Assembly: GCA_004210455.1 (NCBI GenBank)
Contig: SEFA01000020.1
Span: forward strand, 1 to 64,000
Source: Rubrivivax sp.
Lineage (GTDB): Bacteria > Pseudomonadota > Gammaproteobacteria > Burkholderiales > Burkholderiaceae_C
Reading direction: 5' to 3'
DNA: 64,000 nt
In this document: positions 1-64,000 of the stretch, one piece after another
How the letters are laid out: each line of letters starts with the position of its first letter
Numbering within the stretch: position 1 is the stretch's first letter
The notes under the pieces: generated by a model
What the model was told of the DNA's origin: nothing
What the model saw: only the letters and a program-made list of their open reading frames with translations
Databases searched by the model: none
Translations under genes and position numbers: made by a program

Positions 1-1
1 C

Positions 2-2959
2 TTCCCCACCCGCAGCGCCCTCGCCTTCGCGACGGCGCTCGCGCTGGGTGCGGGTGCCTTCACGTCCGTCCAGGCGCAGGTGAGCCGCGCCACGGTGCGC
101 GGCCTCGTCAACGTGCCGGCCGGCGTCCAGTCCGGCGGCCTGAGCGTCACGGCGGTGAACAGCGCGAACGGCGCCCGCTATCGCACCAGCACCCGCGCCG
201 ACGGCCGCTACGCGCTCATCGGGCTGGCGCCGGGCGAGTACGTCGTCAGCGTCGCCGCCGCGGATGGCAAGCCGATCAAGACCGAACGCATCACCCTGTC
301 CGTCGGCGAGAGCGCCGCGCTCGATCTGGGGGCTGCGCCCGTGGCGGAGACGCCGGACGCGATCCAGCTCGGCACCGTGACCGTCGAAGGCAACGCGAGC
401 CGGCAAGGTGTCAAGGATTCGCAGGTCGGCACCGTCGTGTCGCAGCGCATGATCGAGGCGCTGCCGCAGAACACGCGCAACTTCCTCAGCGCGGCGGACC
501 TGGCGCCGGGCGTCGCCTTCTCGACCGATTCCAGCGGCCTGAGCCGGGTGCAATCGGGCGCGCAGGACTTCGACCACCTGAACGTCTTCATCGACGGCGT
601 GGGCCAGAAGAACAACATCCTGCGCGGCGGCGTCAGCGGCCAGTCGGACACGCGCGGCAACCCGTTCCCGCAGTCGGCGATCTCCGAATACAAGGTGCTG
701 ACGCAGAACTACAAGGCCGAGTTCGACCAGGTCAGCAGCGCCGCGATCACGGCGGTGACGAAGTCCGGCACCAACGAGTTCCACGGCGAACTCTACGGCG
801 ACCGCACCGGCACCAACTGGCGCTCGAAGAACTCGCTGGAGAAGGAGCGCGAGGCCCAGGGCATCGCGCGGCCGTCGTCCGAGAAGTACGAGTACGGCGG
901 CAGCGTGGGCGGCCCCATCGTCAAGGACAAGCTGCATTTCTTCGTCGCCTACGATGCGAAGCGGATCGAGGACTCGCGCCAGATCGCCGGCCAGAACTTC
1001 GAGAAGCTGCCCAACGCCGGCATCGTGCCCGGACTGCTGGCGCGACGCGGCAGCCAGGTCGATCCCTTCCACGAGGACCTGTTCTTTGGCAAGCTGGACG
1101 CGCAGCTCAACGACGAGCATCGCCTGACCCTCAGCGCGCGGCTGCGACGCGAGACCGACCGCATCGCCGAGGACCGCAACCTCTCGCTGCCCGGCAACGA
1201 CAAGGAGCGCCGCAACGACGAGACGCGCATCGATCTGAAGCACGAGTGGTCGCGCGACGACTGGCTCAGCGAGGCGCGCATCGGCTACGAGGACTACCTC
1301 TGGAATCCGAAGTCGGCGTCGGACACGCCGCTCGTCCGCTATAAGGTCTCGACGGCATCGCCGCAGGTGCTGACGGCCTCGCAGGACGTGATCCTGGACG
1401 GCGGCTCGCCGGATGCGCAGCGGCGCAAGCAGCGCGGCACCTTCGTCTCGGAGGAGCTGACCTACACCGGTTTCGACGGCCACGTGATCAAGGGCGGCGT
1501 CAAGCTCAAGGACATGCGCTACGACCTGAGCGGCACGGCCAACTCGGTCGACGCGGTCGAGGTGCTGATCGACAACGTCACCGGTCTGCCCTACTGGGAC
1601 GGCACGAACTGCCTCGGGACCAACGTCTCCAACAACGGCAGCACCAGCGCGCAGTGCAACATCCGGCGCGCAGCGGCGGCCTCGGGCGCCAGCTTCAAGA
1701 ACAAGCAGTGGGGGCTGTACCTGCAGGACGACTGGGCCGTCACCAACAAGCTGGAGCTCAACCTCGGCGTCCGCTGGGACTACGAGGACAACATGCTGAA
1801 CAACTCATACGCGACGCCGGCGGACCGCATCGCGGCGCTGATGGCGATCGACGGCGAGCGCTACGGCATCGTGCCGCCGGCGGGCCAGACCTACGCGCAG
1901 TCGCTGGCCAAGGGCGGCATCGACATCTCGCAATACATCAGCAGCGGCAACTCCCGCAAGGCGTTCAAGAACGCGATCGCGCCGCGGGTGGGGTTCTCCT
2001 ACGACGTCTTCGGCAACCGCAACACGGTGGTCTTCGGCGGCTACGGCCGCAGCTACGACCGCACGATGGCGAATCACGCGCTCGATGAGCTGCAGAAGAA
2101 CCAGGCGACCGGCGGCGAGATCTGGCTGATCCGCAACGACCTGAAGATGCCCTATGCGGACCAGTTCAGCATCGGGCTGCGGCAGGCGCTCACGAAGACG
2201 TGGAACGGCGAGATCGCGCTGAGCCGCGTCGAGGCGAAGAACCAGTTCGTCTGGTTCAGCGGCAACCGCGACGCCAACGGCGGCTTCGCGCAGCAGTCGT
2301 CCATCGATCCGCTGTGGGGCGGGCCGCCCGGCTTCGGGCAGGTGGTGCTCGGGGATTCGATCGGCCGGACGCGGACGGACTCGGTGTTCGTGAAGGCGGA
2401 GAAGCCGTACTCGGAATCGTCCGGCTGGACGGCCACGCTGGCCTACACCTACAGCGACGCGAAGACGACCAACCTGCAGTGGAGCAACGACACCTTCGAC
2501 TGGACCTACGGCCGCGCGGGTCGCGGCTGGAATCCGAGCACGCTGGTGGACCGGCACCGGCTGGTCGGCGCGTTCATGACCGACAAGCTGCTGCCCTGGG
2601 GGCTGACCTTCTCGGCCAAGGGCACCTACGCGAGCGGCTTCCCGCGGCGCCTGACGAACTGCGTCGGCGGCACGCCGCAGTGCTTCCTGGTCGAGGGCGA
2701 CTCACCGAGCTTCCGGCAGATCGACATCAGCATCGGCAAGGCATTCAAGTACGGCATCCACCAGGTGGCGCTGCGGCTGGACGTGCTGAACCTGCTCAAC
2801 GCCGACAACTACGGCGGCTTCGACGACTGGATCGGCAACGCGCCGCAGGCCGGCGCGACGCCCAACCGGCTGGGCGGCGACAACCTCAACCTCGACAAGC
2901 CCAACAACATCCGCGGCGACAACCGCGCGATGCGGGTGGTGCTGAACTACAAGTTCTGA
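2..2959 (+). CDS. TonB-dependent receptor, 5' end outside the window
   Basis: Outer-membrane beta-barrel receptor for active uptake of a large substrate, energised by TonB. The reading frame is open from base 2, and the first ~26 residues read as the end of a signal peptide (hydrophobic Ala/Leu/Gly stretch ending VQAQ), so the GTG at 80 is not the real start; the true start lies left of the window. After it comes a carboxypeptidase-regulatory-like Ig fold (about residues 27-100, VRG...DGRYALIGLAPGEY), then a plug region and a long barrel rich in Asn/Tyr/Arg, ending in the terminal aromatic KF expected of barrel proteins. This Oar-like layout is common in receptors for peptides or carbohydrates, but the ligand cannot be read from sequence. 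No TonB-box or neighbouring uptake genes identify it. Confidence 0.9.
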   Translation, partial: FPTRSALAFATALALGAGAFTSVQAQVSRATVRGLVNVPAGVQSGGLSVTAVNSANGARYRTSTRADGRYALIGLAPGEYVVSVAAADGKPIKTERITLSVGESAALDLGAAPVAETPDAIQLGTVTVEGNASRQGVKDSQVGTVVSQRMIEALPQNTRNFLSAADLAPGVAFSTDSSGLSRVQSGAQDFDHLNVFIDGVGQKNNILRGGVSGQSDTRGNPFPQSAISEYKVLTQNYKAEFDQVSSAAITAVTKSGTNEFHGELYGDRTGTNWRSKNSLEKEREAQGIARPSSEKYEYGGSVGGPIVKDKLHFFVAYDAKRIEDSRQIAGQNFEKLPNAGIVPGLLARRGSQVDPFHEDLFFGKLDAQLNDEHRLTLSARLRRETDRIAEDRNLSLPGNDKERRNDETRIDLKHEWSRDDWLSEARIGYEDYLWNPKSASDTPLVRYKVSTASPQVLTASQDVILDGGSPDAQRRKQRGTFVSEELTYTGFDGHVIKGGVKLKDMRYDLSGTANSVDAVEVLIDNVTGLPYWDGTNCLGTNVSNNGSTSAQCNIRRAAAASGASFKNKQWGLYLQDDWAVTNKLELNLGVRWDYEDNMLNNSYATPADRIAALMAIDGERYGIVPPAGQTYAQSLAKGGIDISQYISSGNSRKAFKNAIAPRVGFSYDVFGNRNTVVFGGYGRSYDRTMANHALDELQKNQATGGEIWLIRNDLKMPYADQFSIGLRQALTKTWNGEIALSRVEAKNQFVWFSGNRDANGGFAQQSSIDPLWGGPPGFGQVVLGDSIGRTRTDSVFVKAEKPYSESSGWTATLAYTYSDAKTTNLQWSNDTFDWTYGRAGRGWNPSTLVDRHRLVGAFMTDKLLPWGLTFSAKGTYASGFPRRLTNCVGGTPQCFLVEGDSPSFRQIDISIGKAFKYGIHQVALRLDVLNLLNADNYGGFDDWIGNAPQAGATPNRLGGDNLNLDKPNNIRGDNRAMRVVLNYKF

Positions 2960-3039
2960 GACGGGGCCCGCGCAGGCAGACCGGCACCGCAAAGCGGGGA
3001 CAAGGTCAGGGGGCGTGACGATCGGCGTGGGCGGTGGCC

Positions 3040-3060
3040 TGCCGGCTATGCTGGCCGGCA
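3040..3060 (+). terminator. Possible terminator hairpin after the TonB receptor
   Basis: TGCCGGC and GCCGGCA form a perfect 7-bp inverted repeat around a 7-base loop, followed by TTGTT. It lies between the receptor stop and the next start. The T-run is short, so it is only a candidate. Confidence 0.4.
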
Positions 3061-3086
3061 TTGTTCACCGACAACCGCCGGACGCC

Positions 3087-3632
3087 ATGACCTCTGCCCT
3101 GCTCATCATCGATCTGCAACGCGCCCTCTGCGTCGGCGAGTACGCCTGCCACGAGGTCGACGCCGTCATCGGTCGCATCAACGGCCTGATCTCGCAGGCG
3201 CGGGACACCGGCACGCCGGTGGTGTTCGTCCAGCACGAGGAAGACGGCGACGGGCCGCTGCGCCACGGCAGCGAGGGCTGGCAGATCGACGATCGCCTGC
3301 ACGTGCAGCCGGTCGACCGGCGCGTGTTCAAGACCTCGCCGGACTCGTTCCACAAGACCGACCTGGACGCGGTGCTGAAGGGCTTCGGCGTGACGCACCT
3401 GGTCATCTGCGGCGCGCAGAGCGACTTCTGCGTCGACACGTCGACGCGCCGAGCATTGAGCACGGGCTACGACGTCACGCTGGTCGAGGACGGCCACACC
3501 ACGATCGCCTACGGCGACCTCACCGCGCCGCAGATCATCGACCACCACACGTTGATCCTGCGCGACCTCAACAGCTTCGGACCGAAGATGGAGGCGAAGA
3601 AGGCGGCGGAGATCAGGTTCGTCGCGAGCTGA
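3087..3632 (+). CDS. Isochorismatase-family cysteine hydrolase
   Basis: 181-residue cytoplasmic hydrolase of the isochorismatase/nicotinamidase superfamily. The family triad Asp-Lys-Cys is visible: D9 in LLIIDLQ, K82 in VFKTSPDSF and C115 in CGAQSDFCVDTS. The size matches single-domain members. The open frame continues upstream to 3015, but conserved sequence begins at the ATG at 3087 and the upstream part would run through the hairpin at 3040-3060. Members hydrolyse amides or vinyl ethers (nicotinamide, isochorismate, N-carbamoyl compounds). Nothing around it, such as siderophore or NAD genes, points to one substrate. Confidence 0.85.
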   Translation: MTSALLIIDLQRALCVGEYACHEVDAVIGRINGLISQARDTGTPVVFVQHEEDGDGPLRHGSEGWQIDDRLHVQPVDRRVFKTSPDSFHKTDLDAVLKGFGVTHLVICGAQSDFCVDTSTRRALSTGYDVTLVEDGHTTIAYGDLTAPQIIDHHTLILRDLNSFGPKMEAKKAAEIRFVAS

Positions 3633-3647
3633 CCCGCGACGGTCCGT

Positions 3648-4418
3648 TCACTTGAGCGAAGTCCGGGCGCTGGCCAGCTGCGACAAGGTCATGTCGCACT
3701 GATCCACCGTCCCGATGCAATCGAGCCCGCGCGACTCGACCTCGCCCATGAGGCTGAGCCAGGCGTTCAGCCCTTCGAGCGTGACCTTGGTGCGCGAGGT
3801 CCGGCTCCAGCCGCGTTCGGCGAGCTGACCCAGGTAGATCCACGTCTGCCGGCGCGACAGCCCCGAGAGCTGCCCGATGCAGGCCTGCGACACCGGCAGC
3901 GCCAGGCTGTTGCCCACCGTGCCGGCGCGTTGCGAGCTGCTCAGCGCCGCCGCCAGCGTCGCCAGCACGCTGATCAGCCGCTGGAAGCCGTTGCCGGCCA
4001 GCCGCATCGTGATCTGGTCCTGCAGCCGCGACGCCGTCGCCGCGTACAGCTCGCCCGTCGCCGCGTCACGGTCCGGCGCGTTCGTGTCCTTCATCCGCGG
4101 CATCGGGATGTGGATGGTCGTCACGTCGACCAGCGCCGTCACGTCGTAACGCGCCGCCAGCTTGCCCAGCGGCGAATCCGCGCCGATCACGTCGCCCAGC
4201 CACAGCGCCGCCACGGCCACGCGCGTGTCCGCCGCGACCTTCGCCGCGAGAAAGGCCGCCCCGCCGCTGATCGCGATCCACTCGGCCAGCGGCGTGCCGG
4301 CCTCGATGATCTTCTGGCCGCGCCGGTACGTCCGGATCTGGCCGTCGGCCAGCCAGTCGTCGCTCGTCGCGTCCGGTGCGCCGTCGTGCGGCGGCGTCCG
4401 CGTCCCTCTCGTGCTCAT
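3648..4418 (-). CDS. Crp/Fnr-family transcriptional regulator
   Basis: 256 residues. The N-terminal part is a cyclic-nucleotide-binding-type beta-roll (YRRGQKIIEAGTPLAEWIAI, then GDVIGADSPLGKLAARYDVTAL). The C-terminal part is a Crp-type winged helix (LPVSQACIGQLSGLSRRQTWIYLGQLAERGW). No N-terminal cysteine cluster is present, so it is not an oxygen-sensing Fnr with a 4Fe-4S centre; the effector is unknown. The family usually binds two-fold sites near TTGA or TGTGA half-sites. It is convergent with the isochorismatase-like gene, so that gene is not an obvious target. The ATG at 4418 was preferred over 4448 because the upstream residues look non-conserved. Confidence 0.82.
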   Translation of the reverse strand: MSTRGTRTPPHDGAPDATSDDWLADGQIRTYRRGQKIIEAGTPLAEWIAISGGAAFLAAKVAADTRVAVAALWLGDVIGADSPLGKLAARYDVTALVDVTTIHIPMPRMKDTNAPDRDAATGELYAATASRLQDQITMRLAGNGFQRLISVLATLAAALSSSQRAGTVGNSLALPVSQACIGQLSGLSRRQTWIYLGQLAERGWSRTSRTKVTLEGLNAWLSLMGEVESRGLDCIGTVDQCDMTLSQLASARTSLK

Positions 4419-4594
4419 GATGTGCTTTTCGTGGAGTCCGCCGGCCAAGGCTCCGCCCTCCGCTTCTCATGCGGAACTTTCGCGAAAGCCATGGCGGCGA
4501 ATCGTGGGTTATAGAAGCGGACCGCCGACCCCGATCGGTCGATAAGGCCCGTGGCGTCGGCCCGCTTTGCGGGTTGACGCGCGCGATCGGCGCG

Positions 4595-5320
4595 TCACCA
4601 GATCGACAGGCTCCTCGCCAGCACGCGCTGCAGCCAGCTGCGCGACGAGGCCTCCGAGACGTCGCCCTGCGCGACGCTTTCCAGGCTCGCGTTCACCACG
4701 TCGCGCGACGAGACCAGGTTGCCCGGGCGGATGTCGCGCGGATTCACGATCCCCGAGAAGCGCAGCGTGTTCACGCCCTTATTCAGGCCCACGTTGCGCT
4801 CCCCGGCCACCAGCAGGTTGCCGTTGGGCAGCACGTTGATGACGCTCACCGCCACCGTGGTGGTGAAGCTGTTGTCCGTCTCCGTCGTGCCCGAACCCTT
4901 GAAGGAGTCGCTGCCCGCGGCCGTGGCGTCGACGTTGAGCAGCCGCTCCACCACGCCGATCCTGCTCTGGCCGCCCGGTCCGTGCACCGCGAGCTTGTTG
5001 TCGCGGCTGGTGTCGGTCGTCTGCTTCTGGCTCGCCTTCAGCGTCTCCTGGATGTCCACCTTCAACGTGTCGCCGATCGCGCTCGGACGCTTCTCGCCCG
5101 AGAACAGCGAGGTCGGCGACATGGTCGGCTGATAGATCGCACCGTTGTTCGGCCGCTCGATGTACATCGGCGCCTGCGGCGGCGTGACCATCATCGGACC
5201 GGCCACCGTCGGCGGCGTGCCGGCGCAACCGCCGAGCACGCCCAAGCCGGCCAGCAGGACGCCCGCGAGCGGCATCGTGGCATCGCTCATGGCGCCACGG
5301 GACTTGTTCTCCGACATCAT
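4595..5320 (-). CDS. flgH: Flagellar L-ring protein FlgH
   Basis: 241 residues. FlgH is the outer-membrane lipoprotein forming the L-ring bushing around the flagellar rod. A lipoprotein signal with lipobox LGGC (Cys at 32) is followed by the FlgH core: SLFSGEKRPSAIGDTLKVDI, then LPNGNLLVAGERNVGLN, LRFSGIVNPRDIRPGNLV and the C-terminal SSRSWLQRVLARSLSIW. The start is supported by a purine-rich GGGGAGGGA directly upstream, with a second ATG three bases inside. It is the last gene of a closely spaced four-gene minus-strand run. Its partners are not the usual flgG/flgI neighbours, so this is an orphan flgH, either a relocated copy or part of a second set. Confidence 0.88.
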   Translation of the reverse strand: MMSENKSRGAMSDATMPLAGVLLAGLGVLGGCAGTPPTVAGPMMVTPPQAPMYIERPNNGAIYQPTMSPTSLFSGEKRPSAIGDTLKVDIQETLKASQKQTTDTSRDNKLAVHGPGGQSRIGVVERLLNVDATAAGSDSFKGSGTTETDNSFTTTVAVSVINVLPNGNLLVAGERNVGLNKGVNTLRFSGIVNPRDIRPGNLVSSRDVVNASLESVAQGDVSEASSRSWLQRVLARSLSIW

Positions 5321-5329
5321 TCCCTCCCC

Positions 5330-5881
5330 TCAGCTCTGGAAACCGGTGATCAGCGCCTTCACGACCGGCGCGATCTTGTTGCGCGTCCCGGCCCAGCGGG
5401 CCAGGCCGAAGTTCTCCTCGGCGACGTAGCTGCTGGTCGACAGCAGCGTCCCGTCGGCGCGATGCAGGCTCAGCGACGCGGCGCTGAGATTGGCGCGGTA
5501 GCCGCTGGCCATCGGCGGCACGCCCCATTCGATCGTCGCGACGTAGCGCAGCCACACGCCGCACTGCTGCAGCCCCGTGCCGGGCTCGTACACGCGGCTG
5601 TCCACGCCCTGCCCCTTCAGCTCCGCCTGCATCGCCGGGACCAGGTCCTCCAGCGGCGCGTTGCGGTTGAATTCGATGCACAGCGTGCGCACCGGCGCGT
5701 CGCCGTGGTGGACCGTGTTGCTGGCCTTCGCCGGCGCGGCGGTCGCGAGCACCGTCGAGGTCGCGGTGCCCGCGCCCTTGAGCAGTTCCCACGCGGGCAC
5801 CGGACTCAGCGCGCTGCAACCGGCCAGGCCGGCGGCCGCCGTCCACATCAAGGTCGTCGTCAGGATCGTCCGCAGGCGCAT
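5330..5881 (-). CDS. Lipoprotein of unknown function upstream of flgH
   Basis: 183 residues. The N-terminus MRLRTILTTTLMWTAAAGLAGC is a lipoprotein signal with lipobox LAGC. The mature part contains a FNRNAPLEDLVPAMQAELKGQGVDSRVYEPG block resembling small periplasmic alpha/beta domains, then a segment on wall-exposed Ser/Ala-rich beta strands. The ATG at 5881 was chosen because it begins a proper signal peptide; the longer open frame to 6034 runs inside the upstream gene. It ends 9 bases before the flgH start, so the two are almost certainly co-transcribed. I do not recognise a named family. A flagellar accessory role (as with FlgO/FlgP-type lipoproteins) is only a guess from position. Confidence 0.72.
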   Translation of the reverse strand: MRLRTILTTTLMWTAAAGLAGCSALSPVPAWELLKGAGTATSTVLATAAPAKASNTVHHGDAPVRTLCIEFNRNAPLEDLVPAMQAELKGQGVDSRVYEPGTGLQQCGVWLRYVATIEWGVPPMASGYRANLSAASLSLHRADGTLLSTSSYVAEENFGLARWAGTRNKIAPVVKALITGFQS

Positions 5882-5891
5882 GACCCGACCC

Positions 5892-6239
5892 TCAGACCAG
5901 CTCGTCGAGGATGGCGCCGCCGCCCAGCGCGACCAGCACGCCGTAGCCGACGACATTGCCGAGCACGTTCCCGACACCGCCGGCGACATCGCCCACCGTG
6001 TCGGTGACGACGTCGGCGACCGTCTCGACGGCATCCACCGCGTCGCCGGCCAGCGCCTGGAGGCCCTTGGCGCTGATGGTGGCCGTGACGCCGAGCACGG
6101 GGCCCAGCGTCAGGCTGGGTCCGCCGCCCCGGGACGATCCCGGGTGCCCGCCCGACGACGCAGCGCGGCCGCTCTCGTGCGAGCCGTCGGAGGACGTCGC
6201 CAGCGCGACCAGGCTGGACAGGAGGGGCACGCTGCTCAC
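5892..6239 (-). CDS. Small Gly/Val-rich protein of the flgH operon
   Basis: 115 residues, unrecognised. After a Ser/Gly-rich first half comes a long stretch dominated by Gly, Val, Ala and Asp (AVDAVETVADVVTDTVGDVAGGVGNVLGNVVG) which could form an amphipathic helix or small membrane-associated domain, then a hydrophobic end (YGVLVALGGGAILDELV). It lies 10 bases upstream of the lipoprotein gene and 19 bases downstream of the next small gene, supporting one transcript with flgH. No function is claimed. Confidence 0.55.
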   Translation of the reverse strand: MSSVPLLSSLVALATSSDGSHESGRAASSGGHPGSSRGGGPSLTLGPVLGVTATISAKGLQALAGDAVDAVETVADVVTDTVGDVAGGVGNVLGNVVGYGVLVALGGGAILDELV

Positions 6240-6258
6240 CGAAAGCTCCCGGCGTCGA

Positions 6259-6519
6259 TCAGCCGCGCGCGGCCAGCGAGGCCGTGTCGAGCGACAAGGT
6301 GGGCGACAGCGCGGGCGAAGGCGTCGACGTCCCCGCCGCGGGCGCCGCGGCCATCGGGGCCGTCGCCGCGGAAGCCGGCGCGCCGGCCTTCGCGTCGTTC
6401 AGCATCCTGGTGAAATCGGGCGCGCCGTTGGCGGCCTTGGCAGCCTTGGCCGCGCCGGCGGACGCGGGGGCGCCGACGTGGGCCGTCGGCGACGAAGAAG
6501 CGTTGGACTTGACGTGCAT
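6259..6519 (-). CDS. Small Ala-rich hypothetical protein, first gene of the flgH operon
   Basis: 86 residues, low complexity: Ala, Pro, Thr and Ser dominate (AAPAAGTSTPSPALSPTLS). No signal peptide, membrane span or catalytic motif is visible. The ATG at 6519 was chosen over 6579 since the upstream residues look like non-coding sequence. It is kept as a gene because it is tightly spaced with three co-directional genes below it. The 255 bases upstream (6520-6774) contain no gene I can support and should hold the operon promoter. Confidence 0.45.
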   Translation of the reverse strand: MHVKSNASSSPTAHVGAPASAGAAKAAKAANGAPDFTRMLNDAKAGAPASAATAPMAAAPAAGTSTPSPALSPTLSLDTASLAARG

Positions 6520-6774
6520 GGCGAAGCGCTCTCGTTCGTTGGGGTGAACGGATTCTTCGCCGCGGCCGCCTCCCGGCATGCCGCGATGAGCGCAACGATC
6601 GCGGCGGTCGTCGCGGGCTCGGTGAACTGCATCACCGAGCGCTCGGAACTGGGGGCTGTCTTCGCCGCTTCACCGGCTCAAGTTCGCGCGAGGGCGGCCC
6701 CCCGCGCGGGCGGTCAACGCGCAGGAAGGGCGAGGGCCGACAAAGCGAAAGGGTGAAGACCGAAAAGGGTCAGG

Positions 6775-6999
6775 TCATGCGCCGCGGCTCTGATGCGCCA
6801 TCGCTTCGGTCCACTCGTCCCAGGTGGACTCGGTGACCTCCAGGCCCACCAGCGCGGGCGGATCCTCGACGGGCCAGCCGGACGGGCTGAAGGGAATGCG
6901 CCGTTGTAGCAACACCTCCGTCTGCCGCAGGATGAGCTGCATGGCCGAACTGAACGGGTGGCCGGGCTCTCCGGCGGGCGGCGCGAATCGTTGTCGCAT
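6775..6999 (-). CDS. Small hypothetical protein (74 aa)
   Basis: Unrecognised 74-residue soluble protein with a charged, Trp-containing C-terminus (STWDEWTEAMAHQSRGA). The start is well supported: AGGAGAGG lies a few bases upstream of the ATG at 6999, whereas the longer frame to 7179 has no ribosome-binding site. It stands alone. The leader contains the inverted repeat at 7086-7114. Confidence 0.55.
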   Translation of the reverse strand: MRQRFAPPAGEPGHPFSSAMQLILRQTEVLLQRRIPFSPSGWPVEDPPALVGLEVTESTWDEWTEAMAHQSRGA

Positions 7000-7085
7000 G
7001 GTCCTCTCCTGATGAGTTCCCACTATCAAGGGGAGACGGCTCGAGTGCCATCCCACCATAGGGTGAACTAGGGGGGATATCCACC

Positions 7086-7114
7086 CCATCAGATTGATCA
7101 CTTCGATCTGATGG
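7086..7114. promoter_or_regulatory. Perfect 9-bp inverted repeat upstream of the 74-aa gene
   Basis: CCATCAGAT and ATCTGATGG are separated by 11 bases, in a locally less GC-rich stretch about 90 bases before the small gene on the minus strand. It could be an operator or a leader hairpin. Confidence 0.35.
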
Positions 7115-7150
7115 AACTGATGGATGGCCGCATGGGCCCGCCACCGCCGC

Positions 7151-7193
7151 TGGCCCTCACCCCACGCCCTCTCGCGCAAGCGGGCGAGGGCGC
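7151..7193 (-). repeat. Interspersed hairpin repeat, copy A
   Basis: Read on the minus strand this is a GC stem (GCCCTCGCCCGC / GCGAGAGGGC type) followed by the tail GGGGTGAGGGCC. The same tail occurs at 58428-58470 and a related stem at 42320-42344. It sits just past the stop of the 46-residue gene, where it could also end transcription. Confidence 0.5.
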
Positions 7194-7199
7194 AACAGA

Positions 7200-7340
7200 T
7201 CAGATCACCTGACGCAGCAGCGCGTAGAGCGCAATGGCGCCGGAGACCACGGCGCAGGCGGTCTTCATCGAACGGTTGGCCACGAAGGCGCCGATCAGGC
7301 TGCTGACCAGGATGGCGGCGAAGAGGTAGTTGGTTTTCAT
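7200..7340 (-). CDS. Small two-helix membrane protein (46 aa)
   Basis: Forty-six codons: MKTNYLFAAILVSSLIGAFV begins the protein, a first hydrophobic helix. A short basic link (ANRSMKT) leads to a second hydrophobic segment (ACAVVSGAIALYALLRQVI). Lys near the N-terminus and the absence of acidic residues in the spans fit an inner-membrane hairpin. No known family is recognised. It is followed by repeat copy A, and the dmeF gene ends 56 bases upstream on the same strand. Confidence 0.5.
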   Translation of the reverse strand: MKTNYLFAAILVSSLIGAFVANRSMKTACAVVSGAIALYALLRQVI

Positions 7341-7395
7341 GGGCCGCGATTGTGGCGGCGTGACGGAAGCTCTCCGGCGAACGCCGCGGCGCGGA

Positions 7396-8418
7396 TCAGA
7401 CAGTCGCGCGATCGGGCCGGTTGATCTCGACGGTCACGTGAACAAGTTCCTCGTGGATGGACAGCATCCTGCGGACGTCGTCGGGCCGCGCCTCGGGACT
7501 GTCGGTCACCAGCGACACGATGCACGCGTACTGCGCGCGACCGACGCGCCACACATGCAGGTCGGCGATCGCCGCCGGCCATGGCGCGGCGGCGATGACC
7601 TCGCGGATCTCGTCGACCACCGGCGCATCCATCTCGGCGTCCAGCAGCACGCGGCCGGTGTCTTGCAGCAGCCCGCGCGCCCACACCGCCACCAGCACCG
7701 CGCCGGCAATGCCCATCACCGGGTCCAGCCAATCCGCGCCCCACCACCGGCCGCCCAGCAGCGCCACGATCGCCAGCACCGAGGTGGCCGCGTCGGCCAG
7801 CACATGCATGTAGGCGGCGCGGAGGTTCAAGTCGTCGTGGCCGTGCCCCTGCGCGTCGGCGCGCGCATGCTCGTGCCCGTGCGCATGGCCGTGGCCGTGG
7901 CCGTGGCCGTGGCCGTGGCCGTGGCCGTGGCCGTGGCCGTGGCCGTGGTCATGCCCATGATGATGTTCGCCGCGCAGCAGCCACGCGCAGGCGAGGTTCA
8001 CGACCAGCCCGATCGCGGCGACCGCGATCGCCTCGTCGTAGTGGATGGGCGTCGGCGCGATGAGCCGTTCGACCGACTGCCACAGCATCAGCCCCGCGAC
8101 GCCGACCAGCAGCAGCGCGCTGCTGTAGCCGCCGAGGATCTCGATCTTCCAGGTGCCGAAGGCGAAGCGCTCGTCCTTCGCCCAGCGACGCGCGGCGCCG
8201 TAGGCCAGCAGCGACACGCCCAGCGCCACCGCGTGCGAGCTCATGTGCCAGCCGTCGGCCAGCAGCGCCATCGAGTTGAAGACATAGCCGCCGACGATCT
8301 CCGCGACCATCATCAGCACCGTCAGCAGTACGGCCCAGCGCGTGTTGCGCGCGGCAAGCGGATTGCCTTCGTCGAACACATGCGAGTGATGCCAGCGTGT
8401 GGCGGAGGGGGCGGACAT
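7396..8418 (-). CDS. dmeF: CDF-family Co(II)/Ni(II) efflux transporter, DmeF type
   Basis: About 340 residues, inner-membrane cation/proton antiporter that exports divalent metal. The DmeF-like start HHSHVFDEGNPLAARNT is followed by cation-diffusion-facilitator helices with the metal site LLADGWHMSSHA (HxxxD-type ligands with the later AAYMHVLADAATS). A long His-Gly loop lies between helices IV and V, and a cytoplasmic C-terminal domain follows (VDEIREVIAA..ADLHVWRVG). The His-rich loop is unusually regular, being coded by a hexamer repeat. Upstream ATGs at 8442 and 8487 are possible starts; none has a clear ribosome-binding site. Co/Ni specificity is inferred from resemblance to DmeF; zinc or cadmium cannot be excluded. 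Confidence 0.83.
   Translation of the reverse strand: MSAPSATRWHHSHVFDEGNPLAARNTRWAVLLTVLMMVAEIVGGYVFNSMALLADGWHMSSHAVALGVSLLAYGAARRWAKDERFAFGTWKIEILGGYSSALLLVGVAGLMLWQSVERLIAPTPIHYDEAIAVAAIGLVVNLACAWLLRGEHHHGHDHGHGHGHGHGHGHGHGHGHGHAHGHEHARADAQGHGHDDLNLRAAYMHVLADAATSVLAIVALLGGRWWGADWLDPVMGIAGAVLVAVWARGLLQDTGRVLLDAEMDAPVVDEIREVIAAAPWPAAIADLHVWRVGRAQYACIVSLVTDSPEARPDDVRRMLSIHEELVHVTVEINRPDRATV
7885..7950 (-). repeat. Hexanucleotide tandem repeat coding His-Gly in dmeF
   Basis: Nine perfect GTGGCC units (7891-7944) flanked by ATGGCC and GTGGTC variants. On the coding strand this gives alternating Gly-His. The six-base unit keeps frame when copy number changes. Confidence 0.9.
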
Positions 8419-8583
8419 GGACGGTGAGCGCGACGAAGACATGGCGGGCGGCGGAGCGCGGGCGAGCGTCGGATGACGAAGCGCCACAGTATCCGGTCGA
8501 CTTTCCGGTGGCGGACGGGAGACCCCGCGCGGGACGGGTCATCCGACGGGGGTAGACTCGCCCGCAGTTTTCAAACCAAGACG

Positions 8584-11500
8584 ATGGGACCCTGGGTGGA
8601 CACAGAGGAGCGCAAGCCCTTGCAGGTGGTGGTGCTCGGCGGATCGGCGGGCAGCATCGACGCGCTCGGCACCGTCCTGGGTGCGCTACCGAACGAACCG
8701 GGCTTCGCGGTCCTGGTCATCACCCACCTCGACCCCAACGAGGAGACCAGGCTGCCCGAGGTCCTGCAGGACCGCACCACGCTCCCGGTGGAGCGTCTGG
8801 AGCACCTCACCAAGGTGCAGCACGGCCGCGTCTACGTGATGCCCGAGAACGCCGGCGTCATGGCGCTGGACGGCCACTTCCGCCTCACCCGCCGCACGCC
8901 CGGCCTGCACCTGCCGATCGACGCCTTCCTGGCCTCGCTGGCGCAGGATCCCGACCTCGACGGCGCGGTCGTCATCCTGTCGGGCACCGGCCAGGACGGC
9001 GCGGCCGGCATCGTCGACCTGAAGGCCACCGGCGGCTTCATCCTGGCGCAGGCGCCCAACACCGCCGAACACGACGGCATGCCCGTGGCCGCCATCAACA
9101 CCGGCCTGGTGGACGAGGTCCTGCCCCCGGACGAGATCCCCGCCGCGCTGCTGCGCCGCTTCGGCGAGCCGCACCACGAAGGCGACCTGCCCGGCTCGGG
9201 CGGCGTCGCGCAGGACGTCGACGCGCTGGAGACCGCGCTGACCATCGTCCAGCAGAAGGCCGGCGTCAACCTCGGCTACGTCAAGGACGTCAACCTGCGC
9301 CGCCGCTTCCTGCGCCGCGTGCTGCTGCAGAAGGACCGCGACCTGGCCGCCTACCTGCAGTTCCTGCGCACCGATCCCTACGAGGCCGCCGCGCTGCGCG
9401 ACGACGTGCTGATCGGCGTCACCGCGTTCTTCCGCGACGCGGAGTTCGTCAACGTGCTGCGCCAGGTCGTCCTGCCCAAGCTGCTGGCGCTGCGCCACGA
9501 CCCGATCCGCATCTGGGTGCCCGCCTGCTCGACCGGCGAGGAGGTCTACACGATCGCCATGCTGCTCAAGGAGGCGATGAACTCCGAGGGCATCCACCGC
9601 CGCGTCCAGATCTTCGGCACCGACCTGAACGAGGCCTCGATCGAGACCGCCCGCGCCGGCCGGTACTCGGCCGCGGCGCTGGAGAACGTGCCGCAGGCTT
9701 TCCGCGACACGGCCTTCGTGCCGAGCTCCGGCGGCTACCTCGTGGCCAAGGACCTGCGCGAGATGTGCGTGTTCGCGCGCCACAACCTGCTGACGCACGC
9801 GCCGTTCTCGGGCATGGGCCTGATCAGCTGCCGCAACATGCTGATCTACCTGCGCAAGGAAGCGCAGCAGCATGTCTTCGAGGTGCTGCACTACGCCTGC
9901 CGCAACGACGGCTTCATGCTGCTGGGCCGCGCCGAGGCGGCCTCGGTCGCCGACGGCTTCGAACACGCCGGCGCGCCGCACCTGTACCGCAAGCTGCCGA
10001 ACTCGCGCCGCCACCGGCCGCTGTTCCCCATCGACGCGCTGCGCCCCTGGGTCAGCGACGGCGACGCGCCCCGCGTGCCGCAGCCGCCCCCGCCGGACCT
10101 GGTCAGCGAGGCCGCCAACCGGGTCGCGCTCGCGCGTTATGCGCCGCCGGGCTTCGTCGTCAGCCAGGGCGGCGAGGTGGTGCAGTTCCGGGGCGACGTG
10201 TCGGCCTTCATCGCGCCGGCCAGCGGCGAAGCGACCCTCGCGCTGCCGCGCCTGCTGGACGCGGCGCTCAACGTGCCGGTCCGTACCGCGCTCGTCGAGG
10301 CCAAGCGCACCGGGCAGCCGGTGCGCCGCGAACGCATCGGCTTCAAGGAGCGGCGCTACGTGCTGGAGGTGCTGCCGCTGGAGGCCGGCGAGGCCGCCCA
10401 GCATTTCCTGGTCACCCTCGCGCCCGAGCCCCACGAGCCGGCCGCCGACGCGGCATCGGCGCTGTCCACGCCGCCCTTCTCGCCCGGCGGCGCCCGCGCG
10501 CGCGTCGACGAGCTCGAACGCACCGTCACCACGCTGTCCGATGAACTCGAGGCGACCCAGGCGCAGCTGCGCACGCTGGTCGTCGAGTTCGAGTCGGCCA
10601 ACGAAGAGCTGCGCACGGCCAACGAGGAGATGCTCAGCACCAACGAGGAACTGCAGAGCGCCAACGAAGAGCTGCAGAGCGCCAAGCAGGAACTCGAATC
10701 GGCCAACCAGGAGCTGCTCTCGCTGAACGAGGAGCTCAAGTCGCGCAACGACGAGCTGGACCTCGCCAACGACGACCTCAGCAACCTCGTCGAAGGCATC
10801 CCGCTGCCGGTCGTGCTGCTGGACCGCCAGCTGCGGCTGCGGCATGCGTCGCCGCAGGTCGCCCAGCTCTTCGGCATCGCCCCCGACGCGCTGGGGCAGG
10901 CGATCGGGCAGCCGGTGGTGAACGTCACCTCGCGTTTCGCGGCCAGCCAGCTGGAACAGCTGGTGCAGACCGCCGTGCAGGGTCTGGCGCCGGTGGAGCA
11001 TGAACACCAGGACACCGAAGGCCGCTGGTGGCTGATCAACGTGCGGGCGTACCGGACCGCGGACGAGCGCATCGACGGCGCGGTGATCGCCTTCCAGGAC
11101 ATCCACGAACTGCGCCGCGCGCTCGAATCGGCGCAGCACGCGCGCGACGACGCGGAGCGCGCCAACACCGCCAAGGACGACTTCCTCGGCATGGTGTCGC
11201 ACGAACTGCGCGCGCCGCTGAACGTGATCTCGGGCTGGGCCTCGGTGCTGAAGCAGTCGCAGGAACGCGGCACGCTCGGCGAGGCGACCGCGACGCGCGC
11301 CATCGCCACCATCCTCAAGCACTGCCAGGCGCAGGCGCAGCTGATCGACGACCTGCTGGACGTGTCGCGGATCGCGTCCGGCCACCTGACGCTGGAGATG
11401 CGTCCGCTGGACCTGTCGGCGTGCGTGCGCAGCGTCGTGGACGGCCTGCAGCCGGCCGCCGAGGCCAAGGGCCTCACCCTCAGCAGCACCGGCCTGCAGC

Positions 11501-12303
11501 AGCCGTACCGCATCGAGGGCGACCAGCGCCGCATGCAGCAGATCGTGGCCAACCTGGTCGGCAACGCGCTGAAGTTCACCCCTCGGGACGGCCGCATCAC
11601 CGTGTCGCTGAGCCGCATCGGGCCGACGGTGGAACTGGCCGTCGTCGACAACGGCATCGGCGTGGCGGTCGAGCTGCTGCCGCGCCTGTTCGACCGCTTC
11701 ACGCAGGCGGACATCAGCCGGACGCGCGAGTACGGCGGCCTCGGCCTGGGCCTGTCCATCGTCCGGCACCTGGTGCTGGCGCACGGCGGCACGGTCACGG
11801 CGCACAGCGACGGCGAGGGCCGCGGCACGCGGCTGACGGTGCGTTTCCCGGCGGTGGAGCTGGTCTCGGACACGCCCGAGACGCCGCCGCGCGAGACCAC
11901 CGCCAGCGACCTCGTCGGCCTGCGCGTGCTGCTGGTCGACGACGATGCGCATGCGCTGGACGCGCTGCGCCATCTGCTGGAACTGGCCGGCGCGGACGTG
12001 CGCGCGGCGGGCTCGGTCGAGCAGGGATGGGAGCTGATCGCGGCCGCGTCCGAACATCCGCCGCACGTGCTGGTCAGCGACGTGGCGATGCCGGGAGCGG
12101 ACGGTTATTCCCTCGTGCGACGGCTGCGCGCCCGCGAGCGCGCGCTCGACACGGCGACGCCGCTGTACGCCGTGGCGCTGACCGGACTGGCGACGCTGCA
12201 GGACCGCGACGCGGCCATCGCCGCCGGCTTCGACGACCACCTGGCCAAGCCGGTGGACGTGGACCTGCTGATCGAGAAGGTGCTGATCGCGCGACCGCGC
12301 TGA
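8584..12303 (+). CDS. CheB-CheR-PAS-histidine kinase-receiver fusion protein
   Basis: 1239 residues from the ATG at 8584, a multidomain cytoplasmic signalling protein. In order: CheB-type methylesterase (GGSAGSIDAL near 15, SGTGQDGAAG near 135); CheR-type methyltransferase (about 227-490, VPACSTGEEVYTIAML and SCRNMLIYL); a long heptad coiled coil of NEEL repeats (about 647-740); PAS; HisKA with phospho-acceptor His in MVSHELRAP near 869; HATPase (NLVGNALKFTP, GGLGLGLSIV); and a C-terminal receiver (LLVDDDAHAL, phospho-Asp in LVSDVAMPGADG). No transmembrane span is present. The gene stands alone, not in a che operon. The family is known in proteobacteria; the input and output are not. Confidence 0.93.
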   Translation: MGPWVDTEERKPLQVVVLGGSAGSIDALGTVLGALPNEPGFAVLVITHLDPNEETRLPEVLQDRTTLPVERLEHLTKVQHGRVYVMPENAGVMALDGHFRLTRRTPGLHLPIDAFLASLAQDPDLDGAVVILSGTGQDGAAGIVDLKATGGFILAQAPNTAEHDGMPVAAINTGLVDEVLPPDEIPAALLRRFGEPHHEGDLPGSGGVAQDVDALETALTIVQQKAGVNLGYVKDVNLRRRFLRRVLLQKDRDLAAYLQFLRTDPYEAAALRDDVLIGVTAFFRDAEFVNVLRQVVLPKLLALRHDPIRIWVPACSTGEEVYTIAMLLKEAMNSEGIHRRVQIFGTDLNEASIETARAGRYSAAALENVPQAFRDTAFVPSSGGYLVAKDLREMCVFARHNLLTHAPFSGMGLISCRNMLIYLRKEAQQHVFEVLHYACRNDGFMLLGRAEAASVADGFEHAGAPHLYRKLPNSRRHRPLFPIDALRPWVSDGDAPRVPQPPPPDLVSEAANRVALARYAPPGFVVSQGGEVVQFRGDVSAFIAPASGEATLALPRLLDAALNVPVRTALVEAKRTGQPVRRERIGFKERRYVLEVLPLEAGEAAQHFLVTLAPEPHEPAADAASALSTPPFSPGGARARVDELERTVTTLSDELEATQAQLRTLVVEFESANEELRTANEEMLSTNEELQSANEELQSAKQELESANQELLSLNEELKSRNDELDLANDDLSNLVEGIPLPVVLLDRQLRLRHASPQVAQLFGIAPDALGQAIGQPVVNVTSRFAASQLEQLVQTAVQGLAPVEHEHQDTEGRWWLINVRAYRTADERIDGAVIAFQDIHELRRALESAQHARDDAERANTAKDDFLGMVSHELRAPLNVISGWASVLKQSQERGTLGEATATRAIATILKHCQAQAQLIDDLLDVSRIASGHLTLEMRPLDLSACVRSVVDGLQPAAEAKGLTLSSTGLQQPYRIEGDQRRMQQIVANLVGNALKFTPRDGRITVSLSRIGPTVELAVVDNGIGVAVELLPRLFDRFTQADISRTREYGGLGLGLSIVRHLVLAHGGTVTAHSDGEGRGTRLTVRFPAVELVSDTPETPPRETTASDLVGLRVLLVDDDAHALDALRHLLELAGADVRAAGSVEQGWELIAAASEHPPHVLVSDVAMPGADGYSLVRRLRARERALDTATPLYAVALTGLATLQDRDAAIAAGFDDHLAKPVDVDLLIEKVLIARPR

Positions 12304-12390
12304 CGGCGCCGGCCGCCCGCGTCGATGACCGGTCCGATGGCCGTTCTGATGACCGTGTCGGCCGGACCTGCCGCGACGCGACGCGAAAGA

Positions 12391-13467
12391 TCAGTCCGCG
12401 GCCTGCATGACGGCCGGCAGGTCGATGCTGCGGCGGCGCGCGCGCTTGACCTCGTACATGCGCTGGTCGGCCAGGTGCAGCGCCTGCTCGACGCTGAGGC
12501 CCGCCGGATCCAACGCCACGACGCCGACGCTCGCGCCCGCGTACTGCAGCGCGTGGCCGTCGAGGTCGAACCGGCCGACGCTGGCCAGTGCGGCGCGGTG
12601 CTCCAGCGTGCGCGCGGCCTGCGCCGGTTCGCCGCGATCCACCAGCGGCCCCTGCGAGCGCGGCAGGCCGCCCAGGCTCACGCCGGGTCCCACGACGATG
12701 AATTCGTCTCCGCCGACCCGCGCCAGCATGTCCGAGCCGCGCAGCTCCAGCGACAGGCGCTGGGCGATCTCGCGCAGGAACAGGTCGCCGCGATGGTGGC
12801 CGAGCTGGTCGTTGACCGACTTGAAGCCGTCCAGGTCGATGCAGCCCAGCAGCACGCAGGTGCCGTCGCGGGCGGCACGCTGCAGCTCGCGCTGCAGTTC
12901 GTCGAACAGCGCGCGACGGTTCGGCAGGCCGGTCAATGCGTCGGTCAGCGCATAGGTCGCCAGCTGCTCGTTGGCGGCGCGCAGGTCGGCCACCAGCCGC
13001 TCGCGCTGCAGGAACTGGCTCACCAGCGTCGAGAACAGCCGCAGCAGCGACTGGGACTCGGGACTGATCGTGCGGCGTTCGGCGCTGGCGGCGCACAGCG
13101 TGCCCAGGAGCTCGCCGCCGTCGTCGCGCACGGGCGCGCTCACGTAGGTCTGGATGCCGAGCTGGCGCGCCGCCTCGGCGTCGCCCCAGCACGCCGCCAC
13201 ATCGCTGGTGGCCATCCGGCCGGCGTCGAGCGCGCGCTTGCACAGCGTGTCCGACCACGGCACCGTCAAGCCTTCGGGGATGGTCATCGCGCCGGCGTTG
13301 CGGGCCATCAGCACGTGCTGCACCCCCGCGCGCAGGTCGATGGTGGTGAGGTAGGTCGACTCCAGACCGGTGACCGACCCCAGCATGTCCAGCAGCGGGC
13401 GGGTCAGCTGTTCCAGGTTGCGGGCGACGGGCACGGTCGACGTCAGGCGGGCGAGCAGGGCTTCCAA
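12391..13467 (-). CDS. GAF-GGDEF diguanylate cyclase
   Basis: 358 residues, soluble. The N-terminal half is a GAF-type sensor (about 20-170: LDMLGSVTGLESTYL, VPWSDTLCKRALDAG, SAPVRDDGGELLGTLCA). The C-terminal half is a GGDEF domain: DALTGLPNRRALFDEL, the signature ARVGGDEFIVV (active form) and substrate-binding residues in DLDGFKSVNDQLGH. It should make cyclic di-GMP in response to a GAF ligand. A canonical RxxD inhibitory site is not obvious before GGDEF. The gene is convergent with the CheB/CheR fusion, with under 90 bases between the stops. Confidence 0.9.
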   Translation of the reverse strand: MEALLARLTSTVPVARNLEQLTRPLLDMLGSVTGLESTYLTTIDLRAGVQHVLMARNAGAMTIPEGLTVPWSDTLCKRALDAGRMATSDVAACWGDAEAARQLGIQTYVSAPVRDDGGELLGTLCAASAERRTISPESQSLLRLFSTLVSQFLQRERLVADLRAANEQLATYALTDALTGLPNRRALFDELQRELQRAARDGTCVLLGCIDLDGFKSVNDQLGHHRGDLFLREIAQRLSLELRGSDMLARVGGDEFIVVGPGVSLGGLPRSQGPLVDRGEPAQAARTLEHRAALASVGRFDLDGHALQYAGASVGVVALDPAGLSVEQALHLADQRMYEVKRARRRSIDLPAVMQAAD

Positions 13468-13659
13468 GATCGGCAGTCGAAATCAGGGCTGAAGCCGTGG
13501 ATGTTGTCACAACTGGAAAGCCGGACCGGACACCGTCCGTCCTGACTGCGATGCCGTCCGACGGATCGCAGCGGCGTCCTTCATGGGCGCGACAGCGTGC
13601 CGCTGCGCCGGGCGTGGGAATTGCCGCGTCCGCACCATCACACACCAGGGAGAACCCGC

Positions 13660-13992
13660 ATGCAACGTGACGGACAGTACCGCGGCGTGACCTACCGCGT
13701 CGAATCCATGCCCGCCCCCGGTGGCGCCTTCACCGGCAGCTACCAGTTGCTCGACGCCGGCCGACGCCGCAATGACGCTACCGACGCCTTCGGAGAGGAA
13801 CTCGAACCGGCCCGGAGCCTGGATGTCGTCCATCCCGTGTCGGAATCGGCCTGGGCGACGGAGAACGAAGCGCTCAGCTACGCCACCGAGGCCGCCTGCC
13901 ACGCGATCGAGATCCTCCAGCTCGGACGGCCCCAGGGGCAAGGGCGCGGGACCTCCTCCAGCCGCAGGCGGACGGACTCCCTGGGGCAGTGA
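13660..13992 (+). CDS. Small hypothetical protein (110 aa)
   Basis: Unrecognised soluble protein. The start at 13660 is preferred because AGGGAG lies at good spacing upstream. The sequence YRGVTYRVESMPAPGGAFTGSYQL, then a segment ending with WATENEALSYATEAACHAIEI, resembles in order and spacing the 78-residue protein at 18250-18486 (tyrosine strand, Pro-Gly turn, short strand, then a helix with A-C near the C-terminus). The stop is 3 bases from the convergent E1-like gene's stop. Function unknown. Confidence 0.6.
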   Translation: MQRDGQYRGVTYRVESMPAPGGAFTGSYQLLDAGRRRNDATDAFGEELEPARSLDVVHPVSESAWATENEALSYATEAACHAIEILQLGRPQGQGRGTSSSRRRTDSLGQ

Positions 13993-13995
13993 GCC

Positions 13996-16590
13996 TCAGG
14001 CCTCGCCGAGCGCGCGCGCGACCAGCTCCACCTGCTCCAGCTGATGAATGGCGTGCGAGGAGGTGGCACCCGAGCCATTCGCGCGGCGCGCCACGCAACG
14101 CAGTTGCACATGCTGCGGCAAGACCGCGTCCATCTGCTCGCGGATGAAGGTCCAGGCGCCCTGCTGACGGTGTTCCTCCTGCACCCAGGTGATCTCGACG
14201 AGGCGCGGGTATCGCGCGAAGAGCGCCACCAGTTCCTCCGACGGGAAGGGATAGAACTGCTCGATGCGGGCCAGCGCCAGGTCGGCACGCGCGACCGAAC
14301 GACGGCCGCGCTCCAGGTCGTGGGCAACCTTGCCGCTGCACAGCAGCAGGCGCTCGACCTGCGCCGGAAGCTCGACCGAGGCATCGTCGATGACCGTCTG
14401 GAAACGGCCGCCCGTGAGGTCCGCGATCTCCGCGTGCGAGGCCTGCTCGTGATACAGCGTGCCCTTGGGCGACATCACGACGAGCGGCTTGCGCAAGGTG
14501 TCGAAGGCCTGCCGGCGCAGCAGGTGGAACCACTGTGCCGCGGTCGACGGACAGGCCACGCGCAGGTTGTCCTCGCCGCACAGCTGCAGGAAGCGGCTCA
14601 GGTAGCCGCTCGAATGATCCGGCCCGATGCCCTCGTTGCCATGCGGCAGCAGCATCACCAGCGACGAGGTGTCGCCCCACTTCTCCTCGCCGGAACTGAT
14701 GTACTGGTCGACGAAGACCTGCGCGCCGTTGACGAAGTCGCCGAACTGCGCCTCCCACACCGTGAGCGTGCGCGTCGCGGCCACGCTGTAGCCATATTCG
14801 AAGCCGAGTACCGCCTCCTCGGACAACGGGGAGTTGAAGATGTCGAAGTGTCCGGCGCCGATCTGCCGTAGCGGAACGAAGGCCACCGGCTCGCTTTCCC
14901 GGCTCGCCTGCGACGTCCACACCGCCTGGCGATGCAGGAAGGTGCCGCGCCGCACGTCCATGCCGGAGATGCGCACGTTCAGGCCGCCCTGGAGCATCGT
15001 CGCGTAGGCGAGGTTCTCCGCGAAGCACCAGTCGGCGCGCAGCGGCGGATCGGCCAGACCGGCCATGCGTCGCCAGTGGTCCGTCAGCGTGCGCACCATC
15101 GCGTGGGGTTCGAAGCCAGCGGGGAGGCGCGTCATCGGATCGATCAGCGCCTGCACGCCGGCCAGGTCCAGGGCAGGCACTTCGCCCGGACGACGCAGCG
15201 CCGACGGCGTGTCGTCCGATTCGGGCATCGCCGGGTCGGAGAAGACCTGATGCGCCCTCACCCGGCTGCGGGTGACGTGAGAGGCCATGTCCGTGGCGGG
15301 CGGCAGGACACGGTCGGCGCGCAGCGCGGCGGCGTAACGGTCGACGACGGTCGGATGCGTCTGCGTCTGCGCGTGGATGCGGGGCCGCGTGAGCGCCGGG
15401 ACATCGCTTTCGGAATGGCCGAGGCGCCGGTAGCCGATCAGGTCGATGACGATGTCCGAACCGAAGCGCGAGCGCCAGTCCAGCGCGATCGCGGCGGCGC
15501 GCAGGGCCTGTTCGGGCTCGTCGGCGTTCACGCGCAGGACCGGCGCGTCGACCATGCGCGTGACGTCGGTGCAGTACTGCGCGGGCCAGGCGCTCATCGG
15601 GTTCGGCTCGGTGAAACCGACCTGGTTGTTGATGATCACGTGCACCGTGCCGCCGACGGTGTAGCCCGGCTTGCCCCCCAGCATCAGCGTCTCCATCACG
15701 ACGCCCTGCCCCGCGAAGGCCGCGTCGCCGTGCAGCATCAGCGGCAGCACCAGCCGTCGGCCGTCCTGGTCGGCGCGCTCGCGGCCGAGCGCGTCCTGGC
15801 AGGCGCGCGCGAGGCCCGTGAGCACGGGATGCACGCTCTGCAGGTGGGAGGGGTTGTGCGCCAGCGTGAGCGTGAGGCGGCCCTGCGGCGTGTCGAGTTC
15901 GCGCTCGCCGCCGAGGTGGTAGATGAGGTCGGTGTGCCGCTCGGGATGCGGCGACTTCGGATCGAAGAAGTCGAGCACGCGCGCAGGCGGAAAACCCATC
16001 AGGTTGACCAGCACGTTGACGCGGCCGCGGTGCGGCATGCCGAGGAACACGCGCCGCACGCCGTGGCCGGCTGCCGCCTCGCAGAGTGCGTCCAGCAGCG
16101 GGATCAGCGTTTCGTTGCCCTCCAGCGAAAAGCGCTTCGCATGCGGGAAGGCCTGGGCGACATGCTCCTCCCAGCCCTGCGCGCGGATCAGGCGGTCGAG
16201 CAGGGCGAGGCGCTCGGCGGCCCCGCCCGCGCCGGGCGGGGCGGACTCCATCGCGTGATGAAGCCAGTCGCGCCGCGAGGCGTCGCGCACCGCGCTGGCG
16301 TCGAGCGCGAGTCCGCCGCAATAGACCGCCTTCAGCGCGCGATCGAGATCGGCGACGGTGCGGGCGCTCCACAGCGGTGTGCCCCTCGGCGACAGCCAGT
16401 CGCCGGGCTGCAGCCCGAAGCGCTGCGGGTCGAGCAGCGTCGGATCGGCCGGGCGCGACACGCCGAGCGGGTCCAGCCGCGCGCTGCGATGGCCGTCACG
16501 GCGGTGCGCCTCGATGAAGGCCAGCACTTCGGGTCGCCAGCGCGTGGAGGACTCACCCGCCGGCGAGCCGTCTTGGATCCGGTCGTTCAT
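13996..16590 (-). CDS. 2-oxoglutarate dehydrogenase E1-like thiamine-diphosphate enzyme, orphan
   Basis: 864 residues from an ATG preceded by AGGGAG. It carries the SucA landmarks: LGMPHRGRVNVLVN, AHNPSHLQSVHPV, LHGDAAFAGQGVVMETL, the thiamine-diphosphate site ending INNQVGFT, YRRLGHSESD, and in the transketolase-like half FEYGYSVAATRTLTVWEAQFGDF and SSGEEKWGDTSSLVMLLPHG. In SucA the reaction is decarboxylation of 2-oxoglutarate and transfer of succinyl to E2 lipoate. Here no sucB or lpd follows. The protein is shorter than the usual 930-950 residues, and the N-terminal E2-contact stretch is not seen. It may be a second E1 with another 2-oxo acid or a carboligase/decarboxylase role. Confidence 0.85.
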   Translation of the reverse strand: MNDRIQDGSPAGESSTRWRPEVLAFIEAHRRDGHRSARLDPLGVSRPADPTLLDPQRFGLQPGDWLSPRGTPLWSARTVADLDRALKAVYCGGLALDASAVRDASRRDWLHHAMESAPPGAGGAAERLALLDRLIRAQGWEEHVAQAFPHAKRFSLEGNETLIPLLDALCEAAAGHGVRRVFLGMPHRGRVNVLVNLMGFPPARVLDFFDPKSPHPERHTDLIYHLGGERELDTPQGRLTLTLAHNPSHLQSVHPVLTGLARACQDALGRERADQDGRRLVLPLMLHGDAAFAGQGVVMETLMLGGKPGYTVGGTVHVIINNQVGFTEPNPMSAWPAQYCTDVTRMVDAPVLRVNADEPEQALRAAAIALDWRSRFGSDIVIDLIGYRRLGHSESDVPALTRPRIHAQTQTHPTVVDRYAAALRADRVLPPATDMASHVTRSRVRAHQVFSDPAMPESDDTPSALRRPGEVPALDLAGVQALIDPMTRLPAGFEPHAMVRTLTDHWRRMAGLADPPLRADWCFAENLAYATMLQGGLNVRISGMDVRRGTFLHRQAVWTSQASRESEPVAFVPLRQIGAGHFDIFNSPLSEEAVLGFEYGYSVAATRTLTVWEAQFGDFVNGAQVFVDQYISSGEEKWGDTSSLVMLLPHGNEGIGPDHSSGYLSRFLQLCGEDNLRVACPSTAAQWFHLLRRQAFDTLRKPLVVMSPKGTLYHEQASHAEIADLTGGRFQTVIDDASVELPAQVERLLLCSGKVAHDLERGRRSVARADLALARIEQFYPFPSEELVALFARYPRLVEITWVQEEHRQQGAWTFIREQMDAVLPQHVQLRCVARRANGSGATSSHAIHQLEQVELVARALGEA

Positions 16591-16626
16591 CTGAAACTCC
16601 CTGGTGAGTTGCAAAGCGCCCGGCCG

Positions 16627-18171
16627 TCAAAGGACAAAGGCCCGCACCGCGTTGTTCAGATGCGCCGCTTCGTCCTGCAACGCCTTGGCCGACGCGGTGC
16701 TCTGCTCGACCATCGCGGCGTTTTTCTGCGTGGTGTCGTCCATCTGGATGATGGCCGCGTTGACCTGCTCGATGCCCATGCTCTGCTCGCGGCTGGAGGC
16801 GCTGATCTCGGCGACGACGCCGCTGACGCGCTGGATGCCGGACACCACCTGGTTCATCGTCGCGCCGGCCTGCTCCACGAGCCGTCCGCCGGCATCGACC
16901 TGTTCGGTCGACTGGACGATCAGCGACTTGATTTCCCTGGCCGCGCTGGCCGACCGCTGCGCGAGCGCGCGCACCTCCGACGCCACCACCGCGAAGCCTC
17001 GCCCGTGCTCTCCGGCGCGCGCGGCCTCCACCGCCGCGTTCAGCGCCAGGATGTTGGTCTGGAACGCGATGCCGTCGATCGTGCCGATGATCTCGCCGAT
17101 GCGCTGCGAAGATGCCGAGATGGCGCTCATCGTCGCCACCACCTCGCCCACTGCCTTCCCGCCCGCGCCGGCCACCTCGGACGCCGACGCCGCGGTGGCG
17201 TTGGCCTGATCCGCGTTGTCCGCGCTCATGCGCACCGCCGCGGTCAACTGCTCCATCGCGGAGGCCGTCTGCTGCAGCGCACTGGCCTGCGCCTCGGTGC
17301 GCGCCGACAGATCCGCGTTGCCCTGCGCCACCTCCTTCGCCGCGGCGGAGATGGTGTCCGCGCCCTGCCGGACTTCCGAAACGATGCGATGCAGGCTGCG
17401 CACCATGTGCTGCAGCGCGGCGATCAGCCGTCCGATCTCATCGGTGCTCTGCGGCATCGGCCGCAGCGTGAGATCGCCCTTGGCGACGTCCTCCGCCAGC
17501 CGGATCGCGCCGTGGATGCGCTGCGTGATCGAGCGCGTGATGCCGATCCCCGTCACCACGCCCAGCACCACGGCGATCGCGGCGACCAGCCCCATCCAGA
17601 GCTTGGACCGCCGCGCATCTTCCTTGGCCCTCACGACGTCGTCCGCCATGGCCTTCGCCTGGTAGTCAACCATCTTGTCGATCAGCGCGTAATAGCGGAC
17701 CTGCGATTGCGCCATGTCGCCTTGATAGATCGCCATGGCGTCGTCGCGCTGGCCGGCCGCGACCAGATCGAAGAGCTTCCTCACCGCGGCGCCGTAGGCC
17801 TTCCGGGCCTCGGACTGCTCGGCGAAGATGGCCTTGGCCTCGTCGGTGTTGAGCATCTTCTCGAACTTCGCGAAGTTCTCGGTGTTGGCGGCGCGGACGG
17901 CGGCGTAATCGTCCATGTAGCGCTTGGCCTGCGCGGGATCGGTCGCCATGAGGAGGCGCCCGATGACGATCACCCCCTTGTCGCCGACATTCTTGATGTC
18001 GTCGCTGACGGCGATCTGCGCATAACGGTCCTCCACCAGCCGGTCCATCGTGCCGCTGGTGCGGTTGAGCACCGAAACGGCCACGGCCAGCACGAGCAGC
18101 AGCAAGACGATGACGACGGCGAATGCGGCGGCCAGCCGCGTGCCGATATTGACGTTGGACAACGTTGGCAT
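16627..18171 (-). CDS. Methyl-accepting chemotaxis protein
   Basis: 514 residues. First membrane span about residues 12-34 ([20 protein letters not shown]), periplasmic four-helix-bundle sensor (to ~190), second span ([21 protein letters not shown]), HAMP ([23 protein letters not shown]), and the cytoplasmic hairpin with the invariant tip [40 protein letters not shown] split across methylation helices. The C-terminus ends in NNAVRAFVL with no CheR-docking pentapeptide. Ligand unknown. It sits 36 bases upstream of the E1-like gene on the same strand; no shared function is evident. Confidence 0.93.
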
Positions 18172-18249
18172 GTTTTTTCTCCCTGAGGCCGAACGGTCGG
18201 ACCTCGGCAGGGCAAAAAACGGGCCGGCAGGCTTTACTGCCGCTTGTTC

Positions 18250-18486
18250 CTACGCCTGTTCGGCAAACGTGGCGATGTACTGGCAAGCCACGCGGTCGGC
18301 GTGCGCGACGGCCTCATCGGCGGAAGGGAATTCGTCGTCGAGTTCGTGCCAGGCGGTGACGCCGGGACGGCTGTCCTCCACCCCCTTGACGACGAAGCGG
18401 CCTCGCCAGGGTCCGGCACCGGGCCCGTGGGAATCGAGGACGTAGGTGCGGCCCTTGTGCTGGCGGACGGTCGGAGGAGTCGTCAT
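18250..18486 (-). CDS. Small hypothetical protein (78 aa)
   Basis: Unrecognised soluble protein, possibly a distant relative of the 110-residue protein at 13660. Shared layout: YVLDSHGPGAGPWRGRFVV near the N-terminus, WHELDDEFPSADEAVAHADRVA, and a final helix with a conserved Cys (ACQYIATF). The ATG at 18486 matches the homologous region; the longer frame to 18582 would add an unrelated tail. It lies between the chemoreceptor and the propeller-GGDEF gene, all on the minus strand. Confidence 0.6.
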   Translation of the reverse strand: MTTPPTVRQHKGRTYVLDSHGPGAGPWRGRFVVKGVEDSRPGVTAWHELDDEFPSADEAVAHADRVACQYIATFAEQA

Positions 18487-18585
18487 GGTCGGCAACGGTC
18501 GGACTGACGCTGGAGAGCCCTGTTGTACACCCGCATCCGCCTTCGGGGAATGAATCCCTTGTGAAGGCGCGGGCGTCAGCACCGG

Positions 18586-21500
18586 TCACCGAACCTGATT
18601 GCGGCCTTCGCGCTTCGCGACGTAGAGCGCCTCATCCGCCTGCGCGATGAGGTTTTCCAGCGTGCAGGCATCGCTGGGCACGCAGGCCGCGACGCCGAGG
18701 CTGATGGTGACCACCGGACCGGCCGGCGATGTCGGATGCGGCATCGCGAGCGACTCGATGCCGGCGCGCACCGATTCGGCGACCTTGAGCGCGGCGTCGC
18801 GGTCGGCCCCGGGCAGCAGCACGACGAACTCCTCGCCGCCGTATCGTGCCGCCAGATCGCCGGCGCGGCCGATGGACGCACCCAGCACCGCGCCGACGGC
18901 GCCCAGGCATTCGTCGCCTTTCAGATGGCCCATCTGGTCGTTGTAGCGCTTGAACGCGTCGACGTCGGCCAGCACCAGCGCCAGCGAGGTGCCGGCGCGG
19001 CGCGCGCGACGCCATTCCTCGTCGGCGGCCTCGTTGAAGCGGCGGCGGTTGGGCAGACCGGTGACCGCGTCGAGGAAGGACAGCTGCTTCAGATGTTCGT
19101 TGGCCTGCCGGAGTTCCTCGGTGCGCTGGGCCACCAGGCGTTCCATCTCGATGTGGCGTTCGCGCAGCTGGCGCATCCGGAACATCACGGCGCCCGCGAA
19201 GAAGCCGATGGCCCCTACGGCGACGAGAAGGTGGAACCAGCCGGTCTCATGGAAGCGCGGCTGCACGGTGACCGGCAGCGGCGTGGCGGATTCGCGCCAG
19301 CGCTGGCCGTCGCCGGAGACCGCCAGGCGCAGCTTGTACCGGCCGTGCGACAAGGCGGGGAAGGTCAGTTCGCGGTCGTTGCCGACATCGGTCCAGCCGC
19401 GCGACAGGCCTTCCATCCAGAAGCGGAAGCGCACGCGATCGGCCTCGCGCAGCGTGGACGCGGCGAGGCTCACCGACAAGGCCACCGGCCCCGGCGGCAG
19501 CGACAGCGACTGGCCGTCGAGCGCGAGCGTCTCGCCGTCGACCTTGATCTGCTCGATGCGCACCGCCGGCGGTTCGCCGCCGCCGGGCAGGCGCTCGGGA
19601 TCGACCACCACCAGTCCGGCCGACGACGGCAGCCACACGCGCCCGCGTGCGTCGATCGCGCCGGCCGACTGCAGGTTGCCGGCGAAGCTGGTGGCGCGCA
19701 GGGTGTCGCCCGGTCCGAAGCCGACCGAACGCACCTGCTTGATCCGGCCCTCGAGGAAGGCGTCGAGGTCGTTGCGCGCGACGCGGTAGAAGCCGCGGTT
19801 GCAGGTGATCCAGAAGTAGCCCGCGCGGTCTTCGAGGAAGACCTGCGACAGCCCGTCCCACAGGCCGTCCGCCGGCTTGACGGCGCCGATGCGGCCGTCC
19901 TTCATCCGGTTGATGCCTTCGCCGTTCGTGCCGATCCAGAGCTCGCCGTGGGCGTCCTCCTTGAGCGCGATGATCCAGTCGGACAGCAGGCCGTCGGCCG
20001 TCGTGAACTGCCGGGCCTTGCCGTCGCGCCAGCGCACCAGCCCCTGGCCGGTGGTGCCGAACCAGAGCGTGCCCGTGCTGTCCTGCAGGATCGCGGCGAC
20101 GCCTTCGCTGGGCAGTCCTGGCGCGGTGACGGCCTGGAAACCCTGACCGTTGAAGCGCGCCAGCGCCGTTCGCGTCCCCACCCACACCGTGCCGGCGCGG
20201 TCCTCGAAGATCGAGCGGATCTCCGTTCCGGGCAGGCCGCTGTCGGCACCGAAGGTATCGATGCGGCCGTCCGGTCGACGACGCGCGACACCGGCGGTGT
20301 AGGTGCCGATCCAGAGCGTCCCGTCGCGCGCCTCATGCAGCGTCGAGATCTCGTCGGTCGGCAGGCCGTCGGACTGGCGCAGCGTCGTGATGCGGCCGTC
20401 CTTCAGCCGGTTGATCCCGCCGCCCGAGGTCGCCGCCCAGAGCGCGCCGTCGCGCCCCGCGACGACCGAGCGGACGTTGTCATGGCTGAGGCCCTCCGGC
20501 GTGCCGAGGACGGTGAAGGCGCGGTTGCGCAGCCGGTTCAGGCCGTCGACCCAGGTGCCGACCCAGATGCTGCCTTCGCGGTCGGCCATCAGCGACCAGA
20601 TCTGGTTGCCGGCCAGGCCGGTGCCCGGCCCCGGGCCGTTCCCGGTCGAGATCGTGCTGAAGCGGCCGTCGCGGAAACGGCTGACGCCGGAACCCCAGCT
20701 GCCGATCCACAGGTCGCCGCGGACGTCGCGGGCCAGCGCGGTCAGGTGATCGCTGGGCAGGCCGTCGGCGGTGGTGTAGACGCGCATCGCCGAGCGCTCG
20801 TGCCCGGGCAGGCGCACGAGTCCGCCGCCCGCCGTCGCCGCCCAGATGCCGCCGGCCGGGTCGGGGATCACGAAGCGCACCTGCGCATGGGGGAAACCGC
20901 CCGCCGGATCGAAGACCTTGAACCTGCCATCGGGCGTCATGGCGAACAGGCCGGCGCCGCTGGTGCCGATCCAGAGCGTGCCGGCGGTGTCGAATGCGGC
21001 GCTGCGCAGCTTCGCGGCGGGCAGCCCGTCCGCCGTGCCGTAGACCTTGACCGCGCCATCCTTCCACCGCACCAGCCCGCCGTCGCCGGCGGCCCAGATC
21101 GCGCCGGACTTGTCCTCCACCAGCGACCAGATCCGGCGCCCGCCGGCCTGCGCCTTGGTGATGGCCGGCGAGAAGCGGCCGTGCTCGTAGACGGTCACAC
21201 CGTTGGGATGACCGATCCACAGCCGGCCGCGACGGTCCTCGAGCAGCGCGAACACCGGCTGGGAGGCCACGTCCGGCGCCCGCGCGGCGTCGAAGCTCAC
21301 GAAGCGCCTGCCGTCGAAACGCGCCAGGCCGCCGCCGGTGCCTATCCACAGGCCGCCGTCGCGGGACTGCAGCAAGGCCTGGACGGTGTTGAGCGGCAGG
21401 CCCTGCTCGGTCTGCCAGAGGTCGATCTTGTACTGGCTGACGGCGCGCACCGGATCGGACAGGTCGCCGATGGCGCCCTGGTCCGCGGCCGTTGCCGTTG

Positions 21501-21654
21501 CCGTTGCCGTTGTCGACGCCGAGGCGGACGCCGGTGCCGGAGGCGCTTTCGCCGCGGCGGTGGGCGCCGAGGCGGCCGTGGCCGCCATGCCCGCCGGAGC
21601 CGCGACCGCCGCGCAGAGCGCGGCCAGCAGCCAAGCCGCCGCGCGAAGACGCAT
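18586..21654 (-). CDS. Periplasmic two-component propeller sensor with GGDEF output
   Basis: About 1022 residues. A signal peptide (MRLRAAAWLLAALCAAVAAP) is followed by a long run of two-component-regulator propeller repeats (each with a D-R-x-G-x-L/I-W-I/V-G-T core, about 60-640), a Y_Y_Y-type Ig domain (to ~790), one membrane span near 800 (FHLLVAVGAIGFFAGAVMF), a short coiled coil and a cytoplasmic GGDEF domain with YGGEEFVVLLPGA near 938. The GGEEF form is catalytically competent. It should make cyclic di-GMP in response to a periplasmic, often carbohydrate-related, signal. An ATG at 21711 would add 19 residues before the signal peptide; 21654 is preferred for the better signal. Confidence 0.9.
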   Translation of the reverse strand: MRLRAAAWLLAALCAAVAAPAGMAATAASAPTAAAKAPPAPASASASTTATATATAADQGAIGDLSDPVRAVSQYKIDLWQTEQGLPLNTVQALLQSRDGGLWIGTGGGLARFDGRRFVSFDAARAPDVASQPVFALLEDRRGRLWIGHPNGVTVYEHGRFSPAITKAQAGGRRIWSLVEDKSGAIWAAGDGGLVRWKDGAVKVYGTADGLPAAKLRSAAFDTAGTLWIGTSGAGLFAMTPDGRFKVFDPAGGFPHAQVRFVIPDPAGGIWAATAGGGLVRLPGHERSAMRVYTTADGLPSDHLTALARDVRGDLWIGSWGSGVSRFRDGRFSTISTGNGPGPGTGLAGNQIWSLMADREGSIWVGTWVDGLNRLRNRAFTVLGTPEGLSHDNVRSVVAGRDGALWAATSGGGINRLKDGRITTLRQSDGLPTDEISTLHEARDGTLWIGTYTAGVARRRPDGRIDTFGADSGLPGTEIRSIFEDRAGTVWVGTRTALARFNGQGFQAVTAPGLPSEGVAAILQDSTGTLWFGTTGQGLVRWRDGKARQFTTADGLLSDWIIALKEDAHGELWIGTNGEGINRMKDGRIGAVKPADGLWDGLSQVFLEDRAGYFWITCNRGFYRVARNDLDAFLEGRIKQVRSVGFGPGDTLRATSFAGNLQSAGAIDARGRVWLPSSAGLVVVDPERLPGGGEPPAVRIEQIKVDGETLALDGQSLSLPPGPVALSVSLAASTLREADRVRFRFWMEGLSRGWTDVGNDRELTFPALSHGRYKLRLAVSGDGQRWRESATPLPVTVQPRFHETGWFHLLVAVGAIGFFAGAVMFRMRQLRERHIEMERLVAQRTEELRQANEHLKQLSFLDAVTGLPNRRRFNEAADEEWRRARRAGTSLALVLADVDAFKRYNDQMGHLKGDECLGAVGAVLGASIGRAGDLAARYGGEEFVVLLPGADRDAALKVAESVRAGIESLAMPHPTSPAGPVVTISLGVAACVPSDACTLENLIAQADEALYVAKREGRNQVR

Positions 21655-21833
21655 CGTCGTCGCGGGCACAGGGTCGGCGCAGGGCACGGAAGGGAACCGG
21701 TCGAAAGTCATAGGCGGGGAGTCGGCGATTGTCACCTGTCCCGAAGAAGCATCCCGGCTGCCGTACGGGGAACGGGTGCGGATCGTGGGAAGGCGCGGCG
21801 GTACGACGGGCGCATCGGTCAAGGCATCGAGGC

Positions 21834-23498
21834 TCAACGCACCGCGGCGATGCGGTCCCAGGACAGGCCGAACTTGAGCAGGTATTTCCGCAGCCGGTCC
21901 GCATCGTTGACCACGCTGCGCGCCTGCCGGCTCGCGTTGAACAGCTGGCGTCCGGCCTCCGACAGCGACGACGACGCCGCGCATACGCGCAGCACGGCGG
22001 CGAGCTGCAGCCGGTCGAACAGGTCCATGGTTTCCAGCTCCGGCGGATCGAAGAGCGAGGCCAGCAGGCCGTCGCCGCCCGCGTCGTCATCGCGCGATCT
22101 GCCTGCGCCACCCCTGCTGCCCGCCCTGCCGGGGCGGCCGGACCCGACCGTCTCGCGCTCCCACAGCCAGTCGAGCCGCGCGATTTCCGCCTCGACCAGC
22201 GGCGTGCCGATGCGCCCGCCCTCGGCCAGCGTCACCAGCCGCGTCACCGACGCCGACAGGTCGCGGAAGTTGCCGCTCCACGGCGCGCGCGGCGACTGCG
22301 CGAACGCCAGGTATCGCGCCTTCGCCTCGGCATTGAAGCGCACCGCGCGGCCGTTCTCGCGCCCGACCTGTTGCACCAGGTGATCGACGTTGGGCTCGAT
22401 GTCCTCGGGCCGGTCTCGCAGCCCCGGCAGGCTGTAGGTCCAGAGGTTGATCCGTGCGAAGAGGTCGTCGCGGAAGCGCCCCGCGGCGACCTCGGCACGC
22501 AGGTCGCGGTTGGTGCCGGCTATCAGCTGGAAGTCGCTGGCCACCTCGCGGTCGGCGCCCACGGGCAGGAAGCGCTTCTCCTCGATCGCCTTCAGCAGCA
22601 TGGCCTGCTCGTCCAGGCCCAGCTCGCCGATCTCGTCCAGGAACAGCAGCCCGCCGTCGGCGGTGCGCAGCAGGCCGGCGCGATCCGCCATCGCGCCGGT
22701 GAACGAGCCCTTCTTGTGCCCGAACAGCGTCGACGCCGCCCCGTCGCCGCGCAGCGTGGCGCAGTTGACCTCGACGAAGGCGCCTTGGAGCTGATGTCGC
22801 GTCTGCTTCAGTTCATACATGCGGCGCGCGAGGAAAGACTTGCCCGCGCCCGTGGGCCCGGCCAGCAGCAGGGGCGCGCGGGAATGCACGGCCACGCGCT
22901 CGATCTCCTCGATCAGCGCGTTGAAGCGGCGGTTGCGCGTCGCGATGCCGCTCTTCAGGAAGGCGACGGCGTCGTGCTGTTCCGCCTCGAAGCGCTGCGC
23001 GATGCGGTCGTAGCGCGACAGGTCCAGGTCGATCAGCGTCATGGAGCCCGGCTCGCCCTCCCGCTGCCGGCGCGGCGGCGAGGTCTGCAGCAGCACGCCC
23101 GGAATGAAGCGCGCCTCCACCATCAGGAACATGCAGATCTGCGCGACGTGCGTGCCGGTGGTGATGTGGGCCCAGTACTGCTCGTGCGCGGGGTCGAAGC
23201 GGTAGCCGCGCACCCAGTCGTAGAGCGTGGCGTAGACCTCGCCGAAGTCCCAGGGGTCCTCGTGCGGCATCGCGATGAGCTGGACCTCGGTCTCCGGCGA
23301 AACCTTGGCGATGTCGGACCGCAACAGCTCCGCGAGGGTCAGGTGTTGCGGCGCATGGAAAAGCTCCAGCCGGTGCACGACCACGTCCGGCTGCGACACC
23401 AGCGAGATCGTCGGCCGCCACTTCTCCCACCGGCCGGCACCCTGCCCGCCGTCCAGCTGCGAGCCCAGATAGCCGATCACCACGTTCTTCTTCGCCAT
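21834..23498 (-). CDS. rtcR: RtcR, sigma-54-dependent activator of RNA repair
   Basis: 554 residues. The N-terminal CARF-like regulatory domain ([18 protein letters not shown], to ~185) keeps the AAA+ motor inactive until an RNA-damage ligand binds. The AAA+ domain shows Walker A GPTGAGKS, the sigma-54 contact loop GSFTGA (variant of GAFTGA) and Walker [14 protein letters not shown]. The C-terminal part carries the Fis-like DNA-binding helices ([17 protein letters not shown]). The frame is open to 23603, but the conserved start is at 23498. It is divergent from rsr, in front of which lies a near-perfect sigma-54 promoter; this is the classical arrangement of RtcR with its target operon. Confidence 0.95.
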
Positions 23499-23603
23499 GC
23501 GCCGCAGTTTATCCGAGCGGTGCGTGCCATCTAGCTTTTCAACTAATCGGCTAGCCAGAAATCCAATCCTCGGCCACACGGCGGATGAATGGCGGACTCT
23601 CAA

Positions 23604-23637
23604 ATTCTGCTTAAAACAGAATTAATTCATTTTGAAT
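23604..23637. promoter_or_regulatory. Candidate RtcR upstream activating sites
   Basis: Two adjacent inverted repeats in the most A+T-rich stretch of the region: ATTCTG-N7-CAGAAT (23604-23622) and ATTCA-N3-TGAAT (23625-23637). Their centres are about 90 and 75 bases before the predicted sigma-54 transcription start, the usual enhancer distance for AAA+ activators. Assignment to RtcR is inference from position. Confidence 0.5.
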
Positions 23638-23677
23638 CAATGAGTTAGATCATCCTGAGGCAAGACCTGACACAGGC

Positions 23678-23693
23678 TGGCATGGGCGTTGCA
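23678..23693 (+). promoter_or_regulatory. Sigma-54 promoter of the rsr-rtcBA operon
   Basis: TGGCATG-N4-TTGCA matches the -24/-12 consensus TGGCACG-N4-TTGCW, with GG at 23679-23680 and GC at 23691-23692. Transcription would start near 23704. It removes the possible start codon at 23682, which lies inside the promoter. Confidence 0.85.
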
Positions 23694-23735
23694 ATGATGA
23701 AGGCAGACAACATGACGACAGGACGCGAGGACCAC

Positions 23736-25334
23736 ATGGTCAACACGCAACTCTTCAAGACGACGCCCGGCAAGCTGGCGCCGGCCGCGGACGCGGTGAA
23801 CCAGTCCGGCGCCCGTGCCTATGGCTACAAGACCCGGCACCGTCTGGCACAACTGGCAACCACCGGCTGCATGACGCCGACGTACTACGCCGGCGCTCAA
23901 TCCCAGCTGGAGGACGCGCTGGCACTGGCCCAGGACGTGGACACCGCCTTCCTGGCCAAGACCGCGGTCTATGCCCGCCAGGCCGGCCAGATGAAGGACA
24001 TGCCGGCACTGCTGGCCGCCGTGCTGGCGCAACGCGACATCGCGCTGCTGCAGCCCGTGTTCGGCCGCGTCGTCGACAACGGCAAGATGCTGCGCAACTT
24101 CGTGCAGATCCTGCGATCGGGCCAGACCGGCCGCAAGTCGCTGGGATCGCGTCCGAAGAAGCTGGTCCAGCAATGGCTGGTGAACGCGAGCGAACAGCGC
24201 CTGCTGCAGGCGTCCATCGGCAACGAGCCGACGCTCGCCGACGTGGTCCGCATGGTCCACCCGAAGCCGGCGGAAGCCTGGCGGGCGGCGTGGTTCGCAT
24301 GGCTGATCGGCCGTCCGTACGACGAAGCGGCGCTGCCGCCCGCGACCCAGGCCTATGAGCGCTTCAAGCGGGCGCTGCTGTCCGGCGGGACGGAAGGCGC
24401 GACGGCGGACGATCTGCCGCCCGTGCCCTTCCAGATGCTGACGGCGCTGCCGCTGAACGAGTCGCACTGGGCGCGCATCGCGGCGCAGGGCTCTTGGCAG
24501 ATGGTGCGTCAGAACCTGAACGCCTTCGCACGCCATGGCGTGTTCGAGCGTCCGGGGATGACGGCGCAACTGGCCGCGCTGCTGCGCGATCCGAAGGCCG
24601 TGGCCTCGGCCCGCGTGCTGCCGTACCAGCTGATGACGGCGTTCACCGCGACGTCCGAGGCGGCATCCGAGGTGCCGGCGGAGATCCGCGAGGCGCTGCA
24701 GGACGCGATGGAGGCGGCGCTGGCCAACGTGCCGGCGATCGAAGGCCGTGTCGTGGTCTGCCCGGACGTGTCGGGATCGATGTCCTCGGCGGTGACCGGC
24801 GGGCGCGGCTCGGCGACTTCGGTGGTGCGATGCATCGACGTGGCCGCCCTGGTGGCCGCGGCGCTGGTCCGCAAGAACCCGGGCTGCCGAGTGATGCCGT
24901 TCGAGCAGCAGGTCGTGCCGGTCAAGCTGAATCCGCGCGATTCGGTGATGACCAACGCGGCGAAGCTGGCGGCGGTCGGCGGTGGCGGGACCTCGGTCAG
25001 CGCGCCGCTGCGTCGGCTCAACGAGGAACGCGCGGAAGTCGACCTGGTCGTGATCGTGTCCGACAACGAGTCGTGGATCGACGCGCGTCGTCATGGCGCG
25101 ACCGAGACCATGGCTCAGTGGGAAGCGATCAAGGCCCGGTGCCCGACGGCGAAGCTGGTGTGCATCGACATCCAGCCCGGCGCCTCGACGCAGGCGGTGG
25201 AGCGCAAGGACGTGATGAACGTCGGCGGCTTCTCGGATGCGGTGTTCCGCATGGTCGGCGACTTCGCCGCCGGCGCGACCGAGGTGGGCCATTGGGTCCG
25301 CGAGATCGAGCGCGTGTCGCTGGATCCGCAGTGA
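23736..25334 (+). CDS. rsr: Ro60/TROVE-domain RNA-binding protein (Rsr)
   Basis: 532 residues from ATG 23736. That start is preceded by GAGG and begins MVNTQLFKTTPG; earlier in-frame ATGs (23682-23712) fall in or next to the sigma-54 promoter. The TROVE ring of helical repeats occupies about residues 10-340. It is followed by a von Willebrand factor A domain with the metal site CPDVSGSMSS and later VVIVSDNES. Ro60 binds the ends of misfolded or damaged RNA in its central hole and is held to partners by Y RNAs. Two such RNAs lie directly downstream, before rtcB. The gene fits the known rsr-Y RNA-rtcBA operon. Confidence 0.95.
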   Translation: MVNTQLFKTTPGKLAPAADAVNQSGARAYGYKTRHRLAQLATTGCMTPTYYAGAQSQLEDALALAQDVDTAFLAKTAVYARQAGQMKDMPALLAAVLAQRDIALLQPVFGRVVDNGKMLRNFVQILRSGQTGRKSLGSRPKKLVQQWLVNASEQRLLQASIGNEPTLADVVRMVHPKPAEAWRAAWFAWLIGRPYDEAALPPATQAYERFKRALLSGGTEGATADDLPPVPFQMLTALPLNESHWARIAAQGSWQMVRQNLNAFARHGVFERPGMTAQLAALLRDPKAVASARVLPYQLMTAFTATSEAASEVPAEIREALQDAMEAALANVPAIEGRVVVCPDVSGSMSSAVTGGRGSATSVVRCIDVAALVAAALVRKNPGCRVMPFEQQVVPVKLNPRDSVMTNAAKLAAVGGGGTSVSAPLRRLNEERAEVDLVVIVSDNESWIDARRHGATETMAQWEAIKARCPTAKLVCIDIQPGASTQAVERKDVMNVGGFSDAVFRMVGDFAAGATEVGHWVREIERVSLDPQ

Positions 25335-25370
25335 ATGATTGAATGAAGGCTGTCGACGGCACCGGATGCG

Positions 25371-25527
25371 GTTGCCGCGGCGAGCGATGAATGCAGGTGG
25401 AACTACAGCACTGTTAATGCCCTGGTCGCGGGTTCGAGTCCCGCCGGTCTCCTTCGGGAGTCCGTAGCTCAGCTGGATAGAGCGGGAACACGTTTCACCA
25501 CTCCTTGTCATCGCTCACCGCGGCAAC
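25371..25527 (+). ncRNA. yrlA: Y RNA 1 (YrlA-like) with permuted tRNA-mimic module
   Basis: Ends pair in a 20-bp stem (25371-25390 with 25508-25527, one C-A mismatch at 25381), then an internal loop (ATGCA / ACTCCTTG), then an 8-bp stem (25396-25403 with 25492-25499). The module inside reads as a tRNA cut open between D and anticodon arms. It has an anticodon-like loop CTGTTAA (25411-25417), T arm GCGGG-TTCGAGT-CCCGC (25428-25444), acceptor stem closed by a TTCG tetraloop (25446-25463), T-A at positions 8-9, and D arm GCTC-AGCTGGATA-GAGC (25467-25483). YrlA RNAs are known to tether Ro60 partners through such tRNA-like folds. Confidence 0.88.
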
Positions 25528-25556
25528 TGCCCGGTCGAGGCGCAGCCCCCTGTTTT

Positions 25557-25684
25557 TGCGGTGAATGCTGGCAGGACTACAGGTAGAGCACCCATCCTTT
25601 CGGGGATGCGGACGTCGCAGGTTCAAATCCGGCCCGGCGCAAGCCGGTAGCTCAGAAAACGTCTTGCCGATTCCTGGTCACCGC
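25557..25684 (+). ncRNA. Y RNA 2 (YrlA-like), differently permuted tRNA mimic
   Basis: Outer stem GCGGTGA (25558-25564) with TCACCGC (25678-25684), internal loop, then inner stem 25570-25577 with 25661-25668 (8 bp, one G-U). The enclosed module has its ends inside the D loop. GAGC (25586-25589) pairs with GCTC (25650-25653), a hairpin with UUCG loop replaces the anticodon arm (25593-25608), the T arm is GCAGG-TTCAAAT-CCGGC (25617-25633, one mismatch), and a 5-bp acceptor stem is capped by GCAA (25634-25647). TA at 25648 matches tRNA positions 8-9. The internal-loop sequences closely match those of Y RNA 1, so the two are paralogues. Confidence 0.82.
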
Positions 25685-25704
25685 GCTTTTGAATGGAACG
25701 GATC

Positions 25705-26919
25705 ATGAAGAACTACAACGAGATGGAAGTCGCCGGCGGCGTGCCGGTGAAGATGTGGACGCAGGGGGTGCCCGTCGAAGATGAAGCGCGCAAGCAGCTG
25801 ATGAATGCCGCGAAGCTGCCGGTGGTGTTCAAGCACATCGCGGCGATGCCCGACGTCCACCTGGGCATCGGCGCGACCATCGGCTCGGTGATCCCGACGC
25901 TGAAGGCGATCATCCCGGCCGCGGTCGGCGTCGACATCGGCTGCGGGATGATGGCCTGCAAGACCACGCTGCGCGCGGAAGACCTGCCGGACAACCTGGG
26001 CCCGCTGCGTTCCGCGATCGAGGCCGCCGTGCCGCACGGCCGCAACCCCAAGGGTCGCGACGAAGGCGCATGGGAGAACCCGCCCGACATGGTCGACGCG
26101 GCCTGGGCGACGCTCGAGGCGGACTTCACCGAGCTCTGCCGCGACTACCCGAAGCTGAAGAACACCAACAACCACAAGCACCTGGGCACGCTCGGGACGG
26201 GGAACCACTTCATCGAGGTCTGCCTGGATGAACTGGGCTTCGTGTGGTTCATGCTGCATTCGGGTTCGCGCGGCGTCGGGAACGCGATCGGCACGATGTT
26301 CATCGAGCTGGCGAAGAAGGACGCGATGCAGCATCAGGCCAACCTGCCCGATGCGAACCTGGCGTACTTCGAGGAAGGCGCGAAGTACTTCGGCGACTAC
26401 GTCCGCGCGGTCGGCTGGGCGCAGAAGTTCGCGGAGACCAACCGCGAGGTGATGATGCGTCGCGTGATCGGCGCCGCCAAGAAGGTGATCGGGAAGAAGT
26501 TCGAGAGCCACATCGAGGCGGTGAACTGCCACCATAACTACGTGCAGAAGGAGACCCACTTCGGGCAGGACGTGTTCGTGACCCGCAAGGGCGCCGTCAG
26601 CGCGAAGAAGGGGCAGATGGGGATCATCCCCGGCAGCATGGGTGCGCGCAGCTACATCGTGCGCGGCAAGGGCAACCCGGAGAGCTTCGAGAGCTGCTCG
26701 CACGGGGCCGGCCGCACGATGAGCCGCACGGAGGCCAAGCGCCGCTTCACGCTGAAGGACCAGCGCGCCGCCACCGAGGGCGTCGAGTGCCGCAAGGACG
26801 CCGAAGTCATCGACGAGATCCCGATGGCCTACAAGGACATCGACGCGGTCATGGCGGCCCAGCAGGACCTGGTGGAAGTGGTGCACACGCTCAAGCAGGT
26901 GGTGTGTGTGAAGGGATGA
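25705..26919 (+). CDS. rtcB: RtcB 3'-phosphate RNA ligase
   Basis: 404 residues, close to the 408 of E. coli RtcB. It joins 2',3'-cyclic phosphate or 3'-phosphate RNA ends to 5'-OH ends using GTP and Mn2+. The metal and guanylate sites are visible: MPDVHLGIGATIGSVIP, AAVGVDIGCGMMA (metal Cys), LGTLGTGNHFIEVC, LHSGSRGVGN, CHHNYV and, near the C-terminus, SHGAGRTMSRTEAKR (guanylylated-His neighbourhood). The start at 25705 has GGAACGG upstream, so 25693 is less likely. It begins 21 bases after the base of Y RNA 2, so the RNAs are probably cut from the rsr-rtcB transcript. Confidence 0.96.
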   Translation: MKNYNEMEVAGGVPVKMWTQGVPVEDEARKQLMNAAKLPVVFKHIAAMPDVHLGIGATIGSVIPTLKAIIPAAVGVDIGCGMMACKTTLRAEDLPDNLGPLRSAIEAAVPHGRNPKGRDEGAWENPPDMVDAAWATLEADFTELCRDYPKLKNTNNHKHLGTLGTGNHFIEVCLDELGFVWFMLHSGSRGVGNAIGTMFIELAKKDAMQHQANLPDANLAYFEEGAKYFGDYVRAVGWAQKFAETNREVMMRRVIGAAKKVIGKKFESHIEAVNCHHNYVQKETHFGQDVFVTRKGAVSAKKGQMGIIPGSMGARSYIVRGKGNPESFESCSHGAGRTMSRTEAKRRFTLKDQRAATEGVECRKDAEVIDEIPMAYKDIDAVMAAQQDLVEVVHTLKQVVCVKG

Positions 26920-26935
26920 GGGATGGGAGAAGAAG

Positions 26936-28312
26936 ATGAACTGGAAGGATTGGTTCGAGAGGCTCAGGGAAGAACCCGCCTCGACGTGGGACGCTCACGC
27001 ATGGATGGCACATCTCGATGCGCCGAGCGGCTTCGAGCGCGAGGAGGCGGCCCGCAACCTGGCACGCCTGCGGGCGCCGGAAGCGTTGCCCGGTTTGCTG
27101 GTGCGCCTCAACGACTGGGTCCCGGCGGTGCGCGCCGCGGCGCGGGAAGCGGTCGGCCTCTATCTGACTGACGAGCTGCTGCCCGCGTGGCCGGCCGCGC
27201 TTCCTGCGATGGTCCATCTGCTACGTGGCAAGCGGGATGACCACTGGCCGATGCTGTCGGCGATCGGCGGCTTTCTCGGCCAGCCCGCCCGCGCGGGCGT
27301 GTTCGTCGGCGCGCAGGCGCCCACGGACCCGGCGGTGCGCCGCTGGCTGGTCGGCATCGAATGGCACGCGACCGGCGAAGCCGCGCGTGCCGCCATGCTG
27401 ACGGCCCGTATGGGCAGCGCCGACATCGTCGACGCCCTGTGGGCGCTTCGCCAGGTGGATCAACTCGGCAGCGCAGCGGCACGTCCGGCGCTGTGGCTGA
27501 ACGCCTGCGAGAACCCGCATGGCATCGTTCGGGCGCAAGCGCTGAGGCGACTCTGCGCCGAGGCGCCCGAGATCGGCGCGGCCACTGCGGTCCGGATGGC
27601 GCTCGACGCCACGACCGGCGTGCGCGACGTCGCGATCGCGCAGCTGCGCAAGTCCGGCGGCATCGACGACGTGCGCGCGACCGCGGAGGCGCTGCTGCGG
27701 ACGCCGTCGCAGGCACCGCGCGGCGGCGCTCCGGCGCTGCTGTTCCTCGCCGCCGTCGATCCCGCGGGAAGAAGCGCCCGCGCCGAGGCACTGATGGCGC
27801 GGGTCGGCGCCGACAAGCCCGTCGCCCGGGTGCGCGCGCTGGCGCTGCAGCATCTGATCGCGACGACGACCGGCGACGCCCAGGACGAGTGGATCCTCAC
27901 CGCCCTGCGCGACGGATCCGCCGTGGTCCAGCGCGTCGCGGTCCACGCGATCGCGAACGGCGCCGGCGCGCCGGGGCCGGGGACGCTGTGGCCGGTGATG
28001 CTGGGACACGGCACACGGGACGCCTTCCTTCGCGGACTGCGGATCCTCCAGCACTGGGGACTGTGGATTCAGCTGGAGTCGCTGCTGACGCTCTTCCAGT
28101 CTCGCAGCCCGGTCGAACGCCGCGACGAACTCGTCTCGGCGCTGCAGCAGTGGTTGCGCTCGACGCGGTCGGGCGTGACGCCGCCGCCGGAGCCTCAGGC
28201 CTCCACGCTGCGCACCTTGTGGGACGCCTGCGAAACGACGATGCCGCCTTCGCTGCGTCATCAGATGGATTTCGAGCTGAACGGCATCGGGCTGCTGCAG
28301 ACGTCGCGGTGA
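26936..28312 (+). CDS. HEAT-like repeat protein between rtcB and rtcA
   Basis: 458 residues with no catalytic motif I recognise. From about residue 30 it is built of paired helices in the HEAT/armadillo style (for example FEREEAARNLARLRAPEALP, VPAVRAAAREAVG, GVRDVAIAQLRKSGGIDD, VVQRVAVHAIANG), with several Trp-rich patches. It starts 16 bases after the rtcB stop behind GGGAGAAG, so it is translated from the repair operon. Such solenoids usually bind proteins or RNA. I infer an adaptor or RNA-holding role in repair, with no direct evidence. It is not part of the basic rtcBA unit of E. coli. Confidence 0.85.
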   Translation: MNWKDWFERLREEPASTWDAHAWMAHLDAPSGFEREEAARNLARLRAPEALPGLLVRLNDWVPAVRAAAREAVGLYLTDELLPAWPAALPAMVHLLRGKRDDHWPMLSAIGGFLGQPARAGVFVGAQAPTDPAVRRWLVGIEWHATGEAARAAMLTARMGSADIVDALWALRQVDQLGSAAARPALWLNACENPHGIVRAQALRRLCAEAPEIGAATAVRMALDATTGVRDVAIAQLRKSGGIDDVRATAEALLRTPSQAPRGGAPALLFLAAVDPAGRSARAEALMARVGADKPVARVRALALQHLIATTTGDAQDEWILTALRDGSAVVQRVAVHAIANGAGAPGPGTLWPVMLGHGTRDAFLRGLRILQHWGLWIQLESLLTLFQSRSPVERRDELVSALQQWLRSTRSGVTPPPEPQASTLRTLWDACETTMPPSLRHQMDFELNGIGLLQTSR

Positions 28313-28384
28313 CGCCGGCGTCGACGACGGTCGATCCGAAGAACTTCGAACAAGACACAAGACAGAAGACCAAGAGAGAAAGGC

Positions 28385-28416
28385 GCGGACCCGCGGCGCA
28401 TCGCCGCGGGGACCGC
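28385..28416 (+). other. Strong hairpin in the spacer before rtcA
   Basis: CCCGCGGCG and CGCCGCGGG pair perfectly around CAT (28390-28410), extended by GCGG/CCGC outside. No T-run follows, so it is more likely an mRNA stability or processing element than a terminator. The 112-base spacer is otherwise without a gene. Confidence 0.55.
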
Positions 28417-28442
28417 GAGAAGAGATGAAGATCAGGGAGAAC

Positions 28443-29495
28443 ATGGTGGAACTGGACGGCTCGCACGGCGAAGGCGGCGGCCAGATCCTGCGAACGGCGT
28501 TGGCGCTCGCGATGTGCACCGGCACGCCGCTGCGCATCGATCGCATCCGCGCGAAGCGCCCCAAGCCGGGTCTGATGCGCCAGCACCTGACCTGCGTGCT
28601 CGCCGCGCAGGAGGTCTGCGGCGCGACGGTGGTCGGGGCGGAACTCGGCTCGCAGGCGCTGGAGTTCCGGCCCGGCCAGGTGCACGCCGGCGACTACCGC
28701 TTCGCGGTCGGTACCGCGGGCAGCTGCACGCTGGTGCTGCAGACCGTGCTGCCGCCGCTGATGCTGGCCGACGCGCCCAGCCGCCTGCACCTGTCCGGCG
28801 GGACGCACAACCCGATGGCGCCGCCCTTCCATTTCCTGCAGCGCAGCTTCGCGCCGCTGATGCGCCGTGCGGGCGCGAAGCTGGACCTGACACTGCGTCG
28901 TCACGGCTTCTACCCCGCCGGCGGCGGCGAGATCGAGGCCGCGATCACGCCGGCCGAAGGCGGCCTGCGCCCGTTCGACCTGCTCGAACGCGGCGAGCCG
29001 CTGGAAGCTTTCGCCGAAGTGCTGGCGCCCGCGCTGCCGCGCGGCGTCGCCGATCGCGAGCTCGAGGCCCTGCAGCATCTGACGGGCTGGGACAGCCACC
29101 AGCTGCGCGTCGGCACGGCGCGCCAGAACGAAGGCCCCGGCAACGCGCTGATGACGACGCTCGCGTACGAGCAGTTGACCGAGGTCTTCATCGCCTTCGG
29201 AGAACGCGGCCTGTCGGCGGAGGACGTGGCGCGCGCGGTCTTCACGGAGATGCGCGCGTACGAACTCTCCGCCGGCGCCGTCGGTCCGCACCTCGCCGAT
29301 CAACTGACGCTGCCGCTGGCGCTGGCGGTGGCAGGTTCCGGCCGACCGGCGGCATACACCTGCACGGAATTGACCGAACACAGCCGCACCAACTTCGGCG
29401 TCATCGAGCGCTTCCTGGACGTGCGTTTCGACTCGCACCTGGAAGTCTCCCGTGCCGGCAACGCCTGGCGCGTGGACGTGCGGCCCGGGTCGTAA
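28443..29495 (+). CDS. rtcA: RtcA RNA 3'-terminal phosphate cyclase
   Basis: 350 residues. It activates RNA 3'-phosphate with ATP and turns it into a 2',3'-cyclic phosphate, the substrate for RtcB. The N-terminus VELDGSHGEGGGQILRTALAL is the family signature, followed by RAKRPKPGLMRQHLT, the GTAGSCTLVLQTVLPPL segment and HGFYPAGGGEIEA. The adenylylated His is that in ELTEHSRTNFGVIERFL. The ATG at 28443 has AGGGAG upstream and fits homologue length; the ATG at 28425 is a weaker alternative. Last gene of the repair operon; the next gene begins 93 bases on. Confidence 0.95.
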   Translation: MVELDGSHGEGGGQILRTALALAMCTGTPLRIDRIRAKRPKPGLMRQHLTCVLAAQEVCGATVVGAELGSQALEFRPGQVHAGDYRFAVGTAGSCTLVLQTVLPPLMLADAPSRLHLSGGTHNPMAPPFHFLQRSFAPLMRRAGAKLDLTLRRHGFYPAGGGEIEAAITPAEGGLRPFDLLERGEPLEAFAEVLAPALPRGVADRELEALQHLTGWDSHQLRVGTARQNEGPGNALMTTLAYEQLTEVFIAFGERGLSAEDVARAVFTEMRAYELSAGAVGPHLADQLTLPLALAVAGSGRPAAYTCTELTEHSRTNFGVIERFLDVRFDSHLEVSRAGNAWRVDVRPGS

Positions 29496-29588
29496 CCACG
29501 ATGAAACGCGGCGCCCGCGCGCCGCGTCACAATCCCGCACCGCGCGCCCATCCGGGCGCGTTCCCATTCCAGAACGTGCACGTCCACC

Positions 29589-30566
29589 ATGAGCCACGCC
29601 CTTCCGCTGCAGCAGCACCTCCCGACCGCCAGCCCGCTCGCCTACGGCTGCATGGGCCTGGGCGGCCACTGGGACGACTCGCCGTTCACCGGCGCCCACG
29701 TCGATCACGCGCAGGCCGCCGTCGAGGCCGCGCTGGACATCGGCGTCACGCTGTTCGACCACGCCGACATCTACACCCGCGGCAAGGCCGAATCGGTCTT
29801 CGGCGAACTGTTCCGCCGCCAGCCCTCGCTGCGCGACCGCATCGTGCTGCAGAGCAAGTGCGGCATCCGCTTCGCCGACGATGAAGGCCCGGGCCGCTAC
29901 GACCTGTCCGGCGATTACATCGTCCAGGCGGTCGAAGCCAGCTTGAAGCGCCTGGGCACCGAGCGCCTGGACATCCTGCTGCTGCATCGGCCGGATCCGC
30001 TGATGCAGCCGGCCGAGATCGCCGAAGCCTTCCAGCGCCTGCGCGCGGCGGGCAAGGTGAGCCATTTCGGCGTGTCCAACATGAACGTCGGCCAGATGGC
30101 CTGGCTGGGGCGGGCGCTGGACCAGCCGCTGGTGGTGAACCAGCTGGAACTCGGTCTCGGCCATCTGGAGCCGCTGGACGCGGGCACCTGCTTCAACGAC
30201 CGCCAGGCCGCGGCACGCCCCGGCGCGCTGGCGTGGACCGGCACGCTCGAACATTGCCAGCAGCACGGCATCCAGCTGCAGGCCTGGGCCGCGCTGGCCC
30301 GTGGCCGCTTCAGCGGGGAAACCGCCCAGGACCCCGCCGACGAAGCCGCTCGCGTCCTGGTCCAGAAGCTGGCGCAGGAACACGGCGTGAGCACCGAAGG
30401 CATCCTGCTGGCGTGGCTGATGAAGCATCCCGCCCGCATCCAGCCCGTCATCGGCTCGGCCAGCCCCGACCGCATCCGCGCCTGCGGCGATGCGTTGAAG
30501 GTCCAGCTCAGCCGCAACGAGTGGTATGCGCTGTACGTGGCGGCGCGTGGCGCGCCCTTGCCCTGA
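29589..30566 (+). CDS. Aldo/keto reductase, YdhF-like
   Basis: 325-residue NADPH-dependent oxidoreductase with the (beta/alpha)8 barrel of aldo/keto reductases. The catalytic tetrad is visible as Asp and Tyr in FDHADIYTRG, Lys in IVLQSKCGIRF and His in ILLLHRPDPLM. The cofactor-binding end contains ILLAWLMKHPARIQPVIGSASPDRI, split by the usual helix. Best resemblance is to the E. coli YdhF group, whose natural substrate is not established. It follows rtcA on the same strand but with a 93-base gap, so membership in the repair operon is doubtful. Confidence 0.88.
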   Translation: MSHALPLQQHLPTASPLAYGCMGLGGHWDDSPFTGAHVDHAQAAVEAALDIGVTLFDHADIYTRGKAESVFGELFRRQPSLRDRIVLQSKCGIRFADDEGPGRYDLSGDYIVQAVEASLKRLGTERLDILLLHRPDPLMQPAEIAEAFQRLRAAGKVSHFGVSNMNVGQMAWLGRALDQPLVVNQLELGLGHLEPLDAGTCFNDRQAAARPGALAWTGTLEHCQQHGIQLQAWAALARGRFSGETAQDPADEAARVLVQKLAQEHGVSTEGILLAWLMKHPARIQPVIGSASPDRIRACGDALKVQLSRNEWYALYVAARGAPLP

Positions 30567-30569
30567 GGA

Positions 30570-31625
30570 TCAGAACGCGACGCTGAGCTCGGTCACGAGC
30601 GCCGCCGCGCCGATCTCGCGCACGGCGGCGAAGTTCTGGCCCGACCACAGCGGCGAGAAGTCACCGCTGCCTTGTGCCTCGGCCTTCGCGCGCAGCGGCG
30701 CGACGCTGGAGGTCGCCAGCGGGAACTGCGGCGCCGCCTCATTCAACGGACCGACCTCGCGCATGTAGCGATTGACGATGCCACGCGCCGGACGACCCGT
30801 GAAGAGATTCGTCACCGCCGTGTGGTGATTCGCCGGATCGCGCAGCGCCGCCCGATGCGGCGCGCTCGTCGTCGCTTCATCGCACAGCAGGAAGGCCGTG
30901 CCCAGTTGCACCGCCGACGCCCCCAGCGCCAGCGCCGCGCGGATGCCGCGCACATCGGCGATGCCGCCCGCCGCGATCACCGGCACCCTCACCGCGCGCA
31001 CGATCTGCGGCAGCAAGGCCATCGTGCCCGGTTGTCGCGTCAGGTCGTCGCTGAGGAAATGGCCCCGATGGCCCCCCGCCTCCCAGCCCTGCGCGATCAC
31101 GCCGTCGGCGCCGTGCGCCTCCAGCCAGCGGGCCTCGTCGACCGTGGTCGCGCTGCCCAGCACCAGACTGCCCCAGCCCTTCACGCGGGCGACCAACGCC
31201 GGCGACGGCAGTCCGAAATGGAAGCTCATCACCGGCGGCTTGAACGGCTCGACCAGATCGGCGATCTCCACGGTGAACGGCGCTCGCCCGGGACCGGCCT
31301 TGATCTGCGCGGGATCGATGCCGAACTCGGCGTAGTACGGGCCGAGCCGGTCGCGCCAGCGCGACTCGCGCGCCTCGTCCGGCGTCGGCGAGGCGTGGGC
31401 GAAGAAGTTGACGTTGAACGGCTTGTCCGTCCCGTCGCGCAACGCCTTCAGCTCCTGCTGGAGCGTTTCCGGCGTCAGCATCGCCGCGGGCAGCGAGCCG
31501 AGCCCGCCGGCATTGCTCACCGCGAGCGCCAGCCGCGCGTCCTGCACGCCGGCCATCGGCGCCTGGATCAGCGGCAGCCGGGTGCCGAGGAAGAAGGGAG
31601 CGAACGGCGCGCTGGAGAGGGACAT
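30570..31625 (-). CDS. Nitronate monooxygenase family flavoprotein
   Basis: 351 residues. It shows the FMN-dependent TIM barrel of the nitronate monooxygenase/2-nitropropane dioxygenase family: PLIQAPMAGVQDARLALAVS with GGLGSLPAA near the N-terminus, GADGVIAQGWEAGGHRG, the phosphate-binding VPVIAAGGIADVRGIRAALALGA, and VQLGTAFLLCDEAT. It detoxifies alkyl nitronates in known members. ATG 31625 begins the conserved sequence; the frame to 31703 adds unrelated residues. It is convergent with the aldo/keto reductase, 3 bases between stops. Confidence 0.88.
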   Translation of the reverse strand: MSLSSAPFAPFFLGTRLPLIQAPMAGVQDARLALAVSNAGGLGSLPAAMLTPETLQQELKALRDGTDKPFNVNFFAHASPTPDEARESRWRDRLGPYYAEFGIDPAQIKAGPGRAPFTVEIADLVEPFKPPVMSFHFGLPSPALVARVKGWGSLVLGSATTVDEARWLEAHGADGVIAQGWEAGGHRGHFLSDDLTRQPGTMALLPQIVRAVRVPVIAAGGIADVRGIRAALALGASAVQLGTAFLLCDEATTSAPHRAALRDPANHHTAVTNLFTGRPARGIVNRYMREVGPLNEAAPQFPLATSSVAPLRAKAEAQGSGDFSPLWSGQNFAAVREIGAAALVTELSVAF

Positions 31626-31706
31626 GGCGGCGGATCCTGGACTCGAACAGACGGGTCCCGATGATCGCGCAAGGTCGATGCCCCTGTCAGGCCGTGGGCT
31701 CACACC

Positions 31707-31922
31707 TCACTTGCAGGTGAAGCTCTTCGCGTTCACTTCCTTGACGTTGCCCGCGCCGCAGGTGGCGGTGGCCTGCTCGCTCATCTTGCGGACGTCTTCC
31801 ATGCGCTGGGTGTTGGCCTCGGTGCTGTTGGGCGCGATGACGCAGCCGGTGGACAGGACGGCCGCGGCGCCGGCAAGCAGCAGGGTCATCGAGCGGGCAA
31901 CAGCGGTGGAGCGGATGGTCAT
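31707..31922 (-). CDS. Small lipoprotein (71 aa)
   Basis: Signal MTIRSTAVARSMTLLLAGAA leads to lipobox LSTGC (Cys 27). The mature part is 45 residues with two further Cys (TCGAGNVKEV, SFTCK) able to form one disulfide. No family recognised. Same strand as the nitronate monooxygenase gene, 81 bases upstream of it. Confidence 0.65.
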   Translation of the reverse strand: MTIRSTAVARSMTLLLAGAAAVLSTGCVIAPNSTEANTQRMEDVRKMSEQATATCGAGNVKEVNAKSFTCK

Positions 31923-32211
31923 GGTGAGTTCCCTCGGGAGTTGAGATCGAGGCGCAGTCTAGGCAGCCACGCGCACGGCGGATGTCGCTGCGACAGTCCG
32001 TCATGCGGACGGGATGAACGGCACGGGGGTGCGATGCACCGGAGGACGAGGGAGGGAACCCTCTCGACGCCACGAGCACTCTGCTCGGGATGTCCCTTCG
32101 ATCAGGGGCCGTGCGCATGTCGCGCATTACCCCCGTTCACACGTGCTTGACGAAGGACCGCTACGCTGCGCGTCTCGTCCTGCGGTCCAGCGGGGCGATC
32201 CAGGAGTTGCC

Positions 32212-32667
32212 GTGACTGACCTTCGTTCGATCCAGCGCCCTGCGACCGCGGTCCGCGCCGTGGTCGCGGTGGCGGTCCTGTGCGCGCTGCTGAGCGCCTG
32301 CGGGTCGGACTCGACCGGGCGCAAGCCCGAGATGACCGCCCATGAAACCGCGCAGCACGACCGCTGCGTCGCGCTGCTGCGTCCGATGCTGCACGGCCAG
32401 CCGGTGCGCTCGACGGCCGTCGAGCACGGCGCGCAGGGCCTCGATTACGTCTGGGTGAACGCCGAGGTCCATGACGACGACGACGACCTGGACCGTCGAC
32501 TCGCCAAGGGCACGAAGCTGGGCGGTCATTGCCAGTTCGAGGCCGGCGGCGAGGCCGTGCATCTGCATGTCTACGCGCTGGACGACGAGGCCGAGCAGGC
32601 CCCGGCCCCCCAATACCGCTACGTCGCCGGTCCGCGCGGCGCGATGATGGCCGCCGGCGCGCACTGA
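32212..32667 (+). CDS. Lipoprotein of unknown function (151 aa)
   Basis: Starts at GTG 32212 behind AGGAG. The signal peptide ends in lipobox LSAC, followed by GSDSTGRKPEMT. The mature domain has a VWVNAEVHDDDDDLDRRLAKG acidic patch and ends in an aromatic strand (PQYRYVAGPRG). The longer frame to 32014 lacks a start signal. No family recognised. The 289 bases upstream (31923-32211) hold no gene I can support. Confidence 0.68.
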   Translation: MTDLRSIQRPATAVRAVVAVAVLCALLSACGSDSTGRKPEMTAHETAQHDRCVALLRPMLHGQPVRSTAVEHGAQGLDYVWVNAEVHDDDDDLDRRLAKGTKLGGHCQFEAGGEAVHLHVYALDDEAEQAPAPQYRYVAGPRGAMMAAGAH

Positions 32668-32749
32668 CGGCAGCGACCGGCGGCCCGCGCGCCGGCCGAC
32701 GCGCCGGTTCGGCGGATACTGCCGGATCCCTCGACTCGCGGGAGCGCGC

Positions 32750-35332
<2,583 letters not shown>

Positions 35333-35386
35333 ACGTCCAGAACGACCTGAACGAACGAATCCAACGAACCGACCGAGCCGGACCCC

Positions 35387-35770
35387 ATGCTGCTTCGCAT
35401 CCATCACACCGCGATCATCTGCGCCGACTACGCGCGCTCGCGGCGTTTCTACACCGAGGTCCTGGGCCTGCGCGTGATCGCGGAGACCTACCGCGAAGCA
35501 AGGCGCTCCTACAAGCTGGACCTGGCGCTGCCCGACGGCGGACAGATCGAGCTCTTCAGCTTCCCCGACGCGCCGCCGCGGCCGTCGTACCCGGAGGCGC
35601 AGGGGCTGCGCCACCTGGCCTTCGAGGTCGCCGACGTCGAGGCCGGCAAGCGCGCACTGGAGGCCAAGGGGATCGCCGTCGAGCCGGTGCGCGTCGACGA
35701 GCTCACCGGGAAGCGCTTCACCTTCTTCGCCGACCCGGACGGGCTGCCGCTGGAGCTCTACGAGCGCTGA
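35387..35770 (+). CDS. gloA2: VOC-family protein, YaeR/GloA2 type
   Basis: 127 residues, one glyoxalase-fold module of the vicinal-oxygen-chelate superfamily. The YaeR hallmarks are RIHHTAIICADYARSRRFY, ETYREARRSYKLDLAL, IELFSFPDAPPRPSYPEA and the C-terminal GKRFTFFADPDGLPLELYE; metal ligands would be His near the start and the two Glu. It is related to lactoylglutathione lyase, but the physiological substrate of YaeR is not settled. It overlaps the convergent PPR gene by about 50 bases at the 3' end. Confidence 0.88.
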   Translation: MLLRIHHTAIICADYARSRRFYTEVLGLRVIAETYREARRSYKLDLALPDGGQIELFSFPDAPPRPSYPEAQGLRHLAFEVADVEAGKRALEAKGIAVEPVRVDELTGKRFTFFADPDGLPLELYER

Positions 35771-36935
35771 GTGGCGCCGGAAGACGACAGCGAGCCGGTC
35801 GCACGGCGATGTCGTCGGGCTCGGCTCGAGCCCGGCGGTCGACCACCCAGGCGCCCAGGTTGGGACGTTGCCAGCGGTCCATCGGGTGTCGTGGCGCCCA
35901 GCCTTGATCGACCATGCACTGCCGGATCGTCTCCTTGACCCGGTCCTCGCCGTGGCTGCCGACGATGAAGGTCGTGTCCCGATCGATCACGCCTCGTTCG
36001 AGCTGGCGACGGAAGATGAGCCGCGCCACCTCATGACTGACGCCTCGCACCGGTTGCTTTGGCGTCACTATCACGGCACGCTCATGCAGATCCAGCGCAT
36101 TGCACCTGACGTCGTAGCCCAGAGAGTCATGGAAGATCCGTTGCCTGATGGCGTCCTCCAGCATATCGACGGCTGCGTCCTCCTTGCCGACCCGGAGGTG
36201 CGCCGTCATCAGTGCGGTGTAGGTCACGGCATCCGGCGCGATCCCGCGGGCCAGCATGTTCTCGTACCACCGGGCCGCGCCCTCCGCGTCTCCCGCCTTG
36301 TCGTGCGCCGAAATCAAGACGCTGTAGGTCACGACATTCGGCGCGACCTGGCGGGCCAGCATGTCCTCGAACCACTGGACTGCGCCATCCACTTCCCCCG
36401 CCTTCTCATGCGCCGAGATCAGGGCGCTGTAGGTCACGACATTGGGCGCGATCCCGCGGGCCAGCATGTCCTTGAACCACCGGACCGCACCCGCTGCGTC
36501 TCCCGCCTTTTCATGAGACGAGATCAGGGCGCCGTAGATCCACACATCCGGCGCAACCTTGCCATCGTGACGCACAGCGCGCTGCAGCTCTTGGAAGCAC
36601 GCCTGCGCAGCCGCCGTATTGCCACCGCACGCGGCGATGCATTTGCTCGTCACCTTCAGCACGTCGGACCGCTCCCGCAATCCTCGGGTAAAGGCATCGA
36701 CGACGCCCGCGTTACCCGCCCTCGCCGCGTGGACGCTTCGCAGTCCGGACCGCGCCGTCGACGACGTCGCGTGCAGGCGGGCATGTTCCCTGCGCCGCTG
36801 CTGCGACCTCACTTCCGTCCAGTCGTCGGGATCGTGCGACGAAGCTGCATGCGACGAAGCTTCGTCTCGCGGGACAACGTCGTCATCCTGGGTGGCGACC
36901 GACAAGGATCGCGCGTCTGGTTTCAACGCGAACAT
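35718..36935 (-). CDS. Bacterial pentatricopeptide-repeat protein with SMR-like C-terminus
   Basis: 405 residues. After an unstructured polar N-terminus (1-85) and one degenerate repeat, four in-phase 35-residue PPR motifs occupy 131-270, of the plant type VVTYSALISAHEKAGEVDGA. The following region (279-347) has an SMR-like pattern: LDLHERAV near its start and FIVGSHGEDRVKETIRQCM near its end. PPR arrays bind single-stranded RNA base by base, and SMR domains often cut RNA. The C-terminus is Arg/Pro-rich. AGGAAG precedes ATG 36935. PPR proteins are rare in bacteria and mainly eukaryotic, so transfer is likely. Base composition appears less GC-rich than in neighbours. Confidence 0.85.
   Translation of the reverse strand: MFALKPDARSLSVATQDDDVVPRDEASSHAASSHDPDDWTEVRSQQRRREHARLHATSSTARSGLRSVHAARAGNAGVVDAFTRGLRERSDVLKVTSKCIAACGGNTAAAQACFQELQRAVRHDGKVAPDVWIYGALISSHEKAGDAAGAVRWFKDMLARGIAPNVVTYSALISAHEKAGEVDGAVQWFEDMLARQVAPNVVTYSVLISAHDKAGDAEGAARWYENMLARGIAPDAVTYTALMTAHLRVGKEDAAVDMLEDAIRQRIFHDSLGYDVRCNALDLHERAVIVTPKQPVRGVSHEVARLIFRRQLERGVIDRDTTFIVGSHGEDRVKETIRQCMVDQGWAPRHPMDRWQRPNLGAWVVDRRARAEPDDIAVRPARCRLPAPLSARRAPAAARPGRRRR
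36126..36545 (-). repeat. Four tandem 105-bp units coding PPR motifs
   Basis: The units are in phase and strongly alike at DNA level for the first three, each containing GCGGGCCAGCATGT-type and TAGGTCACGACATT-type blocks on the plus strand; the fourth is more diverged. This suggests recent unit duplication. Confidence 0.85.
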
Positions 36936-37013
36936 GGCACTTCCTGTACGAGGGATCGACGAAGTGCATGTGCAAACCGGCCAGGTTCACCCGCTCCGTT
37001 CGGAAATGAAGAA

Positions 37014-37031
37014 GGCAGCCTCACAGCTGCC
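37014..37031 (-). terminator. Probable terminator of the 37073 outer-membrane gene
   Basis: GGCAGC-N6-GCTGCC hairpin, followed on the minus strand by TTCTTCATTT. It lies about 40 bases past the stop of the minus-strand gene and before the PPR gene. Confidence 0.55.
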
Positions 37032-37072
37032 GTTCTCCGTACACGCGCGACGCGGAAGCGCCGCCGCGACGA

Positions 37073-38100
37073 TCAGTTCAGGCGGTAGTTCAGACGCAGC
37101 CAGGTGATCGTGCCTTCGGGGCGGTTGCGCACCGAGAACTCCTTCATCACCTTGAAGTCGACGCCCCACTCGCCGCTCTCCGCCAGGTAGGCGATCAGCG
37201 GGCCGGCCGACAGCGCCTGGACCTTGTTGGCGCCGGCGTCGCCGCCGCGGTCGGCGGTGAACTGCTTGAGCACGTAGCCCTGCACACCGACCTTCCACTG
37301 GTCGTTGACGTTGTAGGTGCCGGACCAGTCCGCATGCAGGTACTGGCCGGAACGAACACCGGTGTCGTCGTTGCGCGTGTTGATCGAATACGTGGCGCGC
37401 AGGCCGACGGCGAAGCCGTTCTCCCACACGCGCGAAGCGACCAGCAGCGGCTTGAAGGTCCAGTACTTGCCCGCGCCCGGGTTGACCGCGCGGCTCGCGT
37501 CGTACGAGCCCATCGGCGGGTTGAAGGCGACGCCGAGCGCGACGCGCGATTCGTCCTGCTGCCAGTCGATGTAGGCGGCGATTTCCGGATCGGCCAGTCC
37601 GCTGCGGGTGCCCGACAGCGCGCCGCCGGCGGCGGACAGCTGCTGGTTGATCTGCGCCACGGCGGTCGGCGGCAGTCCGGCCGGCAGCATCGTCGTCAGC
37701 GTGAAGTCGTTGGTCTGCTTGACCAGCGGCAATGCGGCGGAGAAGCCCAGACGGCCGTCCATCACGATCTTCTCGGTGACCCAGGTGATGCGCGGCACGA
37801 AGACGTCGGCCTTGATCGAGCCGTTCACCGTCAGCGGCAGCGTGCCGACGCCCGGGATGGTCAGCGAGCGCGTGGGCGTGTTGCCGTCGGCGTCGCGCAG
37901 CTTGTCGGCCTCGTAGTGCTGGTACCAGGTCTGAAGGTAGACGCCGGGGAACTGCGGCGTCGAGATCTCATAGGACGGCGCGCCGAGCAGCGCGCGCACC
38001 TGGCTGTTCTCGGTGGCGTGCGCGGTGCCGACGAGGGCGGTCAGGGTGACGAGGGCGGCGGCGGTCGCGGACTTGCGATCGCGGAGAAGGTCGATGGACA
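37073..38100 (-). CDS. Outer-membrane protein of the phenol-MetA-degradation (SphA-like) family
   Basis: 341 residues from GTG 38100, preceded by GGAGG. A signal peptide (VSIDLLRDRKSATAAALVTL, cleaved near AHA-TE) leads into a predicted beta barrel with alternating strands (VYLQTWYQHYEADKL, RLGFSAALPLV, AVGLRATYSINTRNDDTG, WSGTYNVNDQWKVGVQGY) and ends in LNYRLN. The pattern fits the transporter-like family found in aromatic-degradation gene sets, but no catabolic gene is next to it. Substrate unknown. The upstream 299 bases to 38399 contain no gene and should hold divergent promoters. Confidence 0.75.
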
Positions 38101-38399
38101 CGGGGATGCCTCCGGGGAGTTCTGGATTTTCGAATCGGGGCGCATCGTGCCAGCGGAAGGGGCCGGGGCTTGTGCCATTCGTCACATCGGGCCTCGGATT
38201 AGAGGCACGGCCCCAGATTCCGGGGCTGACGCGCCACATACCGCCGCGCTTTAATCCGGTCCGCACCGCGTCCCGCGATTGCCGTCACCATCGGCTCGAA
38301 CTCGCGACGCCACGAGCCACGCCACTTCTTCGCCACCGCGCCCGGTCGGCTCGCGGCTCAATCCCACAACATGACGCGCCCCTGCGAGGAGACTTCCCC

Positions 38400-39005
38400 A
38401 TGCAACGTTCCACCTTCATCCGCTCCGTGCGGAACGCCCTGTTCATCGGCATCGCCGCGATGTCCTCCTTCGCCTTCGCGGCGGAGGTGGAGCTCGAGGG
38501 CTTCAAGTTCCAGGACACCGCGCTGCTGCACAACCAGACGCTGGTGCTGAACGGCGCAGCGACGTCGAGCATCCTGTCGACGCGCTCGACGGCGGTCGCC
38601 TTCTACCTGCCGAAGAAGCAGACGACGATGGAAGCCGCGGTCGCCGAGAAGGGCGCGAAGCGCATCACCTTCTACATGATGCGCGACGTGTCCTCGCGCG
38701 ACCTGGCCAACGCGATGCTGGACCGCATCCGCCAGAACGCGGCGGAGGAGTTCTCCAAGAACATCATCCAGACCGCGCAGCTGGGCGTGGTCTTCGGCAA
38801 CCGCGCGAAGTTGCTCAAGGGCGAGCTGGTCACCATCGATTACGACCCCGCGAAGCAGACGACCGAGTTCAGCGTCAACGGCGCGAAGGTGGGCGACACC
38901 ATCCAGGGCGAGAGCTTCTTCCCGATGATGATGAAGGTCTGGATCGGCCCCAAGGTCCGCGGCAGCACGCGCGACGGCCTGCTGGGGATCGCGCCGCCGA
39001 AGTGA
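38400..39005 (+). CDS. Exported chalcone-isomerase-family protein
   Basis: 201 residues. GAGGAG precedes the ATG. A signal peptide (to FAFAAE) is followed by a chalcone-isomerase-like fold: VELEGFKFQDTALLHNQTLVLNG, AVAFYLPKKQTT, RITFYMMRDVSS, and TIQGESFFPMMMKVWIGPKV. Bacterial members of this family are periplasmic and seldom true chalcone isomerases; some bind fatty acids or haem. Function is left open. Confidence 0.8.
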   Translation: MQRSTFIRSVRNALFIGIAAMSSFAFAAEVELEGFKFQDTALLHNQTLVLNGAATSSILSTRSTAVAFYLPKKQTTMEAAVAEKGAKRITFYMMRDVSSRDLANAMLDRIRQNAAEEFSKNIIQTAQLGVVFGNRAKLLKGELVTIDYDPAKQTTEFSVNGAKVGDTIQGESFFPMMMKVWIGPKVRGSTRDGLLGIAPPK

Positions 39006-39028
39006 TCGCCGGACACAGGAGGGGCGGC

Positions 39029-39058
39029 CTGAGCGCTTTCAGCGCCGTCAGCGCTCAG
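39029..39058. terminator. Bidirectional terminator hairpin between convergent genes
   Basis: CTGAGCGCT and AGCGCTCAG form a perfect 9-bp stem around 12 bases, in the 49-base gap between two stops; its right arm overlaps the stop codon of the minus-strand gene. Confidence 0.55.
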
Positions 39059-39789
39059 TAGTCCAGCTTCGGATACCAGCCCGTCCCCCGCCCGCCGGGG
39101 GTCAGGTCGAGCACGTTCCACAACGGCGCGATCTCCGGCGCGCCGTGCGCGTCCTGACCGGGGTCCTCGGTGCCGCCGCTCTCGGCGCTCCAGAAATGGA
39201 AGACCTTGTCCCCGCGCCTCACCCAGACGGTCAGCGCAGGGTACTCGAAGCCCTTGTCGTCGATCAGCTTGAAGGTGGTCGTGAACTGATCGCCGACGAG
39301 CTGGAAGAAGCGCAGGTTGCGCCATCCGCGTTCGCGCGCGAAGGCGAGCTGCCGCGACACCGGCGAACGTCCCAGCACCGCGACGGCGACGCGTTGATCG
39401 AGGTCGCGCAGCGGGATGTCCAGCGAGCCCAGGAAGGACGTGCACATCGGGCACGGGCGCTCGCGCTGCGGGCCGTACATCCAGAAGTAGGTGACCAGCG
39501 TGTCGTGCGGGCCGAAGAGATCGGCCAGGCCGACCTCCTTGCCGTTCTCGTCGAGGAAGCGATAGGGCTCGGCTTCGCCGCCGAGCGGCAGCGCGCGACG
39601 TTGTTCCGCGACGCGCCAGAGATGGCGGCGAAGTTCCACCTCTTCGGCGAGCAGTGCCTCGCGCGCGGCTCGGTATTCTGGGCTGTCGCCCGGATACGGC
39701 TTCGCGTTCGCCTTGGCCAGGGACTTCGCGTCCTTCAACGCGGGCGTGGAAGACGACGCCTGCGAGGAGGCGGTGGACGGTTGCGCCAT
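39055..39789 (-). CDS. DUF899-type thioredoxin-fold protein
   Basis: 244 residues. The body has the thioredoxin-like DUF899 pattern: FLDENGKEVGLADLFG, LVTYFWMYGPQRERPCPMCTSFLGSLD with a CPMC pair in the redox position, VAVLGRSPVSRQLAFARERGWRNLRF, and VFHFWSAESGGTED. The N-terminus is a low-complexity Ser/Ala/Lys segment rather than a signal peptide, so it is cytoplasmic. Members are thought to be peroxide-related reductases, without firm proof. Next upstream gene is a glutaredoxin on the same strand, which suggests a thiol-redox pair. Confidence 0.8.
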   Translation of the reverse strand: MAQPSTASSQASSSTPALKDAKSLAKANAKPYPGDSPEYRAAREALLAEEVELRRHLWRVAEQRRALPLGGEAEPYRFLDENGKEVGLADLFGPHDTLVTYFWMYGPQRERPCPMCTSFLGSLDIPLRDLDQRVAVAVLGRSPVSRQLAFARERGWRNLRFFQLVGDQFTTTFKLIDDKGFEYPALTVWVRRGDKVFHFWSAESGGTEDPGQDAHGAPEIAPLWNVLDLTPGGRGTGWYPKLDY

Positions 39790-39944
39790 GAGAGGACTCC
39801 CAGGCCGACGGAAATCGGCGGCTCCAGAAACCAGTCTGGAACGCGCGGCGTCGGACGCCTGTAGGCGTTCAAGCCGACGATGCGTAGGACGTCGAGAGGA
39901 CGGCGGCAATCGACCTGTCGCCGATCGACCTTCCGCCGATCGGA

Positions 39945-40187
39945 TCAGCGGCCGATCTGCTTCAGCGCGGCCTGCAGACCGGTGACGCCGCCGACGCGCT
40001 GGTCGTTGATGAAGACCTGCGGCATCTGGCGCACGGACGGGCCGCACTTCTCGTAGAAGGCCAGGCGCTCCGCCTCGTCGTCGATCAGGATCTCCTGATA
40101 CTCGATCCCGCGGGCCTTGAGCAGACTCTTCGCCGTGTCGCATTGCGGGCAGGCGGACTTCGAATAGACGACGATCTTCAGTTCCAT
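39945..40187 (-). CDS. Glutaredoxin
   Basis: 80 residues with the dithiol active site CPQC (Cys13, Cys16), the cis-proline segment RQMPQVFINDQRVGG and the GLQ end helix of class-I glutaredoxins. It reduces protein disulfides or glutathione mixed disulfides in the cytoplasm. The ATG at 40187 begins the fold; the frame to 40217 adds ten residues. Co-directional with the DUF899 gene, 155 bases apart. Confidence 0.88.
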   Translation of the reverse strand: MELKIVVYSKSACPQCDTAKSLLKARGIEYQEILIDDEAERLAFYEKCGPSVRQMPQVFINDQRVGGVTGLQAALKQIGR

Positions 40188-40304
40188 GGGCAGGAGTGTA
40201 TTCGGGGCCCTTCCCACCTGCCGACCCGGGGTCTCCCTGACCTCCGGGGCCGCGGGATCCCCGCCGGCGCGTGACGGCAGCGTCGGCGCTTAAGCTCCGA
40301 CCTC

Positions 40305-41525
40305 ATGGACGCCCTGATCACCGCCGCCGCCCGCTTCCTCGCCGCCGGGGATGCGTTGAGCGCGCTGCAACGGGTCGCCTTGCGCGACGACCCGGCCGCG
40401 CTCGCGCTGCGCGGCATCGCGATGGCGCAGCTCGGCGAGCACGCGCGCGCTCGCGAACTGCTGCGTCAGGCCGCCAAGGCGTTCGGACCGAAAGAAGCCG
40501 TCGCCCGCGCGCGCTGCGTCGTCGCCGAAGCGGAGGTGGCGCTGGCGATGCGCGATCTCGGCGATCCGACGCGCCCATTGCTGCAGGCCGCAGCGACGCT
40601 GGACGCCCACGAGGATCGCGCCAACGCGCTGCAGGCTCGGCTGGTCGCCGCGAGGCGCCTGATCCTGCTGGGTTGCCTGGATCAGGCCGCCGACGCGCTG
40701 CCGGCGGAAGACGTCTCCGGTGCGCCGCCCTTGCTGGTCGCGATGGTCGCGCTGGCCTCGGCGGAACTTGCGATGCGTGCCTTGCGCATCAGCGCCGCCC
40801 GGGCCGCCGTAGACCGGGCGTTGGTCGCGGCGCAACGAGCGGGCGTGGCGGCCCTGGTGGCGGAGGCGGACGACCTTCGCGCCTCGCTCGATCATCCCGC
40901 CGCGCGCCGCGTCGACGGCGGCCAGGCGAGGAGCTTGCGGCTGGAGGAGGTCGAGGCCCTGCTGTCCTCGCCGATGCTCGTCGTGGACGCCTGCCGGCGC
41001 ACCATTCGCGGCGACGGGCTCCATGTCGATCTCGCGCGTCGACCGGTGCTGTTCACCCTCGCACGGGTGCTCGCCGAATCCTGGCCGGGCGACGCGGATC
41101 GGGCGACGCTCATCCTCCGCGCGTTCAGGACCCGGCATCCCGACGAGACGCATCGCGCGCGGCTGCGCGTCGAGCTGGGCCGCCTGCGCGCATTGATCGA
41201 GTCCGTCGCCCGCATCGACGCGACACGCGAGGGCTTCGCGCTGCGCGTGGCGGACGGGCGCGCGGTCTGCCTGCTCGTGCCGCCGCTGGAAGGCGAGACC
41301 GCGTCGCTGGAGGCCTTGCTGGCCGACGGCGCGGCGTGGTCGACGTCGGCGCTCGCGATGGCGCTCGTCGCCAGCCAGCGGACGGTGCAACGCGCGCTCT
41401 CGGAACTCGAGGCGGCAGGACGGGTGCGCGCCATCGGTCAGGCGCGGGCGAAGCGCTGGCTCGCGCCGCCGATGACGGGAATCGCGACGATCTTGTTACT
41501 CCCCGCTCCGCCGACGGCTGGATAG
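40305..41525 (+). CDS. Helix-turn-helix regulator with helical-repeat N-terminus
   Basis: 406 residues. The first ~200 are Ala/Leu-rich tetratricopeptide-like helices (ALSALQRVALRDDPAALALRG, AMAQLGEHARARELLRQAAK). About 225-320 reads as a DNA-binding or helical region (LSSPMLVVDACRRTIRG, VLFTLARVLAESWPG). Near 350-385 is a winged-helix motif (WSTSALAMALVASQRTVQRALSELEAAGRVRAIGQ). It probably regulates the small propeller gene 44 bases downstream, which is the likely operon partner. The ligand is unknown and the assignment as a regulator is inferred from the HTH only. Confidence 0.7.
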   Translation: MDALITAAARFLAAGDALSALQRVALRDDPAALALRGIAMAQLGEHARARELLRQAAKAFGPKEAVARARCVVAEAEVALAMRDLGDPTRPLLQAAATLDAHEDRANALQARLVAARRLILLGCLDQAADALPAEDVSGAPPLLVAMVALASAELAMRALRISAARAAVDRALVAAQRAGVAALVAEADDLRASLDHPAARRVDGGQARSLRLEEVEALLSSPMLVVDACRRTIRGDGLHVDLARRPVLFTLARVLAESWPGDADRATLILRAFRTRHPDETHRARLRVELGRLRALIESVARIDATREGFALRVADGRAVCLLVPPLEGETASLEALLADGAAWSTSALAMALVASQRTVQRALSELEAAGRVRAIGQARAKRWLAPPMTGIATILLLPAPPTAG

Positions 41526-41569
41526 ATTGAGGTCCATGCGGCGACGGTTTCGCCGTACAGGAGATGACG

Positions 41570-42292
41570 ATGACTGCTTCCCGTACCGACGCAAGCCCTG
41601 ACGCCTGCGATCCCCAGGCCGAGGCGCGCATGGCGTCCAACGCGCACCTGCCCGCCGCTCGCGCGGCCGAGGTCGTGCGCGAATTCGGTCCCTACCCGGG
41701 CGCTCCCGCCGTCCACGGCGTGAGCCATGACGGCGACCGCGTCTGGGCTGCCACGGCGGCAGGCCTGCTGGCGATCGACCCCACCAGCGGAGAGGTCCAG
41801 CGCACGCTCCCGTGCGCCGCGGACGCCGGCACGGCCTTCGACGGCCGGCACCTCTATCAGATCGGCGATTCGCAGATCCAGAAGATCGATCCGCAGAGCG
41901 GTCGCGTCGTCGGCACCATTCCGGCACCGTCGGGCCAGGGCAGCGATTCGGGACTCACCTGGGCGGAAGGGAGTCTGTGGGTCGGGCAGTACCGCGATCG
42001 CAAGATCGTCCAGATCGATCCGGAGACCGGCGCGGTCCGACGCACCATCGAGTCCAACCGCTTCGTCACCGGCGTGACCTGGGTGGACGGCGAGCTCTGG
42101 CACGGCACCTGGGAAGGCGATGAGAGCGAACTGCGTCGCGTGGATCCGGCGGACGGCGCGGTGATCGAGCGGCTGGCCATGCCGGCGAACGTCGGCGTCA
42201 GCGGGTTGGAGTCCGATGGCTCAGGACTGTTCTATTGCGGCGGCGGGAACAGCGGCAAGGTGCGGGCAGTGCGGCGACCGAAGCATGCGTGA
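41570..42292 (+). CDS. Small beta-propeller protein (glutamine-cyclotransferase/Vgb-like)
   Basis: 240 residues, soluble, no signal peptide. Repeated blade strands are evident: RVWAATAAGLLAIDPTSGEV, HLYQIGDSQIQKIDPQSGRV, SLWVGQYRDRKIVQIDPETGAV, ELWHGTWEGDESELRRVDP. This spacing resembles the propeller of glutaminyl-peptide cyclotransferases and Vgb-type lyases, but the enzyme active-site residues are not obvious. ATG 41570 fits the AGGAG upstream better than ATG 41564. The upstream HTH gene is probably its regulator. Confidence 0.75.
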   Translation: MTASRTDASPDACDPQAEARMASNAHLPAARAAEVVREFGPYPGAPAVHGVSHDGDRVWAATAAGLLAIDPTSGEVQRTLPCAADAGTAFDGRHLYQIGDSQIQKIDPQSGRVVGTIPAPSGQGSDSGLTWAEGSLWVGQYRDRKIVQIDPETGAVRRTIESNRFVTGVTWVDGELWHGTWEGDESELRRVDPADGAVIERLAMPANVGVSGLESDGSGLFYCGGGNSGKVRAVRRPKHA

Positions 42293-42319
42293 AGGTCGTC
42301 TACTTCGCTCCGCTTGACT

Positions 42320-42344
42320 CCCTCTCCCGCAGTGCGGGGGAGGG
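42320..42344. repeat. Interspersed hairpin repeat, copy B
   Basis: CCCTCTCCCGCA / TGCGGGGGAGGG stem (one G-U) between two convergent stops; related to copies at 7151-7193 and 58428-58470. Here it can act as a bidirectional terminator. Confidence 0.5.
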
Positions 42345-42373
42345 GGCAAGACGGGCCGTGGTTTTGCGAGGGC

Positions 42374-43036
42374 TCAGCGCGCCTTGCCCAGATCCATCAC
42401 CCAGTACTTGCTGTAGCTGTTGGACGCCGAGGCCGCGGGCCGGCAGGCGACGCCGACATCGACGAAGCTGGCTGACATCAGGTTGGCGCAATGGCCGGCG
42501 CTGTTGCGCCACGAGGTCATGGCCGCCTCGACGGTGCCCTGCCCGGCGGCGATGTTCTCGCCCACGGCGGCCCAGGTGTAGCCCGCGTTGGTGATGCGGG
42601 TGGAGAAGCTGCGGCCGTCCTGGCTGTCGTGGCTGAAGTAGTTCTTCGCGGCCATGTCGGTCGCATGGCCGTCGGCGGCCGCGGTCAGCTTGTCGTTCCA
42701 GACCACCGGCGCCACGGCGGGGAAGTTCCCTGCCGTGCCGCAGCTGGCGCCCGACGCGCGCAGCGCGTTGATGCGGGTCAGCAGGTCCTGCTTGAAGTTG
42801 GGCAGGTCGCAGGTCCCGGCGACGAGCGGCGGATCCGTCGGCCCGGGATTGGTCGGGTTGGTGGGGTTCGTCGGATTGGTGGGATCCGTGGGGGAAGTGG
42901 GCGTGACCGGGTCGGGCGTCGTCGGGGCATCGCCGCCCCCGCCGCCGCACGCACCCAGACCCAGCGCCAGGAGGGCGGCGACGATCATCGAAGTGGTGAA
43001 ACGCCGGTGGGCCGGCTTGTTGGAGGGGACGTCCAT
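42374..43036 (-). CDS. CAP-superfamily (SCP/PR1-like) lipoprotein
   Basis: 220 residues. Lipoprotein signal with lipobox LGAC (Cys 30), then a Gly run and a Pro-Thr-Asn repeat linker (PTNPTNPTNPTNPG), then a CAP domain: FKQDLLTRINALRASGASCG, VWNDKLTAAADGHATDM, KNYFSHDSQDGRSF, AGYTWAAVGENIAAGQGTVE and WRNSAGHCANLMS. The His/Glu set that binds metal in CAP proteins is present. Role of bacterial members is unknown; the linker suggests display away from the membrane. Confidence 0.85.
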   Translation of the reverse strand: MDVPSNKPAHRRFTTSMIVAALLALGLGACGGGGGDAPTTPDPVTPTSPTDPTNPTNPTNPTNPGPTDPPLVAGTCDLPNFKQDLLTRINALRASGASCGTAGNFPAVAPVVWNDKLTAAADGHATDMAAKNYFSHDSQDGRSFSTRITNAGYTWAAVGENIAAGQGTVEAAMTSWRNSAGHCANLMSASFVDVGVACRPAASASNSYSKYWVMDLGKAR

Positions 43037-43158
43037 CCCCCAATCTTAGGAAACGATTGGAGAAATTTCTGGAACCAAACGTAGCAGAGGGTCAGCGGTC
43101 GAGGCCCTGGAGCAACAGCGGCGCGTGTCCGCCTCGGCGGCCAGCGTCCAGAAACAAC

Positions 43159-43188
43159 GGGGCCGCCGCCCTCCCGGGTGGCGGCCCC
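43159..43188 (-). terminator. Rho-independent terminator of katG
   Basis: GGGGCCGCC and GGCGGCCCC form a 9-bp GC stem around 12 bases, and the minus strand continues GTTGTTTCTGG. It lies 13 bases past the katG stop. Confidence 0.75.
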
Positions 43189-43200
43189 GCGCGGTTTCGC

Positions 43201-45429
<2,229 letters not shown>

Positions 45430-45552
45430 TCAGTCCACTGGTCTGCCTTGCGGCGTGCGAGCGCGGACGAGTCTAGGACTCGCTCAGTCGGGACAGCAAC
45501 AGTCGGGGTTTATCGGGGCGATAGTTTTTTCGACCGGGGAGAGCCGTCCGGC

Positions 45553-46275
45553 TCAGGCTGCCATCTGAATGACACTTTCCGGGGTTCTCGCCGGCTCGTC
45601 GTCTGCACGCTCGCGGCGGCGCGCGGTGGAACGCAGGCCGTCGACATGCTCCTGCAGGTTGGCCGATACCGGCTGCCACATGGGATCGAGGATGAAGTCG
45701 ATGCCTTCACGCCGCGCCATCTTTGCCGCCGGGACAAAGTCGGCGTCACCAGATACAAGAACGATCTGGTCGACCAGCTTCCGCAGGGCCAGGTTCACGA
45801 TGTCCACCCCGATGTTCATGTCGACGCCCTTCTGACGAAGGTGGGGAACGAGATCGGCCTCTGTCAGGTCGCTGGAACTGATCTTGCGCTTGAGCATGGA
45901 CTGGATGGCTTCCGGCTTGATCGTCCACGGACTATCCGAGGCCAAGTGCCCCAAGCGCAATGCCGTCTTGCGCTTCGTCTTGAGACGGTCATGCAACTGC
46001 GTGCGGAACAACGCCTCTGGACTGGTCGAGAAGTTGACGCCCTTGCCGGATATCGGGTTCTGAAGGCGTTTCATGAGCGGTGGACAGTCGTAGAAATAGA
46101 TCCTGAACAGATCCTTGAAACGCTTCTCTGGCCCACGGCTGCGGTCAACAAGATGGGCGAGCGCCCACCGGAATGCGCAGTCCGCCGCGCGGTCGGCGTC
46201 GAACGCGTGATCCGGTTGCAGCGCGCGAAAGCGCTTCACGAAGAACGCACCGTCGATAAGGATGGCTGTTGGCAT
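45553..46275 (-). CDS. NYN-domain (PIN-like) protein
   Basis: 240 residues from ATG 46275 with GGGAG upstream. The NYN/LabA fold is marked by AILIDGAFFVKRF at the N-terminus, LFRIYFYDCPPL, KGVDMNIGVDIVNLAL and VLVSGDADFVPAAKMARREG; the acidic residues of these motifs would bind a metal for RNA cleavage. The C-terminus is Arg/Glu-rich. The gene is less GC-rich than its surroundings and stands alone between katG and a 467-base gene-free stretch, which fits an acquired gene. A role in RNA processing or phage defence is only possible, not shown. Confidence 0.83.
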   Translation of the reverse strand: MPTAILIDGAFFVKRFRALQPDHAFDADRAADCAFRWALAHLVDRSRGPEKRFKDLFRIYFYDCPPLMKRLQNPISGKGVNFSTSPEALFRTQLHDRLKTKRKTALRLGHLASDSPWTIKPEAIQSMLKRKISSSDLTEADLVPHLRQKGVDMNIGVDIVNLALRKLVDQIVLVSGDADFVPAAKMARREGIDFILDPMWQPVSANLQEHVDGLRSTARRRERADDEPARTPESVIQMAA

Positions 46276-46742
46276 CTTGGATCTCCCGACTTCTGGAGAA
46301 ATATCGCCCCAGGGGCACAGCCCGTCCACGATCTATTAGGACGGGGGGCAGCCTGGGGCGAGGGAACAAAGTCTAGCGACGGGCGGTCGATCCGCAGACG
46401 ATTTTCAGGTGAACCGATGGCCATTCGACACAGCCCTCAAGGGTGTTGATCCAGGCCGTTGACCGGTGCCACAATCCGCGCCTTCCCCCCCATTGGAGCC
46501 CCCCGTGGACAGTGCCCCCAGTCCTTTCGCGACGCGAGCCGGAACGGCCGCCGCACGACTGACGCGCTGACCGGCTCCGGTCGCGCGCGCCGCCGCGCGG
46601 CCCTTCCTTCTCCTGTCGCATCGATCGCCTTCCCGAGGCAACCGTCGCCCTTGTGCGACGACTCACCCGATCCGATCCATCGTGAAGCGCCTCGTCATCA
46701 CCCGCCAATGGGGGTGCATGACAGTGCGCTCAGGAGTCCTTC
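46276..46742. other. Gene-free 467-base stretch with a possible short leader ORF
   Basis: No full gene is supported. A 21-codon frame (46505-46570, GTG start, GGAG a few bases upstream) sits in it, and GAGCCGG (46536-46542) pairs with CCGGCTC (46571-46577). It may be a leader peptide with a hairpin, or chance. Promoters for the NYN gene and the 46743 gene should also be here. Confidence 0.4.
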
Positions 46743-47411
46743 ATGCGCTTTTTCCTGCTGGTCCTGCTGACCGGCCCGCTGTTATCCGCTGCCTGCCTCG
46801 CCGCCGGCGGGCATCACGCCGTCGATGACGCCGCGACCGTCGACCCCGGTCAATGCAACCTCGAACTCTGGACCGAGCACTCGAACCTCGATCGTCGCCA
46901 GCGCCAGCACGCCGGTCTCGGCTGCAACCTGCTGGGTGCGGAAGCCGGCATCAACGCCGATCGGGAGACGTCCCGGTCGGCGTCGTCGCTCCACCTGCAC
47001 GGCGTGCAACTCAAGTGGGCGACCGCCCTGCAGCCCCAGCTCGCGATCGGCGTGGTCGCCGGGCTGGGGTGGCAAGACCAGACCCCGCGTTCGCAGCAGT
47101 CGCTGCTGGTGCCAATGACCTGGACCCCGCGCGAGGACCTGGCGTTCCACCTGAACCTGGGACGTTCCCGATTGAAAGGCGGTGACGCCCGCACTCAGCG
47201 CGGCATCGCCGCCGAGTGGCAGATGAGCCCCGGCTGGCAGACGCTCGCCGAGTATTTCCATGATGGCGAACGGCCGTTGTCGCGGCTCGGCTTGCGTCGC
47301 ACGCTGAGCGACCAGTTGACGGTGGACGTGAGCTACGCGAGAACCGGCGCCGTGCGGACGCCGAAGGAAGGCTGGTGGACGATCGGCGCGAACTGGACCT
47401 TCGGCCAGTGA
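46743..47411 (+). CDS. Predicted outer-membrane beta-barrel protein
   Basis: 222 residues. AGGAG precedes the ATG. Signal peptide MRFFLLVLLTGPLLSAACLA, then alternating amphipathic strands (CNLELWTEHSN, LQPQLAIGVVAGLGW, LLVPMTWTPREDLAFHLNLG, WQTLAEYFHDG, QLTVDVSYARTG) ending in the aromatic WTIGANWTFGQ. Two Cys (QCNLE, LGCNLLG) could form a disulfide. No named family is recognised. Not in an operon. Confidence 0.65.
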   Translation: MRFFLLVLLTGPLLSAACLAAGGHHAVDDAATVDPGQCNLELWTEHSNLDRRQRQHAGLGCNLLGAEAGINADRETSRSASSLHLHGVQLKWATALQPQLAIGVVAGLGWQDQTPRSQQSLLVPMTWTPREDLAFHLNLGRSRLKGGDARTQRGIAAEWQMSPGWQTLAEYFHDGERPLSRLGLRRTLSDQLTVDVSYARTGAVRTPKEGWWTIGANWTFGQ

Positions 47412-47495
47412 GCATGCCATTCCCGCATGAGTAAAGTCGCGGGTCGAGTAAGGCCATTGGGCAGACTCCGTCCGTCGTCAATCTGGAGGACAAGA

Positions 47496-47537
47496 ATGTC
47501 GCTCCCCCCTGCCGGGTGCCCCCGGCCGCGCGATTGA
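47496..47537 (+). CDS. Possible 13-residue leader peptide before the peroxiredoxin
   Basis: ATG behind a strong GGAGGACAAGA, then thirteen codons rich in Pro with one Cys (SLPPAGCPRPRD) and a TGA stop. The following GC-rich bases can fold. Position, 70 bases before the peroxiredoxin start, would suit translation-coupled control. Short enough to be chance. Confidence 0.35.
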   Translation: MSLPPAGCPRPRD

Positions 47538-47606
47538 CGACGAGAATCGCCCGGCTTGCCGCTTCGCCGCTCGAAGGCGACGGCACTTTCAACCTTGGAG
47601 CCCACC

Positions 47607-48266
47607 ATGTCCCTGCGCATCAACGACATCGCCCCGAACTTCACCGCCAAGACGACGAAGGGGGAGATCGACTTCCACAACTGGATCGGCGACAGCTACG
47701 CCATCCTGTTCTCGCATCCGAAGGACTTCACGCCGGTGTGCACGACCGAGCTGGGCTACATGGCGAGGATCGAGCCCGAGTTCACCAAGCGCAACGCCAA
47801 GCTGATCGGCCTGTCGATCGACCCGGTCGAGAACCACTCGAAGTGGGCGGCGGACATCGAGGAGACGCAAGGCGCCGCGGTGAACTACCCGATGATCGGC
47901 GACACCGACCTGAACGTGGCCAAGCTCTACAACATGCTGCCGGCCGAAGAGCCGGGCACGTCCGACGGCCGCACGGCGGCGACGAACGCGACGGTGCGTT
48001 CGGTGTTCATCGTCGGTCCGGACAAGAAGATCAAGCTGACGCTGACCTACCCGATGACCACGGGTCGCAACTTCGACGAGATCCTGCGCGTGCTGGACTC
48101 CATCCAGCTGACCGCCAAGCACCGCGTCGCCACGCCGGTGAACTGGAAGCACGGCGACGACGTGATCATCGCGGGCTCTGTGTCCGACGACGAAGCCAAG
48201 ACGATCTATCCGGAAGGCTGGAAGGCGCCGAAGCCTTACCTGCGCATCGTCAAGCAGCCGAAGTGA
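47607..48266 (+). CDS. 1-Cys peroxiredoxin (Prx6 group)
   Basis: 219 residues. Reduces peroxides through the single peroxidatic Cys45 in HPKDFTPVCTTELG; no second Cys exists, so an outside thiol such as glutathione or glutaredoxin must regenerate it. The Prx6-type C-terminal extension (HRVATPVNWKHGDDVIIAGSVSDDEA) and the YPEGWKAPKPYLRI end are complete. ATG 47607 has GGAG upstream. A near-perfect terminator follows. Together with katG 2 kb away it adds to the peroxide defence of this region. Confidence 0.95.
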   Translation: MSLRINDIAPNFTAKTTKGEIDFHNWIGDSYAILFSHPKDFTPVCTTELGYMARIEPEFTKRNAKLIGLSIDPVENHSKWAADIEETQGAAVNYPMIGDTDLNVAKLYNMLPAEEPGTSDGRTAATNATVRSVFIVGPDKKIKLTLTYPMTTGRNFDEILRVLDSIQLTAKHRVATPVNWKHGDDVIIAGSVSDDEAKTIYPEGWKAPKPYLRIVKQPK

Positions 48267-48309
48267 GGACGGCGTGAGGGCCAATGCCCTCGGCAGTCGC
48301 AGTCAATGA

Positions 48310-48349
48310 GGCCGGCGCCCCCCCTCCGATGGGGGGGCGCCGGCCTTTT
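48310..48349 (+). terminator. Rho-independent terminator of the peroxiredoxin gene
   Basis: A perfect 15-bp stem (GGCCGGCG plus seven C, mirrored by seven G plus CGCCGGCC) around TCCGAT, followed by TTTTC. Forty-three bases past the stop. Confidence 0.93.
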
Positions 48350-48415
48350 CGCTTCCTGCGTCGATAACATCCGCGGCGTCAATGCGGCGAACGACCGCAT
48401 CGCAGGGAGTCGAAG

Positions 48416-49324
48416 ATGGATCATCCACGTCGCTGGATCGTGGCGGGCGGGCTGCTCTTGGCCGCCGCGGCGATCGCAGTCCCGTTCTGGCCTGAATCGC
48501 CGAAAGACGAGCGCGTCGTTTTGGCTCGCGCGTCCGCCGTCACTCAGGTGCCGGCGTCCGTGCCGCAACGCGCTGCCGAACCCGACGTCGCGACCGCCGG
48601 GACGACCGGGCAGATCGAGAAGCCCGCGCCAGCTGTCATGCCGGCCTCAGCGGCGGCAAGCGGCGCCACGGCCAAAGCCCCCGTTGAGTTCAAGCCGCCC
48701 ACGCTGCAGGACTTCGGCCAGGTCGTGTTGATCGGCATGCACGGCGGTACGCCGAAAGAGGCCGGTGAAGCCGCTTTCGTGCTTCAGACCTGTCTGCGGG
48801 CGTCGCTGTACGACGGGTCGGACACGGCCAGGCGCGTGAGCGCGCAGGATCCGAAGCGCAACAGCAGGATCGCCGCAGCGGCGTGGCTCGAAGGTCAATG
48901 CAAGTCGATCACGCCGGAGATGCAGGCCCAGCGCGGCGCGCTTGCGGCACGCGCCGTCGAGGCGGGCGGGCGCGACGCCGCCGACGTGGCCCTGATCTAT
49001 GGACGCTCTGTCGGCTACCGACCGCCCGAGGCGATGCGTCAGCCCTTGCTCAACGCGATGAACGCCGCTTTCCGAGACGGCGATCGGGACATCGTCCAGG
49101 AGTTCGCCTTCAACGGCGCGCGACTGGGGCTTTCCAAGGCCGAGGCGCGGGCCTACTTCCTGGTGGCCATGTCCGAGGCGCGGGAGGAGGACAGGCCGCT
49201 CCACGAAACGCTGCTGCGGGAGGGACCTTTCCGCGACATGCCCGAGGACGCGGTCCGCGAGTCCGAATCGATCGCCGAACGCCTGAAGCAGGAACGCAAG
49301 TCTCCGGGCAGGCCGAAGGGATGA
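48416..49324 (+). CDS. Exported protein of a triplicated unknown family, copy 1
   Basis: 302 residues. One N-terminal membrane helix (RWIVAGGLLLAAAAIAVPF), an Ala/Pro/Thr linker to ~95, then a helical domain with the family blocks: DFGQVVLIGMHGGTPKEA, a Cys in VLQTCLR, a second Cys in GQCKSITPEMQ, IYGRSVGYRPPEAMRQPLL, and GLSKAEARAYFLVAM. The two Cys are shared by all three copies and could be bridged in the periplasm. The stop overlaps the next ATG (ATGA), so the first two genes are translationally coupled. I do not recognise the family. Confidence 0.75.
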   Translation: MDHPRRWIVAGGLLLAAAAIAVPFWPESPKDERVVLARASAVTQVPASVPQRAAEPDVATAGTTGQIEKPAPAVMPASAAASGATAKAPVEFKPPTLQDFGQVVLIGMHGGTPKEAGEAAFVLQTCLRASLYDGSDTARRVSAQDPKRNSRIAAAAWLEGQCKSITPEMQAQRGALAARAVEAGGRDAADVALIYGRSVGYRPPEAMRQPLLNAMNAAFRDGDRDIVQEFAFNGARLGLSKAEARAYFLVAMSEAREEDRPLHETLLREGPFRDMPEDAVRESESIAERLKQERKSPGRPKG

Positions 49325-50241
49325 GTGCGGTGAAGGAACGGGGAGCAGCCTTCGCGGGCGCCGCATTGGCCACGCTTGGCACGATCGCGGCGCTGGCGTA
49401 TTTCTCGATCACGCCCACGGCCGTTGAGCCTCTGGTGCGGCCCTCCGCTGCACCGGCCTTTGAGCCAGTGGCCACCACCACGCCCGAACAAATCGCCAAT
49501 GAGGCCGCGCTCCCGGCCTCGATAACAAAACAGGCTGCCCCGGTACGTCGAGGCCCAGCCGAAGCCAATGACGATCCCCTTGTCCCTCCCCTCGCCATCG
49601 GCGCATCCGCTGCGATGCGCGACTTCGGCCAGATCGTGATTTCCGCCTTCAATGACGGCACGCCCGAGCAACTCAGCGAAGCGGTGAACATCATGTCGGC
49701 CTGCCGCTTCAATCCGGACCTCGTGCAACACATTGAGCGGATGAGAACGGACGGCCGCCTTGCCGGAGAAGCGGGCGATGTCGCGATCAACGCATTCAAC
49801 GAGCGCGGTCGGCGCTGCCAATCCATTCCTCCGGATCTCATGGCTCGCCAGAAAGAGCTCGCCGAACGGGCGCTGCTCGCGGGCTCGCGGAAGGTCGCTG
49901 CGATCTACGGCGAACTCGTCGGCTTCGATCCGCCCGCGGCGATGAAGGGGCCATTAGGCGATGCGCTGCGGGCGGACTTCTTCAGCGGCGACACCATCGC
50001 TCCCTTGATGCTCGCGCGCCACCCCGAAGTGTTCGGACTTTCCCGCATCGAGATTCGCGCCTACGAGATCTCGTTCGAGGCGCTCGACAGCACGCGTACG
50101 AGCCGTTCGAAGCGCCCCCGCACACCTTTCGAGTTCGACGTTCCTACGCCGCCGTACAGCGACGACGAGCAGAAGCAGGCCGATCTGCTCGCGCAGGCGT
50201 GGCTGCGCCGCGTCAAGAAGCCGGCCCCCTCGCCGAGTTGA
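49321..50241 (+). CDS. Exported protein of a triplicated unknown family, copy 2
   Basis: 306 residues. Starts in the ATGA overlap with copy 1. Membrane helix AFAGAALATLGTIAALAYF, an extended linker, then the family domain in a more diverged form: DFGQIVISAFNDGTPEQLSEA, ACRF, RRCQSIPPDLM, IYGELVGFDPPAAMKGPLGDAL and GLSRIEIRAYEISF. It ends in a Pro/Ser tail. The divergence, together with conserved Cys and the PPxAM motif, suggests the copies have different partners or cargo. Confidence 0.75.
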   Translation: MSAVKERGAAFAGAALATLGTIAALAYFSITPTAVEPLVRPSAAPAFEPVATTTPEQIANEAALPASITKQAAPVRRGPAEANDDPLVPPLAIGASAAMRDFGQIVISAFNDGTPEQLSEAVNIMSACRFNPDLVQHIERMRTDGRLAGEAGDVAINAFNERGRRCQSIPPDLMARQKELAERALLAGSRKVAAIYGELVGFDPPAAMKGPLGDALRADFFSGDTIAPLMLARHPEVFGLSRIEIRAYEISFEALDSTRTSRSKRPRTPFEFDVPTPPYSDDEQKQADLLAQAWLRRVKKPAPSPS

Positions 50242-50299
50242 GTCTCCCGGCCTCCCACGTCGACCCATCGTCGACCTCCGCCTTGCAAAGGAAGATGAC

Positions 50300-51175
50300 A
50301 TGAGCCTCTCGCGCCGCATCGCCTTGCTTCTCGCATTGGGCACCTTGCTCGGGGCGACGACGCTCGCATGGCTGTGGAAGAGCTCCGCTGAGGGCGATCG
50401 CATCGACCGCTCTCGCGCCCAGCCCGAGCGGACTCCTGCGGCCAAGGAACCGCTGGCAGCCGTCCGCCCCCCCACTGGTCCCGATCGGCAGGTTCAGCAG
50501 CCGCCGCCGATCGTCCCGTCGGAAACACCCGCAAGGCTGACCCCTCCTGCGGCCGATGTCGATCCCGGCCAGTCCGTGCTCATCGCCATCCACGGAGGAA
50601 CGTCCCTGCAGGCCGCGCAGGCGGCGATGACGCTCTCGAACTGCCGCGGCATGGAAGGCCTCGGGGAGAAGCTCCGAAATCTCAAGCCCACCGCAAAACT
50701 GACGCCGGACAAGCTGACGGAGGTCGCCGCTATCACCGACCAGAGCGCGCGCCGCTGCCAGTCGATCACGGAGGACATGCAGACTCACTTGGCCGAACTT
50801 GCCGAAAAGGGATTGCGAGCGGGCTACTACGAGGTGTCGACCATTTATGGGAACGCGGTGAACTATCGACCACCGGAGGCCATGCGCCAGCCATTGCTGG
50901 ACGGCTTGCGTCGGACCTTCGTCGAAGGCTCTGCCCATGTCGCCGGCATCGTTGCGATGGAGGGCATGAAGCTCGGCCTCACGGCCATCGAAGCACGCGC
51001 CTTCCACATCGTCGCCGAGGACGATGACGGCCCGGCTTTCAAGGAACTCCGCCAAAGCGCGCTTCCCTACCTGCCTTTCGGAAAGCTGAGCGACGCCGAG
51101 GTCCGCCAGGCCGAAGCACTGGCGGAGCAACTGAAGAGGGAGCGGAAGAAGGCGCCCCAGCGCTATGACGGCTGA
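50300..51175 (+). CDS. Exported protein of a triplicated unknown family, copy 3
   Basis: 291 residues. Membrane helix RIALLLALGTLLGATTLAWLW, Pro/Arg-rich linker, then GQSVLIAIHGGTSLQAAQAA, SNCRG, RRCQSITEDMQTHLAELA, IYGNAVNYRPPEAMRQPLLDGL and GLTAIEARAFHIVA. It is closer to copy 1 than to copy 2. Fifty-eight bases follow copy 2, so the three form one operon, probably with the membrane gene at 51221. Confidence 0.75.
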   Translation: MSLSRRIALLLALGTLLGATTLAWLWKSSAEGDRIDRSRAQPERTPAAKEPLAAVRPPTGPDRQVQQPPPIVPSETPARLTPPAADVDPGQSVLIAIHGGTSLQAAQAAMTLSNCRGMEGLGEKLRNLKPTAKLTPDKLTEVAAITDQSARRCQSITEDMQTHLAELAEKGLRAGYYEVSTIYGNAVNYRPPEAMRQPLLDGLRRTFVEGSAHVAGIVAMEGMKLGLTAIEARAFHIVAEDDDGPAFKELRQSALPYLPFGKLSDAEVRQAEALAEQLKRERKKAPQRYDG

Positions 51176-51220
51176 GTCAGAATCCCGCCCTCCGCAACAA
51201 CAACGATCCAGGGAGGATCC

Positions 51221-51739
51221 ATGACCGACAAGAAAACCATCCGCCGACAGATGGACGCGATGCTCGCCGAGGGAAAGGGCAAGACAGAGATATTCCGGCA
51301 GCTGTCGGGACAAGGCGTCAAGGACCGCCATCTGGCCGCCTGGCTGGCCAGCAAGCCCGACCTCCAGGCCTTCGCCGAGATGAAGCTGCACGTCAACATC
51401 CTCACGGCCTTCATGATCCTGCAGGCGCTGATCATTTTCGCGATCACCGTGTCCGTCTCCGTCTTCCTCGGACTGGCGCTGATGCTCATTCCACTGCTCT
51501 TCGCCTGGGGCTTCCGCCAACCCCGGGCCGGCGCCTACGCCGGCTATCTCTTCCTCTCGATCATCACGTTGGGTCGCAACTTCGCCGGCATGTTCCCGCT
51601 GACGGCCGGCAGCATCGCCGGCTTTGCGATCTCGGTCGGGATCATCGGATACGTCTTCTGGATCCAGCGCCGCATTTATCCCGACATGAGCTTCATCGGT
51701 CCGAACCGCAAGGGGCTCAAGTTCGTGTTCACGACCTGA
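51221..51739 (+). CDS. Multispanning membrane protein of unknown function
   Basis: 172 residues. A charged N-terminal helical stretch (TIRRQMDAMLAEGKGKTEIFRQLSGQGVKDRHLAAWLA, residues 5-45, shown in part) is followed by about four hydrophobic helices (NILTAFMILQALIIFAITVS, VFLGLALMLIPLLFAWGF, AYAGYLFLSIITLG, GSIAGFAISVGIIGYVFW) and a short basic end. The N-terminus looks like a small DNA- or protein-binding helix bundle. No family recognised. It lies 45 bases after the third paralogue and is probably in its operon. Confidence 0.65.
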   Translation: MTDKKTIRRQMDAMLAEGKGKTEIFRQLSGQGVKDRHLAAWLASKPDLQAFAEMKLHVNILTAFMILQALIIFAITVSVSVFLGLALMLIPLLFAWGFRQPRAGAYAGYLFLSIITLGRNFAGMFPLTAGSIAGFAISVGIIGYVFWIQRRIYPDMSFIGPNRKGLKFVFTT

Positions 51740-51781
51740 AGTCGCTGCGTGCGCCGCAAAGGCGCGCGCCCTCACGGGGCG

Positions 51782-52681
51782 TTAAACCTTCAGGTCGAAG
51801 TAGCCCGCGTCCTCCAGGTCCTCCGCCAGCGTCGGATGCCGCGGCGCCCAGCCGAGCGTCTCGCGCGTGACGGTGCTCGTCGCCGCGAGGCTCAAGCCGG
51901 CGAACTTCGTGAACCAGCCGAAGTGCGCCGGCGCCTCGTCGTGCGACAGACTCACCACCGGCACGCCGAGCCGCTCGCCGATCGCCGTCGCGATGTCCTT
52001 GAACGGGATCCGCTCCTCCGCGATCGCGTGCCAGCGCGCACCTGCCTTCGGCACTTCGATCGCCCGGCGGAACACCACCGCCGCATCGCGCCGATGCACC
52101 GCGCTCCACGCGTTCTGTCCGTCGCCGACGTAGGCCGATCGCCCCGTCCGGCGCGCGAGGTCGATGAGGATGGGCACGAAACCGTGATCGCCCGCGCCGT
52201 GCACCGTCGGCGAGAGCCGCACGGTGGCCGCGTTGATGCCCCGCGCTGCAAGCGCCAACGCGGTCGGCTCGGATGCTCGCGGATAGCCGTCCGACACCGG
52301 CAGGCACGGATCGCCTTCGTGACCCAGACGGCCCGACACCGGCATCGCCAGTCCCGAGGTCACCAGCAGCGGCCGCGTCGATCCGGCGATCGCCTCGCTC
52401 AGGGCTTCGATGGCGACTGCGTCGCGACGGCAGCTCTCGGCAAAGCGCGAGAAGTCGTGATCGAACGCCGTGTGGATGACCGCATCGGCCGCCGACGCGC
52501 CCGAGCGCAGGCTGTCCAGATCGTCGATCGTGCCGCGATGCACCTCGGCGCCGGCTCGGACCAGCGCTTCCGCGGATGCGTCCGACCGCGCCAGACCCAG
52601 CACCTGATGGCCGGCCTCGATCAATTCATCGACCACCGCCGACCCGACGAAGCCCGTGGCTCCAGTGACGAAAACGCGCAT
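51782..52681 (-). CDS. NAD(P)-dependent epimerase/dehydratase-like short-chain reductase
   Basis: 299 residues, extended SDR. Nucleotide motif VFVTGATGFVGSAVVDEL at the N-terminus (GxxGxxG), then AADAVIHTAF, and a catalytic Tyr in YPRASEPTALALA though in an atypical context (YxxxE rather than YxxxK). C-terminal substrate lobe ends HPTLAEDLEDAGYF. Many such proteins act as aldehyde or quinone reductases. It is divergent from the XRE regulator, which probably controls it; a 13-bp palindrome lies between. Confidence 0.82.
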   Translation of the reverse strand: MRVFVTGATGFVGSAVVDELIEAGHQVLGLARSDASAEALVRAGAEVHRGTIDDLDSLRSGASAADAVIHTAFDHDFSRFAESCRRDAVAIEALSEAIAGSTRPLLVTSGLAMPVSGRLGHEGDPCLPVSDGYPRASEPTALALAARGINAATVRLSPTVHGAGDHGFVPILIDLARRTGRSAYVGDGQNAWSAVHRRDAAVVFRRAIEVPKAGARWHAIAEERIPFKDIATAIGERLGVPVVSLSHDEAPAHFGWFTKFAGLSLAATSTVTRETLGWAPRHPTLAEDLEDAGYFDLKV

Positions 52682-52701
52682 GAGAGAAACCCTCGAAAGT
52701 T

Positions 52702-52714
52702 GATGCGACGCATC
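52702..52714. promoter_or_regulatory. Operator-like palindrome in the SDR/XRE divergent promoter
   Basis: GATGCG-A-CGCATC is a perfect two-fold sequence in the 78-base gap between the divergent SDR and XRE-type genes. A likely regulator site. Confidence 0.45.
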
Positions 52715-52759
52715 GTCCGCGCAGAATCCATCCCGGTGTAGTAGTGACCTTATCCAGGT

Positions 52760-53698
52760 ATGGCGGCTAACAGGATGAACAACGTCTTCCCCCTTCCCTC
52801 CCTGCCTTCTCCTTCTGATCGCGCCTCGACGCCTTCTTCCGGGCAACCCGTCGCGTCGGCCCAGGCGCCCAGGGACAACGTGCTCGGCGCCTACCTGCGC
52901 GATCGCCGCGAGCGGCTGGACCCCGCCGCGTTCGGATTGCCGATGACGCGCCGGCGCACGCCCGGTCTGCGCCGCGAGGAAGTCGCGCAGCGCGCGCACG
53001 TGAGCCCGACTTGGTACACGTGGCTGGAACAGGGGCGCGGCGGCGCGCCGTCGGAAGTGGTTCTCGAACGCATCGCCGCCGCACTGCTGCTCACGGACGT
53101 GGAGCGGGAGCATCTCTTCCTGCTCGCCTTCGGCCGCGCGCCCGAGACCCGCGCCCCGGAAGCGACCGGCATCACGCCGCGGCTGCAGCGCGTGCTGGAC
53201 GCGCTCACGCTGAGTCCCGCGATCGTGAAGACGCCGCTGTGGGACGTCGTCGGCTGGAACCGCGCGGCGAGCGCCGTGCTCACCGACTACAGCGCGCTGC
53301 CGCCCGAGCAGCGCAACATCGTGAAGCTGATCTTCTGCAACCCGCGCGTGAGAGCGGCGCAGGACGACTGGGAGAGCGTCGCGCGTTTCGTCGTCGCGGC
53401 TTTCCGCGCGGACTCGGCCCGTGTCACGGAGACGTCCAAGGTCGAAGCACTCGTGCGCGAGGTCAGCGCGCTCAGCCCCGAGTTCGAGCGCTTCTGGCGA
53501 GAGCACGACGTGAAGGCCTTCGGCGAAGGCGTGAAGCGCCTGCGGCACCCCGTCGTCGGACTGATCGCGTTCGAGTACTCGGCGTTCGCCGTCGATCAGC
53601 GACCGGACCTCGGGATGGTGGTCTACCAGCCTGCGACGCGCGAGGACGAGGAGAAGGTGAGCCGCCTGTTGAATCTCCAGGAGCCGGGCACGGCCTGA
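52760..53698 (+). CDS. XRE-type regulator with MmyB-like ligand domain
   Basis: 312 residues. Low-complexity N-terminus (to ~40), helix-turn-helix (LGAYLRDRRERLDP, RTPGLRREEVAQRAHVSPTWYTWLEQG), then the MmyB-type PAS-like ligand domain (LQRVLDALTLSPAIVKTPLWDVVGWN, RNIVKLIFCNPRVRAAQDDWESV, RHPVVGLIAFEYSAFAVDQRPDLGMVVYQP). Such regulators often repress a divergently coded reductase, and here an SDR lies just across the shared promoter. The effector is unknown, perhaps a fatty or quinone-like molecule. Confidence 0.87.
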   Translation: MAANRMNNVFPLPSLPSPSDRASTPSSGQPVASAQAPRDNVLGAYLRDRRERLDPAAFGLPMTRRRTPGLRREEVAQRAHVSPTWYTWLEQGRGGAPSEVVLERIAAALLLTDVEREHLFLLAFGRAPETRAPEATGITPRLQRVLDALTLSPAIVKTPLWDVVGWNRAASAVLTDYSALPPEQRNIVKLIFCNPRVRAAQDDWESVARFVVAAFRADSARVTETSKVEALVREVSALSPEFERFWREHDVKAFGEGVKRLRHPVVGLIAFEYSAFAVDQRPDLGMVVYQPATREDEEKVSRLLNLQEPGTA

Positions 53699-53702
53699 GG
53701 AA

Positions 53703-54611
53703 TCAGGCCAGGAAGAGCGCCCGCGCTTCCTCGAACACCCGCTGCAGATGATCCGCCACGGTGCGGATCACCCGATCCTTCCGGTCCTGCCCTCGGATCA
53801 GCAGCCACATCTCCCGCGGCTCGCGCACCGGTTCCAGCGCGCACGCGCGCAGCCCAGGCACCTGCCGCCCGATGTAATGCGGCAGCACCGCCAGGCCCGC
53901 GCCGGTCCTCGCCGCGATGGCCTGCGACATGTGGTTGTTCGCGCGGAACGCCACCCGCGCGCGCGGAAAGCGCTGCGCCAGCCACAACGCGTCGGGCATG
54001 TCGGCGCTTTCCTCGTCGAAGCCGACGAACACCGGATCGGAGCCGGTCTCGACGGTCTCGCAGACGGACGGCGTGCCGTAGAGACCGAAGCCCATCGTGC
54101 CCAGCGGCTTCACGATGAAGTCGCCATCCTTGGGCCGCGTGAGACGCACCGCGATGTCCGCCTTGTGCCGGTCCAGGCTCACCGCCCGCAGGTCCGTCGC
54201 GAGGTCGATGTCCAGTCCCGGATGCAGCACCGCGAGCGGCGCCAGCCGATCGATCAGGAAGCCCTGCGACAGGGCCGGCGGCGCGTTCACCCGCACCAGC
54301 CCGCGCACCGCGACCCCGTCGCCGCCGACGCCCTCGCGCGCCAGCGACTGCGCCGCGGCCTCCATCTCGCCCGCCGCTGCGAGCGCGCGCCTCCCCGCCG
54401 CCGTCAACACATAGCCGTCCGGCCGCCGGTCGACGAGCTTCTCGCCGAGGCTGTCCTCCAGCGACTGGATGCGCCGCGAGATCGTCGCGTGATTGACCGT
54501 CAGCGCGCGGGCCGCCGCCGACAGACTGCCGTGCCGCCCGAGCGCAAGGAAGACCCGCAGATCCTCCCAGTCGACGCCCCCGCGAAACCCTGTGCGTTTT
54601 TGATCAGCCAT
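53703..54611 (-). CDS. LysR-family regulator
   Basis: 302 residues. Winged HTH at 15-75 (LRVFLALGRHGSLSAAARALTVNHATISRRIQSLEDSLG) and a two-lobe effector domain (VRVNAPPALSQGFLIDRLAP, DIAVRLTRPKDGDFI, AGLAVLPHYIGRQVPGL). It is divergent from an SDR gene with 133 bases between, the standard LysR/target layout. The coinducer is not known. Confidence 0.92.
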   Translation of the reverse strand: MADQKRTGFRGGVDWEDLRVFLALGRHGSLSAAARALTVNHATISRRIQSLEDSLGEKLVDRRPDGYVLTAAGRRALAAAGEMEAAAQSLAREGVGGDGVAVRGLVRVNAPPALSQGFLIDRLAPLAVLHPGLDIDLATDLRAVSLDRHKADIAVRLTRPKDGDFIVKPLGTMGFGLYGTPSVCETVETGSDPVFVGFDEESADMPDALWLAQRFPRARVAFRANNHMSQAIAARTGAGLAVLPHYIGRQVPGLRACALEPVREPREMWLLIRGQDRKDRVIRTVADHLQRVFEEARALFLA

Positions 54612-54744
54612 TGAGACAGGATAGCGGCTACCGCCCAGGAGGGCCGGCTCCTAACCTGCTGTCCAACGCCGGACGACCATCGATCGCCGCGGCGTCCACG
54701 ACCCACCCGGATCCTCCCGATCCCCCATGAACAGGAGCCTCTCC

Positions 54745-55470
54745 ATGTCCTCGACTTCCAACACCTCCGCCCGGAAAGTCGCCATCGTCACCGGTGCCTC
54801 GCAAGGCATCGGCGCGGCGCTGGTCGCCGCGTATCGCGCACAGGGCTACGCCGTCGTGGCCAACTCGCGCCACATCCAGCAGGGCGACGACGCCGACGTC
54901 GTCGCCGTCCCCGGCCACATCGGCGACCGCCTGGTCGCACAACGCGTCGTCCAGACCGCCCTCGACCGCTTCGGCCGCATCGACACGCTGATCAACAACG
55001 CCGGCGTCTTCATCGCCAAACCCTTCACCGACTACACGCCGCAGGACTTCCAGGACGCGTTCGCGGTCAACGTCGCCGGCTTCTTCCACGTCACGCAGCT
55101 GGCGCTGCCGCAGATGCTGCAGCAGAAGCGCGGCCACGTCGTGACCATCACCACCACGCTGGTCGATCAGCCGATCGCCGCGGTCCCGACCGGACTGGCC
55201 GGCCTGACCAAGGGCGGTCTGGACGCGGTGACCCGCTCGCTGGCGATCGAGTACGCCAAGACCGGCGTGCGCGTGAACGCCGTGCGTCCCGGCGTGATCA
55301 AGACGCCGATGCACGCGCCGGAGACGCACGACTTCCTCGCCGCGCTGCACCCGATGGGCCGCATGGGTGAGATCAGCGACATCGTCGACGCCGTGCTGTA
55401 CCTGGAGCGCGCCGGCTTCGTCACCGGCGAACTGCTCAACGTCGACGGCGGCCAGCACGCCGGCCGCTGA
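54745..55470 (+). CDS. Short-chain dehydrogenase/reductase
   Basis: 241 residues from ATG 54745 (AGGAG upstream; ATG 54727 is weaker). Classical SDR: cofactor motif VAIVTGASQGIGAALVAAY, NNAGV, Ser in VVTITTTLVDQ, and the catalytic region, where the usual YxxxK is replaced by GLAGLTKGGLDAV with Lys kept but Tyr not visible. The loss of the Tyr is unusual and may mean altered chemistry. Ends with the family GGQHAGR. Followed after 9 bases by a tautomerase gene, so they form an operon under the LysR regulator. Confidence 0.85.
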   Translation: MSSTSNTSARKVAIVTGASQGIGAALVAAYRAQGYAVVANSRHIQQGDDADVVAVPGHIGDRLVAQRVVQTALDRFGRIDTLINNAGVFIAKPFTDYTPQDFQDAFAVNVAGFFHVTQLALPQMLQQKRGHVVTITTTLVDQPIAAVPTGLAGLTKGGLDAVTRSLAIEYAKTGVRVNAVRPGVIKTPMHAPETHDFLAALHPMGRMGEISDIVDAVLYLERAGFVTGELLNVDGGQHAGR

Positions 55471-55479
55471 GGAGACCTC

Positions 55480-55716
55480 ATGCCCTACGTCAACATCAAG
55501 GTGACCCGCGAGGGCACCGCCCCCGGCGCCAGCGCCACCACGCCCGAGCAGAAGGCGGCCCTGATCCAGGGCGTCAGCGACCTGCTGTTCGAGGTGATGG
55601 GCAAGCCGCAACACATGACCTTCGTCGTCATCGACGAGGTCGGGCTCGAGAACTGGGGCGTCGGCGGCCTGCCGACGACGGAATTCCGCCGCCGACAGGC
55701 CGGGACGCCGGGCTAG
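55480..55716 (+). CDS. 4-oxalocrotonate tautomerase-family protein
   Basis: 78 residues. After Met removal the catalytic Pro1 starts PYVNIKVTREG, the hallmark of the tautomerase superfamily; Arg and hydrophobic positions follow (ALIQGVSDLLFEVMGKP, MTFVVIDEVGLENWGVGG). GAGGAG precedes the ATG. It probably isomerises the product of the SDR gene just upstream. Confidence 0.87.
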   Translation: MPYVNIKVTREGTAPGASATTPEQKAALIQGVSDLLFEVMGKPQHMTFVVIDEVGLENWGVGGLPTTEFRRRQAGTPG

Positions 55717-55774
55717 GGAGGCCCTGGAGACCGGTTCCCTTCACGACGAGGATCGCGCGACAGCGGCATGCCGC

Positions 55775-56314
55775 TCAGCCGCCCTTGATCCTCACCGTGA
55801 ACGTGAGCTTGTAGGTGCCGCCGTCGCCGCTGAAGTTCAGCGGCGTGAGCGGCGTTTCCGTCGTCACCGTCGGCACGACGAAGCTGTGCCAGCCGAGGTA
55901 CTCGTCGTTGGCCAGCGAACCCGACACGATGTTCGACAGCTTGGGGCCGACGACCGAGCGCAACTGGGCCGGCGTGAGATTGCTCCAGCCGCTCTGTCCG
56001 TACGCGTTCCAGATGCTCTGCATCATCACCTGGAGGATCCCGCCGCCGCCGAGGTCCGGATCCCAGTCCTCCTCCAGCATGAACACGAAGACGAAGGCGC
56101 CGCCGGCTTCGGCTTCATCGATGATGCGCCGCGTGTTGTCGACGGAGCCGACGTTGAAGTTGTCGTCCCAATCGGAATCCCGCAGGCGGTGCAGCTTGCC
56201 GCCGGGCACGTTGCGATGCGCCATGAAGACCAGCACGTAGGGCGAGTCGTCGCCGCCCTCGCTCGTGTCGTCGACGCACTTGAGCTGGGTGAGCATCAGC
56301 TGGCGTGTGGGCAT
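55775..56314 (-). CDS. Hypothetical protein (179 aa)
   Basis: Starts at ATG 56314 behind AGGAG. Soluble, no signal. It begins MPTRQLMLTQLKCVDDTSEG and has beta-type segments SPYVLVFMAHRNVPG, GGAFVFVFMLEEDWDPDLGGGG, DEYLGWHSFVVPTVTTETP and TYKLTFTVRIKGG. Acidic loops (DWDDNF, DDTSEGGDD) suggest metal binding. The overall look is of a beta-rich structural protein. No family recognised. Confidence 0.65.
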   Translation of the reverse strand: MPTRQLMLTQLKCVDDTSEGGDDSPYVLVFMAHRNVPGGKLHRLRDSDWDDNFNVGSVDNTRRIIDEAEAGGAFVFVFMLEEDWDPDLGGGGILQVMMQSIWNAYGQSGWSNLTPAQLRSVVGPKLSNIVSGSLANDEYLGWHSFVVPTVTTETPLTPLNFSGDGGTYKLTFTVRIKGG

Positions 56315-56452
56315 GGCGCATCTCCTGCGAATACCGCTTCGTTGCCGTGCCCGGGATCGAGCCGTGAAGAAGCCGTGAAGCCAGACTAGGCAGTCCCGGG
56401 GAAGGGGCACATCCCTAGGTCGACGATCTCCCCCTAGATCGGAAGCGCTCCC

Positions 56453-57139
56453 TCACAGCACCGCGTAACGGCCCGGCTTGTGGTTGACGGCGATGAAGAG
56501 ATTCATCACCACGGCCGCGAGCACCGAGTACGCCACCCGCTCCACGTCCACCACGGTGAGCGCGAGCAGCACGATCACGCAGTCCATGGCCATCTGCACC
56601 TTGCCGGCGCGCCAGCCCTTGGCCTTCTGCAGGTAGAGCGAGACGATGGTCGCGCCGCCGAGGCTGGCGCGGTGCCGCGCCAGGAACAGGCAGCCCGAAC
56701 CCAGCAGCGCGCCGCCGAGAACCGCCGCGTAGGCCGGGTGGATGCGGTCGATGGCGAAGAGCTTCGGCGAGAACTCGGTCAGCACCGACAGCAGCGCGAT
56801 CGAGACGAAGGTCTTGATCGTGAACTCGCGGCCCATGCGCGTCCAGGCGAACCAGTAGAACGGCAGGTTGATGACGAAGAACAACTTGCCCAGGCTGATG
56901 CCGGTCGCGTAGTGCAGCACGAAGGCCGCGCCGGCCGTGCCGCCGGTCAGCAGCCCGACCTGCGCGAACAGGATCAGCGCCAGCGAGACGAACAGCGTCC
57001 CGGTGAAGATCGCCTGCGCGTCCTCGAAGGCCGTGTGGGAGCGGATCGCCAGATCGGCGAGCGGCTCGGTGATCGGCTCGGCGGCGATCGTGCCTGAGGG
57101 CGGCAGCGGCGGTGTGGGGTTGTCAGGTGTGGCGCTCAT
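56453..57139 (-). CDS. YitT-family membrane protein
   Basis: 228 residues from ATG 57139. After a Pro-rich tail come about six helices of the YitT/DUF161 type: AIFTGTLFVSLALILFAQVGLLTGGTAGAAFVLHYATGI (spans 1-2, residues ~43-82 of the frame), FVINLPFYWFAWTRMG, SIALLSVLTEFSP, AVLGGALLGSGCLFLA and MDCVIVLLALTVVD. Transport substrate of this family is not known. The gene is monocistronic. Confidence 0.82.
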   Translation of the reverse strand: MSATPDNPTPPLPPSGTIAAEPITEPLADLAIRSHTAFEDAQAIFTGTLFVSLALILFAQVGLLTGGTAGAAFVLHYATGISLGKLFFVINLPFYWFAWTRMGREFTIKTFVSIALLSVLTEFSPKLFAIDRIHPAYAAVLGGALLGSGCLFLARHRASLGGATIVSLYLQKAKGWRAGKVQMAMDCVIVLLALTVVDVERVAYSVLAAVVMNLFIAVNHKPGRYAVL

Positions 57140-57240
57140 CCCGGGCACGAAGCAGAAAGCGTGCCCAGGAGTGTCGCAGCACCGGCGTGCGGCGTCAGCG
57201 CGGACCCCTCTGCACTTCGCGCCGCCGCACGCCTCGACGC

Positions 57241-58269
57241 TCAGCGGCCCTGTGCCTTCAGCCGCGCGTCCAGCCGCGAGAACACGCGCCGTGCGTTGCC
57301 CTCATAGACCAGGTGGCGCTCCTCGTCGCTGAGGTGCGGCGTGGCGGCGATGTAGCGCTTGGTGTCGTCGAAGTAGTGGCCCGTCTCGGGATCGATGCCG
57401 CGCACCGCGCCGATCATCTCGGACGCGAACAGCACGTTCTTCACCGGGATCACCTTCGTCAGCAGGTCGATGCCCGGCTGGTGATAGACGCAGGTGTCGA
57501 AGAAGATGTTGTTGAGCAGATGCTCGTCCAGCAACGGCTTCTTGAGCTCCTGCGCCAGTCCGCGGAAACGGCCCCAGTGGTAGGGCACCGCGCCGCCGCC
57601 GTGCGGGATCAGGAACTTCAGCGTCGGGAAGTCCTTGAACAGGTCGCCGCTCAGGCACTGCATGAAGGCGGTGGTGTCCGCGTTCAGGTAATGCGCGCCG
57701 GTGGTGTGGAAACACGCGTTGCAGCTGGTGCTGACGTGGACCATCGCGGGGATGTCCAGCTCGACCATCTTCTCGTAGAGCGGGTACCAGTGGCGGTCGG
57801 TCAGCGGCGGGCTCGTCCAATGGCCGCCGGACGGGTCCGGGTTCAGGTTGATGCCGACGAAGCCGTAGTCGTTGACGCACTTCTCCAGCTCCGGGATGCA
57901 GCTCGCCGGGTCGACGCCGGGGCTCTGCGGAAGCATGGCCGCGCCGACGAAGTGCTCGGGGAAGAGTTCCGCGACGCGCGCGCAGAGCTCGTTGCAGATC
58001 GCGGCCCAGGTCGCCGACGTCTGGAAATCGCCGATGTGATGCGCCATGAAGCTGGCGCGCGGGCTGAAGATCGTCAGGTCGGAGCCGCGCTCCTTCATCT
58101 TCTTGAGCTGGTTGGTCTCGATCGACTCGCGCAGCTCGTCGTCGGAGATTTTCAGGTCGCTGGCCCGGGGCGCCCGCGACGGGTCCTTCAGGCCCGCGAT
58201 CTGCAGGTCGCGCCAGGCGCCGAGCGCGGCGGGAGCGGTGGTGTAGTGACCGTGGACGTCGATGATCAT
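57241..58269 (-). CDS. ligJ: 4-oxalomesaconate hydratase (LigJ-type amidohydrolase)
   Basis: 342 residues. It hydrates the ring-opening product 4-oxalomesaconate to 4-carboxy-4-hydroxy-2-oxoadipate, the step after gallate dioxygenase. The amidohydrolase metal ligands appear as HxH in MIIDVHGHYTT, a His in MVHVSTSCNACFHTTGAHYLNADTT and IPHGGGAVPYHWGRFRGLAQELKK, and Glu in ASEMIGAVRGIDPETG. Length and sequence agree closely with LigJ. It is divergent in place, but in function belongs to the cluster to its right. No aldolase (LigK/GalC) is in the window. Confidence 0.9.
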   Translation of the reverse strand: MIIDVHGHYTTAPAALGAWRDLQIAGLKDPSRAPRASDLKISDDELRESIETNQLKKMKERGSDLTIFSPRASFMAHHIGDFQTSATWAAICNELCARVAELFPEHFVGAAMLPQSPGVDPASCIPELEKCVNDYGFVGINLNPDPSGGHWTSPPLTDRHWYPLYEKMVELDIPAMVHVSTSCNACFHTTGAHYLNADTTAFMQCLSGDLFKDFPTLKFLIPHGGGAVPYHWGRFRGLAQELKKPLLDEHLLNNIFFDTCVYHQPGIDLLTKVIPVKNVLFASEMIGAVRGIDPETGHYFDDTKRYIAATPHLSDEERHLVYEGNARRVFSRLDARLKAQGR

Positions 58270-58427
58270 GAGACTCTCTGGTTCGCTGGGAACGACCGCG
58301 GCAGGGCGCTGCCCTGCCAGGCCGACTCCGGCGGATTGTGGAGAGCCGCCGCCAGTCGTCCAAGTTATGGCCTGGACTAGCTGCTATTCAGTTCCGGCAT
58401 GGCGTCGACAACGCTGAGCGCCGCTTG

Positions 58428-58470
58428 CTCCCCCTCCCGCACTGCGGGAGAGGACGGGGGGTGAGGGCCG
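58428..58470 (+). repeat. Interspersed hairpin repeat, copy C
   Basis: CCCTCCCGCA / TGCGGGAGAGG stem followed by GGGGGGTGAGGGCC, the same tail as copy A. Lies in the 217-base spacer between the LysR stop and the hydratase gene. Confidence 0.5.
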
Positions 58471-58486
58471 GCGGCGGCGGCAGTGC

Positions 58487-59392
58487 TCAAGCCCGGCCGT
58501 GCGTGATGACGTAGGCCGCACGGTGCAGATGCGCCATGAAGTGCCTGACCGCCGGCTTCACCGCCGCGTCGTTGCGCGCCATGGCGCCCAGCGTGAGACG
58601 CAGCGGCGCTTCCTTCACGGGCACCACCTGCAGGAACTGCGCGGCGAACGGATGCGCGGCGATCTGTCGCGGCAGCAGGCCGACGCAGTTGCCGCTGGCG
58701 ATCACGGACAGCAGCCCCAGCGTCGAATTGACCACCGCGCCCGCTGGCGGCGGCGGCAGGCCGTGGGTCTCGAACAGCGTTCGTGCCAACCCGGTCGCCT
58801 CCGTCGCGCCGGTGTAGACCCAGCGCGCCTCGGCCAGGTCCGCGAGCTGCCGCGATCGCGCCAGCGCATTGCCCTTGCGCACCACGACCACCATGTCGAT
58901 CGGCATCAGCGTCTCCACGATGCACTCGCCGCGCGGCAACTGATCGGGCAAGGGACCGAGCGCGATGTCGACCTCGCCCTTGCGCACGCGGGTCAGCTGC
59001 GCGATGTAGAGCTCCTCCACGATGCGCAGCTGGATGTCGGGGAACTCCGCGCCGAACGTGCGCAGCGCCTCGGGCACCAGCAGCATCACCGCCAGCGGCA
59101 CCGCGCCGATGGTCAGCGAGCCCGTCATGCGGCCGCTCAGCTGCTGGATCTGCTCGCGGGCGTGCGACAGCTCCCGGTCCGCCGCCAGGGCGCGTTCGTA
59201 AAGCACCATGCCCTGCGCCGTCGCGAGCACGCCCGTCGTCGAGCGCAGCAGCAGCGTCGTCTCCAGCTCGCGTTCCAACTCCCGGACCATCTTCGTCAGC
59301 GCCGGCTGCGACACCCCGACGCGACGCGCCGCCGATCGCAGGCTGCCTTCCTCCACCGCGGCGACGAGCGCCCGCAAGTTCGTGAGCTTCAT
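58487..59392 (-). CDS. LysR-family regulator of the gallate cluster
   Basis: 301 residues from ATG 59392. HTH at 1-60 (LRALVAAVEEGSLRSAARRVGVSQPALTKMVRELERELETTL), effector domain SLTIGAVPLAVMLLVPEALRTFG, VDIALGPLPDQLP, and NCVGLLPRQIAAHPFA. By position it is the GalR-like activator of tannase and gallate dioxygenase genes, with gallate or an intermediate as inducer; this is inference. A palindromic LysR-type site lies just upstream of its start. Confidence 0.88.
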   Translation of the reverse strand: MKLTNLRALVAAVEEGSLRSAARRVGVSQPALTKMVRELERELETTLLLRSTTGVLATAQGMVLYERALAADRELSHAREQIQQLSGRMTGSLTIGAVPLAVMLLVPEALRTFGAEFPDIQLRIVEELYIAQLTRVRKGEVDIALGPLPDQLPRGECIVETLMPIDMVVVVRKGNALARSRQLADLAEARWVYTGATEATGLARTLFETHGLPPPPAGAVVNSTLGLLSVIASGNCVGLLPRQIAAHPFAAQFLQVVPVKEAPLRLTLGAMARNDAAVKPAVRHFMAHLHRAAYVITHGRA

Positions 59393-59402
59393 GGACCGGA
59401 AT

Positions 59403-59419
59403 GATAACGACCGGTTATC
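59403..59419. promoter_or_regulatory. LysR-type binding site in the divergent promoter
   Basis: GATAAC-N5-GTTATC, which contains the LysR consensus T-N11-A (59405 and 59417). It lies 11 bases before the LysR start codon, where binding would allow autorepression and, with a second site, activation of the tannase promoter. Confidence 0.65.
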
Positions 59420-59482
59420 GCGCCACGCTCCACGGCATCTGCCAGATGCCGGCACGCATTCCTAGACTGCGCCCCGAATCGA

Positions 59483-59498
59483 CTTGATCCGGATCAAG
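59483..59498. promoter_or_regulatory. FNR/Anr-type box upstream of the tannase gene
   Basis: CTTGATCCGGATCAAG is a perfect 16-base palindrome and contains TTGAT-N4-ATCAA, the consensus of Fnr-type oxygen regulators. TCG and CGA extend it imperfectly. It lies about 110 bases before the tannase start. Whether it activates or represses depends on the unknown start site. Confidence 0.6.
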
Positions 59499-59599
59499 CC
59501 GATCGACGAGAACACCGATGAAGCCGCAACAAAGCGGCGATGCGCGCGCTGAGACAGGGAACCACAAGACCTTCCCCACAGCAACGACAGGAGACAAGC

Positions 59600-61306
59600 G
59601 TGACACAACCTAGGGTTATCACCAAGGCACTCGGGCTTCTGCTCGCGACGGCCCTTGGCGGGCTGAGCGGCTGCAACGGCAATGGCGACGACACGTCGTC
59701 CACGGACACGACCACGCCACCGGCGTCGGTCGAACTCGGCATCGTCAAACCCACCGCCACCTGTGCCAGTCTGGCCTCGACCAATCTGGTCGAGATCGGC
59801 GGCGTGGGCAGCACCATCTCGTCGGCGACGGAAGGCACCGTCGCCATCAACGGCAAGGACACAAAATTCTGCACCGTCGAGGGCACGCTCGCGCCCGCCG
59901 TCGGTTTCCGCGTGCGGCTGCCGCTGGAGACCTGGACGCAACGCACGCTCGACCTCGGCTGCGGCGGCCTGTGCGGCTCGATCAGCGCGGCGGTCGATCC
60001 CGGTCAAGCCTTCGGCTGCCCGCTGGTGCAGTCCGGCGGCTTCGTCCTGGCTTCGACCAACATGGGCCACACGAATGCCGAGGCGGCCTGGTCGCAGGAC
60101 GCGCAGCGTCGCGTGGACTTCGCCTACCGCGCGGTCCACATCACCAACCTCGCGGCGAAGAAGCTGACCCTGGCCTTCTACGGCCAGGCACAGAAGTACG
60201 CGTATTTCGTCGGCTGCTCCGACGGCGGACGCGAAGGGCTGATGGCCGCGCAGCGTTATCCGACGGACTACAACGGCATCGTCGTCGGCGCGCCGGCTTT
60301 CCTGTTCCAGACGCAGAACTCGCTGCTGCACGGCTGGGGCTCGCGGGCCAACCGCGACAACGGCCTGACCACCGGCAACGTCGTGATGTACCCGGCCAAG
60401 GCCGCCGTGCTGCACCGGGCGGTCGTCGCCGCCTGCGACGCGCAGGACGGCCAGACCGACGGCCTGCTGAGCGATCCGCGCCTCTGCGGCTACGACCCCG
60501 CCGCGATCCAGTGCCCGGACGGCGCCACCGACACCAGCGCCTGCCTGACCGCGACCGAGGTGGCGTCGGCACGCAAGTTCTACGCCGGCCCGCGCGACGC
60601 CTCGACCAGCCGGCGCGTGCTCGTGGGCACTTCGCAATACGGCTCGGAGCTGAACTGGTCCGGCGTCTTCGTGCCCGCCAGCGATACGCCGACGACGCGC
60701 CTGGGCAGCGACAACTTCGTCAACGGCGCGCGCTCGGTGATCTTCACCGACGCGACGCCGCCGACGATCGACGAGCTCGACTTCAGCGAAGCGTTCTACG
60801 CGAAGCTGCGCCCGCGCCACCCGCTCAACGACGCGACCAATCCGGACCTGACCGCCTTCAAGGCCGCGGGCGGGCGGCTGATCCTGTGGCACGGCTGGGC
60901 GGACCAGCACATCTCGCCGATCGGCACGATCGCGTACTACGAAGCGATGCAGAAGGTGCTCGGCCAGTCGACGATGGACGGCTTCATGCGCCTGTACCTG
61001 CTGCCGGGTGTCGCGCACTGCGGCAGCGGCGAGGGCCACGACAAGCTGGATCTGGTCACCGCCGCCGTGAACTGGGTCGAGAAGGGCACCGCGCCGGACG
61101 GCATCACGACGAGCCGCACCGATGCCGGCGGCGCCGTGACCGCCTCACGCCCGGTGTACCCCTACCCCGCGCTGGCCAAGCTGAACAGCGGCGCGGACGC
61201 GACCCAGGCCGGGAACTACACGAAGGGCCCCGCGCTCTTCACCTCGTCGGTTCCCGACTGGGCCGGCATCGAATTCTTCAACCCCTATGCGGCCGCGCCT
61301 CTCTGA
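59600..61306 (+). CDS. Tannase/feruloyl-esterase family lipoprotein
   Basis: 568 residues from GTG 59600 behind AGGAGA. The signal peptide ends in lipobox LSGC, so it is anchored in an outer membrane. Alpha/beta-hydrolase of the tannase family: nucleophile Ser in VGCSDGGREGLMAAQ, paired with a disulfide next to the active site (family CS-D-HC pattern), Asp in WHGWADQHISP and His in LPGVAHCGSGEG. It would cleave gallate esters of tannins at the cell surface, releasing gallate for the dioxygenase coded next. A feruloyl esterase role is the alternative. Confidence 0.88.
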   Translation: MTQPRVITKALGLLLATALGGLSGCNGNGDDTSSTDTTTPPASVELGIVKPTATCASLASTNLVEIGGVGSTISSATEGTVAINGKDTKFCTVEGTLAPAVGFRVRLPLETWTQRTLDLGCGGLCGSISAAVDPGQAFGCPLVQSGGFVLASTNMGHTNAEAAWSQDAQRRVDFAYRAVHITNLAAKKLTLAFYGQAQKYAYFVGCSDGGREGLMAAQRYPTDYNGIVVGAPAFLFQTQNSLLHGWGSRANRDNGLTTGNVVMYPAKAAVLHRAVVAACDAQDGQTDGLLSDPRLCGYDPAAIQCPDGATDTSACLTATEVASARKFYAGPRDASTSRRVLVGTSQYGSELNWSGVFVPASDTPTTRLGSDNFVNGARSVIFTDATPPTIDELDFSEAFYAKLRPRHPLNDATNPDLTAFKAAGGRLILWHGWADQHISPIGTIAYYEAMQKVLGQSTMDGFMRLYLLPGVAHCGSGEGHDKLDLVTAAVNWVEKGTAPDGITTSRTDAGGAVTASRPVYPYPALAKLNSGADATQAGNYTKGPALFTSSVPDWAGIEFFNPYAAAPL

Positions 61307-61344
61307 CCCTTCGGTCGCGCACCGCTCCAACCCCTCTACCCCTC

Positions 61345-62628
61345 ATGGCCCGGATCATCGGCGGCATCGCCGCCTCGCACACCCCGACGATCGGTTTCGC
61401 GTTCGACCGAGACAAGCGCTCGGACCCCGCCTGGGCGCCGATCTTCGACGCCTTCGCGCCGGTGCAGGACTGGCTGGCCGAGCGCAGGCCCGACGTGCTG
61501 CTGATGGTCTACAACGACCACGTCACCTCGTTCTTCTTCGACCACTACGCCGCGTTCTCGCTGGGGGTCGGGGAGCGCTGGGCCGTGGCCGACGAGGGCG
61601 GCGGCGCGCGCGACCTGCCCCCGGTGGACGGCCATCCGGCGCTGGCCGCGCACATCGGCCAGTCGCTGGTGGCGGACGAGTTCGACATGTCCTTCTTCCA
61701 GGACAAGGCGCTCGATCACGGGTGTTTCTCGCCGCTGTCGGTCATGTGCCCGCACGAGCCGACCTGGCCCGTGAAGCTCGTGCCGCTGCAGATGGGCGTG
61801 CTGCAGTTCCCGATCCCCAGCGCGCGTCGCTGCTACCGCCTCGGGCAGGCGCTGCGTCGCGCGATCGAGAGCTACCCCGAGGATCTCCGCGTCGCCATCG
61901 TCGCGACCGGCGGCCTGTCGCACCAGGTGCACGGCGAGCGCGCCGGCTTCAACAATCCGGCGTGGGACGCACGCTTCCTCGACCTGCTCGAGCAGGATCC
62001 GGAGGCGCTCGCCGACATGACGCACGCCGAGTACGCGACGCTGGGCGGCTTCGAAGGCTCGGAAGTGATCATGTGGCTGGTGATGCGCGGCGCGCTCGCC
62101 GCGCAGGTGAGCTGCCTGCATCGCGCCTACACGCTGCCGTCGATGACCGGCATCGCGACGGCGATCTTCGAGCCGGCGCAGCAGGCCTTGCCCGACGCGA
62201 CGCTCGATCGACACCGCGCGCGCATGGCGCGGCAGCTCGACGGCGTCGCCGCCCTGCCCGGCACCTATCCGTTCACGCTCGAGCGCAGCGTCGCCGCCTT
62301 CCGGCTCAACCGCTTCCTCCATGCGCTGGTCGACCCCGCCGTGCGACGTGAGTTCCTCGCCGACGAGGAGGCGTCGTTCGAACGCGCCGCGCTCAGCGAC
62401 GAGGAACGCGAGCTCGTGCGCCGCCGCGACTGGATCGGGCTGATCCGCTACGGCGTCATCTTCTTCCTGCTCGAGAAGCTGGGCGCCGTGATCGGCGTCT
62501 CCAACCTGCACATCTACGCCGCCATGCGCAGTGAAACGCTGGACGCATTCCAGGCGACCCGCAACGCACGGGTCCTTTATTCCGTCGCATCCACTTCCCC
62601 CAACCAGAAAGACGAGGAGACATCGTGA
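61345..62628 (+). CDS. galA: Gallate dioxygenase (LigB-LigA fusion)
   Basis: 427 residues, matching GalA/DesB. It is an Fe(II) extradiol dioxygenase that opens gallate to 4-oxalomesaconate using oxygen. The N-terminal LigB-like catalytic domain (1-~285) has iron ligands His in ASHTPTIGF and YNDHVTSF, with the active-site His in GGLSHQVHGERAG. The C-terminal LigA-like domain (~300-410) has RLNRFLHALVDPAVRREFLADEEA. Ends PNQKDEETS. It overlaps the porin start (GTGA), so the two are translationally coupled. The ATG at 61345 was chosen as conserved. Confidence 0.93.
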   Translation: MARIIGGIAASHTPTIGFAFDRDKRSDPAWAPIFDAFAPVQDWLAERRPDVLLMVYNDHVTSFFFDHYAAFSLGVGERWAVADEGGGARDLPPVDGHPALAAHIGQSLVADEFDMSFFQDKALDHGCFSPLSVMCPHEPTWPVKLVPLQMGVLQFPIPSARRCYRLGQALRRAIESYPEDLRVAIVATGGLSHQVHGERAGFNNPAWDARFLDLLEQDPEALADMTHAEYATLGGFEGSEVIMWLVMRGALAAQVSCLHRAYTLPSMTGIATAIFEPAQQALPDATLDRHRARMARQLDGVAALPGTYPFTLERSVAAFRLNRFLHALVDPAVRREFLADEEASFERAALSDEERELVRRRDWIGLIRYGVIFFLLEKLGAVIGVSNLHIYAAMRSETLDAFQATRNARVLYSVASTSPNQKDEETS

Positions 62629-63767
62629 AGACAACAAGAAGACTTTCTGCCGCGACCCTGATGACCGCCGGCGCGTTCTGCGCCATCGCGCATGCACCGG
62701 CGCAGGCACAGACGCAGAGCCCGAGCAACGTGCAGATCTACGGGCTGCTCGATGTGCCGGTCGAATACCTGAACAACGTCGGCGCGGCCGGCGCGAGCCT
62801 CACCCGCATGCCGGGCCTGAGCGGCGGTCATGCGCCGTCGCGGCTCGGATTCCGCGGCACCGAGGACCTGGGCGGCGGGCTGAAGGCGGTGTTCACGCTG
62901 GAGATGGGCATCGGCGCCGACAGCGGCACGCTCAACCAGGGCGGGCGCGCGTGGGGCCGACAGGCCTACGTGGGTCTGCAGGGCGGCTGGGGCACGATCA
63001 GCCTCGGGCGGCAATACTCGATGCTGTTCTGGTCGCAGACCGACGCGGACATCCTCGGGCCGGCGATGTTCGGTTCGGGCTCGCTGGACAGCTACCTGCC
63101 GAATGCCCGCGTGGACAACGCGATCGCGTATCGCGGCCAGTTCAGCGGCTTCACCGTCGGCGCGACCTGGAGTCCCGGCCGCGACGCGGTCAACGCGGGA
63201 CCGAGCCCGTCGGGCACCAACTGCGCGGGCGAGAACGCCGCCGACAAGAACGCCTGCCGGCAGTGGTCGGCGATGGTCAAGTACGACACGCCGGTGTGGG
63301 GCCTCGCCGCGGCGGTCGACGAGATCCGCGGCGGCGCGGGCGCCTTCGCGGGCCTGACCAGCAGCGCGATGAAGGACAGACGCAGCACGGTGGCGGGCTG
63401 GTTCAAGACCGGCGACTGGAAGCTTGCGGCGGGGCTGATCGCGCGCCGCAACGATGCGAGCGCCCTCACGCCCAAGAGCAACCTCTGGTACGCGGGTGCG
63501 ACGTGGTCGCTCACGCCGAGCTGGGGCCTCGACGCGCAGGTGTTCAAGCTGGACTACAAGAACAGCGCCAACGAGGCGACCTTGTGGGCCGTGCGCGGAA
63601 CCTACTTCCTGTCCAAGCGGACGTCGGTCTACGCGACGGCCGGCCGCATCGACAACGACGGCACGCTGGCGCTCGGCGTCAGCAACGCGGCCGCGGCGGC
63701 GGGCAGCACGCCGGCGGCGGGCGGCTCGCAGACGGGCCTGGGCATGGGCATCCGCCACGCGTTCTGA
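62625..63767 (+). CDS. Gram-negative porin, Burkholderia type
   Basis: 380 residues from GTG 62625 with GAGGAGA upstream. Signal peptide (to AHAPAQAQT), then the 16-strand trimeric porin pattern: SNVQIYGLLDVPVEYLNNVG, SRLGFRGTEDLGGGLKAVFTLE, GRQAYVGLQGGWGTISLGRQY, and a final barrel strand ending GLGMGIRHAF with C-terminal Phe. It should form the outer-membrane route for gallate or related aromatic acids, as inferred from its coupling to the dioxygenase. Confidence 0.92.
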   Translation: MKTTRRLSAATLMTAGAFCAIAHAPAQAQTQSPSNVQIYGLLDVPVEYLNNVGAAGASLTRMPGLSGGHAPSRLGFRGTEDLGGGLKAVFTLEMGIGADSGTLNQGGRAWGRQAYVGLQGGWGTISLGRQYSMLFWSQTDADILGPAMFGSGSLDSYLPNARVDNAIAYRGQFSGFTVGATWSPGRDAVNAGPSPSGTNCAGENAADKNACRQWSAMVKYDTPVWGLAAAVDEIRGGAGAFAGLTSSAMKDRRSTVAGWFKTGDWKLAAGLIARRNDASALTPKSNLWYAGATWSLTPSWGLDAQVFKLDYKNSANEATLWAVRGTYFLSKRTSVYATAGRIDNDGTLALGVSNAAAAAGSTPAAGGSQTGLGMGIRHAF

Positions 63768-63786
63768 CGGCGACGGGAGATCTCTG

Positions 63787-64000
63787 GTGAATACGATTTC
63801 GACAGTGGACGTTCGCGCGTTCATCGACGGGCGCGGGATGTCTTCGCGTCAATGGCTGACGCTGGCGCTGTGCTTCCTGGTGGTGGCGGCGGACGGCATG
63901 GACGTGGCGATCATGGGCTTCCTCGCGCCTTCGATCCTGCAGGAATGGGGCATCTCGAAGGCCGCCTTCGGCATGGTGATGAGCGCCGCGCCGATCGGAC
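63787..64000 (+). CDS. MFS transporter of the aromatic acid:H+ symporter type, 3' end outside the window
   Basis: 71 residues are visible from GTG 63787 (GGGAGA upstream). First helix WLTLALCFLVVAADGMDVAIMG carries the DGxD motif of AAHS transporters (PcaK, BenK, GalP), followed by FLAPSILQEWGISKAAFGMVMSA, the start of helix 2. By position it is the likely inner-membrane gallate importer. The cut at the window edge prevents further checks. Confidence 0.85.
   Translation, partial: MNTISTVDVRAFIDGRGMSSRQWLTLALCFLVVAADGMDVAIMGFLAPSILQEWGISKAAFGMVMSAAPIG

What the first reader, a model, noticed from the sequence alone, without database searches (positions are those of the whole stretch)
21834..29495. 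Complete RNA-repair locus with Ro60, two tRNA-mimic Y RNAs, RtcB, a HEAT protein and RtcA under sigma-54/RtcR
rtcR is divergent from rsr; a sigma-54 promoter (TGGCATG-N4-TTGCA) precedes rsr; two structured RNAs follow rsr; then rtcB, a 458-residue helical-repeat protein and rtcA. The rsr-Y RNA-rtcBA arrangement is known from Salmonella and others, but here both RNAs carry tRNA-like modules and an extra protein is inserted. Order and directions are read from the sequence; joint function is inference from the known system.
Basis: partly seen in the sequence, partly recalled or inferred. Interest (0 to 1): 0.85.

Follow-up and report, generated by a model that had tools for sequence, protein, structure and literature searches.

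The report
Y RNA with sealed, permuted tRNA
Beside the genes of a bacterial RNA-repair kit lies a second small RNA whose head is a whole transfer RNA cut open and re-joined in a new order, with both working ends capped, a layout that recurs in dozens of related bacteria and suggests a purpose-built tRNA dummy held by the Ro60 protein.

Summary
In detail: rtcR, a sigma-54-like site, rsr (Ro60), two structured RNAs, rtcB, a 458-residue HEAT-type solenoid and rtcA lie at 21834-29495. The operon type is known (Salmonella rsr-yrlBA-rtcBA) and RNA 1 is an ordinary YrlA (73 bits, gathering 69). RNA 2 is the real find: a Ro60-type basal stem whose head is a complete cloverleaf circularly permuted in the D loop. 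In YrlA the basal stem takes the anticodon arm's place. In RNA 2 the anticodon arm ends in a tetraloop and the acceptor ends are joined by GCAA. The class occurs in 37 of 80 named rsr loci plus the window, each time as the 3'-most Y RNA. In these 38, 96.8% of pair cells form, 31 of 41 pairs changed on both sides, 0 of 500 shuffles equal; the tertiary 15-48 pair, not in the model, covaries in 38 of 38. Rfam's YrlA model does not reach it. The HEAT gene is an allele-swapped neighbour of rtcB; RlaP sits in that slot in 32 of 67 named loci. Function (uncleavable tRNA-body bait or adaptor on Ro60) is inference.

The parts
21834..23498 (-). rtcR, CARF-AAA+-HTH activator of sigma-54 RNA polymerase
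   Evidence: NCBIfam NF038308 807.4 bits, cut-off 650; PADLOC RtcR--CARF_AAA_HTH 841 bits
23678..23693 (+). sigma-54-like promoter TGGCATG-GGCG-TTGCA
   Evidence: loose pattern in 64 of 71 rtcR-rsr regions
23712..25334 (+). rsr (Ro60 orthologue); likely start ATG 23736
   Evidence: Pfam vWA_Ro60 71.3 bits over cut-off 27.7, TROVE 21.5 below cut-off 23; 64-71% identity to 8 relatives
25384..25517 (+). RNA 1, YrlA: basal stem with T arm, closed acceptor stem and D hairpin
   Evidence: Rfam RF02553 73 bits, gathering 69
25558..25687 (+). RNA 2, class P: Ro60-type basal stem carrying a D-loop-permuted, sealed tRNA
25558..25577 (+). RNA 2 basal stem, 5' strands (outer 25558-25564, GAATGC box, inner 25570-25577)
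   Evidence: pairs with 25661-25668 (inner) and 25678-25684 (outer)
25582..25589 (+). RNA 2 D-arm 3' half: GG (G18 G19), TA, GAGC
   Evidence: D helix 99.1% of cells paired in 37 distinct sequences, 100% in 24
25591..25611 (+). RNA 2 anticodon-like arm capped by a UUCG tetraloop, no anticodon loop
25617..25633 (+). RNA 2 T arm, loop TTCAAAT; base 48 = C25616
25634..25647 (+). RNA 2 acceptor stem CCGGC/GCCGG closed by GCAA
25648..25655 (+). RNA 2 U8, A9, D-arm 5' half GCTC, A14, G15
25693..26919 (+). rtcB RNA ligase; possible start ATG 25708
   Evidence: Pfam RtcB 431 bits
26936..28312 (+). 458-aa HEAT-type alpha-solenoid accessory protein
   Evidence: HEAT_2 23.0 bits, below Pfam cut-off 27.7; AlphaFold2 mean pLDDT 89.2, pTM 0.75, all helical; listed PDB matches are mostly alphaRep, importin, adaptin and PP2A-type helical-repeat proteins
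28425..29495 (+). rtcA RNA 3'-phosphate cyclase
   Evidence: NCBIfam NF003246 422.7 bits, cut-off 352

Best explanation
This is an RtcR-activated, sigma-54-dependent RNA-repair operon. Its second RNA, 25558-25687, belongs to a distinct class of bacterial Y RNA, called P here. Shown by sequence and covariation: a Ro60-type basal stem enters a complete tRNA body through the D loop. The tRNA is circularly permuted there and sealed at both working ends: the acceptor stem is closed by a short loop and the anticodon arm ends in a short, mostly 4-nt, loop. The residues that hold a tRNA in its L shape are kept. Inferred: damage that leaves tRNA halves with 2',3'-cyclic phosphate activates RtcR; the operon is transcribed and the RNAs are cut out and bound by Rsr. 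YrlA and P then offer tRNA-like heads in two orientations. P cannot be charged and lacks a normal anticodon loop to read or to be cut. So it serves as an indestructible tRNA-body handle that docks a tRNA-handling enzyme (RtcB/RtcA, PNPase or a modification enzyme) onto the Ro60 ring, where broken tRNAs are sorted for repair or decay. The HEAT protein is probably an interchangeable scaffold or specificity subunit of RtcB, in the slot that RlaP fills elsewhere.
For: Operon and families. RNA 2 folds as the permuted cloverleaf and fails the YrlA model, which places the basal stem and acceptor hairpin and drops the D hairpin (24 bits against 69). A model built from 9 family sequences finds 38 class members in 81 sources: 37 of 80 named loci plus the window. 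In all 38 the class member is the 3'-most Y RNA (table; one 13.4-bit match further downstream in L111 lies inside rtcA). Covariation: 96.8% of cells paired, 31 of 41 pairs changed on both sides, 0 of 500 shuffles equal, slid controls 36-51%. An alignment made without the model gives 97.6%, 0 of 500, D helix 100%. The 15-48 tertiary pair, absent from the model, is complementary in 38 of 38 (33 G-C, 4 A-U, 1 U-A). U8, A14, G18, G19 and T54 are invariant in 38 of 38; C56 37, A58 36. Put back in tRNA order, heads align better to real tRNAs than in native order in 38 of 38; ARAGORN accepts 10 of 38 rotated, 0 of 38 unrotated heads, 0 of 190 shuffles. Anticodon-arm loops are 4 nt in 30 of 38. Activation by tRNA halves is shown in Salmonella (PMC7790460, passages).
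Against: No expression, processing or binding data. The window RNA alone is not significantly more stable than shuffles (z -1.35, 18 of 200) and its T stem has one A-G mismatch. T55 is C in 11 of 38, so a pseudouridine-55 contact is not general. Unrotated heads also beat their best shuffle in 26 of 38, because the T arm alone resembles tRNA. ARAGORN read an anticodon in 2 of the 10 rotated heads it accepted (L050, L097). A class sample of 369 genomes (strict filters, few candidates scored) and 15 rsr loci of family f14 gave no match above 52.5 bits apart from the window, so P is not a general Ro60 partner. L042, a near relative with the same operon, has no P RNA. The docking partner and the HEAT role are not constrained by any result here. 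The Rsr does not reach the NCBIfam Rsr equivalog cut-off (67 of 900).
Confidence: 0.55

Rival explanations
1. P is a decoy or feedback element: its uncleavable tRNA body titrates tRNA-binding nucleases or competes with tRNA halves for the RtcR CARF domain, turning the response down.
For: Short capped anticodon arm and joined acceptor ends; RtcR binds 5' tRNA halves with cyclic phosphate in Salmonella, whose authors suggest the YrlA head might competitively inhibit the nuclease (PMC7790460 passages).
Against: In Salmonella RtcR oligomerises on halves with a cyclic-phosphate end and much less on 3'-phosphate ends; the P head has no such end. A decoy would not need a Ro60 stem.
Confidence: 0.2
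2. P acts in cis as a structured leader or processing element of rtcB, not as a Ro60-bound RNA.
For: Each time the 3'-most Y RNA (38 of 38); within 60 nt of the rtcB match start in 23 of 38.
Against: Separated from rtcB by 250-2000 nt in 11 of 38; basal stem has the same boxes as the other Y RNAs and covaries; a leader needs no conserved tRNA tertiary contacts.
Confidence: 0.15
3. RNA 2 is just a diverged YrlA; nothing new in kind.
For: Same basal stem; 24-bit match to YrlA.
Against: The D hairpin that the YrlA model expects is deleted in the alignment; D-stem partners are split to the two ends of the head in 38 sequences with covariation; YrlA and P occur side by side in the same loci.
Confidence: 0.04
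4. RNA 2 is a permuted gene for a working tRNA, matured by cutting and ligation (as in some red algae; recalled).
For: Complete cloverleaf in permuted order; an RNA ligase gene is adjacent; ARAGORN reads an anticodon in 2 of 38 rotated heads.
Against: Predicted anticodon-arm loops are 3-6 nt in 37 of 38, and the one 7-nt loop (L083) looks like an alternative fold; acceptor strands are joined by short loops; ARAGORN finds no tRNA in the window.
Confidence: 0.02

Closest known systems
YrlA (Rfam RF02553), tRNA-mimic Y RNA of Salmonella and others
   Same: Basal Ro60-type stem with GAATGC and ACTAC boxes; T arm, closed acceptor stem and D-arm sequences in the head; same operon.
   Different: YrlA has an intact D hairpin and the basal stem in place of the anticodon arm. 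P has the basal stem leaving from a split D loop, an anticodon-like arm, and in many relatives a long variable arm. The window's P scores 24 bits against gathering 69.
Salmonella rsr-yrlB-yrlA-rtcB-rtcA operon under RtcR and sigma-54 (PMC7790460, PMC9879122; passages read)
   Same: rsr, Y RNAs, rtcB, rtcA, divergent rtcR, sigma-54-type promoter.
   Different: YrlA is first and P second here; a HEAT gene lies between rtcB and rtcA; relatives often carry RlaP there and three or more Y RNAs. I did not have the Salmonella YrlB sequence to compare.
tmRNA tRNA-like domain
   Same: A tRNA-like body without an anticodon arm used as a handle (recalled).
   Different: tmRNA keeps a chargeable acceptor end (recalled); P has both ends sealed.
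RlaP (PF10127), RNA-ligase-associated polymerase-beta family
   Same: Occupies the rtcB-rtcA slot in 32 of 67 named loci.
   Different: Nucleotidyltransferase, unrelated to the HEAT solenoid that sits in the slot in the window.

Membership tests
RtcR-controlled rsr-yrl-rtcBA RNA-repair operon | rtcR divergent from rsr, RtcR full length | tested here: met
   807 bits, cut-off 650
RtcR-controlled rsr-yrl-rtcBA RNA-repair operon | sigma-54 promoter before rsr | tested here: inconclusive
   Sequence match at 23678-23693 and conservation in 64 of 71 (loose) or 53 of 71 (strict) loci; no transcript data
RtcR-controlled rsr-yrl-rtcBA RNA-repair operon | RtcB and RtcA | tested here: met
   RtcB Pfam 431 bits over 27 (NCBIfam RtcB-family models stay below their own cut-offs); RtcA NCBIfam 422.7 over 352
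Ro60/Rsr | Ro60 vWA domain | tested here: met
   71.3 bits, cut-off 27.7
Ro60/Rsr | TROVE domain and NCBIfam Rsr equivalog cut-offs | tested here: not met
   TROVE 21.5 of 23; Rsr equivalog 67 of 900: a diverged Rsr branch
YrlA RF02553 (RNA 1) | Gathering score | tested here: met
   73 against 69
YrlA RF02553 (RNA 2) | Gathering score and D hairpin inside the head | tested here: not met
   24 against 69, D arm deleted in the alignment
Bacterial Y RNA in the wide sense (RNA 2) | Ro60-type basal stem next to rsr | tested here: met
   Basal helices 96-99% paired across 37 distinct sequences
Bacterial Y RNA in the wide sense (RNA 2) | Binding to Rsr | not testable with these tools
   Needs pull-down or binding assay
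tRNA | 7-nt anticodon loop and free 3' CCA end | tested here: not met
   UUCG and GCAA caps in the window RNA; ARAGORN 0 in window
tRNA-like tertiary fold (works like, not member) | U8-A14, 15-48, G18/G19 with T loop | tested here: met
   Invariant residues and 15-48 covariation; no three-dimensional structure
HEAT_2 (PF13646) | Pfam cut-off | tested here: not met
   23.0 of 27.7; model is an all-helical solenoid

The most novel reading that the evidence does not exclude
A so far undescribed class of Y RNA, in which Ro60 holds a whole tRNA by its D loop with anticodon and acceptor sealed. It may have been built more than once from different tRNAs (tRNA-Leu-like with long variable arm, tRNA-Asn-like with short), so that each operon presents tRNA bodies in two opposite orientations as uncleavable bait for tRNA-repair or tRNA-decay enzymes.
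Probability: 0.35. Interest if true: 0.8.

Novelty: new variant of a known kind. Interest (0 to 1): 0.62.

Why it matters
It shows that the effector head of bacterial Y RNAs is a design space: the same Ro60-type stem carries YrlA heads, T-arm/acceptor heads, and a complete sealed tRNA attached at a different point. A natural RNA that keeps the tRNA core but lacks the reactive ends is a ready probe for the open question of what the tRNA-like head of a Y RNA recruits in a tRNA-damage response. It also gives a covariance model with which Y RNAs that Rfam's YrlA threshold misses can be found.

Tried and rejected
Single-sequence folding statistics were too weak to decide (z -1.81, -1.35). A first regular-expression classifier confused Y RNA classes and was dropped. 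A second looked at 109 of the 260 matches, chosen by me; it labelled 34 of the 38 P sequences P, 3 noT, 1 T, and some of its D-stem picks were wrong. The class is therefore defined by model score (62.3 bits or more) and checked on the alignments. Two P-like but degenerate heads (L060 9095-9226, 29.7 bits; L112 9065-9179, 40.4 bits) and a chimera (L058 8744-8850, 58 bits) were left out of the count. A sequence-only explanation of RNA 2 as diverged YrlA was rejected.

P outside Burkholderiales: a class-wide sample of 369 genomes gave the window and three others at 40-52 bits, and 15 rsr loci of family f14 gave nothing above 52.5 bits. Some f14 heads (L173 3644, L183 3613, L184 3713, L185 3388) have GG, a hairpin, a T arm and a further hairpin without a D stem; a link to P is only a guess. 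No correlation of P with HEAT: among 7 loci with HEAT (window included), P is present in 3 (window, L041, L050) and absent in 4 (L042, L048, L049, L053).

Fold search of the HEAT model gave only helical-repeat or scaffold-type proteins in the 50 rows shown. PADLOC gave only RtcR models and one weak mad8 match, all to RtcR. Chen 2014, Wang 2018, Sim 2018 and Sim 2020 are not held (the identifiers sent were mis-recalled). Burroughs 2016 was not found under two identifiers sent from memory nor in the listing. So prior description of P cannot be ruled out. No paper listed or 98 visibly pairs a permuted tRNA with a Y RNA, judged from listings and term counts only; two phage papers hold 'circularly permuted' together with Ro60 and Y RNA, and I did not read them for that phrase.
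Full report
What is there. The window holds a compact operon of the RtcR-controlled RNA-repair type. rtcR (23498-21834, minus strand) is a full-length RtcR (807 bits, cut-off 650). Between it and rsr lies TGGCATGGGCGTTGCA at 23678-23693, the only match to the pattern in 64 kb; 0.56 would be expected by chance at up to one mismatch, so the site is convincing through position and conservation: a loose pattern is present in 64 of 71 rtcR-rsr regions and a strict one in 53 of 71 (no shuffled control for these). rsr, two RNAs, rtcB, a 458-aa HEAT-type protein and rtcA follow on the plus strand. There is no plus-strand terminator-like site and no sigma-70-like site in 23400-29700, which fits one transcript but does not prove it. 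The nearest named relatives by Rsr are Roseateles noduli (L041, 90%; Burkholderiales) and Mitsuaria chitosanitabida (L042, 86%) (the window's own record may be left out of that list).

RNA 1 is known. 25384-25517 matches Rfam YrlA at 73 bits, gathering 69: basal stem, T arm, closed acceptor stem, D hairpin.

RNA 2 is not a YrlA. 25558-25687 scores only 24 bits against YrlA, and the alignment drops the D hairpin. Its minimum-energy fold is a basal stem followed by these elements: GGTA-GAGC (D arm, 3' half), a hairpin capped by UUCG in the place of the anticodon arm, the T arm with loop TTCAAAT, the acceptor stem CCGGC-GCAA-GCCGG, then TA-GCTC-AG (D arm, 5' half), and back into the basal stem. 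This is a whole cloverleaf circularly permuted inside the D loop, with the acceptor ends sealed and no anticodon. In YrlA the basal stem replaces the anticodon arm; here it replaces part of the D loop. Energy alone is not impressive (z -1.35; 18 of 200 shuffles as stable), so I tested it by comparison.

Comparative evidence. 18 of 200 family genomes, the window's among them, carry Rsr. The rsr-rtcB gaps of the 17 relatives hold Y RNAs in tandem. Nine P-type sequences, the window among them, were aligned and made into a covariance model. A scan with conserved Rsr peptides over the GTDB species collection gave 336 relatives, of which the best 80 were kept. The model run over these 80 loci plus the window (81 sources) gave 260 matches at E up to 1, because the shared basal stem rings for other Y RNAs too. 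The 38 matches at 62.3 bits or more are the P class: 37 of 80 named loci and the window, one per locus, and in all 38 the 3'-most Y RNA (tables; in L111 a 13.4-bit match further downstream lies inside rtcA). The next match, 61.9 bits, is a YrlA-type RNA.

Pair counts on the 38 (37 distinct): 96.8% of 1351 cells pair, 31 of 41 pairs change on both sides, 248 cells changed on both sides, 0 of 500 shuffles equal on any of five measures, and slid controls drop to 36-51%. Because that alignment is fitted to the model, I repeated the count on a plain MAFFT alignment of 24 members without the long variable arm, including two from other families (L159, L160): 97.6% paired, 18 of 29 pairs changed on both sides, 0 of 500, D helix 100%. 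Related sequences are not independent events, so the shuffle counts are not probabilities.

Tertiary signature. The residues that hold a tRNA in its L shape are kept: U8, A14, G18, G19 and T54 in 38 of 38, C56 in 37, A58 in 36. The tertiary 15-48 pair was not in the model, yet is complementary in 38 of 38: 33 G-C, 4 A-U, 1 U-A. 0 of 500 shuffles reach the paired percentage, the number of doubly changed cells or the covariation score; the other two measures are uninformative for a single pair (191 of 500). Slid partners pair in 0-46%. Against this stands T55, which is C in 11 of 38. The tRNA position numbers and contacts are recalled textbook knowledge.

Put back in tRNA order, heads align better with 37 tRNAs of the window's own genome than in native order in 38 of 38, and better than the best of 20 shuffles in 37 of 38; unrotated heads also beat their best shuffle in 26 of 38, so part of the signal is the T arm alone. 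One spurious ARAGORN prediction was dropped from 38 before this test. The best tRNA was Leu for 15 and Asn for 14 of 38. ARAGORN accepts 10 of 38 rotated heads, 0 of 38 unrotated, 0 of 190 shuffled, and 1 of 38 native units. In 8 of the 10 it could not assign an anticodon; in L050 and L097 it did. The Leu-like members carry a second hairpin where class II tRNAs have a variable arm. The tRNA assignment comes from a crude score against one genome's tRNAs and is only suggestive; the window's own best match was Lys.

Both working ends are sealed. The predicted loop of the anticodon-like arm is 4 nt in 30 of 38, 5 in 4, 3 in 2, 6 in 1 and 7 in 1; the 7-nt case, L083, looks like an alternative fold of a stem shared with its neighbours. 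The acceptor strands are joined by GCAA, GAAA, TTCG and similar short loops.

Distribution. The named P hosts are Burkholderiales by name (my reading of the titles) or metagenome bins labelled only Proteobacteria, Pseudomonadota or beta-proteobacteria. An order sample of 399 genomes gave 13 with any model match at E up to 1e-6; four scored at 71 bits or more (the window and three that repeat named loci), and two further ones (L159 59.2 bits, L160 55.5 bits) have the P layout on inspection. A class sample of 369 genomes gave no P beyond the window, under strict filters. In another family (f14), 16 of 149 genomes match Rsr, one only weakly; the other 15 loci were scanned, none above 52.5 bits. 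Rfam's gathering scan of nine rsr loci found four YrlA and no P, although seven of the nine carry P.

The HEAT protein. It is modelled as an all-helical solenoid (mean pLDDT 89.2) resembling HEAT/ARM scaffolds in general, and misses the Pfam HEAT_2 cut-off (23.0 of 27.7). In 200 family genomes it has 4 matches, the window among them; all 4 directly follow rtcB, one without rsr. In named loci it directly follows rtcB in 6 of 80 (L041, L042, L048, L049, L050, L053). In the order sample 5 of 399 genomes match: the window and three others lie in rtc loci, and one (L213) has none of the other rtc-locus genes searched for within 11 kb. Of the 67 named loci with both rtcB and rtcA, RlaP lies between them in 32, the slot is under 200 nt in 23, HEAT is there in 5 (one of them with RlaP too), and 8 have something else; one RlaP protein was confirmed with Pfam (320 bits). 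Between the window and R. noduli nucleotide identity falls from about 95% to about 65% at the edges of the HEAT gene and recovers after it. Fourfold-degenerate sites agree at 0.48 in HEAT but 0.79-0.86 in rtcR, rsr, rtcB and rtcA. I read that as replacement by a distant allele, not faster amino-acid change alone: an exchangeable part.

How it most likely works. [quoted passage not shown] Bacterial Y RNAs bind Rsr by the basal stem, and the tRNA-like head of YrlA is described as binding PNPase and as a substrate of DusA and TruB (PMC8394870, passages read). By analogy P should be an Rsr-bound RNA whose head docks something that recognises the tRNA body but must not act on its ends. The likeliest partner is one of the enzymes of the response itself (RtcB, RtcA, PNPase) or a tRNA modification enzyme. 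That last step is inference without direct support here.

Verdict. The operon is a known kind. RNA 2 is a well-supported new variant of bacterial Y RNA; I could not read the key survey (Chen et al. 2014), so earlier description cannot be excluded.

Noticed in passing
L049:9099-9329 and L064, L094, L056, L082, L084, L087, L072, L090, L101, L083: A 231-nt RNA-like element at 84-100% identity in 11 of 80 named loci (in L083 without its last 18 nt), between rsr and rtcB, with a 7-bp acceptor-like stem, T arm and ACC end; partial or weak matches in L114, L075, L113; no Rfam family at gathering in L049 or L056, weak beta-tmRNA match. Not found in the window.
   Followed up: partly
L058:8744-8850: A chimeric Y RNA: 5' half of a YrlA head joined to the 3' half of a P head at the shared T-loop sequence, as if by recombination between neighbours.
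   Followed up: no
L160 (genome G596): At least eight Y RNAs in tandem on one strand, with differing heads; the wider locus L217 has rsr upstream and rtcB downstream.
   Followed up: partly
L023-L039, rsr-rtcB gaps: Further Y RNA heads besides YrlA and P: T arm plus acceptor hairpin only, a three-hairpin head, and short heads. In nine named loci scanned only four Y RNAs reached Rfam's YrlA gathering score.
   Followed up: partly
L173 3644-3741, L183 3613-3735, L184 3713-3825, L185 3388-3498: Heads in family f14 with GG, hairpin, T arm and further hairpin but no D stem; possibly remote kin of P.
   Followed up: no
L053 after rtcB: The rtc operon of Hydrogenophaga sp. A37 also holds a treble-clef protein, a metallo-beta-lactamase-fold protein resembling RNase Z (my reading) and RlaP.
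   Followed up: no
window 26936-28312: HEAT gene allele swap: identity to R. noduli drops to about 65% at the gene's edges between flanks of about 95%.
   Followed up: yes
L042 rsr-rtcB gap: Mitsuaria chitosanitabida has the operon with HEAT and YrlA plus a short Y-like RNA first, but no P RNA.
   Followed up: partly
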